The notes beneath the pieces are model-generated. The model saw only the letters and a list, made by a program, of their open reading frames with translations, made no database searches and was not told where the DNA came from. The position numbers and the translations under genes were made by a program. Below, piece by piece: positions 1-53,371 of a stretch of 53,371 nucleotides of DNA. Within the stretch, counting starts at the first letter, position 1. Each line of letters begins with the position of its first letter. Location of the stretch: contig JAAFIQ010000022.1 in assembly GCA_013298715.1 (NCBI GenBank), positions 1 through 53,371 of the forward strand. The letters are read 5' to 3'. The stretch comes from Bacteroidota bacterium. Its GTDB lineage: Bacteria; Bacteroidota; Bacteroidia; B-17B0; Aurantibacillaceae.

Positions 1-135
1 AATTATACTTCCATCTTTAACCCCAATTATCAGAGTTTGGGAGGTAAAAGCATAAGCAGTAATTATTATATGCTGAGTTTTTCGCTTCAATATGTGTTAT
101 CTAATAAAAAAGAAAAAAATGAAAAAGAAAAATAA
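1..135 (+). CDS. C-terminal end of a probable outer-membrane beta-barrel protein (partial)
   Basis: The reading frame is open from the first base of the window to a TAA at 133-135, giving the last 44 residues of a protein that starts outside the window. The tail contains an alternating polar/hydrophobic stretch (YYMLSFSLQYVL) that looks like a final transmembrane beta strand, followed by a Lys/Glu-rich tail (KKEKNEKEK). The barrel assignment is inference from this strand pattern only. The frame overlaps the proposed start of the next lipoprotein gene by 17 bases, so the two are probably co-transcribed. Confidence 0.5.
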   Translation, partial: NYTSIFNPNYQSLGGKSISSNYYMLSFSLQYVLSNKKEKNEKEK

Positions 136-613
136 TAGTAACCTAATAAAGTTTTTTATCGTATTAATTTGCTTATTACATTTTGCCTGTAGCAAGCAAG
201 AAATAAATACAAAAAAAATAGCTGGTGCTTACGATGTACTGGCTTATACGAAAACGTGGTTAAATAAAGATGGTGTTGTTGACAGCAGTTCAACAACAGA
301 AAATGCTGGCTGGTGGGGTTTGTATGACTCAAATAATTCTTCCGATAATTTAATGTCATCAAGTTCAACCTTTATACCAAAGTCTATACAAAACTTTTTT
401 TTAGTGGCTGGAGGAAACACCAGTTTATCTTGGCAAACCGATAAGAATAGCATTAAAACATTGACGATTTATCGGAATGTAACATCGGGTAACATACCAA
501 ACGTTCGATACACCATTGTTTCGAGGGTAGCTAAAAAAATGACCTTGAGTTATGTGGAAACTAAAAATGGCGTTTTGCGTTACAAGGAGTTAATTGAACT
601 AAAAAGACGTTAG
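119..613 (+). CDS. Small predicted lipoprotein of unknown function
   Basis: Encodes 164 residues from the ATG at 119. An in-frame ATG at 92 would add a nine-residue Lys-rich extension, but the inner start places a normal signal sequence directly at the N-terminus (MKKKNNSNLIKFF, then a hydrophobic stretch ending LLHFAC-S). The Cys after the hydrophobic core suggests lipidation, with a loose lipobox of the kind common in Bacteroidota. The mature part is rich in Ser, Thr and Asn with alternating beta-type patterns and no motif I recognise. It follows the end of a probable outer-membrane protein with a short overlap, so it may be an accessory lipoprotein for it; that is inference. Confidence 0.6.
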   Translation: MKKKNNSNLIKFFIVLICLLHFACSKQEINTKKIAGAYDVLAYTKTWLNKDGVVDSSSTTENAGWWGLYDSNNSSDNLMSSSSTFIPKSIQNFFLVAGGNTSLSWQTDKNSIKTLTIYRNVTSGNIPNVRYTIVSRVAKKMTLSYVETKNGVLRYKELIELKRR

Positions 614-794
614 GAAAACGAGTTTATGGAAATTGTGCAAATTAGTACCGCCTATAACTAGCTTATCAAAAAAAAGCGTTAAGCCGAAATAATAATACTT
701 TTATTAATATAGAGTTGTTAATTATGAAAGAGGTATATCAACTTTGAGTTTTACAAGCAGATTAAGTAAGTTGATTTTTATACATTTTGAGTAA

Positions 795-1124
795 TTACTT
801 TTGATCTAACACCCCAATATCCTTGCCCACTTGCATAAAAAAGCCACGCACAGCCTCGGCAGTTTTGTCATCGCCAGTAGCACGCACGTAAGTATCAGTT
901 AATGTCATAATATTTTGATGATAAAATTTTTTCATTTCATCCACCATCATTTCTTTTGTCCATAAATCAATGCGCAAGGTATTATTTTCTTTAGCATCCC
1001 AAAAAGCTAACATAATACTTTTGCTTTCGCTTTTCTCACCGCTATCTGGCGCTTCCCATTCAATTTTTGTAGGTAAATGATTCTCGTCAACCGTTACTGT
1101 AAATTTTATTTCGCTTGTTTTCAT
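795..1124 (-). CDS. gldC: Gliding motility protein GldC
   Basis: Encodes 109 residues that match the GldC family along their length: the MKTSEIKFTV N-terminus, an acidic centre, the conserved block LRIDLWTKEMMVDEMKKFY and a C-terminal helix following ATGD. GldC is a small soluble protein of the Bacteroidota gliding machinery, described as a lipoprotein-associated partner of GldB in Flavobacterium; its exact role is unclear. No signal peptide is visible, which suits a cytoplasmic location. It lies 70 bases downstream of the OmpA-family gene on the same strand. No gldB is next to it in this window. Identification is from recalled family sequence and is strong. Confidence 0.9.
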   Translation of the reverse strand: MKTSEIKFTVTVDENHLPTKIEWEAPDSGEKSESKSIMLAFWDAKENNTLRIDLWTKEMMVDEMKKFYHQNIMTLTDTYVRATGDDKTAEAVRGFFMQVGKDIGVLDQK

Positions 1125-1194
1125 TTTGTAATTTTCATATAATATTTATCAAATTTGTTAGAGTTTAATTTATTAAAAAACTTAATACTTTTAA

Positions 1195-3087
1195 TTAATT
1201 GATAATTTTAAATTCTACTCTTCTATTCTGCGCGTGTTCTAACTCACCGCAGTTTATATTATTGCCACATTTGTTCAACAACTTTGCTTCACCATAGCCA
1301 ATTGACACTAATCTCTCGGTATCAATGCCCTTGCTAACAACATAATTCACAACTGTTTTAGCGCGCATTTGACTTAACTTTAAATTATCTGCATCATTAC
1401 CTCTGCTATCGGTGTGCGCACTAATTTCTAGATTCAATTTTTTATTTGTTTGTAATACTAAAATCACTTTATCTAATAATTCTGTGGCTTGTGGCAGTAA
1501 ATCAAACTTATTACTTTCAAACAAAATACTTTCAGATATAACTTTGTCTTTCTCAGTTTTTTTTGAAGTGTTGGCTAAATCAAGCCACGGATCGTCTACT
1601 TCAATCTCTCTGAGTCTCGCCATCTCCGTTTCTAAAGGCTTATACGTAAATTTTTGCCCTTTTGCGTTGGATAAAATCTTTACCAAATTATCATCATTAC
1701 TGAATACCAAAATATTATTGAATATATCCAAACTGTTATCTTTATTTTCAGCACTTAAAAAAAAGCGTCGTAAAAAAGGTAAATATTTAAACTTAAAGGC
1801 GCCAAAATCATCCGTAATAGTGCTATCTATTGGTTGATACTGATCATTCAATAAAATAATTTTTAGTTTCCCAATTGGGTTATTTACATTATCGCCAAAC
1901 AATTTTGCATTTACATTCATTTTCATCTCTTCGTCGGCAATGCTCATGTCATTAAATTGAGCATTGTAATTTGAATTAAATTTCATCGATTTTTTTCCTC
2001 CAGCCAAAGTATCTAATACACCAACCAACTTATCATCTTTGTTCAAAAAATCAATACGTTCGCCTTTGCCAACCTCTTTTGCATCTACACCTATGTAGTA
2101 CGAATTATCGGGCTTAATATTCTCAAAAACAAAACTCCCAAAAATATTTGTTTTAGTTTTTTGAATAATGGTATTGTATTTGTTCGATAAATAAATCGTT
2201 TTATTATCTAAAAACTTTTTTTGATTTATGGATGTTAGTACTAACTTTCCGCCAATATTTGTAGTGAATTTTTTACTTAAAAATTTTTGTAAATCTTCAG
2301 GTTTAAGCTGCCACTCAATAAAGTTATTTCCTCCTATTGATTTTAATGTTGTATTCCGCTCGTTATTTTGCAAGTCGTAATTTCCGTTTTGTACAGCTGC
2401 ATCTGTATTCTCTACTTTTACTTTTGCAATTTGTGAGGCGTTTACTGAACTAAATACAAACTGCCCAAAACGGTTGGTACTAGTAGTATTTATAAGTTTA
2501 CCCAATTTATCATAAACAGAAATTTTTTGATTATTGTATGTAAGTTTAGGATTAGAGTGTAACACAACTTTACCACTAAACATTACCTTTTCTTCAACAA
2601 CAGCATTATTAGTGGCATTAACAACTGGCATTTCTTTCTTAATAATATTTCTGTTAAAACTATAATTATAAGCGGTGTCATCAATCATTTTGCTAACATT
2701 ATCAAAAATAATTCGGTGGCTAGGTTTCAAAAAGATTTCCTTATTAACATCTTCATCTCGTTTATAATAAAAGGGTACGTTGAGCTCGTATGTCATTTTG
2801 GTTTCGTACTTACTTTCAGGTATATTATTTGCAATAATTTCAATATAATTGGTAATACATTCATCATGAGTTAATGCAATAGTATATGTTTTACCAAAAT
2901 TTAGCTTAACCATAAAATCGCTTTTTGAAGCAAGTGCCACAACAGGTTTTGCACCAGTAGTTTCTATTAACTGATAGCTTACTTGATTTAAAGCGGAATT
3001 ATTTAACTGATTATGCCCAATAATAATTACCTGAGCTCTTCCGGAGCAAATTAAAAATAAAAACAGAATATTGAATAAAATTTTCAT
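1195..3087 (-). CDS. OmpA-family envelope protein with three beta-sandwich modules
   Basis: Encodes 630 residues. A signal peptide (MKILFNILFLFLICSGRAQ) is followed by a long extracytoplasmic region. Three similar modules share a T-x-T-(N/D)-x-FG-x-F-x-F signature (NRFGQFVF, NIFGSFVF, DDFGAFKF), typical of carboxypeptidase-regulatory or prealbumin-like folds. The last ~110 residues are an OmpA-type peptidoglycan-binding domain with ILFESNKFDLLP, the AHTDSRG loop and the NLKLSQMRA helix, which carry the Asp and Arg that bind diaminopimelate. The likely role is to tether the outer membrane or an envelope complex to peptidoglycan. Similar multi-module OmpA proteins, such as the PorE type, accompany type IX secretion, but I cannot assign it specifically. 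Confidence 0.8.
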   Translation of the reverse strand: MKILFNILFLFLICSGRAQVIIIGHNQLNNSALNQVSYQLIETTGAKPVVALASKSDFMVKLNFGKTYTIALTHDECITNYIEIIANNIPESKYETKMTYELNVPFYYKRDEDVNKEIFLKPSHRIIFDNVSKMIDDTAYNYSFNRNIIKKEMPVVNATNNAVVEEKVMFSGKVVLHSNPKLTYNNQKISVYDKLGKLINTTSTNRFGQFVFSSVNASQIAKVKVENTDAAVQNGNYDLQNNERNTTLKSIGGNNFIEWQLKPEDLQKFLSKKFTTNIGGKLVLTSINQKKFLDNKTIYLSNKYNTIIQKTKTNIFGSFVFENIKPDNSYYIGVDAKEVGKGERIDFLNKDDKLVGVLDTLAGGKKSMKFNSNYNAQFNDMSIADEEMKMNVNAKLFGDNVNNPIGKLKIILLNDQYQPIDSTITDDFGAFKFKYLPFLRRFFLSAENKDNSLDIFNNILVFSNDDNLVKILSNAKGQKFTYKPLETEMARLREIEVDDPWLDLANTSKKTEKDKVISESILFESNKFDLLPQATELLDKVILVLQTNKKLNLEISAHTDSRGNDADNLKLSQMRAKTVVNYVVSKGIDTERLVSIGYGEAKLLNKCGNNINCGELEHAQNRRVEFKIIN

Positions 3088-3109
3088 GTAAAAAAGCTAA
3101 GATACAGTT

Positions 3110-4201
3110 TTATTTATTCTTTATAAAATAATCGACTTCTTCCAATTCTTTTGTTAAAAGTTCTTGATTGTAATCTTCTATATTAAGCTCAATTACTAAT
3201 GTATTGGTTAATTTCCTAAATCCTTGTGTGTAAGATTTATTTATTTTATTTAAATAATTTTCGGTAACAGTATTTTCAAAACCTCTTCCTCTGCTTTCAA
3301 TGTTTTTTATTAAATTTTTTGTTTGGGTATTTAGTTTTATTATTACATCTGGTGCTGGCAGCGTTTCTAGCAGGGCGTGAAAATGTTTCTCGAACAACAA
3401 ATAATCAACTTTAGTTAAATTTATTTTTGCAAACCACAGGCATTTATAAAAACTATAGTCGGCCACCACACATTTTCTAGATTGCTTGAGTGTTTTACTG
3501 AGTTGATTATACCTGCTTATTAAAAAACTATACTCTAACAAAAATGTATACTTTTTTGGATTTTTGTAGAACAAAGGCAATAAATCATTTTCTAAAAATA
3601 GCTCTGGTAAATAATATGCTGTTATTCTTTTTGATAACTCAATAGCTAAGGTTGACTTTCCACTTCCAATATTTCCTTCAACGCAAATGTAATTGTACTT
3701 AACGTTATCTTTAGCTAAATTGGTTTTTGCAATTTCTGAATCATCCATACAATCCAAATAAATATCAGCAATAGTTTTGTTATAACTTGGATGTATGAAG
3801 TTTGATTCAATTTCCAACATTGGCAATAAAACAAATTTCCGTTCAGCAATTTTTGGGTGAGGTACAATTAATTGTTTACTCACAATTTTTTCTCTATTGT
3901 AAAATAAAATGTCAATATCTATAGTCCTGTCTTCATAACGCTCTTTTCCACGTTTCCTACCTAAACGTAATTCTATTTCAAGGCATTTTTTTATTACGTA
4001 ACGTGCGCTCAATAGTGTTTTTACTTTAATTACTTGGTTTAAATATTTTTTATCCGAATCAATTCCCCAAGCCTCGGTTTCGTAAATTGATGAATGTTTT
4101 GTAATTGTTCCTATTTCTTTAGAAATTAAATTGCGAGCCACATGCAAATAAACCTCTCTTTTACCAATATTTCCGCCCAAACAAATAAATACTTCGCTCA
4201 T
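3110..4201 (-). CDS. folK: Fusion of FolK (HPPK) with a deoxynucleoside kinase
   Basis: Encodes 363 residues from the ATG at 4201; a TTG five codons upstream is possible but the ATG gives the usual FolK N-terminus SEVFICLGGNIG. Residues ~1-155 are 6-hydroxymethyl-7,8-dihydropterin pyrophosphokinase, with the signature RYEDRTIDIDILFY and VPHP. This enzyme makes the pyrophosphorylated pterin for folate synthesis. Residues ~170-363 are a deoxynucleoside kinase: P-loop GNIGSGKST (~176-184), the DYSFYKCLWFAKINL block found in Bacteroidota kinases of this family, and a RGRGFE lid segment. That half would phosphorylate salvaged deoxynucleosides. Both halves keep their key motifs, so both are probably active. 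The gene lies 22 bases upstream of the OmpA-family gene. Confidence 0.88.
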   Translation of the reverse strand: MSEVFICLGGNIGKREVYLHVARNLISKEIGTITKHSSIYETEAWGIDSDKKYLNQVIKVKTLLSARYVIKKCLEIELRLGRKRGKERYEDRTIDIDILFYNREKIVSKQLIVPHPKIAERKFVLLPMLEIESNFIHPSYNKTIADIYLDCMDDSEIAKTNLAKDNVKYNYICVEGNIGSGKSTLAIELSKRITAYYLPELFLENDLLPLFYKNPKKYTFLLEYSFLISRYNQLSKTLKQSRKCVVADYSFYKCLWFAKINLTKVDYLLFEKHFHALLETLPAPDVIIKLNTQTKNLIKNIESRGRGFENTVTENYLNKINKSYTQGFRKLTNTLVIELNIEDYNQELLTKELEEVDYFIKNK

Positions 4202-4322
4202 AATTATATCTGACAAAAATTCAAACTTTTTATTATTTTCACTTCAAATTTAATCTAATTTTTATTCAAACGTGTGAATCTATTAATTACTATTAAATAA
4301 AAACTTTATTTTTTCTTTTGTT

Positions 4323-6098
4323 ATGAAACAATTTTTTGGTGCATTCTTCGGTTCAATTTTAGGTATCATTATTGCTTCAATTATTTCGGTTCTAATTATT
4401 GTTGGTATTGTAAGTTCTAGTATTGATGGGCTAAAAAACGACTCTGAAGAAGAGGTACAAAAAGTAGAAAATGCAGTTTTAAAACTAGAGCTGAATGGAA
4501 CCATCACAGACAGATCAAAGGAAGAGGACCCATTAAGTGAATTAAAATCTATCAATCCGTTAGCATCAGATGAAGGTGGAAGTGAAGGATTAAACAGCCT
4601 GATTAAAAAAATAAATCATGCTAAAACTGATGAAGCAGTTAAAGGAATTTACCTTCATTTTACCAACGTAGAAGCAGGTTTTGCAACCATAGAGGAACTT
4701 AGAAATGCCTTACTAGAATTCAAAAAATCTGGAAAATTTGTTTACGCTTATTCTGAAGCCTATTCTCAAAAAGATTATTATTTAGCAAGTGCTTCTACTA
4801 AAATATTTTTACACCCACAAGGTGGATTTGAATGGAAAGGCCTTGGGGCGAGTTTATTATTTTTTAAAAATGCCTTTGATAAATATGGCTTGGATGTGCA
4901 AGTTTTTAGGCATGGTAAATTTAAAAGTGCGGTTGAACCTTATTTATACAGTAAAATGAGCAGCGAAAACCGCTATCAAACAGAAACATTTTTAAACAGT
5001 ATTTGGAACTCCATGTTGGTTGGTGTTTCTGAAACTAGAAAAATTAGTGTGAACGAGCTTAATAACATGGCTAACAATTTAAAAATTGCCATGCCTGAAG
5101 ATGCTCTTGGCAAATTTGTTGACGTATTAGCGTATGAAGATGAAGTACAAACAGAAATTAAAAAACAATTAAAATTAAAAGAAACCGATAAAATAAATTA
5201 CTTAAGTTTTAATAAATATAAAATTCAGAATTCAGAAACAAGTACAGATAAAATTGCGGTTGTTTATGCACTTGGCAGCATTGAAAGTGGGCAGGGCGAT
5301 GACGAAACAATAGGAAGCGAAAGAATTGCAAAAGCGATATGCGATGCCAAAACAAACGATAAGGTAAAGGCAATAGTATTACGTGTAAATTCGCCAGGCG
5401 GTTCGGCCTTAGCAAGCGATGTAATTTGGCGAGAAGTAGTATTAGCAAAAAAGAAAAAGCCAGTAATTGTAAGTATGGGAGATTTAGCAGCAAGTGGCGG
5501 CTATTACATAAGTTGTGCCGCAGATTATATTTTTGCACAACCTAATACTATTTCAGGTAGTATTGGTGTATTTGGTATGATGCCAAATTTTAAAAAAGCA
5601 CTTGAACAAAATTTTGGAATTACATTGGATACGGTTAATACGAATAAACACAGTGATTTTGGAAGTGGGCTAAGACCCACAGATAAAGAAGAATTTGATT
5701 TTGTGCAAAAAGGAGTGGAAAAAGTGTACGACGTTTTTACCAATCGAGTTGCCGAAGGTAGAGGAATTACACAAGCTGAGGTGGATAGCATAGGGCAAGG
5801 AAGAGTCTGGAGCGGAACCGATGCCATGAATATAAAATTAGTGGATGCTATAGGCGGGTTAAATGATGCAATAGCCTATGCAGCCAAAAAGGCAAAACTT
5901 TCAAAATACAAAATACTTGAACTACCAAAACAAACCAACCCATTAGACAAATGGTTAGGCAACAAAGAAAAAGATGTTGAAACCAAAATATTAAAAAGTA
6001 ATTTAGGGGTCGCTTATCCGTTTATAAAAAGTTTAAACAAATTAATAAAAACCAAAGGAGTGCAAGCACGCATGCCTTTTGAGTTGGTTTGGAATTAA
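4323..6098 (+). CDS. sppA: Signal peptide peptidase SppA, long (67K) type
   Basis: Encodes 591 residues, the length of the two-domain SppA form. One N-terminal transmembrane segment (residues ~8-32) anchors it in the inner membrane with the catalytic domains outside. The protease digests cleaved signal peptides. By comparison with E. coli SppA the general-base lysine is K201 in FRHGKFKSAVEP and the nucleophile is S391 in GDLAASGGYYIS, so the Ser-Lys dyad is intact. LRVNSPGGSALAS and SGSIGVFG are the other family signatures. The gene is divergent from folK and convergent with the EamA transporter. Confidence 0.95.
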   Translation: MKQFFGAFFGSILGIIIASIISVLIIVGIVSSSIDGLKNDSEEEVQKVENAVLKLELNGTITDRSKEEDPLSELKSINPLASDEGGSEGLNSLIKKINHAKTDEAVKGIYLHFTNVEAGFATIEELRNALLEFKKSGKFVYAYSEAYSQKDYYLASASTKIFLHPQGGFEWKGLGASLLFFKNAFDKYGLDVQVFRHGKFKSAVEPYLYSKMSSENRYQTETFLNSIWNSMLVGVSETRKISVNELNNMANNLKIAMPEDALGKFVDVLAYEDEVQTEIKKQLKLKETDKINYLSFNKYKIQNSETSTDKIAVVYALGSIESGQGDDETIGSERIAKAICDAKTNDKVKAIVLRVNSPGGSALASDVIWREVVLAKKKKPVIVSMGDLAASGGYYISCAADYIFAQPNTISGSIGVFGMMPNFKKALEQNFGITLDTVNTNKHSDFGSGLRPTDKEEFDFVQKGVEKVYDVFTNRVAEGRGITQAEVDSIGQGRVWSGTDAMNIKLVDAIGGLNDAIAYAAKKAKLSKYKILELPKQTNPLDKWLGNKEKDVETKILKSNLGVAYPFIKSLNKLIKTKGVQARMPFELVWN

Positions 6099-6100
6099 CT

Positions 6101-6120
6101 ACTAGAGTGATCACTCTAGT
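6101..6120. terminator. Perfect 20-bp palindrome between convergent genes, likely bidirectional terminator
   Basis: The sequence ACTAGAGTGATCACTCTAGT is a perfect inverted repeat three bases after the sppA stop. It can form an 8-bp stem with a GATC loop and is followed on the plus strand by a T-rich run (TTATCTTTTT). It sits between the converging ends of sppA and the EamA transporter, where a shared terminator is expected. A DNA-binding palindrome is the alternative. Confidence 0.6.
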
Positions 6121-6128
6121 TTATCTTT

Positions 6129-7031
6129 TTAGCTGGTGCCGCCACCTTTAATTTTATTTTCAGTATTATAATTTATTAAATAAATACTAAAAATTATTAT
6201 TCCAATACTCACTAATTGCATAGGGTCTATAGCCTCTCCATCAAACAATCCCCATGCTATTGCCACAACCGGTATCAAATACGTGCAGCTACTTGCAAAT
6301 ACCGGACCGCTTAATTTGATCAAATTATTGTATATGATTACAGATAACGCTGTACCAACAATTGCGAGTATACTTAAATAACCAATGGCACTTGCCGCCC
6401 CAGTATTATTTATGTGAATTGTAAAATCAGTAAAGCATAGCAAATAGACTAACGCAGGCGGCCCCATTAGCATAAAAGCCCACACTGTAGCCGTAATTGA
6501 ATCTATATCACTTAAATATTTTTTTATACCTGTAATACTTATTGCATAGCATAAAGTAGCTGCAACAACCAACAAACTATAAATAGCATTGTTGTTCGAC
6601 TGATTGCTAGGAGAAAAATATACCAGTACCAAAGCTCCAATAAAACCTAGTAACACACCAATAATTTTAATTGCCGAAGATTTTGTTTTTAACCAAACAT
6701 AAGCCACTAATATTGTGAAAAGTGGCGTTAAGGCATTCAACATACCTGTTAAACTACTGCTAATTTGCGTTTCGGCTTTTGTAAACAAAAATGCAGGAAT
6801 AAAATTTCCAAACACACCCATACACAGTAATCCCACTAAATACTTTTTTAAATCAATTTTTTTGTATTTAAGTAAGAATGGTAGCAAAAATAAAAAAGCA
6901 ATACTAATTCTGATTGCAGCAACCTCGTCGCTACTAAAAACTTCTAAACCACGTTTCATTAAAATAAATGAACTCCCCCAAACCAAAGAAAGTGTTATTA
7001 AAATTATCCAACTAAGTTGCTTAGCGCGCAT
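6129..7031 (-). CDS. EamA/DMT-family inner-membrane transporter
   Basis: Encodes 300 very hydrophobic residues forming about ten transmembrane helices arranged as two EamA repeats. The first repeat starts at LIVWGSSFILMKRG-like residues near position 15 (SLVWGSSFI), a signature of the drug/metabolite transporter superfamily; the second starts near ATLCYAISITGIKKYL. The substrate cannot be told from sequence; relatives export amino acids, metabolites or drugs. It starts at an ATG 124 bases from the asd start, and the two genes are divergent. Confidence 0.85.
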   Translation of the reverse strand: MRAKQLSWIILITLSLVWGSSFILMKRGLEVFSSDEVAAIRISIAFLFLLPFLLKYKKIDLKKYLVGLLCMGVFGNFIPAFLFTKAETQISSSLTGMLNALTPLFTILVAYVWLKTKSSAIKIIGVLLGFIGALVLVYFSPSNQSNNNAIYSLLVVAATLCYAISITGIKKYLSDIDSITATVWAFMLMGPPALVYLLCFTDFTIHINNTGAASAIGYLSILAIVGTALSVIIYNNLIKLSGPVFASSCTYLIPVVAIAWGLFDGEAIDPMQLVSIGIIIFSIYLINYNTENKIKGGGTS

Positions 7032-7155
7032 GTTGGCAAATGTAATACCTAATTTATTACTAAAAAGTTTGAGCTACATTTTTTTTCACAAGGTTATTAG
7101 CTTTTTAAATCGTTATCTAAATATCTTTAGTAATTTTAAACCAAAATTATTTAAT

Positions 7156-8148
7156 ATGAAAGTTGCAGTTGTTGGTGCCACTGGCTTAGTAGGCACCAAA
7201 ATGTTAGAAGTATTAGCTGAAAGAAATTTTTTGGTTACAGAATTAATTCCAGTTGCCTCAGAAAAATCTGTTGGGAAAGAAATTGAATTTAAAGGAAAAA
7301 AATACAAAGTGCATAGCTTGCAACAAGCCATTGATGCAAAACCAACTATTGCGTTATTTAGTGCTGGTGGCAGCACATCATTAGATTTTGCTGAAAAGTT
7401 TGCTGCCAATGGCACCACCGTTATTGATAATAGTAGCGCTTGGCGCATGCACCCAGAAAAAAAATTAGTTGTACCTGAAGTAAACGCACATATACTTACT
7501 AAAGAAGATAAAATTATTGCAAATCCAAACTGCTCAACAATTCAAATGGTGGTTGTATTAAAACCATTGCATATAAAATATAAAATTAAGCGTGTTGTTG
7601 TAAGCACCTACCAAAGCGTTACAGGCACTGGTGTTAAAGCAGTTTCTCAATTAATGAATGAACGTGAGCATGGTAATAGTTTAGAGATGGCCTATAAATA
7701 CAAAATAGATATGAATGCAATACCGCAAATAGATGTTTTTTTAGAAAATGGTTATACCAAAGAAGAAATGAAAATGGTGAACGAAACTAAAAAAATTATG
7801 GAAGATGATAGTATTAAAGTTACTGCCACAACTGTAAGAATACCAGTAATGGGCGGCCATAGCGAGAGCATTAACATTGAATTTGAAAATGATTTTGTGT
7901 TAGATGAAGTAAAGGAATTGCTAAAAAACAGCCCAGGAATAATTGTTCAAGATGATTTAACAAATCAAATTTACCCTATGCCACTAACATCGCATAACAA
8001 AGATGAAGTTTTTGTAGGAAGAATAAGAAGAGATGAAAGCCAAAGAAATACGTTAAACCTATGGATAGTTTCTGATAATTTGCGTAAAGGCGCCGCTACA
8101 AATGCTATTCAAATTGCAGAGTATTTAGTTAAAAAAGGTTTGGTTTAG
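7156..8148 (+). CDS. asd: Aspartate-semialdehyde dehydrogenase
   Basis: Encodes 330 residues. The open frame extends 147 codons upstream, but the ATG at 7156 gives the true N-terminus MKVAVVGATGLVGTKMLEVL, an NADP-binding Rossmann start, and 330 residues is the usual family length. The enzyme reduces aspartyl phosphate to aspartate semialdehyde in the route to lysine/diaminopimelate, threonine and methionine. The catalytic Cys is C126 in NPNCSTIQ and the active-site His is H235 in GGHSES. A promoter-like TATCTTTA lies at 7122-7129. No other aspartate-pathway gene is adjacent. Confidence 0.95.
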   Translation: MKVAVVGATGLVGTKMLEVLAERNFLVTELIPVASEKSVGKEIEFKGKKYKVHSLQQAIDAKPTIALFSAGGSTSLDFAEKFAANGTTVIDNSSAWRMHPEKKLVVPEVNAHILTKEDKIIANPNCSTIQMVVVLKPLHIKYKIKRVVVSTYQSVTGTGVKAVSQLMNEREHGNSLEMAYKYKIDMNAIPQIDVFLENGYTKEEMKMVNETKKIMEDDSIKVTATTVRIPVMGGHSESINIEFENDFVLDEVKELLKNSPGIIVQDDLTNQIYPMPLTSHNKDEVFVGRIRRDESQRNTLNLWIVSDNLRKGAATNAIQIAEYLVKKGLV

Positions 8149-8179
8149 TGAAATAAAATCTAATTTTTAAAAGTATAAA

Positions 8180-8965
8180 TTATATCGAATAATACTTTTT
8201 AGACAAGCCAAAACTAGTTAGCAACATTAGTAAAAAAGGCGAAGATTTGTTATAATCAACTTCATTATAACTCTTTCCTAATAAGTTTAAATTACTGTAA
8301 TACTTATTACGTTTTATCCAATAGTTAACTTCACTCGGAACTGCCCAAGCAACATCTCCAATCAGTCTAGATAGGAACCACTTCTCTAATAATCTACTTA
8401 TGCGTCCATTACCATGAGCAAATGGATGTATTTTTACGAATACCAAATGTGCCATTGATGCATAATAAAAAGCCTCGTTATAGCTGTGGGTTTTTTTCTG
8501 CAATAATTTTCCTAAATCACTAAAAAATAAATTTAGTTCGTTCTCCAATTCGCTCATTATGGTTCCAGTATAAACGGTTGTATAAAAATTACTAACTCTA
8601 ACTTCCTTATTTCTAATAAACCCTTTGTACTTTGGCAAAATATCAAAATTTGTACTTAAAATCTTATGAGCCTCTAAAACATTTTTATAATTTAACGGAT
8701 GAATTTTTGCAAATTGATAGGCTTTAATCAAATCTTCAATTTGGCTCATTTCACGGCTCTTATGTCCAGTCTCTTTGTTAAATAAATAACTATCAAAATC
8801 AATGCCACTACCTTCAATCAAAGATGAAAAAACAGAGGATTTAGTAAATGCAAAAACTGAAGATTGAATATTTAGTCTTTCTAAACTCTTTACATGTTTT
8901 GCTAATGAATACGTTTGTTTTTTGTTGTATTTATCCAAACAAATATTCGTAATTAGTTTTTTCAT
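8180..8965 (-). CDS. Fic-domain protein, probable AMPylase with N-terminal inhibitory helix
   Basis: Encodes 261 residues. The Fic active-site motif is complete: HPFAHGNGRISR at ~180-191, with the catalytic His 180 and the phosphate-binding Gly/Asn/Arg residues. Residues 47-52 (SSLIEG) fit the inhibitory (S/T)xxxE(G/N) motif placed N-terminally, as in class II Fic proteins, where the Glu blocks productive ATP binding. The family transfers AMP to hydroxyl groups of target proteins. No separate antitoxin gene is adjacent, which fits a self-inhibited stand-alone enzyme. A C-terminal domain follows the Fic core. The target is unknown. Confidence 0.88.
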   Translation of the reverse strand: MKKLITNICLDKYNKKQTYSLAKHVKSLERLNIQSSVFAFTKSSVFSSLIEGSGIDFDSYLFNKETGHKSREMSQIEDLIKAYQFAKIHPLNYKNVLEAHKILSTNFDILPKYKGFIRNKEVRVSNFYTTVYTGTIMSELENELNLFFSDLGKLLQKKTHSYNEAFYYASMAHLVFVKIHPFAHGNGRISRLLEKWFLSRLIGDVAWAVPSEVNYWIKRNKYYSNLNLLGKSYNEVDYNKSSPFLLMLLTSFGLSKKYYSI

Positions 8966-9150
8966 TTTGTAAATGTAACTACTTTATTAATTCAAATCTT
9001 GCTTTTGAAAGTTTAAAAACTATAGCTTGTACTTATTATTGCCGAGTTCTTTTGTAAAAAATTCTCAATTTGCGTCGAAGTAAAATTGAACAGAAATCTA
9101 AGAATACCTCCCCTAAAGACTTGTTAATATTCGTATTTTTAGTAAAGCAC

Positions 9151-9177
9151 AAAAAAAACCACCTAAAAGTGGCTTTT
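9151..9177 (-). terminator. Rho-independent terminator of tRNA-Arg
   Basis: Read on the minus strand, the 3' end of the tRNA is followed by CCAC-TTTTAG-GTGG (stem arms at 9159-9162 and 9169-9172) and then eight T residues. The stem is short but sits exactly where a tRNA terminator is expected. Confidence 0.6.
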
Positions 9178-9178
9178 G

Positions 9179-9252
9179 TAGTCCCAGCTGGACTCGAACC
9201 AGCGACCTACGGTTTAGAAAACCGTTGCTCTATCCAGTTGAGCTATGGGACC
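9179..9252 (-). tRNA. tRNA-Arg (anticodon UCU)
   Basis: The minus strand folds into a full cloverleaf: acceptor arm GGTCCCA with TGGGACT (the first pair is a G-U wobble), D stem GCTC/GAGC, anticodon stem ACGGT/ACCGT around the loop TTTCTAA, and T arm GCTGG-TTCGAGT-CCAGC. The anticodon TCT reads AGA/AGG arginine codons, the main Arg codons of an AT-rich genome. The discriminator base is A and the 3' CCA is not encoded (CAA follows). The T-arm antisense also accounts for the spurious plus-strand peptide GLEPATYGLENRCS in this position. Confidence 0.96.
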
Positions 9253-9306
9253 ATTTTTCATACATCATTAACCAATTCCATGATTAATGTCTGGATTTTT
9301 GCGTTG

Positions 9307-9337
9307 CAAAGATAAAAAATAAAATTGTTTTAACAAT
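9307..9337 (-). promoter_or_regulatory. Bacteroidota-type promoter for tRNA-Arg
   Basis: On the minus strand a perfect TAnnTTTG box (TATCTTTG, 9307-9314) lies about 55 bases upstream of the tRNA, with a TTG (in ATTG, 9334-9337) about 19 bases further upstream as the -33 element. Spacing and sequence fit the Bacteroidota consensus TTTG/TAnnTTTG. No start site is proven. Confidence 0.45.
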
Positions 9338-9367
9338 TATAATTATTTTAGTGGTTTAAGTTTTTAA

Positions 9368-11308
9368 TTGGATTTATCTATAATAATTGTAAACTACAAC
9401 GTAAAGCATTTTCTTGAACAATGTTTGCATTCTGTTTTTAAGGCCATTAATGGTATTAAAGCCGAAGTTTTTGTTGTTGATAATAATTCGGTTGATGGCT
9501 CCGTGTCTTTAGTAAACGAAAAATTTAAAGATGTAATTTTAATTCAGAACACAGTAAACACCGGCTTTTCTGTAGCAAATAACCAAGCTATTAAATTAGC
9601 GCATGGAAAATACGTGCTGCTTCTTAATCCAGATACAGTAGTGCAAGAAGATACGTTTGTAAAATGCCTTGAATTTATGGATGCAAGGTTCGATGCCGGC
9701 GGACTAGGAATAAAAATGCTGGATGGAAAAGGTAATTTTTTACCTGAAAGTAAGCGCGGCCTACCAACCCCAGCTGTAGCGTTTTATAAAATATTTGGTT
9801 TGGCTAAATTATTCCCAAACTCTAAAAAATTTGGGCAGTACCATTTGTCCTTTCTCGATAAAAATAAAAATCATCAAGTGGATGTGCTAAGCGGCGCCTA
9901 CATGCTCATGCGAAAAGAAGCACTTGATAAAGTTGGACTATTAGATGAAACTTTTTTTATGTATGGCGAGGATATTGATTTGAGTTACCGCATTACCAAA
10001 GGAGGTTATAAAAATTACTACTTTGCTGGTAGTAGCATTATTCACTATAAAGGAGAAAGTACAAAAAAAAGTAGTGTGAATTATGTATTTGTTTTTTACA
10101 AAGCAATGGCCATTTTTGCAAAAAAACATTTTAGTCAAAGCCATGCTGCCACGTTTAATATACTTATTCACTTTGCAATCTACATTCGAGCATTTGTAGC
10201 TATTTTGGCACGATTTGTAAAACAGTGGTTTTTCCCAGGAGTTGATTTTGTTTTAATTTTGTTAGGGTTATACTTCTGTAAAACCATTTACGAGGTAAAG
10301 TTTAAACTCTACCCTAATTTTTATTCGCAAGAAATTTTAAAATTATTTTTCCCACTGTACACGCTCATTTGGATGTTTTTTACCTATTTTTTTGGAGGCT
10401 ATGACACACCGCTAAAACTTAAAAATATTTTAAAAGGCATACTCTATGGTATGGCCTTTATTTTGGTGGTATACTCATTACTGCCCAATTACTATAGGTT
10501 TTCGCGTGCTTTAATTTTAATTGGATCCTTTAGTACGTTTATTATTTACGTTACCACACGCATAATTTACAATTCATTAAAATTACAATCGTTTAGGTTT
10601 TTTAGTAGTACCACGGTAAACAAAATTGCAATTGTAGGTAGTGATAAAGAATTCATGCGCGTAAATAATTTAATATCACAAACGCAGTTAAAAGCTAACT
10701 TTATTGGATTTATCAGCGTTGACACTACTTCTAAACTGAAAAATCACATCGGGAATTTTAATCAAATTGCTGAAGTTATTTCTATTCATAACATTAACGA
10801 ATTAATTTTTTGCGCGCAAGATGTTTCATCGCAACAAATAATTGATAACATGGCAACCATGGTTGGCAAGGGAGTTGACTTTAAAATTGCTCCACCAGAA
10901 AGCCTTAGTATTATTGGAAGCAACAGCATTGATAACGCTGGCGAATTGTACGTAATTGATGTAAACAATGTTGGAAAGCCCGAAAATGTTAGAAAAAAAC
11001 GTTTATTGGATATTGTAATAAGTTTTTTATTAATTATTCTATCACCCGTTGCAATTTGGTTTCAGAAAAATAAACTTCAATTTTTAAAAAATAGTTTTTC
11101 AGTTTTTTTTGGCACATTCACATGGGTAGGTTACGGAAAACAAACCCGAAAAGATTTACCATACGTTAAACCCTCGGTTATTGTGCCAACTGCCGAAGGT
11201 GAAGACGCATCAGCCGTAAACAAAGCTTACTTTAATTATGCAAAAAACTATCTAATTGAAAGTGATTTAAAATTAATTTTTAAAAATTTCAGTCTACTTG
11301 GTAGTTAA
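9368..11308 (+). CDS. Family 2 glycosyltransferase with membrane region and degenerate sugar-transferase tail
   Basis: Encodes 646 residues from a TTG start; no in-frame ATG lies before the conserved N-terminus MDLSIIIVNYNVKHFLEQCL. Residues 1-~250 are a GT2 domain with VDNNSVDGS, the metal-binding LLNPDTV (DxD-like) and GEDIDLSYR. Several transmembrane helices follow (~265-400). The C-terminal half has a nucleotide-binding-like stretch (NKIAIVGSD) and a final segment RKKRLLDIVISFLLIILSP that resembles the start of bacterial sugar phosphotransferases, but the catalytic motifs there are degenerate. It probably adds a sugar to a lipid-linked cell-surface glycan. Its stop overlaps the next ATG by one base, so the genes are coupled. 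Confidence 0.85.
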   Translation: MDLSIIIVNYNVKHFLEQCLHSVFKAINGIKAEVFVVDNNSVDGSVSLVNEKFKDVILIQNTVNTGFSVANNQAIKLAHGKYVLLLNPDTVVQEDTFVKCLEFMDARFDAGGLGIKMLDGKGNFLPESKRGLPTPAVAFYKIFGLAKLFPNSKKFGQYHLSFLDKNKNHQVDVLSGAYMLMRKEALDKVGLLDETFFMYGEDIDLSYRITKGGYKNYYFAGSSIIHYKGESTKKSSVNYVFVFYKAMAIFAKKHFSQSHAATFNILIHFAIYIRAFVAILARFVKQWFFPGVDFVLILLGLYFCKTIYEVKFKLYPNFYSQEILKLFFPLYTLIWMFFTYFFGGYDTPLKLKNILKGILYGMAFILVVYSLLPNYYRFSRALILIGSFSTFIIYVTTRIIYNSLKLQSFRFFSSTTVNKIAIVGSDKEFMRVNNLISQTQLKANFIGFISVDTTSKLKNHIGNFNQIAEVISIHNINELIFCAQDVSSQQIIDNMATMVGKGVDFKIAPPESLSIIGSNSIDNAGELYVIDVNNVGKPENVRKKRLLDIVISFLLIILSPVAIWFQKNKLQFLKNSFSVFFGTFTWVGYGKQTRKDLPYVKPSVIVPTAEGEDASAVNKAYFNYAKNYLIESDLKLIFKNFSLLGS

Positions 11309-12498
11309 TGGAAACGCCTATTGATATTGAATTAACGGAAGAAAGTTTAAATACTTTTTACACAAACAATTTCGACTACTACACAAAATTAAGCGTAACA
11401 TGGAAAAAAACTTTTGTTAACCGTGCCTTAGAATTTATAGATAAAAAACAAATTATAAGTCATAACTATAAAAACGTTAGCAATAAGGTTAAGGCAATAA
11501 TTTCTGCTTCTGCGGTACAACTTACATTAGGTTTAGAAAATTGGAGTATCAATTACTTTGATACCATTATTTTACATCCTGATGATTTTAGATTGCAGGA
11601 AAGTGGCGCTAGATATAAAGGACTAACAAATCTTGATGGTTATATACGCTTAAGCTTTAATAGTTTTTTAGCAGGTTATAAAGATAAAACAGATAACATA
11701 AATCTTGGTCTGCACGAATTTACACACGCCTTACGTTTCAACTCTATCAGAGGCTTTGAACAAGATTATTTTGTTGAACATTTTTTACCAAATTGGTTAA
11801 GTTCTGCTTATGAAATTTTTAATGATATGCAAGACGGAAAACCAACATTGTTTAGAGAATACGGAAGCACCAACATCAACGAATTTATGAGTGTTTGCAT
11901 TGAGCATTTTTTTGAATCGCCACAACAAATTAGAGAACACTACCCTATCCTATACATAAATACTGCCTTAATGTTAAATCAAACGTTTGATGCGAATGGA
12001 ATACCAAATATTGGTAGTAGAGAAAATTTATTTTTTGAAAAAAATAAATTACTTCAGCCATTTACAAAGTGGCATGTAAAAAATAACATCAGCGCATATC
12101 AAGCATTCACAATGTTTTTAATCACATTTGCGTTATCACTTTTTACCTTTATTAAATTAGAAATTTCAAATCCTTGTGTAGGTATTCTTGCGGTACTAAC
12201 AGTATTATTATATTTGCGTTTTGATTATAAGTTTTCTGAATTATCCTTTAGCAATATAGAGTTCTCTATTAAAAAAGGATTTTCAATCTTTAGGTTTTTT
12301 AAAAGAATCAGCTTCCCAATTTCAAACATTATTAGCGTTGGTATAATTGAGAATGCTAACAATATTGAAATAACCATAATCTATTTTAACACCAGCAATA
12401 ATTATTTTTACAAAGAAACAATTTATTCAAAAAAATTTGAAACTATTGCATTTTTATCAGAACTTAAACGTAATAAAATTGCTATTTTTAAAGAATAA
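11308..12498 (+). CDS. MtfA-like zinc peptidase with C-terminal membrane anchor
   Basis: Encodes 396 residues. The zinc motif is HEFTH (136-140) in NLGLHEFTHALRF, followed by a conserved helix NEFMSVCIEHFFESP with downstream Glu ligands, the pattern of MtfA, a gluzincin that in E. coli acts on the Mlc repressor as an aminopeptidase. Unlike E. coli MtfA, this protein continues after ~265 into two transmembrane helices (~270-310) and a ~90-residue beta-rich, PH-like tail. The peptidase is therefore probably membrane-bound. It overlaps the glycosyltransferase stop by one base and precedes pepP by 15 bases. The substrate is unknown. Confidence 0.8.
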   Translation: METPIDIELTEESLNTFYTNNFDYYTKLSVTWKKTFVNRALEFIDKKQIISHNYKNVSNKVKAIISASAVQLTLGLENWSINYFDTIILHPDDFRLQESGARYKGLTNLDGYIRLSFNSFLAGYKDKTDNINLGLHEFTHALRFNSIRGFEQDYFVEHFLPNWLSSAYEIFNDMQDGKPTLFREYGSTNINEFMSVCIEHFFESPQQIREHYPILYINTALMLNQTFDANGIPNIGSRENLFFEKNKLLQPFTKWHVKNNISAYQAFTMFLITFALSLFTFIKLEISNPCVGILAVLTVLLYLRFDYKFSELSFSNIEFSIKKGFSIFRFFKRISFPISNIISVGIIENANNIEITIIYFNTSNNYFYKETIYSKKFETIAFLSELKRNKIAIFKE

Positions 12499-12513
12499 AC
12501 TAATTTCTTAGAG

Positions 12514-13800
12514 ATGAAATACGCAGCCATTAACAACGCTTTATTTATTGATAACCGAAATAAATTTAAAGCACAACTTAAACCTAATTCAATTGCTATT
12601 TTTTTTAGTAACGATATAATGCCTACAAATGCTGACGGGAGCATGGGCTTTAAACAAAATAGCGATTTGTTTTATTTAACAGGCGTTGATCAAGAAGATA
12701 CTATTTTAGTTATTTACCCCGATGTAAAAGATGGCAAACACAAAGAAATTTTATTTGTGAAAGAAACCAGCGAACTTATTGCCATTTGGGAAGGTGCAAA
12801 ACTAAATAAAAATGAAGCAACGGCAACAAGCGGAATAGAGCATATTTATTGGCACCATGAATTTGAAAAAATCACGAAAGCACTTTTTTTTCAAGCAGAA
12901 TATATTTATTTAAATCAAAACGAACACACACGCCAATACATAGATACAGAAACTGCCGAACAACGCTTAAATAAACAACTTTGCGCAAAATACCCACTTC
13001 ATAAAATTGAAAGAAGTGCGCCTATAATGCATAAAATACGTGCGATTAAAAGCACCTACGAAATTGATTTAATACAACAAGCCTGCGATATTACTGAAAA
13101 AGGGGTACGCAGATTATTACCATTTGTTAAACCAGGGGTGTGGGAACATGAAATTGAAGCAGAATTAATACATGAATTTGTTAGAAATAGATCGCGTGGT
13201 TTTGCATACGGTCCTATAATTGCAAGTGGAGCCAATGCTTGCGTTTTGCATTATGTTGATAATAATAAACAATGCAAAGATGGTGATGTTATTTTACTCG
13301 ACGTAGCAGCCGAATACGGAAATTACGCAAGTGATTTAACCCGATGCTTACCAGTTAATGGAAAATTCACACCGCGCCAAAAAGAAGTATACAATGCAGT
13401 TTTACGGGTAATGAAGGCCGCAACTACCATGCTAAAAGTTGGAAACACATTTGAAAAGTACAACAAAGCTGTTGGCGATTTAATGACTGAAGAATTGTTA
13501 CAACTAGGTTTGTTAACATCAGATGAAGTAAAAAATCAAAATCCGAATTTACCAGCCTATAAAAAATATTTCATGCATGGCACAAGCCATTTTTTAGGAT
13601 TAGATGTACATGATGTCGGATTTTTTTACGAACCAATGCAAGCTGGCATGGTGTTTACAGTTGAACCCGGAATTTATATTCCGCAAGAAAATTTAGGCAT
13701 ACGTTTAGAAAACAATATTTTAATCACCACCAGTGGCCAAATTGATTTAATGAAAAACATTCCATTAGAAGCTGAGGAGATTGAAAGTCTAATGAACTAA
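12514..13800 (+). CDS. pepP: Xaa-Pro aminopeptidase (aminopeptidase P, M24B)
   Basis: Encodes 428 residues, the usual length. An N-terminal creatinase-like domain (~1-170) is followed by the pita-bread catalytic domain. The five metal ligands are all visible: D263 and D274 (DVAAEYGNYASDLTR), H359 (TSHFLGLDVHD), E384 (FTVEPGIYIP) and E399 (IRLENNIL). The enzyme removes an N-terminal residue that precedes proline and acts in the cytoplasm. It sits in the operon between the MtfA-like peptidase and the alpha/beta hydrolase, with two bases between it and the latter. Confidence 0.94.
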   Translation: MKYAAINNALFIDNRNKFKAQLKPNSIAIFFSNDIMPTNADGSMGFKQNSDLFYLTGVDQEDTILVIYPDVKDGKHKEILFVKETSELIAIWEGAKLNKNEATATSGIEHIYWHHEFEKITKALFFQAEYIYLNQNEHTRQYIDTETAEQRLNKQLCAKYPLHKIERSAPIMHKIRAIKSTYEIDLIQQACDITEKGVRRLLPFVKPGVWEHEIEAELIHEFVRNRSRGFAYGPIIASGANACVLHYVDNNKQCKDGDVILLDVAAEYGNYASDLTRCLPVNGKFTPRQKEVYNAVLRVMKAATTMLKVGNTFEKYNKAVGDLMTEELLQLGLLTSDEVKNQNPNLPAYKKYFMHGTSHFLGLDVHDVGFFYEPMQAGMVFTVEPGIYIPQENLGIRLENNILITTSGQIDLMKNIPLEAEEIESLMN

Positions 13801-13802
13801 TT

Positions 13803-14597
13803 TTGTTCAAAACATCAAAATACAAAAACCAAACTGTTTCTTTTATTGACAAAGGAAAGGGGCGCGTAGTTGTGTTACTTCATGGCTATTTAGGTTCAAG
13901 CCGAATTTGGGAATCTAAAATAGATCAACTAAGTAAAAGTTACCGCATTATTGCAATAGATTTACCTGGGCATGGCGCAACAGATAACTTTGGTTATGCA
14001 CATAGTATGGAACTAATGGCAAAATGCGTTAAATCAGTTTTAGATAATTTGCGCTTAAAAAAATATGTAATTGTAGGTCACAGCATGGGAGGCTATGTAG
14101 CATTGGCTTTTGCAGATTTATTTCCTGATAATTTAAAAGGCATTTGTTTGTACCAAAGCACAGCGTACGCCGATTCTGAAGAAAAAAAGAAAGATAGATT
14201 AAGAGCAATTGAGGTAGTAAAAAAAGATAGAAATATTTATACCAAAGCAACCATTAAAAATTTATTTGCTACCAAAAATTTAAAATACTTAAAAGAAGAA
14301 ATTTCTTTTGCCACTGCAATTGCAAAAGCAACTAATAAACAAGGGATAATTGCAGCCTTGCATGGTATGAAAGATAGACCAAGCCGCGATTTAATTTTAG
14401 GATTGGTTGAATACCCAATAATGATGGTGATTGGGGAGTTAGATAATGTTTTAAATTATCAACAATTACTAGAACAATTCAAATTAGTTAAAAACGGTAC
14501 GTTGCTTTACCTCGAACACGATGGACATTTTGGGTTTTTAGAATCACCAAAGTTAAGCAACAAATCGTTGAGAAGTTTTATTAGGAAGTGTTTTTAG
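13803..14597 (+). CDS. Alpha/beta-fold hydrolase
   Basis: Encodes 264 residues from a TTG start two bases after the pepP stop; the N-terminus MFKTSKYKNQTVSFIDKGKG fits the family, and translation is probably coupled. The triad is visible: nucleophile S94 in VGHSMGG, acid D214 in GELDNV and H242 in EHDGHFGF. The oxyanion segment is LLHGYLGSS near residues 25-33. It resembles MhpC/BioH-like esterases in general, but the substrate cannot be assigned. It ends the four-gene operon that began at the glycosyltransferase. Confidence 0.88.
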   Translation: MFKTSKYKNQTVSFIDKGKGRVVVLLHGYLGSSRIWESKIDQLSKSYRIIAIDLPGHGATDNFGYAHSMELMAKCVKSVLDNLRLKKYVIVGHSMGGYVALAFADLFPDNLKGICLYQSTAYADSEEKKKDRLRAIEVVKKDRNIYTKATIKNLFATKNLKYLKEEISFATAIAKATNKQGIIAALHGMKDRPSRDLILGLVEYPIMMVIGELDNVLNYQQLLEQFKLVKNGTLLYLEHDGHFGFLESPKLSNKSLRSFIRKCF

Positions 14598-14766
14598 TAG
14601 ATTCTTCGCTTCGTTACTCAAATAATACTTTTTTAATCTATGGATTACCCCATACATTATTCTATTTCTATTGTTGTTTTACTTAATACTTCATATCAAT
14701 AAAACTTCTACTAAGATTAAAGCATAATTTTGTCTATCTATTCACTAGCACATTGGAAAAAAGATA

Positions 14767-15660
14767 TTACCGTTTTTGAGTAATTACAAATTTCTCAATT
14801 ATAGTTAAACCTTCAGATTCTGTTAATAGTTCCGATGATACCTCCTTTAAAAAATTCTCCTTTATATCAAAAGAATAATTTTTAGCTAAGAGAATATTTA
14901 CACCTTTTGGTAATTCTCTTGAAGGTTCGTGTTTAACGGAAATTTTAGCTATGCTACTAACGATTTCATCTAACCTAGTCGTTACATTAGTAGGCATTTT
15001 TTTAGGGTCTAATGGATTAAGAATGTCTGAATTACTTTTTAATACAACATCAACTTTAAGAGTTTTTCCAAACATCTCAAAGAAACACATTAACTCAGGG
15101 TTTAGTGTAATTAGTAATTCTTTTGTTGAAGGATATGTTGACATAACTTGCTCAGTAAATCTTTCTGCTTCATCAAGAGATATGCTGCTATCTTGTTGAG
15201 CAATTACAAATTTCATAATATTTTGATAATCTTTTTTAATTTTTTCACTATTTGTAAATTCCTTAATAGCTCCGTTTTTATCAACAATCATGTCTATAAC
15301 TATACCATCAAAACTTAAAGGTGGGTTCTTAGTTTTCCAATGCTCACTTAAATTTGAAGTAGTGTTTATAGTTTCTCCAATTCTCCATGAACACTCAAAG
15401 TCCTCTCCTTTTTTATTTAAGACTAAAAATGTTACCTTTGTAAGGACTGTTCTTTTACCAGCAAAAGCATCGCTATTATTAATCTTTTCTCTTAATATTT
15501 CAAGATTTAAAATTTGACCAACTTCAAATTTTTGAGCTATTGTAACGCTTTCTATACCTTGAAATTTAAAGCTATTATTGCACCTAGTTAAAGAAACAAT
15601 TGTTAAACCTAGAAGTAATAAATAAAATAAACACGCTGCATATAATTTCATAACACACAT
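14767..15660 (-). CDS. Predicted exported or lipoprotein of unknown function
   Basis: Encodes 297 residues. A hydrophobic N-terminus (MKLYAACLFYLLLLGLTIVS) ends in LTRC-NN; a Cys follows the core but the Arg before it is unusual for a lipobox, so lipidation is uncertain. A second ATG at 15651 is equally good as a start. The rest is a mixed alpha/beta soluble domain with Ile/Lys-rich strands and no motif I recognise. It is followed downstream by a 169-base gap with no visible feature and is separated from the MORN-like gene upstream by 126 bases. I assign no function. Confidence 0.65.
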   Translation of the reverse strand: MCVMKLYAACLFYLLLLGLTIVSLTRCNNSFKFQGIESVTIAQKFEVGQILNLEILREKINNSDAFAGKRTVLTKVTFLVLNKKGEDFECSWRIGETINTTSNLSEHWKTKNPPLSFDGIVIDMIVDKNGAIKEFTNSEKIKKDYQNIMKFVIAQQDSSISLDEAERFTEQVMSTYPSTKELLITLNPELMCFFEMFGKTLKVDVVLKSNSDILNPLDPKKMPTNVTTRLDEIVSSIAKISVKHEPSRELPKGVNILLAKNYSFDIKENFLKEVSSELLTESEGLTIIEKFVITQKR

Positions 15661-15786
15661 TTTGGTAAATATATTATTTTTTCAAACATATAAGAACTAA
15701 CTTTTATAAATTCAGGGTCACTGAGTGAGGAATCTCTGAAGCCTAAGGAAGTAAATAAACCATTTAAAACTCACTTTAAAATTCTT

Positions 15787-16941
15787 TTAATGCAGTTTAT
15801 TACTTTTTAAAGTTCCATCTTTTTCATAAACTTTCCATCTGCCAAAACGATAACCGTTTTGGTATTGGCCATCGGTATAAATTTTTCCATTTTCGTAATA
15901 ACTAGCATAGTGGCCATGTAGCGCCCCTTCTTTGTATTCTGCAATTATTTTTACTTTCCCACTTTCATAGTATTCTTTAGAGATTCCATTAATTTTTTCA
16001 TTTACATAGTTCATTTCAAGTTTTGGCTTACCATTCTCATACCATCTTATTTCGGATATTAATTTATCAAGGTTATAAAATTCTATAGCTTTCTTTTTAG
16101 CATTCTCAAAATAATATAAAAATTTTCCATGTTTCATTTCCTTAAAGTAACTTCGTTTAGCTATTATTTGATCTCCAAAATAATCTACCTTAATACATTT
16201 TAAAGAATCCCTTTCAAGTTTTACTGAATTCAAAACTTTACCAAAACAATCAAATTCTTTTGAATTAATCAATTTACCATTTAGCAAATCCACATCAAAT
16301 TTTAACGCTCCATTAATATAAAAACCTTTAATATTAGTTTTGTGAGTTGTTTGGTTTAATTTCATTAATAACTTAACGGCTTTATTAGGATAATACTCAG
16401 TAAACTCTTTCACGAAGTTTCCATTGTGAAATTCACCCTTCTCATGCAAACTTCCATCAGAATAAAACGATTGAAAATTTCCTTCTTTTCTTCGATTTTT
16501 GTAATTACAAACCAGATACAGTTTTTTGTTTTTAGGATGATACATGTGGAACTTTCCATCACCATTCTTTTTTAATTCTGCAAGAGGACTAATTGAATCA
16601 TTATTATTCAATGCTACTAATTGAAAAAACAATTCATCAGGAAAAAGGAATGAAGAACCCGTTTTACCATTTTCGAAATTAATTGTACTTACATTGTCAT
16701 AAGTCTTGTCAGCACTAAGCCACTTATCTTTTATAGCATTTCCATCTAAAAAAATTACACGCTCAAATTTTAGGCTATCAAAAATCCTTGAATCAAATTC
16801 GTCTGATTTCTTAACAGTGTCTGAAATTGCATTCTTAATACCTTCCTCAGCTAAAATCTCAACTATTTCCCTAGTTACAATACGCTTACACGATGCAAAG
16901 AACACAAGAAAAGTAGAAAACAAAGCAATAATTTTATTCAT
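15787..16941 (-). CDS. Lipoprotein with MORN/YwqK-type repeats
   Basis: Encodes 384 residues. A clear lipoprotein signal (MNKIIALFSTFLVFFASC) is followed by several ~23-residue repeats of the MORN-variant kind, with signatures such as YSDGSLHEKGEF, YENGKPKLEMNY, YYESGKVKIIAEYKEG and YYENGKIYTDGQYQNG. Many Bacteroidota proteins annotated as YwqK-family antitoxins share this repeat, but no toxin gene is visible here and toxin-antitoxin function should not be assumed. The likely location is the periplasmic or outer face of a membrane. Its start overlaps the upstream UbiA-like gene by 8 bases, so it is the third gene of an rlmB operon. Confidence 0.78.
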   Translation of the reverse strand: MNKIIALFSTFLVFFASCKRIVTREIVEILAEEGIKNAISDTVKKSDEFDSRIFDSLKFERVIFLDGNAIKDKWLSADKTYDNVSTINFENGKTGSSFLFPDELFFQLVALNNNDSISPLAELKKNGDGKFHMYHPKNKKLYLVCNYKNRRKEGNFQSFYSDGSLHEKGEFHNGNFVKEFTEYYPNKAVKLLMKLNQTTHKTNIKGFYINGALKFDVDLLNGKLINSKEFDCFGKVLNSVKLERDSLKCIKVDYFGDQIIAKRSYFKEMKHGKFLYYFENAKKKAIEFYNLDKLISEIRWYENGKPKLEMNYVNEKINGISKEYYESGKVKIIAEYKEGALHGHYASYYENGKIYTDGQYQNGYRFGRWKVYEKDGTLKSNKLH

Positions 16942-17740
16942 AAATCAAATAAAATAAAGCCTGAACCAAAACCACCCCATCAACAAAATACAAATAAAAA
17001 TTCCATTTTCGATTCTCATTAACAGTTAATGTTAAAATTATTGCGAGTAAGGCAGTTATTAAACAACTTATACTTAAGCCCGATTCGCTTTTTAGAAACA
17101 TAAACAACAAATAAAACGTACAAAAAATCAAACATAAAATTTTTGCTTTAAATACTCCAATTAAATTTGGTACTGTATTTAGCTTAATTTCTTTATCACT
17201 CAAATTATCCCTTATATCAAAAAGCAAACAGAGCGCCACAACCAAAAAAAATTGTGACAAGGTATAGTAAATCAATTGTAAGGATAAATTAAAATTGGCG
17301 GGAATTAAAACCCCGCAGCACACAAAAACACTTGCAATAAAAACGGGTTTCAAAAAACCAAACTTTCTTAGATTAAATGGTGGTAAAAAGTAAAATAAAC
17401 TAAATACGCCTAGCAAAAGATAATAGCATACAAAAATAGGATGTTCAATAAAAAAAGCAATTACATGTTTAGCAATCATCCCAAACAATAGGAGTATTAG
17501 AGTGAAAATCCATTTTCTATTTTTATTATACCAAACATAATATGGCTTGGTTACATGTTCTATTTTTCCTGCAAAATAAAGGCGTTGTGCATTGTACAAT
17601 ACCAAAGTACACATACCATTAATAAAAATTAAAGCGCTATAAAATCCAAATGTAATAGTGCACACCAAATACGTTTGAAGCGTAAAAGCCGCAACACATA
17701 AAGCAATAAATAAATTTGAGTATGCAATAAACTTAAACAA
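16934..17740 (-). CDS. UbiA-like integral membrane protein with incomplete active site
   Basis: Encodes 268 residues from a TTG start, with seven to nine transmembrane helices. The second Asp-rich motif of UbiA prenyltransferases is complete (D175-IRDNLSD182), and FYFLPPFNLRKFG resembles the family loop before it. The first motif, normally NDxxDxxxD, is reduced to YNAQR near residue 50 with no Asp. UbiA enzymes move prenyl groups to aromatic acceptors using Mg2+ held by both motifs, so this protein may have lost or altered that chemistry. It begins one base after the rlmB stop and overlaps the lipoprotein gene by 8 bases. Confidence 0.7.
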   Translation of the reverse strand: MFKFIAYSNLFIALCVAAFTLQTYLVCTITFGFYSALIFINGMCTLVLYNAQRLYFAGKIEHVTKPYYVWYNKNRKWIFTLILLLFGMIAKHVIAFFIEHPIFVCYYLLLGVFSLFYFLPPFNLRKFGFLKPVFIASVFVCCGVLIPANFNLSLQLIYYTLSQFFLVVALCLLFDIRDNLSDKEIKLNTVPNLIGVFKAKILCLIFCTFYLLFMFLKSESGLSISCLITALLAIILTLTVNENRKWNFYLYFVDGVVLVQALFYLIYE

Positions 17741-17741
17741 A

Positions 17742-18479
17742 TTACAAACGTTGTTTTACAGCCTCAAATAAAATAATTCCGGTTGCTACACCTACATTTA
17801 ATGAGGCCGTGTTACCTGGCATAGGTATTTTTACTTGTAAGTCGCTACGCTTTAGGTATTCTCCGCTAATACCATTTTCTTCGCTACCCATAATTATGGC
17901 ACAAGGTTGTTTGTAATTAATATCGTAAAAAAGTTTATCCGTTTTTTCATGGCAACTAATAATTTGCAAGCCGCTTTCTTTCAAATAATCAATCGTGTTT
18001 TTCAAATTATCTTCACGACAAACTTTTATCTTATGTAAAGCTCCAGCGCTAGTTTTTATGGCATCTCCATTTATTTGTGCTGCACCCCGTGTAGGTATTA
18101 TAATAGCATCTACTCCTGCGCATTCTGCCGTTCGTGCAATAGCACCAAAATTTCTCACATCAGTTATTCTATCTAAAATTAAAACAAAAGGTATTTTCCC
18201 TTTTTCAAACGTTTGTTCTAAAACTTCTTCAATGTTATAATATGTAATTTCAGTTAAGTAAGCAATAACCCCTTGATGGTTTTTAGTGGTAATTCGCTTT
18301 AATTTTTCGGGCGGAACAAATTGCAAAGGCACACTTGTATCTTGCATTGCTTTGCGCAATTGATGAAATAATTCGTTCGACAATCCCTTTTGCAACAGTA
18401 TTTTTTCTATAGGTTTATTAGCTTCAATGGCCTCAATTACAGCTCGCGTTCCAAAAATTAAATTTTCATCTTCTATCAT
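17742..18479 (-). CDS. rlmB: 23S rRNA (guanosine-2'-O-)-methyltransferase RlmB (SpoU/TrmH family)
   Basis: Encodes 245 residues, the size of RlmB. The N-terminal substrate-binding domain begins with LIFGTRAVIEAIEANKPIEK; the SPOUT domain has the three family motifs LDRITDVRNFGAIARTAECAG, IIMGSEENGIS and IPMPGNTASLNVGVATGI, which form the trefoil knot that binds S-adenosylmethionine. RlmB methylates the ribose of a guanosine in the peptidyl-transferase loop of 23S rRNA. The gene is divergent from the exported protein at 18555 and is first in its operon. Confidence 0.93.
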   Translation of the reverse strand: MIEDENLIFGTRAVIEAIEANKPIEKILLQKGLSNELFHQLRKAMQDTSVPLQFVPPEKLKRITTKNHQGVIAYLTEITYYNIEEVLEQTFEKGKIPFVLILDRITDVRNFGAIARTAECAGVDAIIIPTRGAAQINGDAIKTSAGALHKIKVCREDNLKNTIDYLKESGLQIISCHEKTDKLFYDINYKQPCAIIMGSEENGISGEYLKRSDLQVKIPMPGNTASLNVGVATGIILFEAVKQRL

Positions 18480-18554
18480 ATTGCAAATTACAGCATTTTA
18501 TTCTATTCAAAAAATTTTGTAACCTTTTTCTTAAACTAAATTATACACGTTTGT

Positions 18555-19739
18555 ATGAAATATATTTATTTACTCCTTACAACTTTTTTCGCATCAATCA
18601 GCCCTTCCCAAAACTACTCTAAATTAGGCGTTGAGGACGATATTGAACTCGGCTTTTTAGAGCGCGATTTCGAAACTTATTTTAAAAGCATTAACCCTAA
18701 TAAACGGATTCGTAAAATAATAACAACAAACAGCCAAAACAAAAAAGACACCTTTGTTTTATTGCTAAGTCCAACTTCAAAGCTCATTTCTATAAAGGAC
18801 AAAAGGCGCTACTCTCCCTTGCCATTTGCTACGTTTGTGCATCGTGAGTTTGAATACAATAATATTAGCGAGCTTGTTGAATCTAGAAGCTTTACAAAAA
18901 AAGGAAGGTTAAATTACATGTACCTTTATGAATATTTTTCTCCAACCAAAAAAAAAGAAGTGAGGTTCTTTCAGAATAATAAACTTAAAAATAGAGAAGT
19001 TTTTAAATATAACACAGATAGTAGCTTAAAGTCTTATATTTTTTATTGTGGTAACCACAACCAGCAAAAGGCCAAGTATAGCTACGAATACGATTATTAC
19101 TCTAAACAAGAAATAAAACAAATTCGGTATTATAACTCAAAAAATAGTGTTAAACGTATTTGGAATTATGATTGCGACAAAAAAGGTAAAATTGAAGACA
19201 AAAAAGAAATGCAGGTTTGTAAAAATACTGGTACTGATATTAGAGGTTATAGCATAGAAACCATATTTAGCAGTAACATTAAAGGCAGTAAAAGTAAAAC
19301 AACAAGTACCTACTATATGTTTAATGGAAAAAAGATACAAGTGCGATTAGAAAAATTTGAATACAACCGTAACAAAGAATATAGAACATTAGATATACAT
19401 TTTGCAGATAGTTTAGAGCCATTTTATGAAATAACAAGATTTGAAAAGAACGGAAATATTTACTTAAAAGATCGGGTTGAATATTCCATGTTTAGTGCTT
19501 CAAAAAAAATAGTTAGCGCAAATCATTACAGTTTTTATTCTAGAAATAAACCCAAGTGGCAATCTAAATCAAATTTTAACAACAACGGATTTCTTGTTGA
19601 AAGAATAACACATCGAAAAAACAAACCCATTTCAAAAACTACCTTTACTCTTTATGGCGATAGTATTGTGAAAAAATCTGTTTATAACAAAAAAATGAAA
19701 CTAAAATCTGAAACTACCCCCAAAATAAACTATTACTAG
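18555..19739 (+). CDS. Exported protein of unknown function with YD-like strand repeats
   Basis: Encodes 394 residues. A signal peptide (MKYIYLLLTTFFASISPSQN) is followed by a Lys- and Tyr-rich sequence of short beta strands. Segments such as YYSKQEIKQIRYY, FNNNGFLVERITHRK and FEKNGNIYLKDRVEY resemble the strand-turn-strand units of RHS/YD or MORN-type repeats, but no clean repeat is visible. It is followed by the Nfu-type gene after 51 bases. I do not recognise a family. Confidence 0.7.
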   Translation: MKYIYLLLTTFFASISPSQNYSKLGVEDDIELGFLERDFETYFKSINPNKRIRKIITTNSQNKKDTFVLLLSPTSKLISIKDKRRYSPLPFATFVHREFEYNNISELVESRSFTKKGRLNYMYLYEYFSPTKKKEVRFFQNNKLKNREVFKYNTDSSLKSYIFYCGNHNQQKAKYSYEYDYYSKQEIKQIRYYNSKNSVKRIWNYDCDKKGKIEDKKEMQVCKNTGTDIRGYSIETIFSSNIKGSKSKTTSTYYMFNGKKIQVRLEKFEYNRNKEYRTLDIHFADSLEPFYEITRFEKNGNIYLKDRVEYSMFSASKKIVSANHYSFYSRNKPKWQSKSNFNNNGFLVERITHRKNKPISKTTFTLYGDSIVKKSVYNKKMKLKSETTPKINYY

Positions 19740-19790
19740 AGGTTTTGTTAATTGCTCCTTTACTCGTATCTTTACTGTAAAATTAGTAAG

Positions 19791-20027
19791 ATGGATGCAA
19801 TGTACCGTAGAATTGAAGAGGCTTTAGATACCATACGCCCTTACCTTGAGGCTGATGGTGGTAATGTAGATATTGTAGAACTTACCTCTGATAATGTTTT
19901 AAAATTAGAACTTACTGGGGCATGCAAAACCTGCAATATGAGCCACATGACTATGAAAGCAGGCATTGAAGAAACCATTAAGCGCGCAGTGCCCGAAATA
20001 AAAGAAATAATCTCAGTGAATCAATAA
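19791..20027 (+). CDS. NifU C-terminal-domain iron-sulfur scaffold protein (Nfu type)
   Basis: Encodes 78 residues from the ATG at 19791; an upstream TTG would add 13 residues that do not fit the family. The whole protein is one NifU-like C-terminal domain: IRPYLEADGGNVDIVEL, then the CxxC motif in LTGACKTCNMSHMTMKAGIEETIK. The two cysteines bind a [4Fe-4S] cluster shared between two subunits and pass it to target apoproteins. It is seven bases upstream of metF, so it starts a housekeeping operon. Confidence 0.92.
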   Translation: MDAMYRRIEEALDTIRPYLEADGGNVDIVELTSDNVLKLELTGACKTCNMSHMTMKAGIEETIKRAVPEIKEIISVNQ

Positions 20028-20033
20028 ATTTTT

Positions 20034-20987
20034 ATGAAGTTAACCAACATTCTATCCGAGTCTAAAAAAACACTCTTCTCAATTGAAATTTTACCCCCGC
20101 TTAAAGGAAAAAGCATACAAAGTATTTACGATGGAATTGATCCCTTAATGGAATTTAAACCAGCTTTTGTAGATGTTACCTACCACCGAGAAGAATACAT
20201 TTATAAAAAACGCGAAGGCGGTTATTTAGAAAAAGTAAGTATTCGCAAGCGCCCTGGCACTGTTGGTATTTGCGCAGCCATAATGAACAAATATGATGTT
20301 GAAGCAGTACCACACATTATTTGCGGCGGATTTACCAAAGAAGAAACAGAAAACGCACTAATAGATTTACAATTTTTAGGAATTGACAATGTACTTGCTT
20401 TGCGTGGCGATAGCATTAAAACAGAACCAGCATTTATACCCGAACCCAATGGCCATGCTTATGCGTTAGATTTGGTGCAACAGATTGATAGCATGAACAA
20501 AGGCAAATATATGGACGAAGAAATGAAAGAAGCGGCACCAACCGATTTTTGTATAGGCATTGCTGCTTATCCTGAAAAACATTTTGAAGCGCCCAACATG
20601 ATTAGCGATTTAAAGTATTTAAAAGCCAAAGTTGATGCTGGCGCTGGTTACATTGTAACCCAAATGTTTTTTGACAATAAAAAGTATTTTGACTTTGTTG
20701 ATTTATGCCGAAAAAACGGAATTAACGTACCAATTATTCCAGGCTTAAAAATATTAAGCGGTAAAAAACAATTAACTGCCTTGCCAAAAATTTTTCATAT
20801 AGATTTACCTCAACCATTTTACGAAGAATTAGAAAAATGCAAAGATGATAAACAAATAAAAGAAGTTGGAATTAAATGGTGTATTGAACAAAGTAAAGAA
20901 TTATTAAAAGCCAATGTGCCTTGTTTGCATTATTACACAATGGGAACAAGCGAAGCCACAAAGGCCGTTGCAAAAGAAGTATTTTAA
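20034..20987 (+). CDS. metF: Methylenetetrahydrofolate reductase
   Basis: Encodes 317 residues. The flavin-containing TIM-barrel signature is present: SIEILPP (with the catalytic Glu, E18), DVTYHRE, NVLALRGDS, and VTQMFFDN near 200. The enzyme reduces 5,10-methylene- to 5-methyl-tetrahydrofolate, the methyl donor for methionine synthesis. It is eight bases from the start of the phosphoglycerate mutase gene, and FolK and FolB are elsewhere in the window. Confidence 0.95.
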   Translation: MKLTNILSESKKTLFSIEILPPLKGKSIQSIYDGIDPLMEFKPAFVDVTYHREEYIYKKREGGYLEKVSIRKRPGTVGICAAIMNKYDVEAVPHIICGGFTKEETENALIDLQFLGIDNVLALRGDSIKTEPAFIPEPNGHAYALDLVQQIDSMNKGKYMDEEMKEAAPTDFCIGIAAYPEKHFEAPNMISDLKYLKAKVDAGAGYIVTQMFFDNKKYFDFVDLCRKNGINVPIIPGLKILSGKKQLTALPKIFHIDLPQPFYEELEKCKDDKQIKEVGIKWCIEQSKELLKANVPCLHYYTMGTSEATKAVAKEVF

Positions 20988-20995
20988 AAATTAAA

Positions 20996-21601
20996 ATGAC
21001 ACAATTAGTTATATTCCGCCACGGACAAAGTGTTTGGAACCTTGAAAATAAATTTACAGGATGGGTAGATGTTGCTCTTACCGAAAAAGGTATTCAAGAA
21101 GCAAAAAATGCAGGACAAAAAATTAAAGGCTATAAATTCGATTTTGCTTACGCCTCTGATTTACAACGCGCCCAAAACACATTAAAATTAGCTTTAGAAA
21201 GCGCAGAGCATCCTGCAATTACGCCAATATACAACAAAGCCTTAAACGAGCGTATGTACGGCGATTTACAAGGCTTGGATAAAACTGAAACAGCAAAAAA
21301 GTTTGGCGAAGATCAAGTAAAAATCTGGAGAAGAAGTTACGATATTGCACCTCCCAATGGCGAAAGTCTTAAAGATACTGCTGATCGTGTAATTCCTTAT
21401 TTTGAATCTGAAATTTTACCAAAATTAAAATCAGGAAAAAATGTGGTGATTGCCGCACATGGCAATAGTTTAAGAGCATTAATAATGTACTTAGAGAGAA
21501 TGACGCCTGAACAAATTCTTGAATTTGAAATTGGTACCGCGCAGCCACGTTTGTACGAATTAGATGAAAATTTAAAAGTTCTCTCAGCAAAAAATTTATA
21601 A
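20996..21601 (+). CDS. gpmA: 2,3-bisphosphoglycerate-dependent phosphoglycerate mutase
   Basis: Encodes 201 residues from the ATG at 20996; the frame is open upstream within metF, but this start gives the classic N-terminus MTQLVIFRHGQSVWN. The phosphohistidine is H9 (RHGQS), the acid/base is E85 (ALNERMYGDLQG) and the second His is H155 (AAHGNSLRAL). It interconverts 3- and 2-phosphoglycerate in glycolysis. It is shorter than the ~250 residues of E. coli GpmA, lacking C-terminal and loop segments, a form seen in other bacteria. It is two bases upstream of the HAD gene. Confidence 0.9.
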   Translation: MTQLVIFRHGQSVWNLENKFTGWVDVALTEKGIQEAKNAGQKIKGYKFDFAYASDLQRAQNTLKLALESAEHPAITPIYNKALNERMYGDLQGLDKTETAKKFGEDQVKIWRRSYDIAPPNGESLKDTADRVIPYFESEILPKLKSGKNVVIAAHGNSLRALIMYLERMTPEQILEFEIGTAQPRLYELDENLKVLSAKNL

Positions 21602-21603
21602 AC

Positions 21604-22068
21604 ATGCAAGAATTTTTATCTGAAAATAGTAAAATAATAGCCGTTGATTTTGATGGAACGATTGTAGAACATAAATACCCAGCTATTGGAAGAGAAATGT
21701 TGTTTGCTTTTTCTACTTTAAAAGCATTAAAACAAAAAGGACATAAGTTAATATTATGGACTTACCGCGTAGGCCCTATGCTTGATGAAGCCGTTGAATA
21801 TTGTAAAGCTAACGGTGTGGAGTTTTACGCAGTAAACAAAAATTTTCCGGAAGAAAAAATTGAAGAAAACACACCACGCAAATTAAATGCAGATATTTTT
21901 ATTGACGATAGAAACGTTGGCGGTTTCCTTGGCTGGAGTGATGTTTGGCAAACCCTGCATCCCGAAAGTGGTGAATTTTTACATCAATTAAGAAACGCAG
22001 AGGCACACAATAATTATAATTCATCAAACGGAACTTCAATATTTAAAAAACTTTTCGGTAAAAAATGA
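21604..22068 (+). CDS. HAD-like phosphatase-type protein
   Basis: Encodes 154 residues. Motif I is AVDFDGTIV (DxDGT) near residue 14, with a conserved KLILWTYR segment as motif II and IFIDDRNVGG as motif IV. There is almost no cap domain, which places it with the compact HAD proteins common in Bacteroidota. Its substrate is unknown. The C-terminal ~30 residues (rich in Asn and Ser, ending FKKLFGKK) look unstructured. The stop overlaps the map start by 4 bases (ATGA). Confidence 0.82.
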   Translation: MQEFLSENSKIIAVDFDGTIVEHKYPAIGREMLFAFSTLKALKQKGHKLILWTYRVGPMLDEAVEYCKANGVEFYAVNKNFPEEKIEENTPRKLNADIFIDDRNVGGFLGWSDVWQTLHPESGEFLHQLRNAEAHNNYNSSNGTSIFKKLFGKK

Positions 22069-22865
22069 TTTATTTAAAAACACGCGAAGAAATAGAAATC
22101 ATGCGCGAATCGGCATTGTTGGTTTCTCGAACATTAGCAATGATTGCCCCTTTGGTGAGACCTGGTGTTACGCCATTGCACCTTGATAAACTAGCCGAAG
22201 AATTTATTCGCGATAATGGCGGAGTCCCAGCATTTAAAGGCTACAAAGGACATGGAAACGTTCCTAACTTTCCGGCAACATTATGTATTAGTATTAATGA
22301 AGCTGTGGTACATGGCATACCTACAAATAAACCTTTAAAAGAAGGAGATATCGCATCTATAGATTGTGGTGTGAAAAAAAACGGTTTTTATGGCGACCAC
22401 GCCTACACCTTTGCTGTTGGGCAAATTAAACCCGAGGTGCAAAAATTATTAGATGTTACTAAAGAATCTTTATACAAGGGAATTGAGCAAATGATTAGTG
22501 GCAATCGAATTGGTGATATTAGCGCTGCTATTCAAAAACATGCCGAAGCGCATGGTTATGGCATAGTGCGTGAATTAATTGGGCATGGTTTAGGTAAACA
22601 TTTGCACGAAGACCCTGAAGTACCAAATTATGGCAAGCCGGGCGATGGTCCAAAAATTAAAGAAGGAATGGTACTTGCCATTGAACCAATGATTAACATG
22701 GGTAAAAAAAATGTGAAATCGTTACCAGACGGTTGGACAATTGTTACACAAGACGGTTTACCAAGTGCTCATTTTGAACACGATGTGGCTGTGGTTGATG
22801 GCAAACCAGAAATATTAAGTAATTACGAACTCATTGAGCAAGCATTGGCTCTAGTAAACTTTTAA
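22065..22865 (+). CDS. map: Methionine aminopeptidase, type I
   Basis: Encodes 266 residues. The five metal ligands are present: D100 (SIDCGVKKNG), D111 (YGDHAY), H174 (IGHGLGKHLHED), E207 (AIEPMIN) and E238 (HFEHDVAV). The enzyme removes the initiator methionine from new proteins. There is no N-terminal zinc-finger extension, as in type Ia. It overlaps the HAD gene by 4 bases, and a short 86-base spacer precedes the next gene. Confidence 0.95.
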   Translation: MIYLKTREEIEIMRESALLVSRTLAMIAPLVRPGVTPLHLDKLAEEFIRDNGGVPAFKGYKGHGNVPNFPATLCISINEAVVHGIPTNKPLKEGDIASIDCGVKKNGFYGDHAYTFAVGQIKPEVQKLLDVTKESLYKGIEQMISGNRIGDISAAIQKHAEAHGYGIVRELIGHGLGKHLHEDPEVPNYGKPGDGPKIKEGMVLAIEPMINMGKKNVKSLPDGWTIVTQDGLPSAHFEHDVAVVDGKPEILSNYELIEQALALVNF

Positions 22866-22951
22866 AAACAAAGCCAATATCCGTATTAAGTAATATACCT
22901 ATAAATAAACTGCGCGAACTTGTAAAACTAAAACAAGATCGCAAATTAGGT

Positions 22952-24043
22952 GTGTTTAATAAAATTATGTTATGGCTCAATTATTTTGTAATTGTTGCTT
23001 TATTGTTAGGTATTGTTGCAAAATACATTTCTCCTGCTCTTGTTTGGTTAATTGCATTCTTTGGATTGGCTTTTCCTTTTGTGTTTATTTTAAATGCGCT
23101 TTTTATAATTTATTGGTTCATTCAGTTTAAAAGAACAATAATTTTTGGCGTATTTGCCGCAATTTTATCGCTTCCCAACACATATCTGTACCTACAATTC
23201 AGCAAGCCAAATAAAGGTTCAAAAAATTCTATCAAGGTTACTTCTTACAATTGCATGCTCTTTGATTTATATAATTGGAATAAAAATAAAGAAACACGCA
23301 ACAAGATTTTTTCTGATTTAAGTGATAATAGCCCAGATATACTGTGCCTACAGGAATTTTACACATCTGAAGAAAAAAACGATTTCAATAATATTGATAC
23401 GTTAAAGCACTTACTTAAAACAGATTACGTCCATACTGAATATACAACTACCCTGCGTAAATACGATCATTGGGGCATTGCCACTTTTAGTAAATATAAA
23501 ATTATTAATCAGGGTAAGCTAGTTTTTCATACCAAATCAAATAACTTATGCATTTTTACGGATGTAATTTTTAACTCCGATACTGTTAGAGTTTACAATA
23601 TACATTTACAATCTATTAGTTTTAGCAAAGATGATAATAAGTTTTTAGACGATGTTGTATCAAACAATGAGGCAAACGAAGAAATTGAACACGGCAAAAA
23701 TATTTTAAGACGATTAAAACGCGCCTTTGTAAAACGCAGTGCACAAGTTGATATGATTGCAGCACATATTAAAACATGTAAATATAAAATTATTTTGTGT
23801 GGCGATTTTAACGACACCGCTGCCTCCTATGCCTACCACGAATTAACACAAAATTTAAACGATGCCTTTGTTGAAAAAGGAAATGGATTTGGAAGAACCT
23901 ACGCTGGTAAGTGGCCGCAATTTAGAATTGATTACATACTTCACAGCAATACTTTCAAATGTACAAGTTACGAACGCATGAGCGAAACATTTACAGACCA
24001 TTACCCAATAACCGCTAATTTTGAATTAAAAAATAAATTATGA
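22952..24043 (+). CDS. Membrane-anchored endonuclease/exonuclease/phosphatase (EEP) family protein
   Basis: Encodes 363 residues from a GTG; an ATG at 22967 (MLWLNYFVIV) is also possible. Three N-terminal transmembrane helices (~5-85) precede an EEP domain with VTSYNCMLFD, LCLQEFY (metal-binding Glu), YNIHLQS, CGDFNDTA and FTDHYPI (catalytic His). The domain hydrolyses phosphodiesters or phosphoesters; membrane-bound Bacteroidota members have no firm substrate. The catalytic part probably faces the periplasm. Its stop overlaps the next start by 4 bases. Confidence 0.85.
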   Translation: MFNKIMLWLNYFVIVALLLGIVAKYISPALVWLIAFFGLAFPFVFILNALFIIYWFIQFKRTIIFGVFAAILSLPNTYLYLQFSKPNKGSKNSIKVTSYNCMLFDLYNWNKNKETRNKIFSDLSDNSPDILCLQEFYTSEEKNDFNNIDTLKHLLKTDYVHTEYTTTLRKYDHWGIATFSKYKIINQGKLVFHTKSNNLCIFTDVIFNSDTVRVYNIHLQSISFSKDDNKFLDDVVSNNEANEEIEHGKNILRRLKRAFVKRSAQVDMIAAHIKTCKYKIILCGDFNDTAASYAYHELTQNLNDAFVEKGNGFGRTYAGKWPQFRIDYILHSNTFKCTSYERMSETFTDHYPITANFELKNKL

Positions 24044-25197
24044 ATGTAGTTTTATTTGATAACCCTAACGATTGGAAAAACCTATTGCCACTTACTTTTA
24101 CGCGCCCTATAAGTGAAGTAAGAATCGGGATTTTAACTATTAAAGAAAAATGGAACACCGTTTTACAAACTTCTTGCTCACAATTATCTCAACCATATTT
24201 GCAAGAAAAGTTTCCTTTTGTAAACCACAACGAAACTCTTTTCATTAATGCAACACTACTGCCAACAGAAGGTGTTATCGATAAAATAAAAAATCTTTCT
24301 TTAAATCAAGGTTTAGTTAGTAACTCTGAACTACTAGCTTTTAAAGGAAATCTAGACGACTTTAATAATAAAAATTATTCTAAAATAGAACTAAGCGAAA
24401 AAATAGTTTTACTTAAAAATGTTTGGGAAATTTTTCAAAAAAATGGCGATGCAATTAAAAATGATTTTGAATTGCTTACCAAAAATAAAACATCTGCTCC
24501 TTTGGGTGAAGCTGTAACAGTTATTGGAGACAAATCACACGTATTTTTAGAAAAAGGTGCAAAAGTAAACGCCTCTATTTTAAACACCACCTCTGGACCA
24601 ATTTATTTAGGCGCTGATTCAGAAATTATGGAAGGCTCTGTAGTACGCGGTCCGTTTGCTTTAGGTGAACATAGCGCTTTAAAATTAAGTACAAAAATCT
24701 ACGGCCCCACAACAATTGGGCCTCACAGCAAAGTTGGTGGCGAGGTAAACAATTCAGTAATTTTTGGGTTTAGTAACAAAGCACATGATGGTTTTTTAGG
24801 CAATAGTGTAATTGGCGAATGGTGTAACTTAGGCGCAGATACCAATAATAGTAACCTAAAAAATAATTATGGAAATGTGAAATTGTTTAACTACTTGCTC
24901 AACAAATCAGTAGATAGTGGTTTACAATTTTGTGGTTTAATTATGGGCGATTATAGTAAATCAGGAATCAATACAATGTTTAACACAGGCACAGTTGTTG
25001 GGGTTGGAGGAAATATTTACGGCGGAGGTTTTCCACCAACACACATACCTAGCTTTAGTTGGGGGGGGGCTCAAGGTTTTGAAGAATACAAACTCGATAA
25101 ATTATTCGAAACATCCGAAAAAGTTTTTGAAAGAAGAGGCTTGGTATTTGGCGAAAAAGAAAAAAATATTTTAAAATACATTGCATCTAATACCTAA
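24040..25197 (+). CDS. Alternative GlmU-family sugar-1-phosphate acetyl/uridylyltransferase
   Basis: Encodes 385 residues that match the Bacteroidota family of alternative GlmU proteins, proposed to make UDP-N-acetylglucosamine from glucosamine-1-phosphate: MNVVLFDNPNDWKNLLPLTF and TRPISEVRIG form an N-terminal nucleotidyltransferase-like half, and a left-handed beta-helix with hexapeptide repeats (e.g. LGADSEIMEGSVVRGPFALG, GEWCNLGADTNNSNLKNNYG) forms the second half. UDP-GlcNAc feeds peptidoglycan and surface glycans. The codons for W341-G342-G343-A344 contain nine consecutive G residues (25061-25069), exceptional in this AT-rich sequence. It overlaps the EEP gene by 4 bases. Confidence 0.82.
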   Translation: MNVVLFDNPNDWKNLLPLTFTRPISEVRIGILTIKEKWNTVLQTSCSQLSQPYLQEKFPFVNHNETLFINATLLPTEGVIDKIKNLSLNQGLVSNSELLAFKGNLDDFNNKNYSKIELSEKIVLLKNVWEIFQKNGDAIKNDFELLTKNKTSAPLGEAVTVIGDKSHVFLEKGAKVNASILNTTSGPIYLGADSEIMEGSVVRGPFALGEHSALKLSTKIYGPTTIGPHSKVGGEVNNSVIFGFSNKAHDGFLGNSVIGEWCNLGADTNNSNLKNNYGNVKLFNYLLNKSVDSGLQFCGLIMGDYSKSGINTMFNTGTVVGVGGNIYGGGFPPTHIPSFSWGGAQGFEEYKLDKLFETSEKVFERRGLVFGEKEKNILKYIASNT

Positions 25198-25233
25198 TAA
25201 ATTGTAAAAGCTAAATGAAAAAATTAAAATAAA

Positions 25234-25872
25234 ATGAAAAATAAAAAATGGCTCCTACTACTTATTATTGCATTACCATCTACCTTTTGGGTAATACTAG
25301 AATCGAGTACAATTAATTCAAAAAAACTACCACACTATGGTCCTAAAACCGCTGTTAGCAAAGGCGATACCACTTACTACTCTGTTAAAACCGCATTACT
25401 AAATGGTGATGAAGAAATAACAACAACTAAAAATCCTATAGTTGCGCTCATGTTTGTAAAACAATCTTACATCAAAGATTCGTATCGCCTAGCGGGTTTG
25501 TACGAATACTTAACATACAAAAACGATAAAATAAAAGAAATTCCTGTTTTTTTGGTTGTTGAAAAAGAAAATGAAAGTTTGCCAACAAAAGATTCATTGA
25601 AAGTATACAGCAAATTTAATAACGTAAAATTTTACGATTGTCCGGTACAAAAATTTGATAGTATAAACCGAACTTTTTTTAAAGAAAAACCAATTTACAT
25701 CGATTACAGTTTTTTTGTATTACTTGATGAGAACCGCCACGTGCGCGGTTATTACGATGCACGCTACGCAGCAGAAATAAAACGCTTAATTGATGAGTAC
25801 CGCCATTTACGATTAAAAGAAGCCAAAAAACAGATAATTAAAGACAATCAAATTAATAAAAAGCAAAGCTAA
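25234..25872 (+). CDS. SCO1/SenC-like membrane-anchored protein lacking copper ligands
   Basis: Encodes 212 residues with one N-terminal membrane segment (WLLLLIIALPSTFWVILES). The LPHYGP motif right after it and the late segment FVLLDENRHVRGYYDARYAAEIKRLI are typical of Bacteroidota SCO copper chaperones for cytochrome oxidase. The CxxxC that binds copper is replaced (LMFVKQSYIKDSY, ~73-84) and the conserved ligand His is Tyr 158 (YIDYSFF). It is therefore a thioredoxin-fold relative that cannot work as a normal copper donor. The last ~30 residues are a Lys-rich helix. It ends the plus-strand operon. Confidence 0.7.
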   Translation: MKNKKWLLLLIIALPSTFWVILESSTINSKKLPHYGPKTAVSKGDTTYYSVKTALLNGDEEITTTKNPIVALMFVKQSYIKDSYRLAGLYEYLTYKNDKIKEIPVFLVVEKENESLPTKDSLKVYSKFNNVKFYDCPVQKFDSINRTFFKEKPIYIDYSFFVLLDENRHVRGYYDARYAAEIKRLIDEYRHLRLKEAKKQIIKDNQINKKQS

Positions 25873-26004
25873 CTTGGTATAAATGGCATATTTGGACTAA
25901 TCGTTAACAACGATTGGTGCAAGATAGAAAGGCTTTGATGGAGGTAAGATCTTAATATGAGCGGCAACCTTTCTTTGTCTCACGAGGATCGCGTGCTGTT
26001 AGTG

Positions 26005-26598
26005 TCAGTTTTTATTTTTCCAAGTATAGTTGTTGCCACGAGTCAAAAGATTTTGTTTAATAATTTTGGATGTCCAATTACCTTTATTAAATACAAAAAC
26101 TTTTTCTATAGTAATTAAACTATCAAAATGATGAAATGTTTCAGAAATGCTAACTGTGTCATTGCTTATTAGATATCCGTCTATTTTCAAAATCACTTTG
26201 TTTTTTAAATAATTATCATATTCTTTCCAACTGGTTTGAAGATCAACGAATTCTTTGGTTGTCATCAAATCTTCTTCATTATCAGAATTTTTTATTCCTG
26301 TTATGATAATTGGCTTAACAATTTTGCTTTTAATCTCTTGCAAATATATTACTGAATCTGTTTTTGGCTTGTAGTTCAATTCTAAAATTTCCTTAGGCGG
26401 AGAAGTTCCGCATAGAAAAAAAGGTGAAGCGTCCAAGATTAAAGTGTCAAATTTATCAAACGGAACTTTGATATCCTTGGCAATTTGAGTCTCTAGATCA
26501 TGTCGATTTAGAATGTTGTCAACTGAAATTGATTTTGTACAACTCTGTGAAGAAATGAATGTTAATATTAAAAGAAATATTTTTCTAAATGTCGGCAT
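26005..26598 (-). CDS. Predicted lipoprotein of unknown function
   Basis: Encodes 197 residues. The N-terminus MPTFRKIFLLILTFISSQSC-TKS is a signal sequence ending at a Cys, probably lipidated in view of the loose Bacteroidota lipobox. The mature part is a small alpha/beta domain with ILKIDGYLISNDTVSISE and no familiar motif. It is 16 bases downstream of the sprF-like gene on the same strand and may be its last operon member, so a link with the adhesin system is possible but unproven. Confidence 0.65.
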   Translation of the reverse strand: MPTFRKIFLLILTFISSQSCTKSISVDNILNRHDLETQIAKDIKVPFDKFDTLILDASPFFLCGTSPPKEILELNYKPKTDSVIYLQEIKSKIVKPIIITGIKNSDNEEDLMTTKEFVDLQTSWKEYDNYLKNKVILKIDGYLISNDTVSISETFHHFDSLITIEKVFVFNKGNWTSKIIKQNLLTRGNNYTWKNKN

Positions 26599-26614
26599 TT
26601 AAAATTACCACCAA

Positions 26615-27556
26615 CTACAACCTCTGCTTCTCATTACTTTTCTCCTGCTCCCATGTTGCGGCTTGCTTTTTAGAGAAGCGAATTCCCAGCATAATTTCAT
26701 GTGTACCGGTAGAATAATTTTTCAAATTAGTTGTTGTAAAATCATAAGAGTAGCCAATCATTAAATAATTTTTGTAAAAATAACCAATCAACGCTGTAAC
26801 CGCGTCTTTGTGTCTGTATGCGCCACCTAGCCATATTTGTTCTTTGTAAATTACTCTTAATCCAGCATCTATTTTTGGTGGTGCCGGCATGGCGTATTTA
26901 ACTAAAAAAGATGGCTCGATTTTAAACTCCTCATTCAAATCAAATTTATACGCACCATTCAAATTAAAATGACTTACAAGTTTACTACTTCTCGAACTGT
27001 TTTGATAGAGTGCAATAGGCGACTGATAAATTTGAGGAACAGATAATCCTAAATAAAACCTATCTTTTTTATGAAAATAAATTCCTGTTCCAAAATCGGG
27101 TACATAAGTTGTTTGATAAGTTGCCAATAAATTTTCATCGCCCTCATCTCTTAAAATTAATTTATGACCATCAATTCCCCACTGTAAAACCCCAGCACTT
27201 AATCCCATTGATAAAAATGTTTCCTCTTTGTTTAATCTTAAATGATAGGCATAACTAAAATTTAATCCTGTTCTTCGGGTTGGTCCAACTATATCGGTAT
27301 ACAAATTCATTCCTAATCCCATGTTTTTATCCTTAATTGGTCCGTGCAAAGTTAGCATGTAGGTGCGCGGCGCATCTGTAATTCCAACCCATTGGTAGCG
27401 GTTATTTGATCGTAAATCAGCATAGTTATCTTTTCCAGCCACAGCCGGATTAATTGCCATCTCGTTTAGCATATACTGTGTGTATTGAGGCAACTGTTGC
27501 GCATAGCCCATCACCGTTAGCAAGCTAAGTAATAGTATGTAAATTCTACTTTTCAT
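26615..27556 (-). CDS. PorP/SprF-family outer-membrane protein
   Basis: Encodes 313 residues. A signal peptide (MKSRIYILLLSLLTVMGYAQ) is followed by the family start QLPQYTQYMLNEMAINPAVAGKD and SNNRYQWVGITDAPRTYML-like residues, then alternating strands of an outer-membrane barrel. In Flavobacterium johnsoniae SprF is needed for secretion and surface attachment of SprB; PorP/SprF proteins hold type B cargo at the cell surface. The ATG overlaps the stop of the giant adhesin by one base (TAATG), so the two are translationally coupled, the usual arrangement of adhesin plus SprF partner. Confidence 0.92.
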   Translation of the reverse strand: MKSRIYILLLSLLTVMGYAQQLPQYTQYMLNEMAINPAVAGKDNYADLRSNNRYQWVGITDAPRTYMLTLHGPIKDKNMGLGMNLYTDIVGPTRRTGLNFSYAYHLRLNKEETFLSMGLSAGVLQWGIDGHKLILRDEGDENLLATYQTTYVPDFGTGIYFHKKDRFYLGLSVPQIYQSPIALYQNSSRSSKLVSHFNLNGAYKFDLNEEFKIEPSFLVKYAMPAPPKIDAGLRVIYKEQIWLGGAYRHKDAVTALIGYFYKNYLMIGYSYDFTTTNLKNYSTGTHEIMLGIRFSKKQAATWEQEKSNEKQRL

Positions 27557-30500
27557 TATCTAAAAATGGTTAATGGTCCAGTAAATGGCTTATCAAATAC
27601 AGGATGATTTAATTTAATTATGTAATAGTATGTTCCAACCGGTAAATCCTTACCTTGATACTTACCATTAAATGGTGTGTTATAGCCTCTAGAATAGAAT
27701 AACAATTCGCCCCAACGGTTATAAACCTCAACTTCACAATCTGGGAATTGTTGAATGTTATCAATTATCCAAGTGTCATTTTTACTATCTCCATTCGGGC
27801 TAAAGCCATTTGGTATTTTAATTTCTGGATAAATATCCACGCGCATAGTATCACTATTAATACAACCATTAACATCAGTAACAAATACGGTATAGGTTAA
27901 ATTAAGGGTATTTGAGGCTACAGGGTTTGCAATATTCCCATCATTTAAGGTAAATGGTGGCATCCAAGTATAAGTTAAAGCAGAGTTTGATGTTGGGCTT
28001 CCGCCAATTGTAACATTTGATAAAACCGGTATGGTATAGCTTGGACCCGCGTCTACATCCGGTAAAGATAGCATGTTAACTACAACCGTGTCAAAATCAG
28101 AACACACCGTATTGGTTGATAATACTTGCAGTACATAACTTGCTGTATTTATTACTTGTGGAACTGATAAAGTTGAGGTATTGCCAACAGGGGTTAAGGT
28201 ACTAGGTAATTGATACCAAACGTATTGATTTGCTCCAACAGAATTTGTACCAGTAAGAACAATTGAATTTGTAAGCGGACATACAGTGAAATTAGTACCT
28301 GCATCCGCAGTAATGGTTAACGTTGGGACAACTTCTAACGTTTGTGTAATTGAACAACTTCTGCTATCAAGCGCTAATAAAGAATAAGTACCAGCATTTA
28401 AGTTGGTTAATGTAGTGGTGGCTGAAGTAGTAAATGAATTTGGTCCAGTCCATGTATAAGTGTAAAGAGGCGAACCTCCGCTCAAAGTTATAGTCGCACT
28501 GCCATCTGCCGCGTTGCTACAAGACGAGTTTGTTATCGTATTCGTCAGTATTAATGCCGGTGGGTTAATCAAACTTACGGTTTCAGTTCTCACACAACCT
28601 CTTTGGTCAGTTACAGTTGCAACATAACTCCCCGAACAAAGTGCTGTTGCGGGATTTACGTTGCCACTAGGTGTTGGCGACCAAGTAAATGTGAACGGAA
28701 GTGTTCCACCGCTTGGAATTAAAGTAATAGCACCGTTACAATTATTATTACAACGTGGTTGCTGTACATTAGAGATGCTCAAATTGAGTGGAGGCGCTTC
28801 AGTAATTGTAAATGTTCGAATAGTTCTACAGCCATTAGCAGTCACCGTGAGTGTAATTAATCCAGGGCATAAACCTATGACGCTTTGTGTTGTTGCACCA
28901 TTACTCCAACTATAGGTTACAGGAGCAGTTGATGTGCCAAGCGCAACAATAGAACCAGTACATGCACCAAAACATCTTACATTACTTTGTGTGAATGTTA
29001 AAGCAGGGCCAGTTAAATTATTTATATTGAATACCTGTGTCTGATTACAGCCGTTAGAACCAACCGTTACAGAGTAGCTTCCTGCCCCAATATTGGATAG
29101 AGTTGCAGTACTACTTGATCCTGGATTCCATGTAAATGTATAAGGCAATGTACCTCCGGTTACAACAAGATTAATGCTACCATTATTCGCGTTACAAGCA
29201 GTAGGTGTTATTATACTTGGTGTAATAGTTAAATTAGTTGCAGGTGTTAAAGTAGTACTAGCAGTTCTAATACAGCCCTGTGCATCCGTCATCTGCACAA
29301 AATAAGTACCAGCACATAAACCTGTTAGTGAAGGGCTAGAACTACTTGGTGTTGTCCAGCTAAAAGTTATTGGTGCAGTTCCTCCAATTGGAGATACGGT
29401 TACAGCACCATTGCATAGGCTAGAGCAAAGAATAGGTTGAATACTAAATGTTTCTCCTGTTATCCCATTAGAATTGCTTATTGCAATGTTTTGAAGTTGA
29501 TTACATCCATTAAAATCGGTTATAGAAACTTGATATAAACCAGCACATAAACTACTTGCTTGAGTTCCCGTCGCACCGCTTGTCCAGCTGTACGTAAATG
29601 GAGCTGTTCCACCACTTGCAGTAATTGTTGATGAACCATTACATAATCCACAAGATGGGGATGCAACAGTTGAGGCCGCTGTAATTTGAACTGGCGAAGT
29701 AATATTGGTTGTAAAACTATTATTACATCCTAAATTATCTGTTGCTGTTAATGTATAAATACCATTACATAAATTATTAATTGTTGTAGTTGTTGCTCCA
29801 GTATTCCAATTAAAGGTGTAAGGAGGAGTACCTCCAGAAGTAGAAATTGCCGATGCGGTTCCAACACAGTTGCCAAAACACAAATTATTTGTATTATTAA
29901 TTGTTGATGTTAAACTTATGATACTAGGTAAATTAATTGTTTGAGTAGTCAAACATAAATTAATATCTCTAATTTGTACTGTGTAGTTTCCAGCGCAAGC
30001 ATTTGTGAATACAGATGAGTTAGGTGCGCTCGGAGTCCATGTATAACTATATCCTGGAGTTCCTCCGCTAGTATTTAAAGAAATAGATCCATTGCAAATG
30101 CCATTACAAGTAGGGAAACCAAAGCTCGGTAAAGCTGTAATAGAACTTGGTTGAGTTACAGTAATACCTGTAAACAACACGCAACTATTAGCATCCGTAA
30201 TTTGAGCAGTATATCCACCCGCAGTTAACCCAGTAATTGGATTTAATGTACTTGGCGCAGGAGGTGATACCCAAGCTAAGGTGTAACCAGGTGTTCCACC
30301 TGTTACGTTAGTAATAGATGCTGCGCCAGTTGCGCCTCCATTACAAACTACATTGGTAACGGAAATTACTGCGGAACTTGGTCCATTTGCATTTGCCAGA
30401 GGGATTACTAAAGTGTTTGTACAATTATTGATGTCAGAAACATTAACCGTGTAAACACCAGCAGTTAAGCCAGTTGCAAATGATGTTGTGCTAACTGCAG

Positions 30501-33500
30501 GGATCCATGTGAAAGAATATGTTGGAGTACCACCTGTAGGTAAAACCGTTATAGAACCATTTGCGGTTCCGCAACTAGATGGTAAATTACTTGAACTTAA
30601 ATTAAGTGCTGGTGGTGTAGTAATGGTATAGGTTTGAGAGTCGGTACAACCTTGTGCATCCTGTATTAATAGCGTATAATTGTTATTTGCGCACTGATTC
30701 ACAAGTGAATTTGTTCCAGTTACACCACTTGGTAACCACGTAAAGCTTACAGCACCTTGCGCATTTGCAGGAGTGCTTAACGCAATACCATTACAATTTC
30801 CATTACATAACGGACTAGTAGTTGTAACATTTGCAAGTAAAGCAGCTGGCGAAATTAGGTTGGCAGTTGCCAATGCTGTACAACCTTGCGCATCTGTAGC
30901 AGTTGCTGTATAAACACTGGCACATAAGCCTGTTGGATTAAGTCCGCTACCAGTTGGCGCCCAAGTTATTGCAAACGTTCCTTGATTCCCAGAAACTACA
31001 GTTGATATACTTCCATTACAAGCCCCATTACATAGAGGATTTACCGGAGTTAAATTTAATGAGAAATTAGGAGCGGGGTTCAAAGTAAAGCCTTGTGTAC
31101 TTGTGCACCCATTAGCATCTGTTACAGTACCAGTATAGTTTCCGGCACAAAGCCCTCCAATCGTATTAGTAGTAATACCACTCCCACTCCAACTTAATGA
31201 ATAAGTAGGAGTTCCGCCAGAAGCGTTTAACGTAGCAGTTCCATTACAATTACCAGAACAAATTGGTTGCGAAATAGAAAGTGTACTTGTTAATGCTGTT
31301 GGTTGTGTAATTTGAGAAGTTGCGGTTCTTGAGCACCCATTTTGGTCGGTAGCTGTAACCGTATAAATCGCAGGACATAAATTAATAATGGTTGGTGTGG
31401 TAGCTCCTAAAAATGGACCAACCGCTGGCCAATTGTAAGTTATTAATCCTGTACCTCCGTTTACTTGTGTATTTACTGTTCCATTACACGCTCCAAAGCA
31501 CCTTACATTAATTGGTGTTGCTGTTAGGCTAAGTGCTGATGGCTGGGTTACCGTAAAGTTTCTAACAACAACACATCCTCTTAAATCGGTAATAGTTGCT
31601 GTGTAAGTTCCGCTACATAAATTTGTAACCGTCTGTGTGCCTTGTCCTGTAATTATACCAGGTGTCCAATTTAAGGTATAGCCCGGCGTTGCGCCACTTA
31701 ATCCTAATGTTATACTTCCGTTACAAACAGCATTACACGTTAGGTTTGTTACATTTTGAGTAACGGTAAGTGAGCTTGGTTGAGCAATAACAACGTTTGT
31801 TGAAGTAATACATCCACTTCCTGCATCTGTAACGGAAATGTTATAAGTTCCTGTATTCAATGAAGATGCAGTGGAAGTATTTCCAAAACTTACAAATGGC
31901 ACAACTGGAGACCATGTGAATGTAAATCCTCCAATACCTGAAGCAGTAACAGTTGCACTACCATTATTACCGCCAAAACACGAGACTGAACTTGAAGCTA
32001 CGGTAAGCGTGGGCCCAATTGGATTTGTTAAAGAGGTTACAAAAGTTGAATTACAAGCCGCACCGTTTCCAACAACGACTGTATATCCGCCAGCACCTAA
32101 ATTAGAGTAGCAACTGCTGTTAATGCCTGTGCCTCCAGGCGGGCTCCACGTAAACGTATAACCTGAGCCTGTTCCTCCACTTGGCACTGCACAAATACTT
32201 CCATTACTTACAACACATCCGCTAGGGTTGGTGTTTGTAAGAGCAACCGTTACGGCTGGCGGTGCATTTAAAGTAAATGTATTAATGACGAAACAGCCAT
32301 TAGCATCGGTTACTCTGAGTGTATAAGTACCTGCGCAAAGGTTGGTTAGGTTGGGCGTGGTTTGCCCGCCAGGGCTCCAAGAGAAGGTTAATGGCCCTGT
32401 ACCACCACTTGCATTTGAGTTAATAGAACCATTACATACACCATTGCAATTAGGATTTGTAGATGTTGGTGCAACATTTATTGGCGCAGGATTTACGAAT
32501 GATATTGTACCCGTGTTAGAACAGCCTAATTGATCACTTACTAAAACCGTATAGCTGCCTGCACATAAGTTTGTTACAGTCTGAGTATTTTGCACAGGTA
32601 ATGTTGGCGACCATGTAAACGTATAAGGACCTGTACCACCTGAGGGGTTCGCCGTTGCAGAAGCTGTGCAAGCTCCAAAACATTGAATTCCGCCACCGCC
32701 AGTTATTACAACAACGCTAACAGTTTGCGCAATATTTAAAGTGGCAGTAGAAGTACAGGTTTGACTGTCTGTTACTGTTACGGTATAATTTCCTACACAA
32801 AGTCCGTTTACTATGGATGCCGTACCAACGGTAGCTAGGACACTGTTAGTCCAAACATAAGTATAACCAGGTGTTCCGTTTGATGCAGTAACTGTGGCGC
32901 TTCCAGTACAAGCATTACAACTATTTTGCGAACCTGTTATAGCAGCTGATAGGGCAATTGGCTGTGCTATCGTATAATTTTGTGATTGGCTGCATCCTGT
33001 CGCATCAGTTACAGTCGCTAAATAATTTCCGGCACATAAACCAGAAACAATACCGGTGGTATTTGTGGTAGGTAATGGTAACGTGTTGAATTGATAAGTG
33101 TAAGCTGGATTACCGCCAATAACGGCAACCGTTGCACTTCCGTTACAGCTTCCCGCACAAGAAGTTGAGGTTGTAGAAACGGCAACTGTGATAGCAGGAG
33201 GAGAAACCAAAGCTGTTGTAAAAGTTCTATTACAGCCTGTAGCATCTGTAACTGTAAGAGTGTAATTACCAGCACAAAGCCCGGTATTTGGCGAGCCAGT
33301 GAATCCATTCGACCAATTTAATGTATACCCTGGGTTTCCGCCTGTAGCATTTGCAGATAAGATACCATTACATGAGCCAAAACAAGTTGGTGCAACAGGA
33401 TTAATTGTGGCATTGATAACAGGAGGCTGACTTAAAGTAACAACAGAACTTGCTGTACAAGCATTGGCATCTAAAACATTAAAAGTATAGGTGCCAATAC

Positions 33501-36500
33501 ATAATCCAGTTAAAATTCCTCCAGCAACAGGACCGCTTCCAGTTTGCCAACTCAAAGTATAGCTTGGTGTACCACCTAAAACACTTCCAGATAAACCACC
33601 GTTACATGAACCAAAACAAGTTATCGATGTAGTTGAAACACTTGGCACTAAGGGATTTGGTTGGGTTATACTCACCGTTCTGGTAATACTACATAAATTT
33701 ATATCCCTAACTATCAATGTATGCAATCCAACACATAACCCTAAAAATGGCGGAGCCGTGGTAATTGTTGCTCCAGCAGGTGTGATCAAAGAAAAGGTAT
33801 ATGGGCCTTGACCACCAGTAGGCGAAGCACCAATTGTTCCGTTACATAAAGCGTTACAAGTAATCGAACCAGATGTAATATTAGGAGTTATAGAAAAAGG
33901 TTGTGCAATTGTTAGCACGGAATTGGTAACACAAAGCGATGCATCGCTAACTGAAACAGTATAAGGACCGGCGCATAAAGCAGCAGCCGTACTAGTAGTG
34001 GAAACACTTGGCGCCCAAGTAAAAGTAAATGGCGCACCATTTCCACCTGTTGGATTAACTGTTGCAGCGCCTGTACAGGCTCCAAAACATACGATAGAAT
34101 TGGTATTTATTGTTAATGTTGTTTGCGGAGGATTTGTTAGGGTTGTAGTAAAATTTCTGTTACACCCATTTGCATCAGTAACTGTAAGTGTAAAAGGCCC
34201 AGCACTTAAATTCGTTATTGGATTACCATTAAAACCGGTTGACCAAGTAAAGGTGTATGCCGGCGTTCCTCCACCTGCAACGGCAGTTATGCTTCCGTTT
34301 GCGATTCCAAAACAGCGTGGATTTGTTGGAGTTAATGTAGCATTAATTTGCGTTGGTTGAATAATTGAAACTACCGAATTGGTAATACACGCATTAGCAT
34401 CCGTAGCGGTAACTGTTAAATTTCCAGCGCAAGCATTGGTGATTATGCTTCCATTAACAGTGCTTGTTCCTGTATTCCAACTGAGCGTATAGCCTGGAGT
34501 TCCTCCAATTGCAGTTGCCGTGGCGCTTCCATTACACACATTAAAACAAGTGGCAGAGGCAGTATTTACTGTAATTGTTAACGCATTTGGCGCAGCAATA
34601 TTTATAGTTTGAGTAATAGAGCATAAATTCGCATCTCTAATGGTTAAGGTATGAATCCCAACACATAAGCCTAAAAATGGCGGTGCGCTCGTAATTGTTG
34701 CGCCTGTTGGTGTTAGGAGTGTAAATGAATAACTTCCTGCACCTCCCGTTGGTGAAGCACCAATTGTAGCGTTACAAACAGAATTACATGTTAAACTATT
34801 GCTTGTGATATTTGGCGTAATTGAAGATGGTTGCGTAATTGTAACTACTGTGTTAATTGGACATAAAGAAACATCGCTAATACTAACGTTGTACACGCCG
34901 GCACACAATGCATTGGCAGTGTTAGATGTGCTAACAGAAGGAGACCAAGTAAAGGTAAATGGTCCACCATTGCCACCAGAAGGATTAAGAGTAGCAGCAC
35001 CAGTACACGCACCAAAACAAATAATACTTTGAGAGTTTACGGTAAGAGAAAGTGCTGGAGGCTGTGTAATAGTAACAACAGTTTGGGTTAAGCACAAATT
35101 AGCATCACGGGCAAAAACGGTATATGTTCCAGGGCACTGACCGTTAATAAATGGAAGTGTAGAAATAGTTGCAGGACCAGGTGCAACCCAGGTAAACGAA
35201 ATTGCCCCAGTACCACCAGAAGCATTCACCGATGCAGCTCCAGTACATAAGCCATTACAGGTAACATTGGTAACAGTTGCCGCAATGGAAATAGAGGCAG
35301 GTTGGGTGATATTGAAATTAACCGTACTCGTACAAAGATTAAAATCTCTTACAACTACTGTTTCGGTTCCTGCACATAAACCTCCAACTGAGGCATTTGT
35401 ACCAGATACTGGGCTCCAGGTGAATGTATAAGGAGGTGTTCCGCCAGAGACGTTAACAGACGCAACACCTGCACAATTGCCAAAACAAAGATTATTGGTT
35501 TGTGATGGAACTGTAGTTATTGAAGTTGGTTGAGTAATAGTTGAATTTACTGTTACTGTACATCCATTTACATCTGTAATAGTTGCTGTAATTGGCCCTA
35601 CGCACAAAGAATTTGCTACAGCATTTGTAGAAGGGGCAACTACACTGTTTGTTCCGTTACTAAAGTTAATTGAATAATTTGGAGTTCCGCCAATAGCTGA
35701 AACGGAATAAGCACCATTACAAACACCAAAACAAGTAGCGCTTCTGGTTATTGAGGATGGTGTAATAGAAGGCGTCAGCGGAATATTTTGTGGGAAGAAA
35801 AACGAACACCCGTTGTTATCAACTAAAGAATACGTTACTGCTCCTGAACATAAATTTGTAACCGTATAGTTTGTTAAGGCAGGAATTGTAAACACAGTGC
35901 CTGAAGCAGGCGGTGTAACATTATAAGGCGATGCTCCACCTAAAAATCGCACGCGTTGCCTGGCATTACACTGCCCAAAACACGTTGCCAAGCTTGTTGA
36001 TAAAACCGTCATTGATACTGGTGATGGATCGGCAGGTAGAATTAAACCTAACGCAGAAGCTACTGAATTATTGAAGGGGTCGTCGAGAGATAAATCCAAT
36101 GCCACGTTGGCACAACCGGTTACAAGAAGAGTTATTACTGTTGATCCGGATACAGGCAAAAACGCTGGAACGCAAGTTGCAGTTGTGTTAAAAAAGAGTG
36201 TATAAGGGCCTGGAGGACAAGTGCCTGCATTAACAACTATTGTAATTGTTGCTGTACCGCCAGCACAAGGCGCACTCACGAAACTGTAATTTAGCGAACA
36301 AACCCCTGAATTTTTTGCGTTTGAAGTATTACTTTGTTTAGGAAGGAATTTAAAGTTAGCTCCGATGGTGTTCAGATTTGTTAATTCGGCAGTTTTGCTA
36401 CAACTTAAATAAGAGTTCTGAGTTACAAAAGTGGCATTTTCTTTTTTTACATAAATCCTATCGGCTGACAGAACCACCCGCTTCACCTCAAATTTACCTT

Positions 36501-37014
36501 CGTAAAAAAAGAGATCATTATTCGGATTATAAATACTTGAAAGGATGCGGTTATCGCCAATAAAGTTTATGTTTCCATTAAAGGTAGCACCTTTTGGATT
36601 GAAGAAGCTTGCCTCAGCACTGGATCCTATGATAAAAAATTCATTTACATTAACAAAAGAAATTTTTGAGTTTAAATCAACATTGCCATTGATGTTTAGT
36701 GATGTTGATGATGCTGAAGTTAAATTAACTTTAAAATCTTTTTGGTATGCATAAATCCCTCCAATTGTGTTTTTACCGCTGTTAAACGAAATGGTAATAT
36801 CCTCTTTAATAAGGGACGAATTATCATCAAATATAACATTTGAGTTTTCGTTCGGTTTAATAAAAGAAGAGGTGCCACCACTCACCAAACTCCAATGTTT
36901 TGGGTCGTTAAAATTACCCGAACCACCAATCCAATAAAGGGTTTGTGCTTTTGTTAACAATAACCAAAAAGTAAGTAGAATTAGTAATAAAGATCTTTTG
37001 GTATTTAGAACCAT
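27556..37014 (-). CDS. Giant SprB-like repeat adhesin with type IX secretion C-terminal domain
   Basis: Encodes 3152 residues. Signal peptide (SLLLILLTFWLLLTKAQ), an N-terminal region (~20-335) starting TLYWIGGSGNFNDPKHWS, then about 33 repeats of ~77 residues (~335-2897; DNA ~28340-36010), two Ig/PKD-like domains (~2898-3060), and a final gliding-motility C-terminal domain (~3063-3152; FSPNGDSKNDTW, VYNRWGELLF, LPVGTYYYII). Repeats follow a C-F-G-x-C-N-G-S...GGTPxYTFTW...LCAGxYTVTVTDANGC...TQP pattern. Most have four Cys, more than the two usual in SprB repeats. The protein should be exported by type IX secretion and surface-held through SprF, serving adhesion or gliding. Its codons are GC-richer than its neighbours because of Thr/Gly/Ala/Pro content. 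Confidence 0.93.
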   Translation of the reverse strand: MVLNTKRSLLLILLTFWLLLTKAQTLYWIGGSGNFNDPKHWSLVSGGTSSFIKPNENSNVIFDDNSSLIKEDITISFNSGKNTIGGIYAYQKDFKVNLTSASSTSLNINGNVDLNSKISFVNVNEFFIIGSSAEASFFNPKGATFNGNINFIGDNRILSSIYNPNNDLFFYEGKFEVKRVVLSADRIYVKKENATFVTQNSYLSCSKTAELTNLNTIGANFKFLPKQSNTSNAKNSGVCSLNYSFVSAPCAGGTATITIVVNAGTCPPGPYTLFFNTTATCVPAFLPVSGSTVITLLVTGCANVALDLSLDDPFNNSVASALGLILPADPSPVSMTVLSTSLATCFGQCNARQRVRFLGGASPYNVTPPASGTVFTIPALTNYTVTNLCSGAVTYSLVDNNGCSFFFPQNIPLTPSITPSSITRSATCFGVCNGAYSVSAIGGTPNYSINFSNGTNSVVAPSTNAVANSLCVGPITATITDVNGCTVTVNSTITQPTSITTVPSQTNNLCFGNCAGVASVNVSGGTPPYTFTWSPVSGTNASVGGLCAGTETVVVRDFNLCTSTVNFNITQPASISIAATVTNVTCNGLCTGAASVNASGGTGAISFTWVAPGPATISTLPFINGQCPGTYTVFARDANLCLTQTVVTITQPPALSLTVNSQSIICFGACTGAATLNPSGGNGGPFTFTWSPSVSTSNTANALCAGVYNVSISDVSLCPINTVVTITQPSSITPNITSNSLTCNSVCNATIGASPTGGAGSYSFTLLTPTGATITSAPPFLGLCVGIHTLTIRDANLCSITQTINIAAPNALTITVNTASATCFNVCNGSATATAIGGTPGYTLSWNTGTSTVNGSIITNACAGNLTVTATDANACITNSVVSIIQPTQINATLTPTNPRCFGIANGSITAVAGGGTPAYTFTWSTGFNGNPITNLSAGPFTLTVTDANGCNRNFTTTLTNPPQTTLTINTNSIVCFGACTGAATVNPTGGNGAPFTFTWAPSVSTTSTAAALCAGPYTVSVSDASLCVTNSVLTIAQPFSITPNITSGSITCNALCNGTIGASPTGGQGPYTFSLITPAGATITTAPPFLGLCVGLHTLIVRDINLCSITRTVSITQPNPLVPSVSTTSITCFGSCNGGLSGSVLGGTPSYTLSWQTGSGPVAGGILTGLCIGTYTFNVLDANACTASSVVTLSQPPVINATINPVAPTCFGSCNGILSANATGGNPGYTLNWSNGFTGSPNTGLCAGNYTLTVTDATGCNRTFTTALVSPPAITVAVSTTSTSCAGSCNGSATVAVIGGNPAYTYQFNTLPLPTTNTTGIVSGLCAGNYLATVTDATGCSQSQNYTIAQPIALSAAITGSQNSCNACTGSATVTASNGTPGYTYVWTNSVLATVGTASIVNGLCVGNYTVTVTDSQTCTSTATLNIAQTVSVVVITGGGGIQCFGACTASATANPSGGTGPYTFTWSPTLPVQNTQTVTNLCAGSYTVLVSDQLGCSNTGTISFVNPAPINVAPTSTNPNCNGVCNGSINSNASGGTGPLTFSWSPGGQTTPNLTNLCAGTYTLRVTDANGCFVINTFTLNAPPAVTVALTNTNPSGCVVSNGSICAVPSGGTGSGYTFTWSPPGGTGINSSCYSNLGAGGYTVVVGNGAACNSTFVTSLTNPIGPTLTVASSSVSCFGGNNGSATVTASGIGGFTFTWSPVVPFVSFGNTSTASSLNTGTYNISVTDAGSGCITSTNVVIAQPSSLTVTQNVTNLTCNAVCNGSITLGLSGATPGYTLNWTPGIITGQGTQTVTNLCSGTYTATITDLRGCVVVRNFTVTQPSALSLTATPINVRCFGACNGTVNTQVNGGTGLITYNWPAVGPFLGATTPTIINLCPAIYTVTATDQNGCSRTATSQITQPTALTSTLSISQPICSGNCNGTATLNASGGTPTYSLSWSGSGITTNTIGGLCAGNYTGTVTDANGCTSTQGFTLNPAPNFSLNLTPVNPLCNGACNGSISTVVSGNQGTFAITWAPTGSGLNPTGLCASVYTATATDAQGCTALATANLISPAALLANVTTTSPLCNGNCNGIALSTPANAQGAVSFTWLPSGVTGTNSLVNQCANNNYTLLIQDAQGCTDSQTYTITTPPALNLSSSNLPSSCGTANGSITVLPTGGTPTYSFTWIPAVSTTSFATGLTAGVYTVNVSDINNCTNTLVIPLANANGPSSAVISVTNVVCNGGATGAASITNVTGGTPGYTLAWVSPPAPSTLNPITGLTAGGYTAQITDANSCVLFTGITVTQPSSITALPSFGFPTCNGICNGSISLNTSGGTPGYSYTWTPSAPNSSVFTNACAGNYTVQIRDINLCLTTQTINLPSIISLTSTINNTNNLCFGNCVGTASAISTSGGTPPYTFNWNTGATTTTINNLCNGIYTLTATDNLGCNNSFTTNITSPVQITAASTVASPSCGLCNGSSTITASGGTAPFTYSWTSGATGTQASSLCAGLYQVSITDFNGCNQLQNIAISNSNGITGETFSIQPILCSSLCNGAVTVSPIGGTAPITFSWTTPSSSSPSLTGLCAGTYFVQMTDAQGCIRTASTTLTPATNLTITPSIITPTACNANNGSINLVVTGGTLPYTFTWNPGSSSTATLSNIGAGSYSVTVGSNGCNQTQVFNINNLTGPALTFTQSNVRCFGACTGSIVALGTSTAPVTYSWSNGATTQSVIGLCPGLITLTVTANGCRTIRTFTITEAPPLNLSISNVQQPRCNNNCNGAITLIPSGGTLPFTFTWSPTPSGNVNPATALCSGSYVATVTDQRGCVRTETVSLINPPALILTNTITNSSCSNAADGSATITLSGGSPLYTYTWTGPNSFTTSATTTLTNLNAGTYSLLALDSRSCSITQTLEVVPTLTITADAGTNFTVCPLTNSIVLTGTNSVGANQYVWYQLPSTLTPVGNTSTLSVPQVINTASYVLQVLSTNTVCSDFDTVVVNMLSLPDVDAGPSYTIPVLSNVTIGGSPTSNSALTYTWMPPFTLNDGNIANPVASNTLNLTYTVFVTDVNGCINSDTMRVDIYPEIKIPNGFSPNGDSKNDTWIIDNIQQFPDCEVEVYNRWGELLFYSRGYNTPFNGKYQGKDLPVGTYYYIIKLNHPVFDKPFTGPLTIFR
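28340..36010 (-). repeat. About 33 tandem ~77-residue SprB-like repeats
   Basis: I counted 33 repeat units by their first Cys and GGT-x-xYTFTW core. In 26 units the pattern is Cys-x2/3-Cys near the start, Cys in LCAG and Cys in DANGC. In 7 units (8, 17, 18, 24, 25, 30, 33 from the N-terminus) the second Cys and the LCAG Cys are both absent. Units 5-8 and 9-12 are near copies of each other, offset by 930 bases. Confidence 0.9.
33195..35055 (-). repeat. Tandem duplication of a four-repeat block (~930 bp each)
   Basis: Matching landmarks sit 930 bases apart, for example tccaaaacat at 34081 with accaaaacaa at 35011, and gttacataaa at 33841 with gttacaaaca at 34771. The peptides ACTGAATVNPTGGNG and ACTGAATLNPSGGNG, and ATITTAPPFLGLCVG and ATITSAPPFLGLCVG, show the same relation. 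It is a relatively recent duplication inside the older repeat array. Confidence 0.85.
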
Positions 37015-37141
37015 AAATTTTAACGTATTTTGTACCTTAATTTAATTAATACGATACCAAGATACAAATAAAACTAATACACTTGTAAACAAAAGAGCAT
37101 TTTTCGTCTAAAAATAAATACCTAAAAATTTTAATTAAATA

Positions 37142-37705
37142 ATGGAAAAAATTGAAATAAATCCTTGGCAAACAATTACTTCAGAAGTGAAATTTGAAAC
37201 CCCTTGGATAACTGTAACCAAGCACGATGTATTAAATCCAGCAAAAAAACCAGCTCTATATGGCACGGTGCATTTTAAAAATTTAGCAATTGGTATTTTG
37301 CCACTTGACAAAGATTTAAATACTTGGCTAGTTGGGCAATGGCGCTACCCACTTAACAAATACAGTTGGGAAATTATTGAAGGCGGAGGACCACTAAACG
37401 ACAGTCCACTAGAATCAGCCAAGCGCGAGTTAAAAGAAGAAGCAGGAATTGTTGCCAATAAATTTACCTTGCTTTGCAACATGCATACTAGTAACAGTGC
37501 CACAGATGAATATTGCCATATTTTTTTAGCTCAAGATTTAGAGTTTGGAGAATCAGAACCTGAGGAGAGCGAAGAGCTTGTGATTAAAAAAGTGAAATTT
37601 ACAGAGGCCTACAATATGGTGATAAACGGCACGATTACCGATTCATTGAGCATTGCGGCTATTTTAAAAACGTATATTTTAATTAAAGAAAACACTTTAC
37701 CATAA
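37142..37705 (+). CDS. Nudix hydrolase, ADP-ribose pyrophosphatase type
   Basis: Encodes 187 residues. The Nudix box is GPLNDSPLESAKREL then KEEAGI (~82-104), with the essential REL-x-EEAG core intact and Asp in place of the first Glu of the strict consensus. The preceding QWRYPLNKYSWEIIEGG is typical of ADP-sugar pyrophosphatases, which cleave ADP-ribose or ADP-sugars to AMP. The gene is divergent from the giant adhesin and 50 bases upstream of the isomerase gene. Confidence 0.88.
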   Translation: MEKIEINPWQTITSEVKFETPWITVTKHDVLNPAKKPALYGTVHFKNLAIGILPLDKDLNTWLVGQWRYPLNKYSWEIIEGGGPLNDSPLESAKRELKEEAGIVANKFTLLCNMHTSNSATDEYCHIFLAQDLEFGESEPEESEELVIKKVKFTEAYNMVINGTITDSLSIAAILKTYILIKENTLP

Positions 37706-37755
37706 ATTAATTTATTGGTGTTAAATCAATTCATTATTTTTACCTCACAAATAAC

Positions 37756-38742
37756 ATGAAAGAGTTAGTTCAAAATTTCACAAAGCAATTGCAAGAGGCA
37801 TTACTTATTGCAGAAAAAGCGGTCATCACCAAGGGCAATTCAACCATTAAAAACGTTGTTATTACTGGGCTTGGTGGCTCTGGTATTGGCGGTACTATTT
37901 TATCTGAAATTGTTTCTGAAAACTGCGTGGTACCAATTGTGGTAAATAAAGATTATTTTATTCCAAACTTTGTAAACGAAAATACTTTAGTAATTGTATC
38001 AAGCTATTCAGGCAATACTGAAGAAACATTAAATGCCTTCCATCAAGCCTTAACCAAAAAAGCACAAATTGTTTGTGTTTGCAGTGGCGGAAAAATTTTA
38101 CAATTGGCAAAACAGCATCAATTAAATTTTATTGAAATACCTGGCGGAAATCCACCACGCTCTTGCATTGGTTACTCTTTAGTGCAACTATTCAAAATTT
38201 TTGAGGTTTATAATTTAGCGCCTTCAAACCTTTTAACACAAACAAAAAATACAATCGATTTATTAAATGTTGAGGAAAAAAATATTAAAGAAATTTCAAC
38301 CATAATAGCTAACCAACTTACCAATAAGTTGACAGTAATTTATACACTTGGCACATGCGAAGGTGTTGCTGTGCGCTTCCGCCAACAAATTAATGAAAAC
38401 AGTAAACAATTGTGCTGGCACCACACGTTTCCTGAAATGAATCACAACGAATTAGTAGGTTGGACAGAAAAAAATAACGATTTAGTTGTAGTAACATTTA
38501 AAACAAGTTTTGATTATAAACGCACACAAAAACGTTATGAAATTTGTAAACCATTATTCGAAAAGCTCTCAAACAAGGTAATTGATATTGAAGCAAAAGG
38601 AAGTAATAAAGTAGAACAGTTTTTTTACTTAATTAATGTTGGCGATTGGATTAGCTGTTATATTGCCGATAATAAAAATATTGATGCCGTAGAAGTAAAT
38701 GTCATTACCAATTTAAAAAACGAATTAGAAAAATTTAGTTAA
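37756..38742 (+). CDS. Bifunctional phosphoglucose/phosphomannose isomerase
   Basis: Encodes 328 residues with two SIS domains. The first has VVITGLGGSGIGG and VIVSSYSGNTEETL; a conserved block PGGNPPRSCIGYSLVQLF and the late ENSKQLCWHHTFPEMNHNELVGW complete the family signature, which includes the catalytic Glu and His. The enzyme interconverts glucose-6-phosphate or mannose-6-phosphate with fructose-6-phosphate. A promoter-like TTG-17-TATTTTTA lies at 37715-37742. It is 8 bases upstream of lipB. Confidence 0.92.
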   Translation: MKELVQNFTKQLQEALLIAEKAVITKGNSTIKNVVITGLGGSGIGGTILSEIVSENCVVPIVVNKDYFIPNFVNENTLVIVSSYSGNTEETLNAFHQALTKKAQIVCVCSGGKILQLAKQHQLNFIEIPGGNPPRSCIGYSLVQLFKIFEVYNLAPSNLLTQTKNTIDLLNVEEKNIKEISTIIANQLTNKLTVIYTLGTCEGVAVRFRQQINENSKQLCWHHTFPEMNHNELVGWTEKNNDLVVVTFKTSFDYKRTQKRYEICKPLFEKLSNKVIDIEAKGSNKVEQFFYLINVGDWISCYIADNKNIDAVEVNVITNLKNELEKFS

Positions 38743-38750
38743 TCCTTCTT

Positions 38751-39455
38751 TTGAAAAACAAAACCATCATATTTCAAGACCTTGGAATAATGGACTACAA
38801 AGCTTGTTGGGATTATCAAGAAAAGTTATTTAACCAAATTGTTTCACAAAAAATTGCTAATAGAGATTCTGAAAATCCAACCCCCACAAAAAATTATTTG
38901 TTGTTTGTAGAGCACCCACATGTTTATACACTTGGCAAAAGTGGCAATGAAACCAATTTATTAATAAACGAAAAACAATTAATTGACAATGACGCTACCT
39001 TTTATAAAATTAACAGAGGTGGCGATATTACTTATCATGGGCCAGGGCAATTAGTAGCATATCCAATTTTTGATTTGGATAATTTTTTTACCGATATCCA
39101 CAAATATTTACGCTATTTAGAAGAAGCCATTATATTAACTTTGGCGGAATTTAATATTGAAGGCGAACGGAGCGCTGGAGAAACTGGTGTTTGGCTAGAT
39201 GTGGAAAAAAATTCTGCTAGAAAAATTTGTGCCATGGGTGTAAAATGTAGCCGTTGGGTTACCATGCATGGTTTGGCGTTTAATGTAAATGCTAACTTAA
39301 ATTACTTTAATAACATCGTTCCTTGCGGTATTGCTGATAAAGCAGTAACAAGTTTGAACTTAGAAATTGGAAAAGAAATTGAATTGAATGAAGTTAAAAC
39401 AAAAGTATTAAAACACCTTGTAAATTTATTTGACGCAACGTTAAGCGCTAATTAA
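38751..39455 (+). CDS. lipB: Octanoyl-[acyl-carrier-protein]:protein N-octanoyltransferase
   Basis: Encodes 234 residues from a TTG start 8 bases after the preceding stop; an in-frame ATG at 38790 would remove residues conserved in the family. LipB moves octanoate from acyl carrier protein to the lipoyl domains of 2-oxo-acid dehydrogenases and the glycine cleavage H protein. The signature RGGDITYHGPGQLVAYPI is present, as are the catalytic Lys (K158, ARKICAMGVKCSRW) and Cys (C192, IVPCGIADKAVTSL). Confidence 0.95.
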   Translation: MKNKTIIFQDLGIMDYKACWDYQEKLFNQIVSQKIANRDSENPTPTKNYLLFVEHPHVYTLGKSGNETNLLINEKQLIDNDATFYKINRGGDITYHGPGQLVAYPIFDLDNFFTDIHKYLRYLEEAIILTLAEFNIEGERSAGETGVWLDVEKNSARKICAMGVKCSRWVTMHGLAFNVNANLNYFNNIVPCGIADKAVTSLNLEIGKEIELNEVKTKVLKHLVNLFDATLSAN

Positions 39456-39546
39456 TAAATTTTCACATTTCTATTTACTCTAATTCCCGAAAATTGTGTG
39501 CAATAACCAGTTGTACTAATTAAAAAAATGGAGCCAATATTTCAAT

Positions 39547-39554
39547 TATCTTTG
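39547..39554 (+). promoter_or_regulatory. Perfect TAnnTTTG -7 box before the outer-membrane receptor gene
   Basis: TATCTTTG matches the Bacteroidota -7 consensus and ends 14 bases before the ATG at 39569. No clear -33 TTTG lies at the usual spacing, so support is partial. Confidence 0.35.
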
Positions 39555-39568
39555 CCGAGCAATTTACA

Positions 39569-42094
39569 ATGAAAAAAATTTTATTTTTCCTATTTTTAAC
39601 TAATATCGCTTTTGCGCAAATGCCAGGCGGTGTTGGTGGCAACAACAAGGCAATGATGAGCGCCTTAAAAGACATTAAGGGTCGCGTTTACGGAAAAGTG
39701 TTAGATGCCAAAACAAAAAAACCTGTTGAATTTGCCTCGTGCGTGGTATTATGGTTTAATAAAGACAGTTTGTTAAATGGCTCATTGGTAAAAGAAAATG
39801 GCGATTTTAGTATAGACAATTTACCAGCAATGGGCGGCTTTCGTTTAAAAATTACGCAAATTGGTTACAAACCTTTAATCACTAAATTCTATTTGCAGTT
39901 ACCAGCAAAATTAGAAGTTGATTTAGGCGATTTAAAATTAGAAACAGACGAAAAATTATTGAACGAAGTTGAGGTTGTAACTGAAAAAAGTAATGTTACT
40001 TTATCGATTGATAAACGTGTTTATAACGTAGATAAAGATTTATCAACAAAAGGCGGTACAGCAGTAGATGTGATGAAAAACGTACCTGGTGTTACTGTGG
40101 ATGCAGATGGAAATGCGCAATTAAGAAACCAAAGCCCAACGATTTTTGTAGATGGAAGACCTTCTAATTTAACACTTCAACAAATCCCAGCCGACCAAAT
40201 TGATAGGGTAGAAATAATTACAAATCCTTCGGTAAAATACGAAGCAAGCGCGGTGGGAGGTATTTTAAATATTATAATGAAGAAAAATTTAAAGCCTGGG
40301 TATAACGGAATGGCTATGGCATACATTGGTACAGGAGATAGATATGGTGGAATGCTTAACTTAAATGTAAAAGAAGGAAAATGGAATTTTTCAGGCATGT
40401 ATTCTTATAACCAACAAATTAATGATACTAAAGGTTACACCAATAGAACGCAACTCGATTCAAATAAAAATTTAACACCAACGGCGTATATCAATCAAAA
40501 TAGTAATACCCATTTTAGAAACGTTTTTAATTTTGGAAGATTAGGAATAGATTACAGTATAAATAATAGAAACTCTATTTCATTAAATAGTATGATTGTG
40601 AGCGGAGTAATTGATGTAACAGATGCTCAAAATTACGACATACAAGATAAAGACAAAAAGCAACTTATTTACGGAGATAGAAACAATAAGCAAGATGCGG
40701 CATTTCAAAACTATAATGCGCAATTTCTGTATAAAAAAACGTTTCCTACTGCAGGTAAAGAATTAACGGCAGATGCAAATTTCAACCACACAAACGCTGA
40801 TAATAGCTACAATTTTATAACTATCGACAACATTGTAAGTTCAAACCTAGGCCCTTTTCATAGCTATCAAAACAATGTTGGTATTAATAAATCAAACCAG
40901 AGCGTTTTTCAATTAGATTTCGTTAATCCACTTTCGGACACAAAAAAATTTGAAGCGGGATTGCGCTCTTATTATAAAAACTCTGTACAAACTAACACAA
41001 CTAATAATTATAATCCAACATCAGATAGTTTTGTGAGAGACAGCGTACAAAGTAATAACTATGTAATTGATGACATTATTAACGCTGCTTACGTTAATTA
41101 CAACAGTACTACCTTTTGGGGCATAGGCTATCAAGCTGGTTTACGTTTCGAACAATCGTATTATAGAGGAAATATAGTTGATAAGAAACAAACCTTCTTT
41201 TACAATTACCCCTCATCTAGCGATGATATTTTAAAATCAATTTTTCCAGGAATTTATTTCTCAAAAAAATTCACCAAAGGGCATGAGTGGCAATTAAACT
41301 TTAGTCGTAAAATTCAACGCCCAAATTTCTTTCAGTTAATGCCAGTAGTAATGTTTGCTGATAGAAATAATTACAGGATTGGCAACCCACAACTACGGCC
41401 AGAATTCAGAAATATTTCAGAATTAAATTACAGCAAAACATTTGGTAAAGGTAGCTACTTGGGTTCGGGTTATTTTAGGTACGAAGAACAGCCAATTACG
41501 GATGTGGCTTATCCTTCGGTAACAGACCCATCGGTACTTGTAAACACTACTGTAAACGGAAAAAATAGTATTAAATACGGTGTGGAGCACACCATAAAAT
41601 ATACCTTCTTTAAAAATTTAGATGTAATGCTAAATGCTAATGCTTTTTATATTTACTTGCGTGGTTTGGTTGTTCCAACAGAACCAGAGGTAATTACAAA
41701 AGGCTATGCTTACAATGTAAAGAGCACAATTTCTTACAGATTTCCTAAAAATTTTACATTGCAAATGAACGGTAGTTACGAGTCTCCACGTATTTTATTG
41801 TTAGGTTACACGCAACCAGTTTACGGCATGGATATTTCTTTAAATAAAATGATAGGTACAAAGTGGATTTTAAATGCAAATTTAACCGATGTTTTTAACA
41901 GCCGTGCAATGGGCACTTTTTACAACACACCTTATTATACACAAGAAATTTATAGAAGAAGAGAAGCCCGCTTTGTAAGATTTACGGTAACTTATTTGTT
42001 TGGAAAAATGGATGCCAGTATATTTAAACGTGGAAAACAAATGAAGATGGATAACGGCGGTGGCAACCAAGATGGCTTAGACTTTGGAAAATAA
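39569..42094 (+). CDS. TonB-dependent-receptor-like outer-membrane beta-barrel protein
   Basis: Encodes 841 residues. Signal peptide MKKILFFLFLTNIAFAQ; a carboxypeptidase-regulatory-like domain (GRVYGKVLDAKTKKPVEFASCVV, ~35-120); a plug domain (AVDVMKNVPGVTVDADGNAQLRN, PTIFVDGRPSNLTLQQIPADQIDRVEII, ~160-235); then a long barrel ending FVRFTVTYLFGK. The tail after it (FKRGKQMKMDNGGGNQDGLDFGK) is polar. This layout belongs to the outer-membrane beta-barrel group related to TonB receptors; the imported ligand is unknown. No SusD partner is adjacent. Confidence 0.85.
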   Translation: MKKILFFLFLTNIAFAQMPGGVGGNNKAMMSALKDIKGRVYGKVLDAKTKKPVEFASCVVLWFNKDSLLNGSLVKENGDFSIDNLPAMGGFRLKITQIGYKPLITKFYLQLPAKLEVDLGDLKLETDEKLLNEVEVVTEKSNVTLSIDKRVYNVDKDLSTKGGTAVDVMKNVPGVTVDADGNAQLRNQSPTIFVDGRPSNLTLQQIPADQIDRVEIITNPSVKYEASAVGGILNIIMKKNLKPGYNGMAMAYIGTGDRYGGMLNLNVKEGKWNFSGMYSYNQQINDTKGYTNRTQLDSNKNLTPTAYINQNSNTHFRNVFNFGRLGIDYSINNRNSISLNSMIVSGVIDVTDAQNYDIQDKDKKQLIYGDRNNKQDAAFQNYNAQFLYKKTFPTAGKELTADANFNHTNADNSYNFITIDNIVSSNLGPFHSYQNNVGINKSNQSVFQLDFVNPLSDTKKFEAGLRSYYKNSVQTNTTNNYNPTSDSFVRDSVQSNNYVIDDIINAAYVNYNSTTFWGIGYQAGLRFEQSYYRGNIVDKKQTFFYNYPSSSDDILKSIFPGIYFSKKFTKGHEWQLNFSRKIQRPNFFQLMPVVMFADRNNYRIGNPQLRPEFRNISELNYSKTFGKGSYLGSGYFRYEEQPITDVAYPSVTDPSVLVNTTVNGKNSIKYGVEHTIKYTFFKNLDVMLNANAFYIYLRGLVVPTEPEVITKGYAYNVKSTISYRFPKNFTLQMNGSYESPRILLLGYTQPVYGMDISLNKMIGTKWILNANLTDVFNSRAMGTFYNTPYYTQEIYRRREARFVRFTVTYLFGKMDASIFKRGKQMKMDNGGGNQDGLDFGK

Positions 42095-42136
42095 GGAATT
42101 AAGACACGTTAGACTAAGCATTTTTAATAATTAGAA

Positions 42137-42490
42137 ATGATTCAAACCATAAACATAGAAGGAATAAAATTATACGGCTACCATGGCTGCTTGGAGGAAG
42201 AAGCCAAAATTGGAGCAAACTATATTGTTGACGTTTATTTAACAACCAATTTCATGGAGGCTGCAATAACGGATGATTTAAGCAAAACCATAGACTATTG
42301 CGCCATTTACGAAATTTGTAAAAAGCAAGTATCTATCAGAAGCAAGTTAATTGAGCAAGTTTGTTTACGAATTTATACCCAAATAAAAACAGATTTTGAT
42401 ACCATACATACGGTGCACGTGCGTGTAACAAAGTTATTACCACCTATGAACGGAAATGTGGAAAAAGTGAGTGTAGAAATTAAAGATTAG
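42137..42490 (+). CDS. folB: Dihydroneopterin aldolase
   Basis: Encodes 117 residues, the family length. IEGIKLYGYHGCLEEEAKIG is the N-terminal signature (Tyr and Glu at the active site), and LIEQVCLRIYTQI and the late Lys in VTKLLPPMNG are also conserved. The enzyme converts dihydroneopterin to 6-hydroxymethyl-dihydropterin, the substrate of the FolK half of the fusion at the left end of the window. Confidence 0.92.
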   Translation: MIQTINIEGIKLYGYHGCLEEEAKIGANYIVDVYLTTNFMEAAITDDLSKTIDYCAIYEICKKQVSIRSKLIEQVCLRIYTQIKTDFDTIHTVHVRVTKLLPPMNGNVEKVSVEIKD

Positions 42491-42639
42491 TATTCCAACT
42501 GTTTAAAATTACTTCCATGAAGACTGTTTCAGCCTTCTCAAATATATCGTACTATTTTAAAAAAATAAATCAAAAATAATTTAAACTTTTTGCATTATAA
42601 TTTGCTTAACTGTATATTAGTACCTTAAATAAAATAACA

Positions 42640-43962
42640 ATGGATCCATTGAAAGAAAAATTTAAAGCTAAAGCTACTGTTTTAGCTGCTGAGATTAAAG
42701 ATATTATTAAAAATCATGGCGATTTAAAATTAGGAGAAATTACTGTAGCCCAAGTATACCAAGGTATGCGTGGTATGGTAGGTATGGTTACAGAAACATC
42801 GCGTCTTGACCCCGAGGAAGGAATTAGATTCAGAGGTTATTCAATACCTGAATTACGTGAAAAATTACCGAAAGCACCAGGGGGCACAGAGCCGCTGCCT
42901 GAAGGCATATTTTATTTAATGTTAGTTGGAGAATTACCAACCCAAGAAGATGTAACTTTTATTACCACGGAGTGGACAAAACGTAATAATGTGCCAAAGC
43001 ATGTTTTTGACGTTATTGAAAAATTACCAGCAGATACACACCCAATGACACAATTTGTGGTGGGTGTAATGGCAATGCAAACCGAAAGTTTATTTGCTAA
43101 AGCCTATGCAAAAGGTATTAGCAAAAAAGATTATTGGGATTATGCCTATGAAGATAGCATGAACCTTATTGCACGTTTACCGCGCATTGCAGCATACATC
43201 TACCGCCGTAAATACAAAGGCGGGGTGCATATTGAGCCAGATCATAAATTAGATTGGGCAGCAAATTTTGCACACATGTTAGGTTACGATGCTGTTGATT
43301 TTAAACGCTTAATGCGCTTGTACCAGACTATTCACGTAGATCATGAAGGAGGAAATGTTTCAGCGCACACTACCCATTTAGTTGGCTCTGCTTTAAGCGA
43401 TCCATATTTGGCATTTGCAGCTGGTATGAATGGCTTAGCCGGTCCTTTACATGGCTTAGCCAATCAAGAAGTATTAGGTTGGATAATGGAATTAAAAGAA
43501 AACTTAGGTGGTGGTTTGCCTACCAAAGAACAAATTGCCGAGTACATTAAACAAACATTAACTGAAGGTAAAGTTGTGCCAGGTTACGGGCATGCGGTAT
43601 TGCGCAAGACCGATCCAAGGTTTACAGCGCAACAAGATTTTTATAAAACGTGGATCAAACACGACGATATTTGTGAAATAGTACAAATGGTTTACGAAGT
43701 AGCGCCTCCAATTTTAGAAGCAACAGGTAAAATTAAAAATCCTTGGCCTAATGTAGATGCACATTCTGGGGCATTATTGGTACACTATGGCATGCATGAA
43801 CATGATTTTTACACCGTATTGTTTGGCGTAAGTCGTGCATTGGGTGTATTAGCAAGTTTAATTTGGGACAGAGCAACAGGTTCGCCAATTGAGCGTCCTG
43901 GATCATTAACGACTGAAAATATAAAAGCAAAAATTAAAGCAGCACAAGAAGCTGCTAAGTAA
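42640..43962 (+). CDS. gltA: Citrate synthase, eukaryotic (mitochondrial) type
   Basis: Encodes 440 residues and has the longer N-terminus of eukaryotic-type synthases (MDPLKEKFKAKATVLAAEIK). Catalytic residues are visible: His in AAGMNGLAGPLHGLANQEV, His in VPGYGHAVLRKTDPR, and the active-site Asp and Arg region VDAHSGALLVHYGM. The enzyme condenses acetyl-CoA with oxaloacetate, entering the TCA cycle. A TTTG (42601) and TACCTTAA (42621) with 16 bases between them are a weak promoter candidate giving a very short leader. A strong terminator follows. Confidence 0.95.
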   Translation: MDPLKEKFKAKATVLAAEIKDIIKNHGDLKLGEITVAQVYQGMRGMVGMVTETSRLDPEEGIRFRGYSIPELREKLPKAPGGTEPLPEGIFYLMLVGELPTQEDVTFITTEWTKRNNVPKHVFDVIEKLPADTHPMTQFVVGVMAMQTESLFAKAYAKGISKKDYWDYAYEDSMNLIARLPRIAAYIYRRKYKGGVHIEPDHKLDWAANFAHMLGYDAVDFKRLMRLYQTIHVDHEGGNVSAHTTHLVGSALSDPYLAFAAGMNGLAGPLHGLANQEVLGWIMELKENLGGGLPTKEQIAEYIKQTLTEGKVVPGYGHAVLRKTDPRFTAQQDFYKTWIKHDDICEIVQMVYEVAPPILEATGKIKNPWPNVDAHSGALLVHYGMHEHDFYTVLFGVSRALGVLASLIWDRATGSPIERPGSLTTENIKAKIKAAQEAAK

Positions 43963-43992
43963 TTTTTGTTGCTATTTGAAAAAGAAATGGAG

Positions 43993-44025
43993 AGAGATGT
44001 TGAATAGGCATCTCTTTTTTATTTT
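43993..44025 (+). terminator. Rho-independent terminator of citrate synthase
   Basis: AGAGATG (43993-43999) and CATCTCT (44009-44015) form a 7-bp stem with a 9-base loop, followed by TTTTTT-A-TTTTT. It begins 31 bases after the stop codon. Confidence 0.8.
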
Positions 44026-44135
44026 TAGAAAATCGATTAGGTTTTTAAAATTACTTTTTGCAGTAAATTATTAATATAAGTATTCATGGTGCACTTCCAA
44101 TTAGACTTTTTAAAATCGAAAATGATAAAAATAAA

Positions 44136-46010
44136 ATGTCCTGTAATATGGAATTAAGAAAAAAAATATTGATTTTATTATTATTTACAAGCAGCGTCTA
44201 CAAAATCTTGGCTCAAAATCCTTCGTTAGAAGCATTAAAACTAAAACTAACTTCCTCAAAAAACGACTCCATTCGTGCCCTCATTTTGTTTGAATTAACC
44301 GAACAAGAATCGAACGATGCAGTTTGGCCCATATATAATGATAGTTTAAAAAAAATTGTAGACAGTTATCAGTTAAAAAAAATATCCAACCAACTAAGCA
44401 AACAATTTAGACTCTATAAAGCGTTTACATTAACTAATCAGGGTTACTTATACCGCATTAAAGGCAATGTTGTAAAAGCAATTGAAGTTTTACAAAATGC
44501 CTTAAAAATACAAGAACAAATAAATGATACTAAGCATAAAGTAGTCTCGTTAGAAAATTTAGCACTTATTTATCAAGGTCAAGGGGAGTTAAACAAAGCA
44601 TTAGAGTATTTTACAAGTTGCTTTAATTCAAGAAAATTAGAAAACGATGTAAATGGAATGGCTTTTTCTTTAAATAACATTGCTCAAGTTTTAGAAATGC
44701 AAAATAAAAATGATGAAGCGCTTGACTACTATTTAAAAAGTTCTAAGTTGTTCGAGTCAATAAATAATCCTTTCGGACAATCAATGGCATTAAATAATAT
44801 TGGAGGTTTTTACAACAGTAAAGGTGATCAGCAAAAGGCATTAGACTATTTTATAAAAGCCTTAAGTTATTTTGAACTTTCACAAAATCAAGAAGGCTTA
44901 TTTTATGCCTTAACTAATGTTGGTGCTATTTATCAAAATCAAAAGCTGAATAACAAAGCTGTATCCTATTATTTAAAAGCATTTAAGATTGCAAATGTGC
45001 TTAAAAAGCCAACTATGATTAGAGACATTTCTGAGAAGTTAAGAATAGCCTATTTTAATACAAAACAATTTGAAAGTGCATTTAAGTTTTATGAGTTGTA
45101 CATAAAAATGAAAGACAGTATAATTAACGAACAAAATTTAAAAGCCACATTAAATGCGCAACTTAAATACGATTATGATAAAAAAGAAATTTTGATAAGA
45201 AGTAATTTTGAAAAAAAGCAAGCCGAAGAAAAATTAAAAACAGACACTCAAAAAAAACAGAAATTAATTATAAGTATTGCTAGCGGTATAGGTTTGGTGT
45301 TGTTAATAATCATAATAACTATCGTAGTTATTTCGCTAAAGCGAAGTAAAAGGGCTAATGGCATAATAGCTAAAGAAAAACAACGCAGCGAAGCACTCTT
45401 ACTAAATATTTTGCCCCATGAAGTAGCAGAAGAATTAAAACAAAATGGTACTGCGGAAGCAAAACATTATAACAATGTATCTATTTTATTTACCGACTTT
45501 AAAGGGTTTACACAATTGTCAGAAAGTTTAACTCCAGCTGAACTTATTGCCGAATTAAATTATTGCTTTAGCAGTTTTGATGAAATAATTGTAAGCCATG
45601 GCTTAGAGAAGATTAAAACAATTGGAGATGCCTATATGGCTGCCGGAGGTCTCCCTGCGGAAGACAGCCAACACGCATTTAAAATGGTTAGTGCAGCTAT
45701 TGATATTCGTAATTTCATGGAGAATTATAAAGCTGAACGAAAAGCAAATGGTAGAAAATTTTTTGAAATCAGGATTGGCGTTCACTCTGGTGAAGCTGTG
45801 GCTGGTATTGTTGGCACTAAAAAATTTGCTTACGATGTATGGGGTGATACCGTAAATACAGCTGCTCGAATGGAAAGTAGTGGCGAAGTTGGCAAAGTAA
45901 ATATAAGTGAGGCCAGTTATCAGCTGGTAAAAGATATTTTTAATTGCGAGTTCAGAGGCTCATTAGAAGCAAAAGGAAAAGGTAAAATGAATATGTATTT
46001 TGTAAGTTAA
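44136..46010 (+). CDS. Class III adenylyl cyclase with TPR sensor and membrane anchor (copy 1)
   Basis: Encodes 624 residues; the ATG four codons later (44148) is an alternative start. Signal-like N-terminus (ILILLLFTSSVYKILAQ), tetratricopeptide repeats (~85-330), a coiled segment, one transmembrane helix (~378-402), then a class III cyclase domain (~425-624). Metal-binding D454 (FTDFKGFT) and D498 (TIGDAYMA), specificity residues K494 and D567 (YDVWGD), and transition-state N574 and R578 are all present, the ATP-type set, so it should make cAMP. The TPR part is predicted outside the membrane. It is followed by a paralogue with a 74-base gap. Confidence 0.88.
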   Translation: MSCNMELRKKILILLLFTSSVYKILAQNPSLEALKLKLTSSKNDSIRALILFELTEQESNDAVWPIYNDSLKKIVDSYQLKKISNQLSKQFRLYKAFTLTNQGYLYRIKGNVVKAIEVLQNALKIQEQINDTKHKVVSLENLALIYQGQGELNKALEYFTSCFNSRKLENDVNGMAFSLNNIAQVLEMQNKNDEALDYYLKSSKLFESINNPFGQSMALNNIGGFYNSKGDQQKALDYFIKALSYFELSQNQEGLFYALTNVGAIYQNQKLNNKAVSYYLKAFKIANVLKKPTMIRDISEKLRIAYFNTKQFESAFKFYELYIKMKDSIINEQNLKATLNAQLKYDYDKKEILIRSNFEKKQAEEKLKTDTQKKQKLIISIASGIGLVLLIIIITIVVISLKRSKRANGIIAKEKQRSEALLLNILPHEVAEELKQNGTAEAKHYNNVSILFTDFKGFTQLSESLTPAELIAELNYCFSSFDEIIVSHGLEKIKTIGDAYMAAGGLPAEDSQHAFKMVSAAIDIRNFMENYKAERKANGRKFFEIRIGVHSGEAVAGIVGTKKFAYDVWGDTVNTAARMESSGEVGKVNISEASYQLVKDIFNCEFRGSLEAKGKGKMNMYFVS

Positions 46011-46084
46011 GTTAACATAACAAAATAAAAATTTTAAGTTAATTGAACACCAAGTCTAAATGTTTATTTTTAAAATGTTTTTTT

Positions 46085-48052
46085 ATGTGGCTAAAAAATA
46101 AAATAAGTTTCTTCTCTTTTTTAATTATTATTCTGTTGTTTTCTGCGTTAGAAGCTCAAGAAAATAATCCTAATTCTTTAAATAAAAAGTTAAACTATTG
46201 GCAAAACAAATCAGGTACGGAAGCCGATACAAATCTTTATTCGCTATTTTATAAATACGGAATGTATTATCAAAACGAAAATCCTGATTCTGCAATTCTA
46301 ATGTTAAACCAAAGTATTATTAAGGCTAAAAGCTTAAACAATAAATTAAAAGAATTAGAAAGTACACGCCAAGTTGCCTGGTGCTACTATGTTAAGGAAG
46401 ATTATCCAAAAGCACTTAGTATTTATAGTAATGTAATTGAGCAGGTTGATAATCTCACATTATCAGATAACGAAGCTAACTCCTACTTAAAACTAAAAGC
46501 CGGATGCTTAGGTAACTCAGGTATAATTTTTATGCTACAAAGTAATTATGCAAAAGCATTAGATTACTATTTTAATGCTCTAGAGTTACACGAAAAAGTT
46601 GGATACAAAAAAGGACAAGCCTCTACCCTTGGCAACATTGGTTTAATTTATAAAGAGCAAGCAAATTACGAAAAGGCTTACTATTATTACTCCAAATCTT
46701 TGCAAATTGATGTTGAAATTGCTGATAAAAGAGGGCAAGCGTATAATCTTGGGAACATAGCTGATTTTTATGAACGAAAAGGTAATTATAAATTAGCCTT
46801 AAAAAATTACATGCAAGTATTATCCATAAGCAAAAGTTTAGGCGATAAAACAGGTGAGGCAATTGCCTTGGGAAATATTGGCGTTGTTTATAAAGCCGAC
46901 GAGAATTTTCCGGAAGCATTATCCTATCTTGAAAACGCTCTGAAATTAAATGAAACACTTGATAATAAAAGCTATCAAGCAATTAATCTTAACAATATTG
47001 GAGATATTTACATTAAACTTAAAAAATTTGAGCTTGCCAACACCTACCTTAATAAGGCCATTGAGGTTGATAAATTCCTTGAGGCACAAAGCGGACTTAA
47101 AGATGATTATTTTTTATTGCATGAACTTTACCTTGCTAAAGCTAATCCTGATGAAGCACTTAAAGCCTACAAACAACATATATTGTACAGAGATAGTGTA
47201 GAGAGTTCTGAAAATGAGCGCGCCTCTGTGCAAAAAGAAATGCAATACGAATTCAATAAAAAAGAAGTATTAACTAAAGCCGAACAAGAAAAAAAAGACC
47301 TACGCCAACGTGGTATTCGTAATTTTATTATTGTTGGACTAGTTATGGCGTTAATTTTTTTAGTAATGGTATTTAGACAACGTAACAACATAAAAAAAGA
47401 AAAAGAACGAAGCGAAGAATTGCTCCTTAATATTTTACCGCACGAAGTTGCAGAAGAACTAAAACAAAACGGTGAAGCTGAGGCTAAACAACATAACAAT
47501 GTAAGTGTTTTGTTTACAGATTTTAAAGGATTTACACAACTATCAGAAAAATTGAGTGCAAAAGAATTAATTGCCGAACTAAACCATTGCTTTATGGCCT
47601 TTGACAAAATAATTAGTAATTATGGTATAGAAAAAATAAAAACAATAGGCGATGCATATATGGCTGTAAGTGGGTTACCAATTGCTAATGAGCAACATGC
47701 AGAAAATCTTGTGAAGGCAGCTTTTGAAATTAGAGATTTTATGACCAAGTATAAGCAAGAAAGAATTAAACAAAACAAAACTTTTTTTGAAATTCGGTTG
47801 GGGATTCACAGTGGCGATGTAGTTGCCGGAATAGTAGGTATTAAAAAATTTGCTTACGATGTATGGGGCGATACCGTAAATACTGCTGCCCGCATGGAAA
47901 GTAGCGGCGAAGTTGGTAAGGTAAACATAAGTGAGGCAACCTACCAATTGGTGAAAAATAATTTTAATTGCGAGTTTAGAGGCTCAGTAGAAGCTAAAGG
48001 AAAAGGAAAAATGAATATGTATTTTGTTGAAAAAATTGAAATGATTTCTTAA
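46085..48052 (+). CDS. Class III adenylyl cyclase with TPR sensor and membrane anchor (copy 2)
   Basis: Encodes 655 residues from the ATG at 46085, which starts a clean signal sequence (MWLKNKISFFSFLIIILLF); a TTG at 46043 would add 14 residues. TPRs occupy ~70-380, one transmembrane helix precedes LLLNILPHEVAEELKQNG, and the cyclase domain follows with D479, D523 and D592 as metal and ATP-specificity residues. The catalytic half is almost the same as in copy 1 (e.g. KFAYDVWGDTVNTAARMESS), whereas the TPR halves differ strongly, so the two probably sense different things. It is 16 bases upstream of the YitT-family gene. Confidence 0.88.
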   Translation: MWLKNKISFFSFLIIILLFSALEAQENNPNSLNKKLNYWQNKSGTEADTNLYSLFYKYGMYYQNENPDSAILMLNQSIIKAKSLNNKLKELESTRQVAWCYYVKEDYPKALSIYSNVIEQVDNLTLSDNEANSYLKLKAGCLGNSGIIFMLQSNYAKALDYYFNALELHEKVGYKKGQASTLGNIGLIYKEQANYEKAYYYYSKSLQIDVEIADKRGQAYNLGNIADFYERKGNYKLALKNYMQVLSISKSLGDKTGEAIALGNIGVVYKADENFPEALSYLENALKLNETLDNKSYQAINLNNIGDIYIKLKKFELANTYLNKAIEVDKFLEAQSGLKDDYFLLHELYLAKANPDEALKAYKQHILYRDSVESSENERASVQKEMQYEFNKKEVLTKAEQEKKDLRQRGIRNFIIVGLVMALIFLVMVFRQRNNIKKEKERSEELLLNILPHEVAEELKQNGEAEAKQHNNVSVLFTDFKGFTQLSEKLSAKELIAELNHCFMAFDKIISNYGIEKIKTIGDAYMAVSGLPIANEQHAENLVKAAFEIRDFMTKYKQERIKQNKTFFEIRLGIHSGDVVAGIVGIKKFAYDVWGDTVNTAARMESSGEVGKVNISEATYQLVKNNFNCEFRGSVEAKGKGKMNMYFVEKIEMIS

Positions 48053-48068
48053 ATTGCCGCTTTAAACT

Positions 48069-48956
48069 ATGAATGGATTAACTAATAAACTTGATTGGAA
48101 ATTAATACTTGCCCCACAAAACATAATTTACAATGTGTTGGGGGTACTATGTGCTATATTTGCAATGAAAGGTTTTATGATTCCTAATGCTTTTCTTGAT
48201 GGTGGCGTTACAGGAATATCCATTCTATTGCATGAGATATACCACATCAATATTTCCGTTTTGGTGTTGGTATTAAACATTGGTTTTGTTTACTTAGGCT
48301 ATAAATATATTGGCAAAACGTTTGCGTTTCAAACCAGTATTGCAGTTATATTATTAGCTTTTGGATTATTGTACGTTGAAATTCCGGTAATGACACACGA
48401 TAAATTACTTATTGCCCTTTTTGGTGGTTTTTTTATTGGAATTGGAATGGGTTTGGTTATTCGCAGCGGAGGAGTAATAGATGGCTTTGAAATTATTGCC
48501 GTATTTACAACAAAAAAAATTGGCATTACAATCAGCGAAATTATTATGTTATTTAATACTGTTATTTTTTTAGTAGCAGCATATAAATTCGGAATTGAAA
48601 CTGCAATGTATTCTATTATTACTTATTTTACAGCTACCAAAATGTGCGATTACGTTTCTGACGGAATTGAAGAATACATAGCACTTACCATTATTGCGCC
48701 AGATAGCAATCGTATTAAAGAATTAATTGTAAACGAATTCAAAAAAGGAATATCCGTTTATAAAGGAGAACGCGGATACTTGCCAGGTTCATTCGATGTA
48801 AAAGTAGATTGCGATATAATTGTTACAATTATTACTCGGTTAGAATTACTGCGTATTAAAGATGCAATTTATGAAATAGAACCTAAGGCTTTTATGTACG
48901 TTCAAAGCGTAAAAGAGGCCAGAGGTGGCGTAATTAAACACAAAAATAAACACTAA
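48069..48956 (+). CDS. YitT-family membrane protein
   Basis: Encodes 295 residues. Five to six transmembrane helices (~20-190) include the YitT pattern GFMIPNAFLDGGVTGISILL and GMGLVIRSGGVIDGFEIIA, and the C-terminal ~90 residues are a DUF2179-type soluble domain (KGISVYKGERGYLPG). Members of the family are inner-membrane proteins of poorly known function. It lies in a tight run after the cyclases and 13 bases before the universal stress gene. Confidence 0.88.
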   Translation: MNGLTNKLDWKLILAPQNIIYNVLGVLCAIFAMKGFMIPNAFLDGGVTGISILLHEIYHINISVLVLVLNIGFVYLGYKYIGKTFAFQTSIAVILLAFGLLYVEIPVMTHDKLLIALFGGFFIGIGMGLVIRSGGVIDGFEIIAVFTTKKIGITISEIIMLFNTVIFLVAAYKFGIETAMYSIITYFTATKMCDYVSDGIEEYIALTIIAPDSNRIKELIVNEFKKGISVYKGERGYLPGSFDVKVDCDIIVTIITRLELLRIKDAIYEIEPKAFMYVQSVKEARGGVIKHKNKH

Positions 48957-48969
48957 ATTATAATAAATT

Positions 48970-49857
48970 ATGACTGAATTCAACCCTTCAAAAATTTTAA
49001 TTCCAACAGACTTTAGCGAGATATCACTATTAGCAATTAAACACGGCGGTTTTTTAGCAAAAGAAACAAATGAGGAATTAATTTTGTTACATGTCCATCA
49101 TGATCCAAATATTATTCAAAGTATCTTTTCTACAAGCGACACATTAAAACAAAAAGAGTTAGCTCAAACTATTGATAAGGAAATGGAAAAAATAAATACC
49201 ATTCTGTTTTCTAATTTTGGAATAACCGCCAAAACAATCGTAAAATATGGGAACCCCAAAAAGGAAATAATTAACGTTGCTAAAGAAGTTAACGCAACTT
49301 TAATTATTATGGGAACCCATGGCTATGGCAGGTTAGAAGAAATAGTAATTGGAAGTAACACACTAAAAGTTATTACAAATGCTCCTTGCCCTATAATGGC
49401 AATTAGTCATCCAGCGCACAAACTAGGCTTTTCTAATATTGTATTACCTATTGATACAAGTATGCATGCCAGACAAAAAGTTCAGTTTGCAATACAGTTT
49501 GCTAAAAAATTTAATGCAACAATTCACGCATTGGCATTGCTTACCAGTTCTGAATCGCACCATGAGCCTAGTTTGAAAGTAATGCTGAATCAAGTAAAAA
49601 AATATGCAGCAGAAAGTAATGTAAAAGTTGTAACCGAAGTTAAAACTAATGTTGTAAACAGAGCACAGGCAACTATAGACTATGTAATAAAAATAGAATC
49701 AGAACTAATAGTTATAACATCAGATCAAGATGCAGAAATTAGTCAAATTTATTTAGGCCCTTACAAACAACAAATTTTACATTTAAGCCCTGTTCCTGTA
49801 ATTACAATACAACCTAAAAATGTAAGCGCCACATCCATGGTTATGTTTGGCACTTAA
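48970..49857 (+). CDS. Universal stress protein, two Usp domains
   Basis: Encodes 295 residues. Domain 1 (~1-145) has ILIPTDFSEISLLAIKHGG and a full ATP-binding motif GTHGYGRLEEIVIGS (G-2x-G-9x-GS). Domain 2 (~155-295) repeats the fold (IVLPIDTSMHARQKV) but its motif is degenerate (TSDQDAEISQIYLG). Two-domain Usp proteins act as ATP-binding stress regulators. The next gene begins just after its stop; the cyclase-YitT-Usp-HD order suggests joint control. Confidence 0.9.
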   Translation: MTEFNPSKILIPTDFSEISLLAIKHGGFLAKETNEELILLHVHHDPNIIQSIFSTSDTLKQKELAQTIDKEMEKINTILFSNFGITAKTIVKYGNPKKEIINVAKEVNATLIIMGTHGYGRLEEIVIGSNTLKVITNAPCPIMAISHPAHKLGFSNIVLPIDTSMHARQKVQFAIQFAKKFNATIHALALLTSSESHHEPSLKVMLNQVKKYAAESNVKVVTEVKTNVVNRAQATIDYVIKIESELIVITSDQDAEISQIYLGPYKQQILHLSPVPVITIQPKNVSATSMVMFGT

Positions 49858-49864
49858 TGCTGCT

Positions 49865-50446
49865 ATGAATGAGTTTGAAAAAATAAAAGATAGTGTTATT
49901 CAACTTCTTGAAACAAATCTTCCTAAGAATTTATTCTATCACAATACAGCACATACATTAAGAGTTTTAGAGCATAGCATTGTTATAGCAAACTATGAAA
50001 AAATTCCAAAACACGATCTATTTCTATTAAAGGTAGCTGCCTTGTTTCATGATACAGGATTTATTTCAACATATCTTGAACATGAAACCATAAGTTGTGA
50101 AATAGCGGAAAATGAACTAAATAATTGTAATTTTTCATACCAAGATATTTTAATTGTAAAGGGATTAATAATGGCAACAAAGCTCCCACAATCTCCAAAA
50201 ACTAAATTAGAAATGATTTTGGCCGATGCCGATTTGGAATATCTAGGAACTGATTTATTTAGTGAAATTGGAGTAAGTTTATACAGAGAACTAAAAGAAA
50301 GAAATGATAGGTTAACCTTAGATGAATGGAACACTATTCAAATCAAATTCTTATCCAACCATAGCTATTTTACAACTTATTGCAAATTATATAGAGAAGA
50401 AGTTAAAGCAAAAAATCTAAAAATTTTGAGGGAAAAAACGTTGTAA
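49865..50446 (+). CDS. HD-domain metal-dependent phosphohydrolase
   Basis: Encodes 193 residues from the ATG at 49865; a TTG at 49847 would overlap the Usp gene. HD-fold metal ligands are H30 (YHNTAHT), H62-D63 (ALFHDTGF), H73 (LEHE) and D121/D123 (ADADLEYLG). Such proteins hydrolyse phosphate esters, including cyclic nucleotides, and in other Bacteroidota HD domains are found with cyclase-related proteins. The position five genes after two adenylyl cyclases makes a phosphodiesterase role plausible but unproven. Confidence 0.82.
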   Translation: MNEFEKIKDSVIQLLETNLPKNLFYHNTAHTLRVLEHSIVIANYEKIPKHDLFLLKVAALFHDTGFISTYLEHETISCEIAENELNNCNFSYQDILIVKGLIMATKLPQSPKTKLEMILADADLEYLGTDLFSEIGVSLYRELKERNDRLTLDEWNTIQIKFLSNHSYFTTYCKLYREEVKAKNLKILREKTL

Positions 50447-50585
50447 AGAATACTGTTTTCGATCCGTTTTGTAAAAAATATACTTTTAAATTTAATATTC
50501 AATATCATCAGCGTTCAAAAAACATCATACTCAAATCATAACAATCAGCGTCATCTGCGTTCAAGAAACGTAAAAACCCACTAAT

Positions 50586-50614
50586 AAAAAAAGACCAACC
50601 ACAGGGTTAGTCTT
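50586..50614 (-). terminator. Rho-independent terminator of rpsT
   Basis: On the minus strand AAGACTAACC and GGTTGGTCTT form a 10-bp stem with one T-G wobble around a CTGT loop, followed by a T run. It lies 22 bases after the rpsT stop. Confidence 0.85.
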
Positions 50615-50635
50615 CATTAAAAAAATAAGTAAATT

Positions 50636-50890
50636 TTATTTTAAAGTAGCTACTTTTTTAGCCAACTTAGATTTTAAGTTACCAGCTTTGTTTTTGTGGA
50701 TAACGCTTTTTTTAGCCAATTTATCTAACATGCTAGATACTTTAGGTAATAAAGCTGAAGCTTCTTTTTTAGATGTTGCAGTGCGTAAAGCTTTTACTGC
50801 GTTACGAGTAGTTTTAGCATAATAACGGTTTTCTACACGTTTAGCATCGTTTGAGCGAATGCGTTTGATTGATGATTTATGATTTGCCAT
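50636..50890 (-). CDS. rpsT: 30S ribosomal protein S20
   Basis: Encodes 84 residues, the usual size. [28 protein letters not shown] is the S20 N-terminal signature, and the basic helical remainder ends [12 protein letters not shown]20 binds 16S rRNA helices in the small subunit. A matching promoter lies upstream and a strong terminator downstream, so it is a single-gene unit. Confidence 0.97.
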
Positions 50891-50926
50891 TGTATTAAAT
50901 TCTTGTTAACCCAAAATTCGGGGATG

Positions 50927-50956
50927 CAAATATACAAAAAAATATTAATTCGCAAA
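50927..50956 (-). promoter_or_regulatory. Bacteroidota-type promoter for rpsT
   Basis: On the minus strand TTTG (50953-50956) and a perfect TATATTTG (50927-50934) are separated by 18 bases, matching the TTTG/TAnnTTTG consensus. The start codon is about 30 bases downstream of the expected transcription start. Confidence 0.65.
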
Positions 50957-51008
50957 TGTTAAAAACAAATTATTTAGTTTTTAATTGGAAATCTTATTTT
51001 TGTTCAAA

Positions 51009-52097
51009 ATGCGTTTAAATTTAATAATATTCTTCATTTTAGTGCTAAATAATTGCTTTTTTGGACAAAATACCGAAAAACCGGAAAAAAATCTAGTTCC
51101 GAATGGGAGTTTTGAAAATTACCGTAAAAAATCGAATAGCATAAAAAGTGCCATTCCTTGGAAACAAATAGCTTCAGTTGATTTTTACCAAAACCCACTT
51201 TCTAATGATACTACCATTCAAAAAGGCGCATATGATGGTTATTGCTATGCTGGCTTGCGTTTTCAAAAAAAATACAAAGAGTTTTTACAAGTTAAATTAG
51301 TAGAATCGCTGCACAGAGGCACCATTTACGAATTTAGCATGAAAGTAAAATTGGCTTTTTGGAGCAATGCCGTTTTAAAATCAATGGGAATTTTGTTTAG
51401 CAAAGCAGGATACACCAAACAAGGAGACGCTGTAAAATCAAACATGATAGATACGCTGAGTAAAAAAGATGGTTTGTTTAAAGCTTTTCAATGGTTTGAA
51501 GTGAAAGGATATTACAAAGCCGATGGTGGTGAAAAATATTTAACCATAGGTAATTTTGCTGCGGTGGTAAAAAAAGATATGCAACGTATGAATTTATGGA
51601 AATTAGGTTTTAAAGAATCGTACTATTTTATCGACGATGTAAAATTGGTTAAATTTAAAGGACAAGAAGAAAAAGTAGAAGTTGAAATTGTTGGTCCAAA
51701 TTTACGTGACCCTCAAGCCGATTCTACGTTGCAAGTAAAGAGCGATATAAAGGTTGGAGAAAAAGTGGCATTAAAAAATATTTTCTTTGATAACGGAAAA
51801 TATTATTTGCTTCCTGAATCAAACATAGAGCTCAATAAACTGGCGTTGTATTTAATTAAGAACCCAAACATTTCTATACAAATAAATGGCCATAGCGATA
51901 ATAGCGGATTAAAATTTAAAAACCAAAAAATTAGCGAACTGCGTGCTCGCGAAGTGTTTGAATATTTAATTAATAAAGGCGTACAAAATAAAATGTTGTT
52001 TAAAGGCTTCGGTAGCGAACAACCTGTTGCCCCAAACACAACAGATGAGGGCAAAGCAAAAAACAGGCGTGTGGAGTTTGAGATTTTGAAGGTGTGA
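51009..52097 (+). CDS. Exported OmpA-domain protein with N-terminal beta-sandwich
   Basis: Encodes 362 residues from the ATG at 51009 (MRLNLIIFFILVLNNCFFGQ, signal peptide); a TTG start eight codons upstream is less likely. Residues ~25-215 resemble a carbohydrate-binding type jelly roll (NLVPNGSFENY, AYDGYCYAGLRF, YYFIDDVKLVKFKG). The C-terminal OmpA domain (~260-362) has NIFFDNGKYYLLPES, INGHSDNSG and QKISELRAREVFEYL with the peptidoglycan-binding Asp and Arg. It probably binds peptidoglycan and an extracellular or periplasmic ligand. It is divergent from rpsT. Confidence 0.8.
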   Translation: MRLNLIIFFILVLNNCFFGQNTEKPEKNLVPNGSFENYRKKSNSIKSAIPWKQIASVDFYQNPLSNDTTIQKGAYDGYCYAGLRFQKKYKEFLQVKLVESLHRGTIYEFSMKVKLAFWSNAVLKSMGILFSKAGYTKQGDAVKSNMIDTLSKKDGLFKAFQWFEVKGYYKADGGEKYLTIGNFAAVVKKDMQRMNLWKLGFKESYYFIDDVKLVKFKGQEEKVEVEIVGPNLRDPQADSTLQVKSDIKVGEKVALKNIFFDNGKYYLLPESNIELNKLALYLIKNPNISIQINGHSDNSGLKFKNQKISELRAREVFEYLINKGVQNKMLFKGFGSEQPVAPNTTDEGKAKNRRVEFEILKV

Positions 52098-52120
52098 ATT
52101 ATTACTTAATCACCCTAAAT

Positions 52121-53110
52121 CTAAAACAAAGTCTCAATCCCCTCAATTTCTTTCTGATTAAAAAGTTTACAGCCAAATTTAGTTTTCCAATGTTGACCCA
52201 AATACTCTTGCTCTGTTTGCCCTGGTGTTGGTATTAAAATTAAATTACTTAAATCAAATTTTGCAGCATGTAAATCCATAAGGGTACTGTAACCGCTACG
52301 GCAAATTATTGTTTTACTTTTCTCAATCAATTCGTTTAATTCATTTGTTGTTATAAGATTGTAGCTAGTAATATTTTTAGCGGATTGAAAATGCGTTTCG
52401 CTACCTCTCACCAAAACAACAGATAAATTAGAATTAGAAAATTTTTCTATTAATTTTTTTTCTAGAATACTGCGTTGAGGTTCTACACCACTTAATAAAA
52501 TTAAAACATCAATTGTTTTTTGTGTTTGTTTATTAATTGGCAATAATCTGCTTAATGGACCTAGGTAATGTTTTTTTGTGAGCCATAAATTGCCTTTACT
52601 TATTGTGCCAGCAAGATTTTCAGTTTCATTATCCAACACCCAAACGTTATCAAATTGATTTAAGTAATCGCAATTTATTTTTGTGGCTATATTTTTAAAT
52701 AGTGGCGATTGAATAGTTAACTGATGCGTAATAATAATGCTGGTTACATCTTTATTTCTAAATCCAAAACGGTTATCGCTTATTATTAAATCAAATTTAT
52801 GTTGTGCAATTAATTTTTCTAATTCTTTATTTTCTTGTTTAATTGTTTTTTTAATTTTAAAGTATTGCATTAAAATTTTTAACCAAACTGGTAGCGTTTT
52901 TGAATAGCTAATGTTATAGCTACAAACATCAACTGTAGTTGTTGTTGGTAATTCTGCAAGAATAAATTTTTTAATGCTTGGGGTAACTGCTACTGTAACT
53001 TTATTTTTTTTTTGTAATTCAATTATTAAAGGCACACAACGGGCAGCATGTCCAAGCCCCCAATCGAGTGGCGCAACAATAATGTTTTTATTTGAATAAT
53101 TAAACTCCAT
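52121..53110 (-). CDS. GT-B type glycosyltransferase (MurG/UGT-like)
   Basis: Encodes 329 residues. The N-terminus IIVAPLDWGLGHAARCVPLI has the glycine-rich G-x-GH loop of GT-B enzymes that act like MurG. Late motifs are VRGSETHF, IICRSGYSTLMDL and ILIPTPGQTEQEYLG, which match the donor-binding domain. The sugar and acceptor are not known. It lies downstream of gyrB on the same strand, separated by a hairpin terminator, and ends 23 bases from the OmpA-domain gene in convergent orientation. Confidence 0.78.
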   Translation of the reverse strand: MEFNYSNKNIIVAPLDWGLGHAARCVPLIIELQKKNKVTVAVTPSIKKFILAELPTTTTVDVCSYNISYSKTLPVWLKILMQYFKIKKTIKQENKELEKLIAQHKFDLIISDNRFGFRNKDVTSIIITHQLTIQSPLFKNIATKINCDYLNQFDNVWVLDNETENLAGTISKGNLWLTKKHYLGPLSRLLPINKQTQKTIDVLILLSGVEPQRSILEKKLIEKFSNSNLSVVLVRGSETHFQSAKNITSYNLITTNELNELIEKSKTIICRSGYSTLMDLHAAKFDLSNLILIPTPGQTEQEYLGQHWKTKFGCKLFNQKEIEGIETLF

Positions 53111-53138
53111 AAAAAAAGCATCTAAAAAGATGCTTTTT
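53111..53138. terminator. Rho-independent terminator after gyrB
   Basis: AGCATCT (53117-53123) and AGATGCT (53128-53134) form a 7-bp stem extended by A/T pairs, with A and T tracts on the two sides, so it can act in both directions. It lies just after the gyrB stop and directly upstream of the glycosyltransferase start. Confidence 0.8.
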
Positions 53139-53148
53139 AATTGTTTTG

Positions 53149-53371
53149 TTACGCGTCAACTTTTGCGTACTTGGCATTTTTCTCAATAAAATCTCTGCGT
53201 GGTGGCACTTCATCGCCCATTAGCATACTAAAAATTCTATCGGCTTCAGCAGCGCTATCAATCGTTACTTGGCGTAATGTTCTGTGTTCAGGATTTAATG
53301 TAGTTTCCCATAATTGTTCTGCGTTCATCTCACCCAAACCTTTGTAACGTTGTACGTTTACTGAGTCTGAT
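53149..53371 (-). CDS. gyrB: DNA gyrase subunit B, C-terminal end (partial)
   Basis: The minus-strand frame is open from the right edge of the window to a TAA at 53149-53151, giving 73 residues. [20 protein letters not shown] and [20 protein letters not shown] are the well-conserved GyrB ending (TOPRIM-distal tail). ParE has a similar C-terminus, but the [14 protein letters not shown] ending favours GyrB. The rest of the gene lies beyond the window. Confidence 0.92.

Follow-up and report, generated by a model that had tools for sequence, protein, structure and literature searches.

Cysteine covariation in a SprB-repeat adhesin of Bacteroidota and its relatives suggests disulfides both within and between repeats

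SprB-type adhesins bear the force of Bacteroidota gliding. To our knowledge, the way in which this force passes along a thin chain of more than 30 Ig-like domains is not settled. The stretch of DNA that we analyzed (the window, 53,371 nucleotides) encodes a cysteine-rich repeat adhesin with the following features:

27556–37014 (−): 3152-aa repeat adhesin, T9SS type B (translation; PF13573, 516 bits, 23 stretches)
N-terminal in the adhesin (−): signal-peptide-like stretch, recognized by eye
36019–36300 (−): domain 0, ahead of the array (sequence and cysteine accounting); C250 is the proposed partner of C403, the C4 of unit 1
28318–36018 (−): 33 SprB repeats as structural units from strand A to strand G (unit table; AF2 on units 16–18)
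34090–34314 (−): unit 8, two-cysteine form (unit table)
31981–32217 (−): unit 17, without C2/C3, with an alternative pair at aa 1608 and 1635 (profile columns 22 and 47, strands B and E)
31738–31980 (−): unit 18, two-cysteine form (unit table)
30109–30573 (−): units 24 and 25, two-cysteine form (unit table and orthologue comparison)
28975–29196 (−): unit 30, two-cysteine form (unit table)
28282–28521 (−): unit 33, two-cysteine form (unit table)
27823–28317 (−): domains 34 (C2912 C1-like, C2971 C4-like) and 35 (C3051 C4-like, without C1)
27565–27822 (−): T9SS type B sorting domain, CHU_C / TIGR04131 (profile matches)
26615–27556 (−): PorP/SprF family T9SS membrane protein, directly downstream of the adhesin (TIGR03519, 284.7 bits; PF11751)

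The adhesin matches the SprB repeat family PF13573 with 516.4 bits (Pfam cut-off 28) in 23 stretches, and its C-terminal sorting domain (TIGR04131, 61.7 bits; PF13585, 83.5 bits) identifies it as a T9SS type B substrate. The neighbouring PorP/SprF protein is likely its carrier and anchor, and the genome encodes a T9SS translocon away from the adhesin locus (SprA, TIGR04189, 2347 bits). A search with the C-terminal domain of the adhesin led to five named loci. Among oxidative folding factors searched for in the genome, only one DsbA-like lipoprotein and no match to VKOR or Thioredoxin_4 were found, a point against the disulfide reading proposed below.

Four cysteines (C1 to C4) are present in 26 of the 33 repeats, C2 following three or four residues past C1. 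The other seven (units 8, 17, 18, 24, 25, 30 and 33) have neither C2 nor C3, and scoring of all 33 units revealed none with a single extra cysteine, just as the preliminary description had proposed in listing these seven units and treating the extra pair as one that comes or goes together. Its array span of 28340–36010 is close to the 28318–36018 of the structural units and to the 28282–35982 (−) obtained in C1-based coordinates, and its estimate of over 110 cysteines holds, with 120 in the 33 units (26 × 4 + 7 × 2 + 2) and 130 in the whole adhesin. What it had overlooked are the two further cysteines of unit 17, which occupy a second coupled pair of positions. For the 26/7 distribution without singles, a Fisher p of 2.3e-7 assumes independent units. 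It is inflated, since the units are products of duplication: identity is 70% for units 5/9 and 73% for units 6/10, where the average is 35%.

In relatives, the inner pair behaves in the same way. Using a wider C3 window, the 1228 units of the window's family comprise 950 with both cysteines, 261 with neither, 17 with C3 only and none with C2 only; 16 of the 17 apparent singles bear the alternative coupled pair, and the remaining one, the first domain of its array (L086), has other extra cysteines. A narrower first window had given 21 C2-only calls, which on reading were 19 insertions between C3 and C4 and two divergent domains (L073, L085). Co-occurrence of C2 and C3 reached a phi of 0.99, and their coupling of 38.8–39.3 sd occupied ranks 1–2. 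Several orthologous units, paired approximately as reciprocal best hits, exist in both states with both cysteines switching together (e.g. 3, 4, 13, 15, 24, 25, 26 and 31); of the 33 orthologous units matched to unit 25, which is two-cysteine in the window protein, 29 have the four-cysteine form. Columns 17-52 and 22-47 both satisfy i+j=69, so that C2-C3 and the alternative pair fit a single antiparallel register of strands B and E; the register score takes in the cysteine pairs themselves, and 21-48, which involves neither C2 nor C3, also sums to 69. C2-C3 is thus best read as an intra-repeat disulfide from strand B to strand E. SprB repeats elsewhere mostly carry only C1 and C4, as had been supposed: both inner cysteines occur in 0 of 479 full units of the test set described below and in 12–13 of 697 units of a phylum sample. 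The inner pair is an addition that is enriched by lineage.

For the outer pair, a hypothesis of offset pairing, C1 of repeat n with C4 of repeat n+1, was fixed before testing, and was then scored on 1821 adjacent pairs and on a fresh set under the same rule. The fresh set consisted of 40 regions from 40 genera of one family, one per genus, taken from the best-listed matches. Units with full coverage were kept (2015 of 2179 in the main set, 479 of 576 in the test set), and adjacent pairs were counted only at a C4-C1 distance of 18–34. Counts are given as both present/C4 only/neither/C1 only. In the main set they were 1780/10/27/4 for the offset placing and 1752/35/2/32 for the same repeat, in the test set 294/35/24/17 and 265/56/3/46. 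With wider windows, all 2191 pairs gave 2120/27/41/3 for the offset placing (phi 0.744; 41 both lost, 30 discordant) and 2070/67/1/53 within the repeat (phi −0.011; 1 both lost, 120 discordant). In 225 clusters at 38% identity, joint loss was seen in 18 for the offset and in one for the same repeat, and 5000 within-protein permutations gave a mean of 14.8 and a maximum of 24 joint offset losses against the 41 observed.

Coupling analysis gave a matching picture, with 10.4 sd for C1(n)-C4(n+1) (rank 5 of 11628 column pairs; 11.3 sd and rank 4 without the window's family) and −0.5 sd for C1-C4 of the same repeat (near rank 8000); replacing cysteines by gaps in this analysis blinds it incompletely, as the gap state still marks the position. 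A plain column scan yielded a phi of only 0.43 for the offset pair. Under the strict rule, weak association was also seen at other placings, C4(n)/C1(n+1) with a phi of 0.150 and C1/C4 of unit n+1 with 0.086, and wider windows lowered these to 0.033 and 0.043. Of the 370 offset pairs of the test set, 52 were discordant under the strict rule; three remained once a C4 or C1 at a shifted place, or a cysteine in the linker, was also accepted, a relaxation drawn up after reading the discordant pairs, many of which come from one orthologous protein. Four proteins account for 20 of the 24 joint losses in the test set. A C1-less unit occurs in 28 proteins; a jointly lost offset pair is present in 13 of them and absent from 15. 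Junctions measure 25–26 residues in 1730 of 1961 stapled and in 14 of 35 unstapled cases, which counts as weak support, since relatedness was not controlled.

The array ends provide a further line of evidence. In all 43 proteins scored, C4 is present in the last domain, and the C1 place holds no cysteine. These are 35 family proteins (40 less five without the exact CTD motif) and eight others, namely those with three or more units and the CTD motif. When the five left-out proteins were read later, four fitted; in the fifth, L096, the C1 place lacks a cysteine, but another one precedes C4 by about 45 residues. Additional cysteines within the last domain were noted in at least two of the eight non-family proteins (L129, L052) and in one family protein (L057). 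Within the window's family, C1 and C4 are both present in 1226 of 1228 units, so that offset covariation is invisible there (coupling rank 5925) and the outer pairing of the window protein itself is read from its relatives and the array ends. Taken together, offset loss, coupling and array ends point to an outer disulfide that most likely joins each repeat to the next in the sampled Bacteroidota at large.

The predicted fold is consistent with such a bond. AF2 modelled units 16–18 with a mean pLDDT of 92.6 and gave units 16 and 17 six strands each and unit 18 seven; for domains 34/35 the model was of low confidence (pLDDT 65.9; six rows). The model of units 16–18, matches to solved Ig-like chains and the covariation registers agree on an Ig-like sandwich of strands A–G. 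Strand F sits between C3 and C4, so that within a repeat C1 should be at one end of the domain and C4 at the other. The coupling between strands A and G follows a parallel register with an offset of 64–66, which brings C4 roughly to the height of the beginning of A, and C1 to that of the end of G; the distance between C1 and C4 would then be about 11 residues within one domain and about three across a junction. An antiparallel A-G register (sum 85, 5 column pairs) scores 6.4, above the 5.3 of the parallel one (12 pairs), and this is taken to reflect the single pair 11-74.

How do other explanations fare against these data? The preliminary description had proposed two disulfides per repeat, with C1-C4 and C2-C3 both closed inside it. 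The inner half of that proposal is supported. For the outer half speak the joint presence of C1 and C4 in every window repeat and the suggestion of two bonds from four cysteines per unit, but independent loss within the repeat, coupling at background, the intervening strand F and a C4 that would be orphaned in the last domain of 43 of 43 proteins make it very unlikely. Slightly less credit still is due to the idea that C2 and C3 co-occur merely through copying of two ancestral unit types: duplication is evident in the array, but many orthologous units exist in both states with both cysteines switching, and the different pair 22-47 is equally all-or-none.

Covariation alone cannot tell contacts within a chain from those between chains, and C1(n)-C4(n+1) bonds could in principle link neighbouring molecules of a bundle in staggered register. 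The A-G register, however, would set both cysteines about three residues apart on the same chain, and the single-chain reading is simpler, which lowers the chance of bundle bonds below that of mere copying. Least probable of all is a metal site without disulfides, formed by C1, C2 and C3 of one repeat and C4 of the next. These four are predicted to meet in one place, but the pairs vary independently (924 of 2015 units have C1 and C4 without C2 and C3), the alternative pair lies on neighbouring strands, and the protein is predicted to be exported.

Very probably, then, the window encodes a T9SS-exported surface adhesin of Ig-like SprB repeats joined by C2-C3 disulfides within and C1(n)-C4(n+1) disulfides between repeats; we infer that the covarying pairs are disulfides and that the window protein pairs like its relatives. 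Three cysteines would lie at the C-terminal end of the domain, C1 and C2 in the loop between strands A and B and C3 in the turn from E to F, and C4 would lie at the opposite end, in the F-G loop. C2-C3 would close within the repeat and connect strands B and E beside the junction, across which C1 of repeat n would bond C4 of repeat n+1. Successive outer bonds would interleave along the chain (C1(1)-C4(2), C1(2)-C4(3) and so on), and 35 inter-repeat staples plus 27 intra-repeat bonds would use 124 of the 130 cysteines. Such bonding would yield a rod that is stapled covalently and resists bending, with the downstream SprF-like protein as its anchor. The stiff fibre envisaged earlier from two intra-repeat disulfides thereby becomes more plausible by another route, and such a rod would presumably be stiff and aid adhesion or gliding.

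Tandem Ig-like domains are also found in the eukaryotic chains of titin, NCAM and Dscam (Z about 9–10), whose Ig domains have the classical disulfide within the domain, from strand B to strand F. Unlike these, SprB repeats are proposed to have their conserved bond between domains. The best solved-structure match was GhpA, the Aureispira grappling hook (PDB 9flw, 9flp, 9g8b; Foldseek E 1.8e-8; VIA-align Z 10.7, rmsd 8.6 over 223 residues, about 20% identity), a fold match with a weak profile match. Profile and single-stretch searches gave weak matches, e.g. to phage decoration proteins and, with the profile, to GhpA, and phmmer with the whole adhesin against PDB sequences found nothing at 0.01. 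SprB of Flavobacterium johnsoniae shares the PF13573 repeats, T9SS type B export and a PorP/SprF neighbour; it has 6497 aa according to PMC9870892. The window adhesin is about half as long, and most of its repeats have the extra C2-C3 pair. Its C1/C4 spacing equals that of a 7027-aa SprB-like ORF in another genome (L127). A literature search, with most subscription papers outside its reach, found no paper on disulfides in SprB repeats and, among the papers listed, no report of inter-repeat disulfides in SprB or PKD arrays (PMC12635249 and PMC9870892 included).

In a broader context, T9SS-exported SprB and PKD arrays across Bacteroidota are probably interleaved disulfide ladders, in which every domain is stapled by C1(n)-C4(n+1), gliding and predation adhesins are single reinforced rods with a stiffness possibly dependent on oxidation during or after export, and the four-cysteine form adds a second clamp per junction. 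Inter-repeat staples, if true, would explain a stiff filament, and one would predict that gliding and adhesion are sensitive to reducing agents and to the mutation of a single C1 or C4. Such a rod would be much longer than the width of the periplasm, and the question would arise of how it is exported. Offset pairing would also correct the natural assumption that conserved cysteines of a repeat pair within it.

The repeat adhesin of the window is encoded by one open reading frame, read by translation:

27556-37014, minus strand, open reading frame of 3152 amino acids

It carries 33 SprB repeats in our unit table (PF13573, 516 bits), together with a T9SS type B sorting domain (profile match). 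The gene that follows it on this strand encodes a PorP/SprF protein (TIGR03519, 284.7 bits), SprA is encoded in the same genome, and repeat matches were found in 61 of 61 family genomes searched, the window's genome counted. Repeat, export route and fold are all of known kinds. In the 39 relatives compared, the frames span 2531-3566 amino acids, some being clipped by the edge of the stretch. Units 5-8 and 9-12 (33160-35019) form an apparent duplicated four-unit block, with identities of 70, 73, 49 and 61 % between partners versus a mean of 35 % over all unit pairs; unit 8 lacks C2 and C3, the inner two of the four ordered repeat cysteines C1 to C4, whereas its partner, unit 12, has both.

The preliminary description counted 26 units with all four cysteines, seven without C2 and C3 (8, 17, 18, 24, 25, 30 and 33) and none with only one of the two, which the unit table reproduces exactly; unit 17 has two cysteines at other positions. 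Among the family units, scored with a wider C3 window, 950 had both, 261 neither and 17 only C3. An alternative pair as in unit 17 is present in 16 of these 17, and the remaining one, the first domain of the array at the family locus L086, has other extra cysteines. Three repeats of other proteins in the same genome were scored C2-only, with a cysteine three residues past the usual C3 place, and nine units from the phylum were scored C3-only; several of these have further extra cysteines, and a few appear to be true singles. Under the narrower rule used first, 33 of 2015 units scored as C2-only and 4 as C3-only. By that rule 21 of 479 test-set units were C2-only, and because C1 is absent in all 21, their cysteine is best read, on sequence grounds, as a shifted C1. 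Many orthologous units were found in both forms, with both cysteines switching.

The four-cysteine form was found in 929 of 1228 family units by the strict rule (950 by the wider rule), compared with 12-13 of 697 units from the phylum, 3 of 57 units in the same genome's other proteins and none of the 479 test units with full coverage; it is present in L230, a partial test unit. The proposed disulfide-reinforced version is thus real but not unique to the window protein; it dominates the family and is rare elsewhere.

An AF2 model of units 16-18, built on an alignment of the protein's own units (mean pLDDT 92.6), gave for unit 16 the strands A 2-9, B 19-27, C 33-37, E 45-49, F 52-59 and G 65-72. 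The A-B loop holds C1 (13) and C2 (17), the E-F turn C3 (50) and the F-G loop C4 (64). Mean-field coupling analysis of 2191 adjacent repeat pairs returned the registers B-E (antiparallel, i+j=69), B-C (59), C-F (92), F-G (126-128) and a parallel A-G register at offset 64-66. A rival antiparallel A-G register (sum 85, 5 column pairs) outscores the parallel one, which we attribute to the single pair 11-74. C2 and C3 occupy profile columns 17 and 52, and the alternative pair columns 22 and 47; each pair sums to 69, like 21-48, as expected for rungs of a single B-E ladder. The alternative pair (strands B/E) stands in for C2-C3 in one conserved unit (window 31981-32217; family proteins such as L058, L062, L063, L074 and L186). 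Columns 57 and 71, located on strands F and G, form a third coupled pair and a possible third disulfide position. At L046, L049 and L050, loci of the same genome, single repeats of other proteins have a GCYT or ACYT cysteine and another after C4.

The suggestion that the outer pair, C1 and C4, also closes within each repeat was not supported. Since strand F separates C3 from C4 and C2 follows C1 by four residues, the modelled strands suggest that a single domain should not accommodate both a C1-C4 and a C2-C3 bond. Moreover, a repeat loses its C1 and its C4 independently (phi -0.011, 2191 pairs, wider windows), and the C1-C4 bond probably does not form within a repeat. A bond from C1 of repeat n to C4 of repeat n+1 was recorded as a hypothesis before testing, and was scored on 118 loci (first set) and, by the same rule, on 40 new regions from a single family, each of a different genus (fresh set).

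Loss of C1 and C4 in adjacent repeats (pairs with both present; only C4 lost; only C1 lost; both lost)
First set, 1821 pairs, C1(n)-C4(n+1): 1780; 4; 10; 27
First set, 1821 pairs, same repeat: 1752; 32; 35; 2
Fresh set, 370 pairs, C1(n)-C4(n+1): 294; 17; 35; 24
Fresh set, 370 pairs, same repeat: 265; 46; 56; 3
Wider windows, 2191 pairs, C1(n)-C4(n+1): 2120; 3; 27; 41 (phi 0.744)
Wider windows, 2191 pairs, same repeat: 2070; 53; 67; 1
Linker cysteine as substitute (post hoc), C1(n)-C4(n+1): 2145; 4; 2; 40 (phi 0.929)

On reading, the exceptions had C4 moved by insertions, C1 moved by about three residues or a linker cysteine at the junction; the wider windows are post hoc, set after this inspection. 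Two other placings were weakly associated by the strict rule (phi 0.150 and 0.086); widening the windows reduced these values to 0.033 and 0.043. Shuffling within proteins gave a mean of 14.8 and a maximum of 24 both-lost offset pairs, versus 41 observed. Units without C1 occur in 28 proteins: 13 of these contain one or more both-lost offset pairs, 15 contain none, and one has a both-lost same-repeat unit. After clustering at 38 % identity (225 clusters), both-lost cases made up 18 clusters under the offset pairing and 1 under the same-repeat pairing. Among the 11628 column pairs of the coupling analysis, the offset pair stood at rank 5 (10.4 sd) and the same-repeat pair at ranks 8133 and 7791; without the window's family the ranks were 4, and 10691 and 10843. 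Within that family the offset test is powerless because C1 and C4 are almost invariant.

At L192, L195, L197, L199, L200, L205, L206, L208, L209, L211 and L213, one unit has no C1, and its junction holds a cysteine in the linker (NPGTC or similar), as if it replaced the missing C1. These loci seem to represent a single orthologous protein of the fresh-test family.

If C1(n) bonds to C4(n+1), the last domain is expected to have C4 and to lack C1. All 35 family proteins that carry the exact CTD motif, which are related and not independent, show this pattern, as do 8 of 8 non-family proteins, whose last domains are mostly of a PKD-like W-x-FGDG type (PKD label by eye). Five further family proteins lack the exact motif; four of them fit when read by eye, and one has another cysteine in the last domain. 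In the window protein, offset and inner pairing together cover 124 of 130 cysteines, as 35 proposed inter-repeat and 27 proposed intra-repeat bonds; C250-C403 is the least certain of the 35. Left over are cysteines 205, 239, 266, 281, 301 and 3093. Cysteine 3093 (27736-27738), in the type B sorting domain, is common to six of six aligned relatives and missing at L062 and L092.

We found no report of inter-repeat disulfides in the literature searched, the coverage of which is incomplete; the bond may already be visible in predicted models of public databases. Profile searches of the window's genome for VKOR and Thioredoxin_4 gave no match, and its only DSBA match is a DsbA-like lipoprotein with a CSSC motif (L231, 1300-2301; lipoprotein by eye). 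According to the portion of the source available to us, SprF and GldK form disulfides in F. johnsoniae, and therefore the export machinery works with disulfides (PMC12635249); adhesin repeats are not treated in that portion.

In the proposed mechanism, each junction would be locked by a C1(n)-C4(n+1) disulfide, and C2-C3 would tighten it in most repeats of the window protein. The outcome would be a stapled rod with the SprF-like protein as its anchor, for which we infer the disulfide chemistry of the cysteine pairs, the stiffness of the rod and a role in gliding or adhesion.
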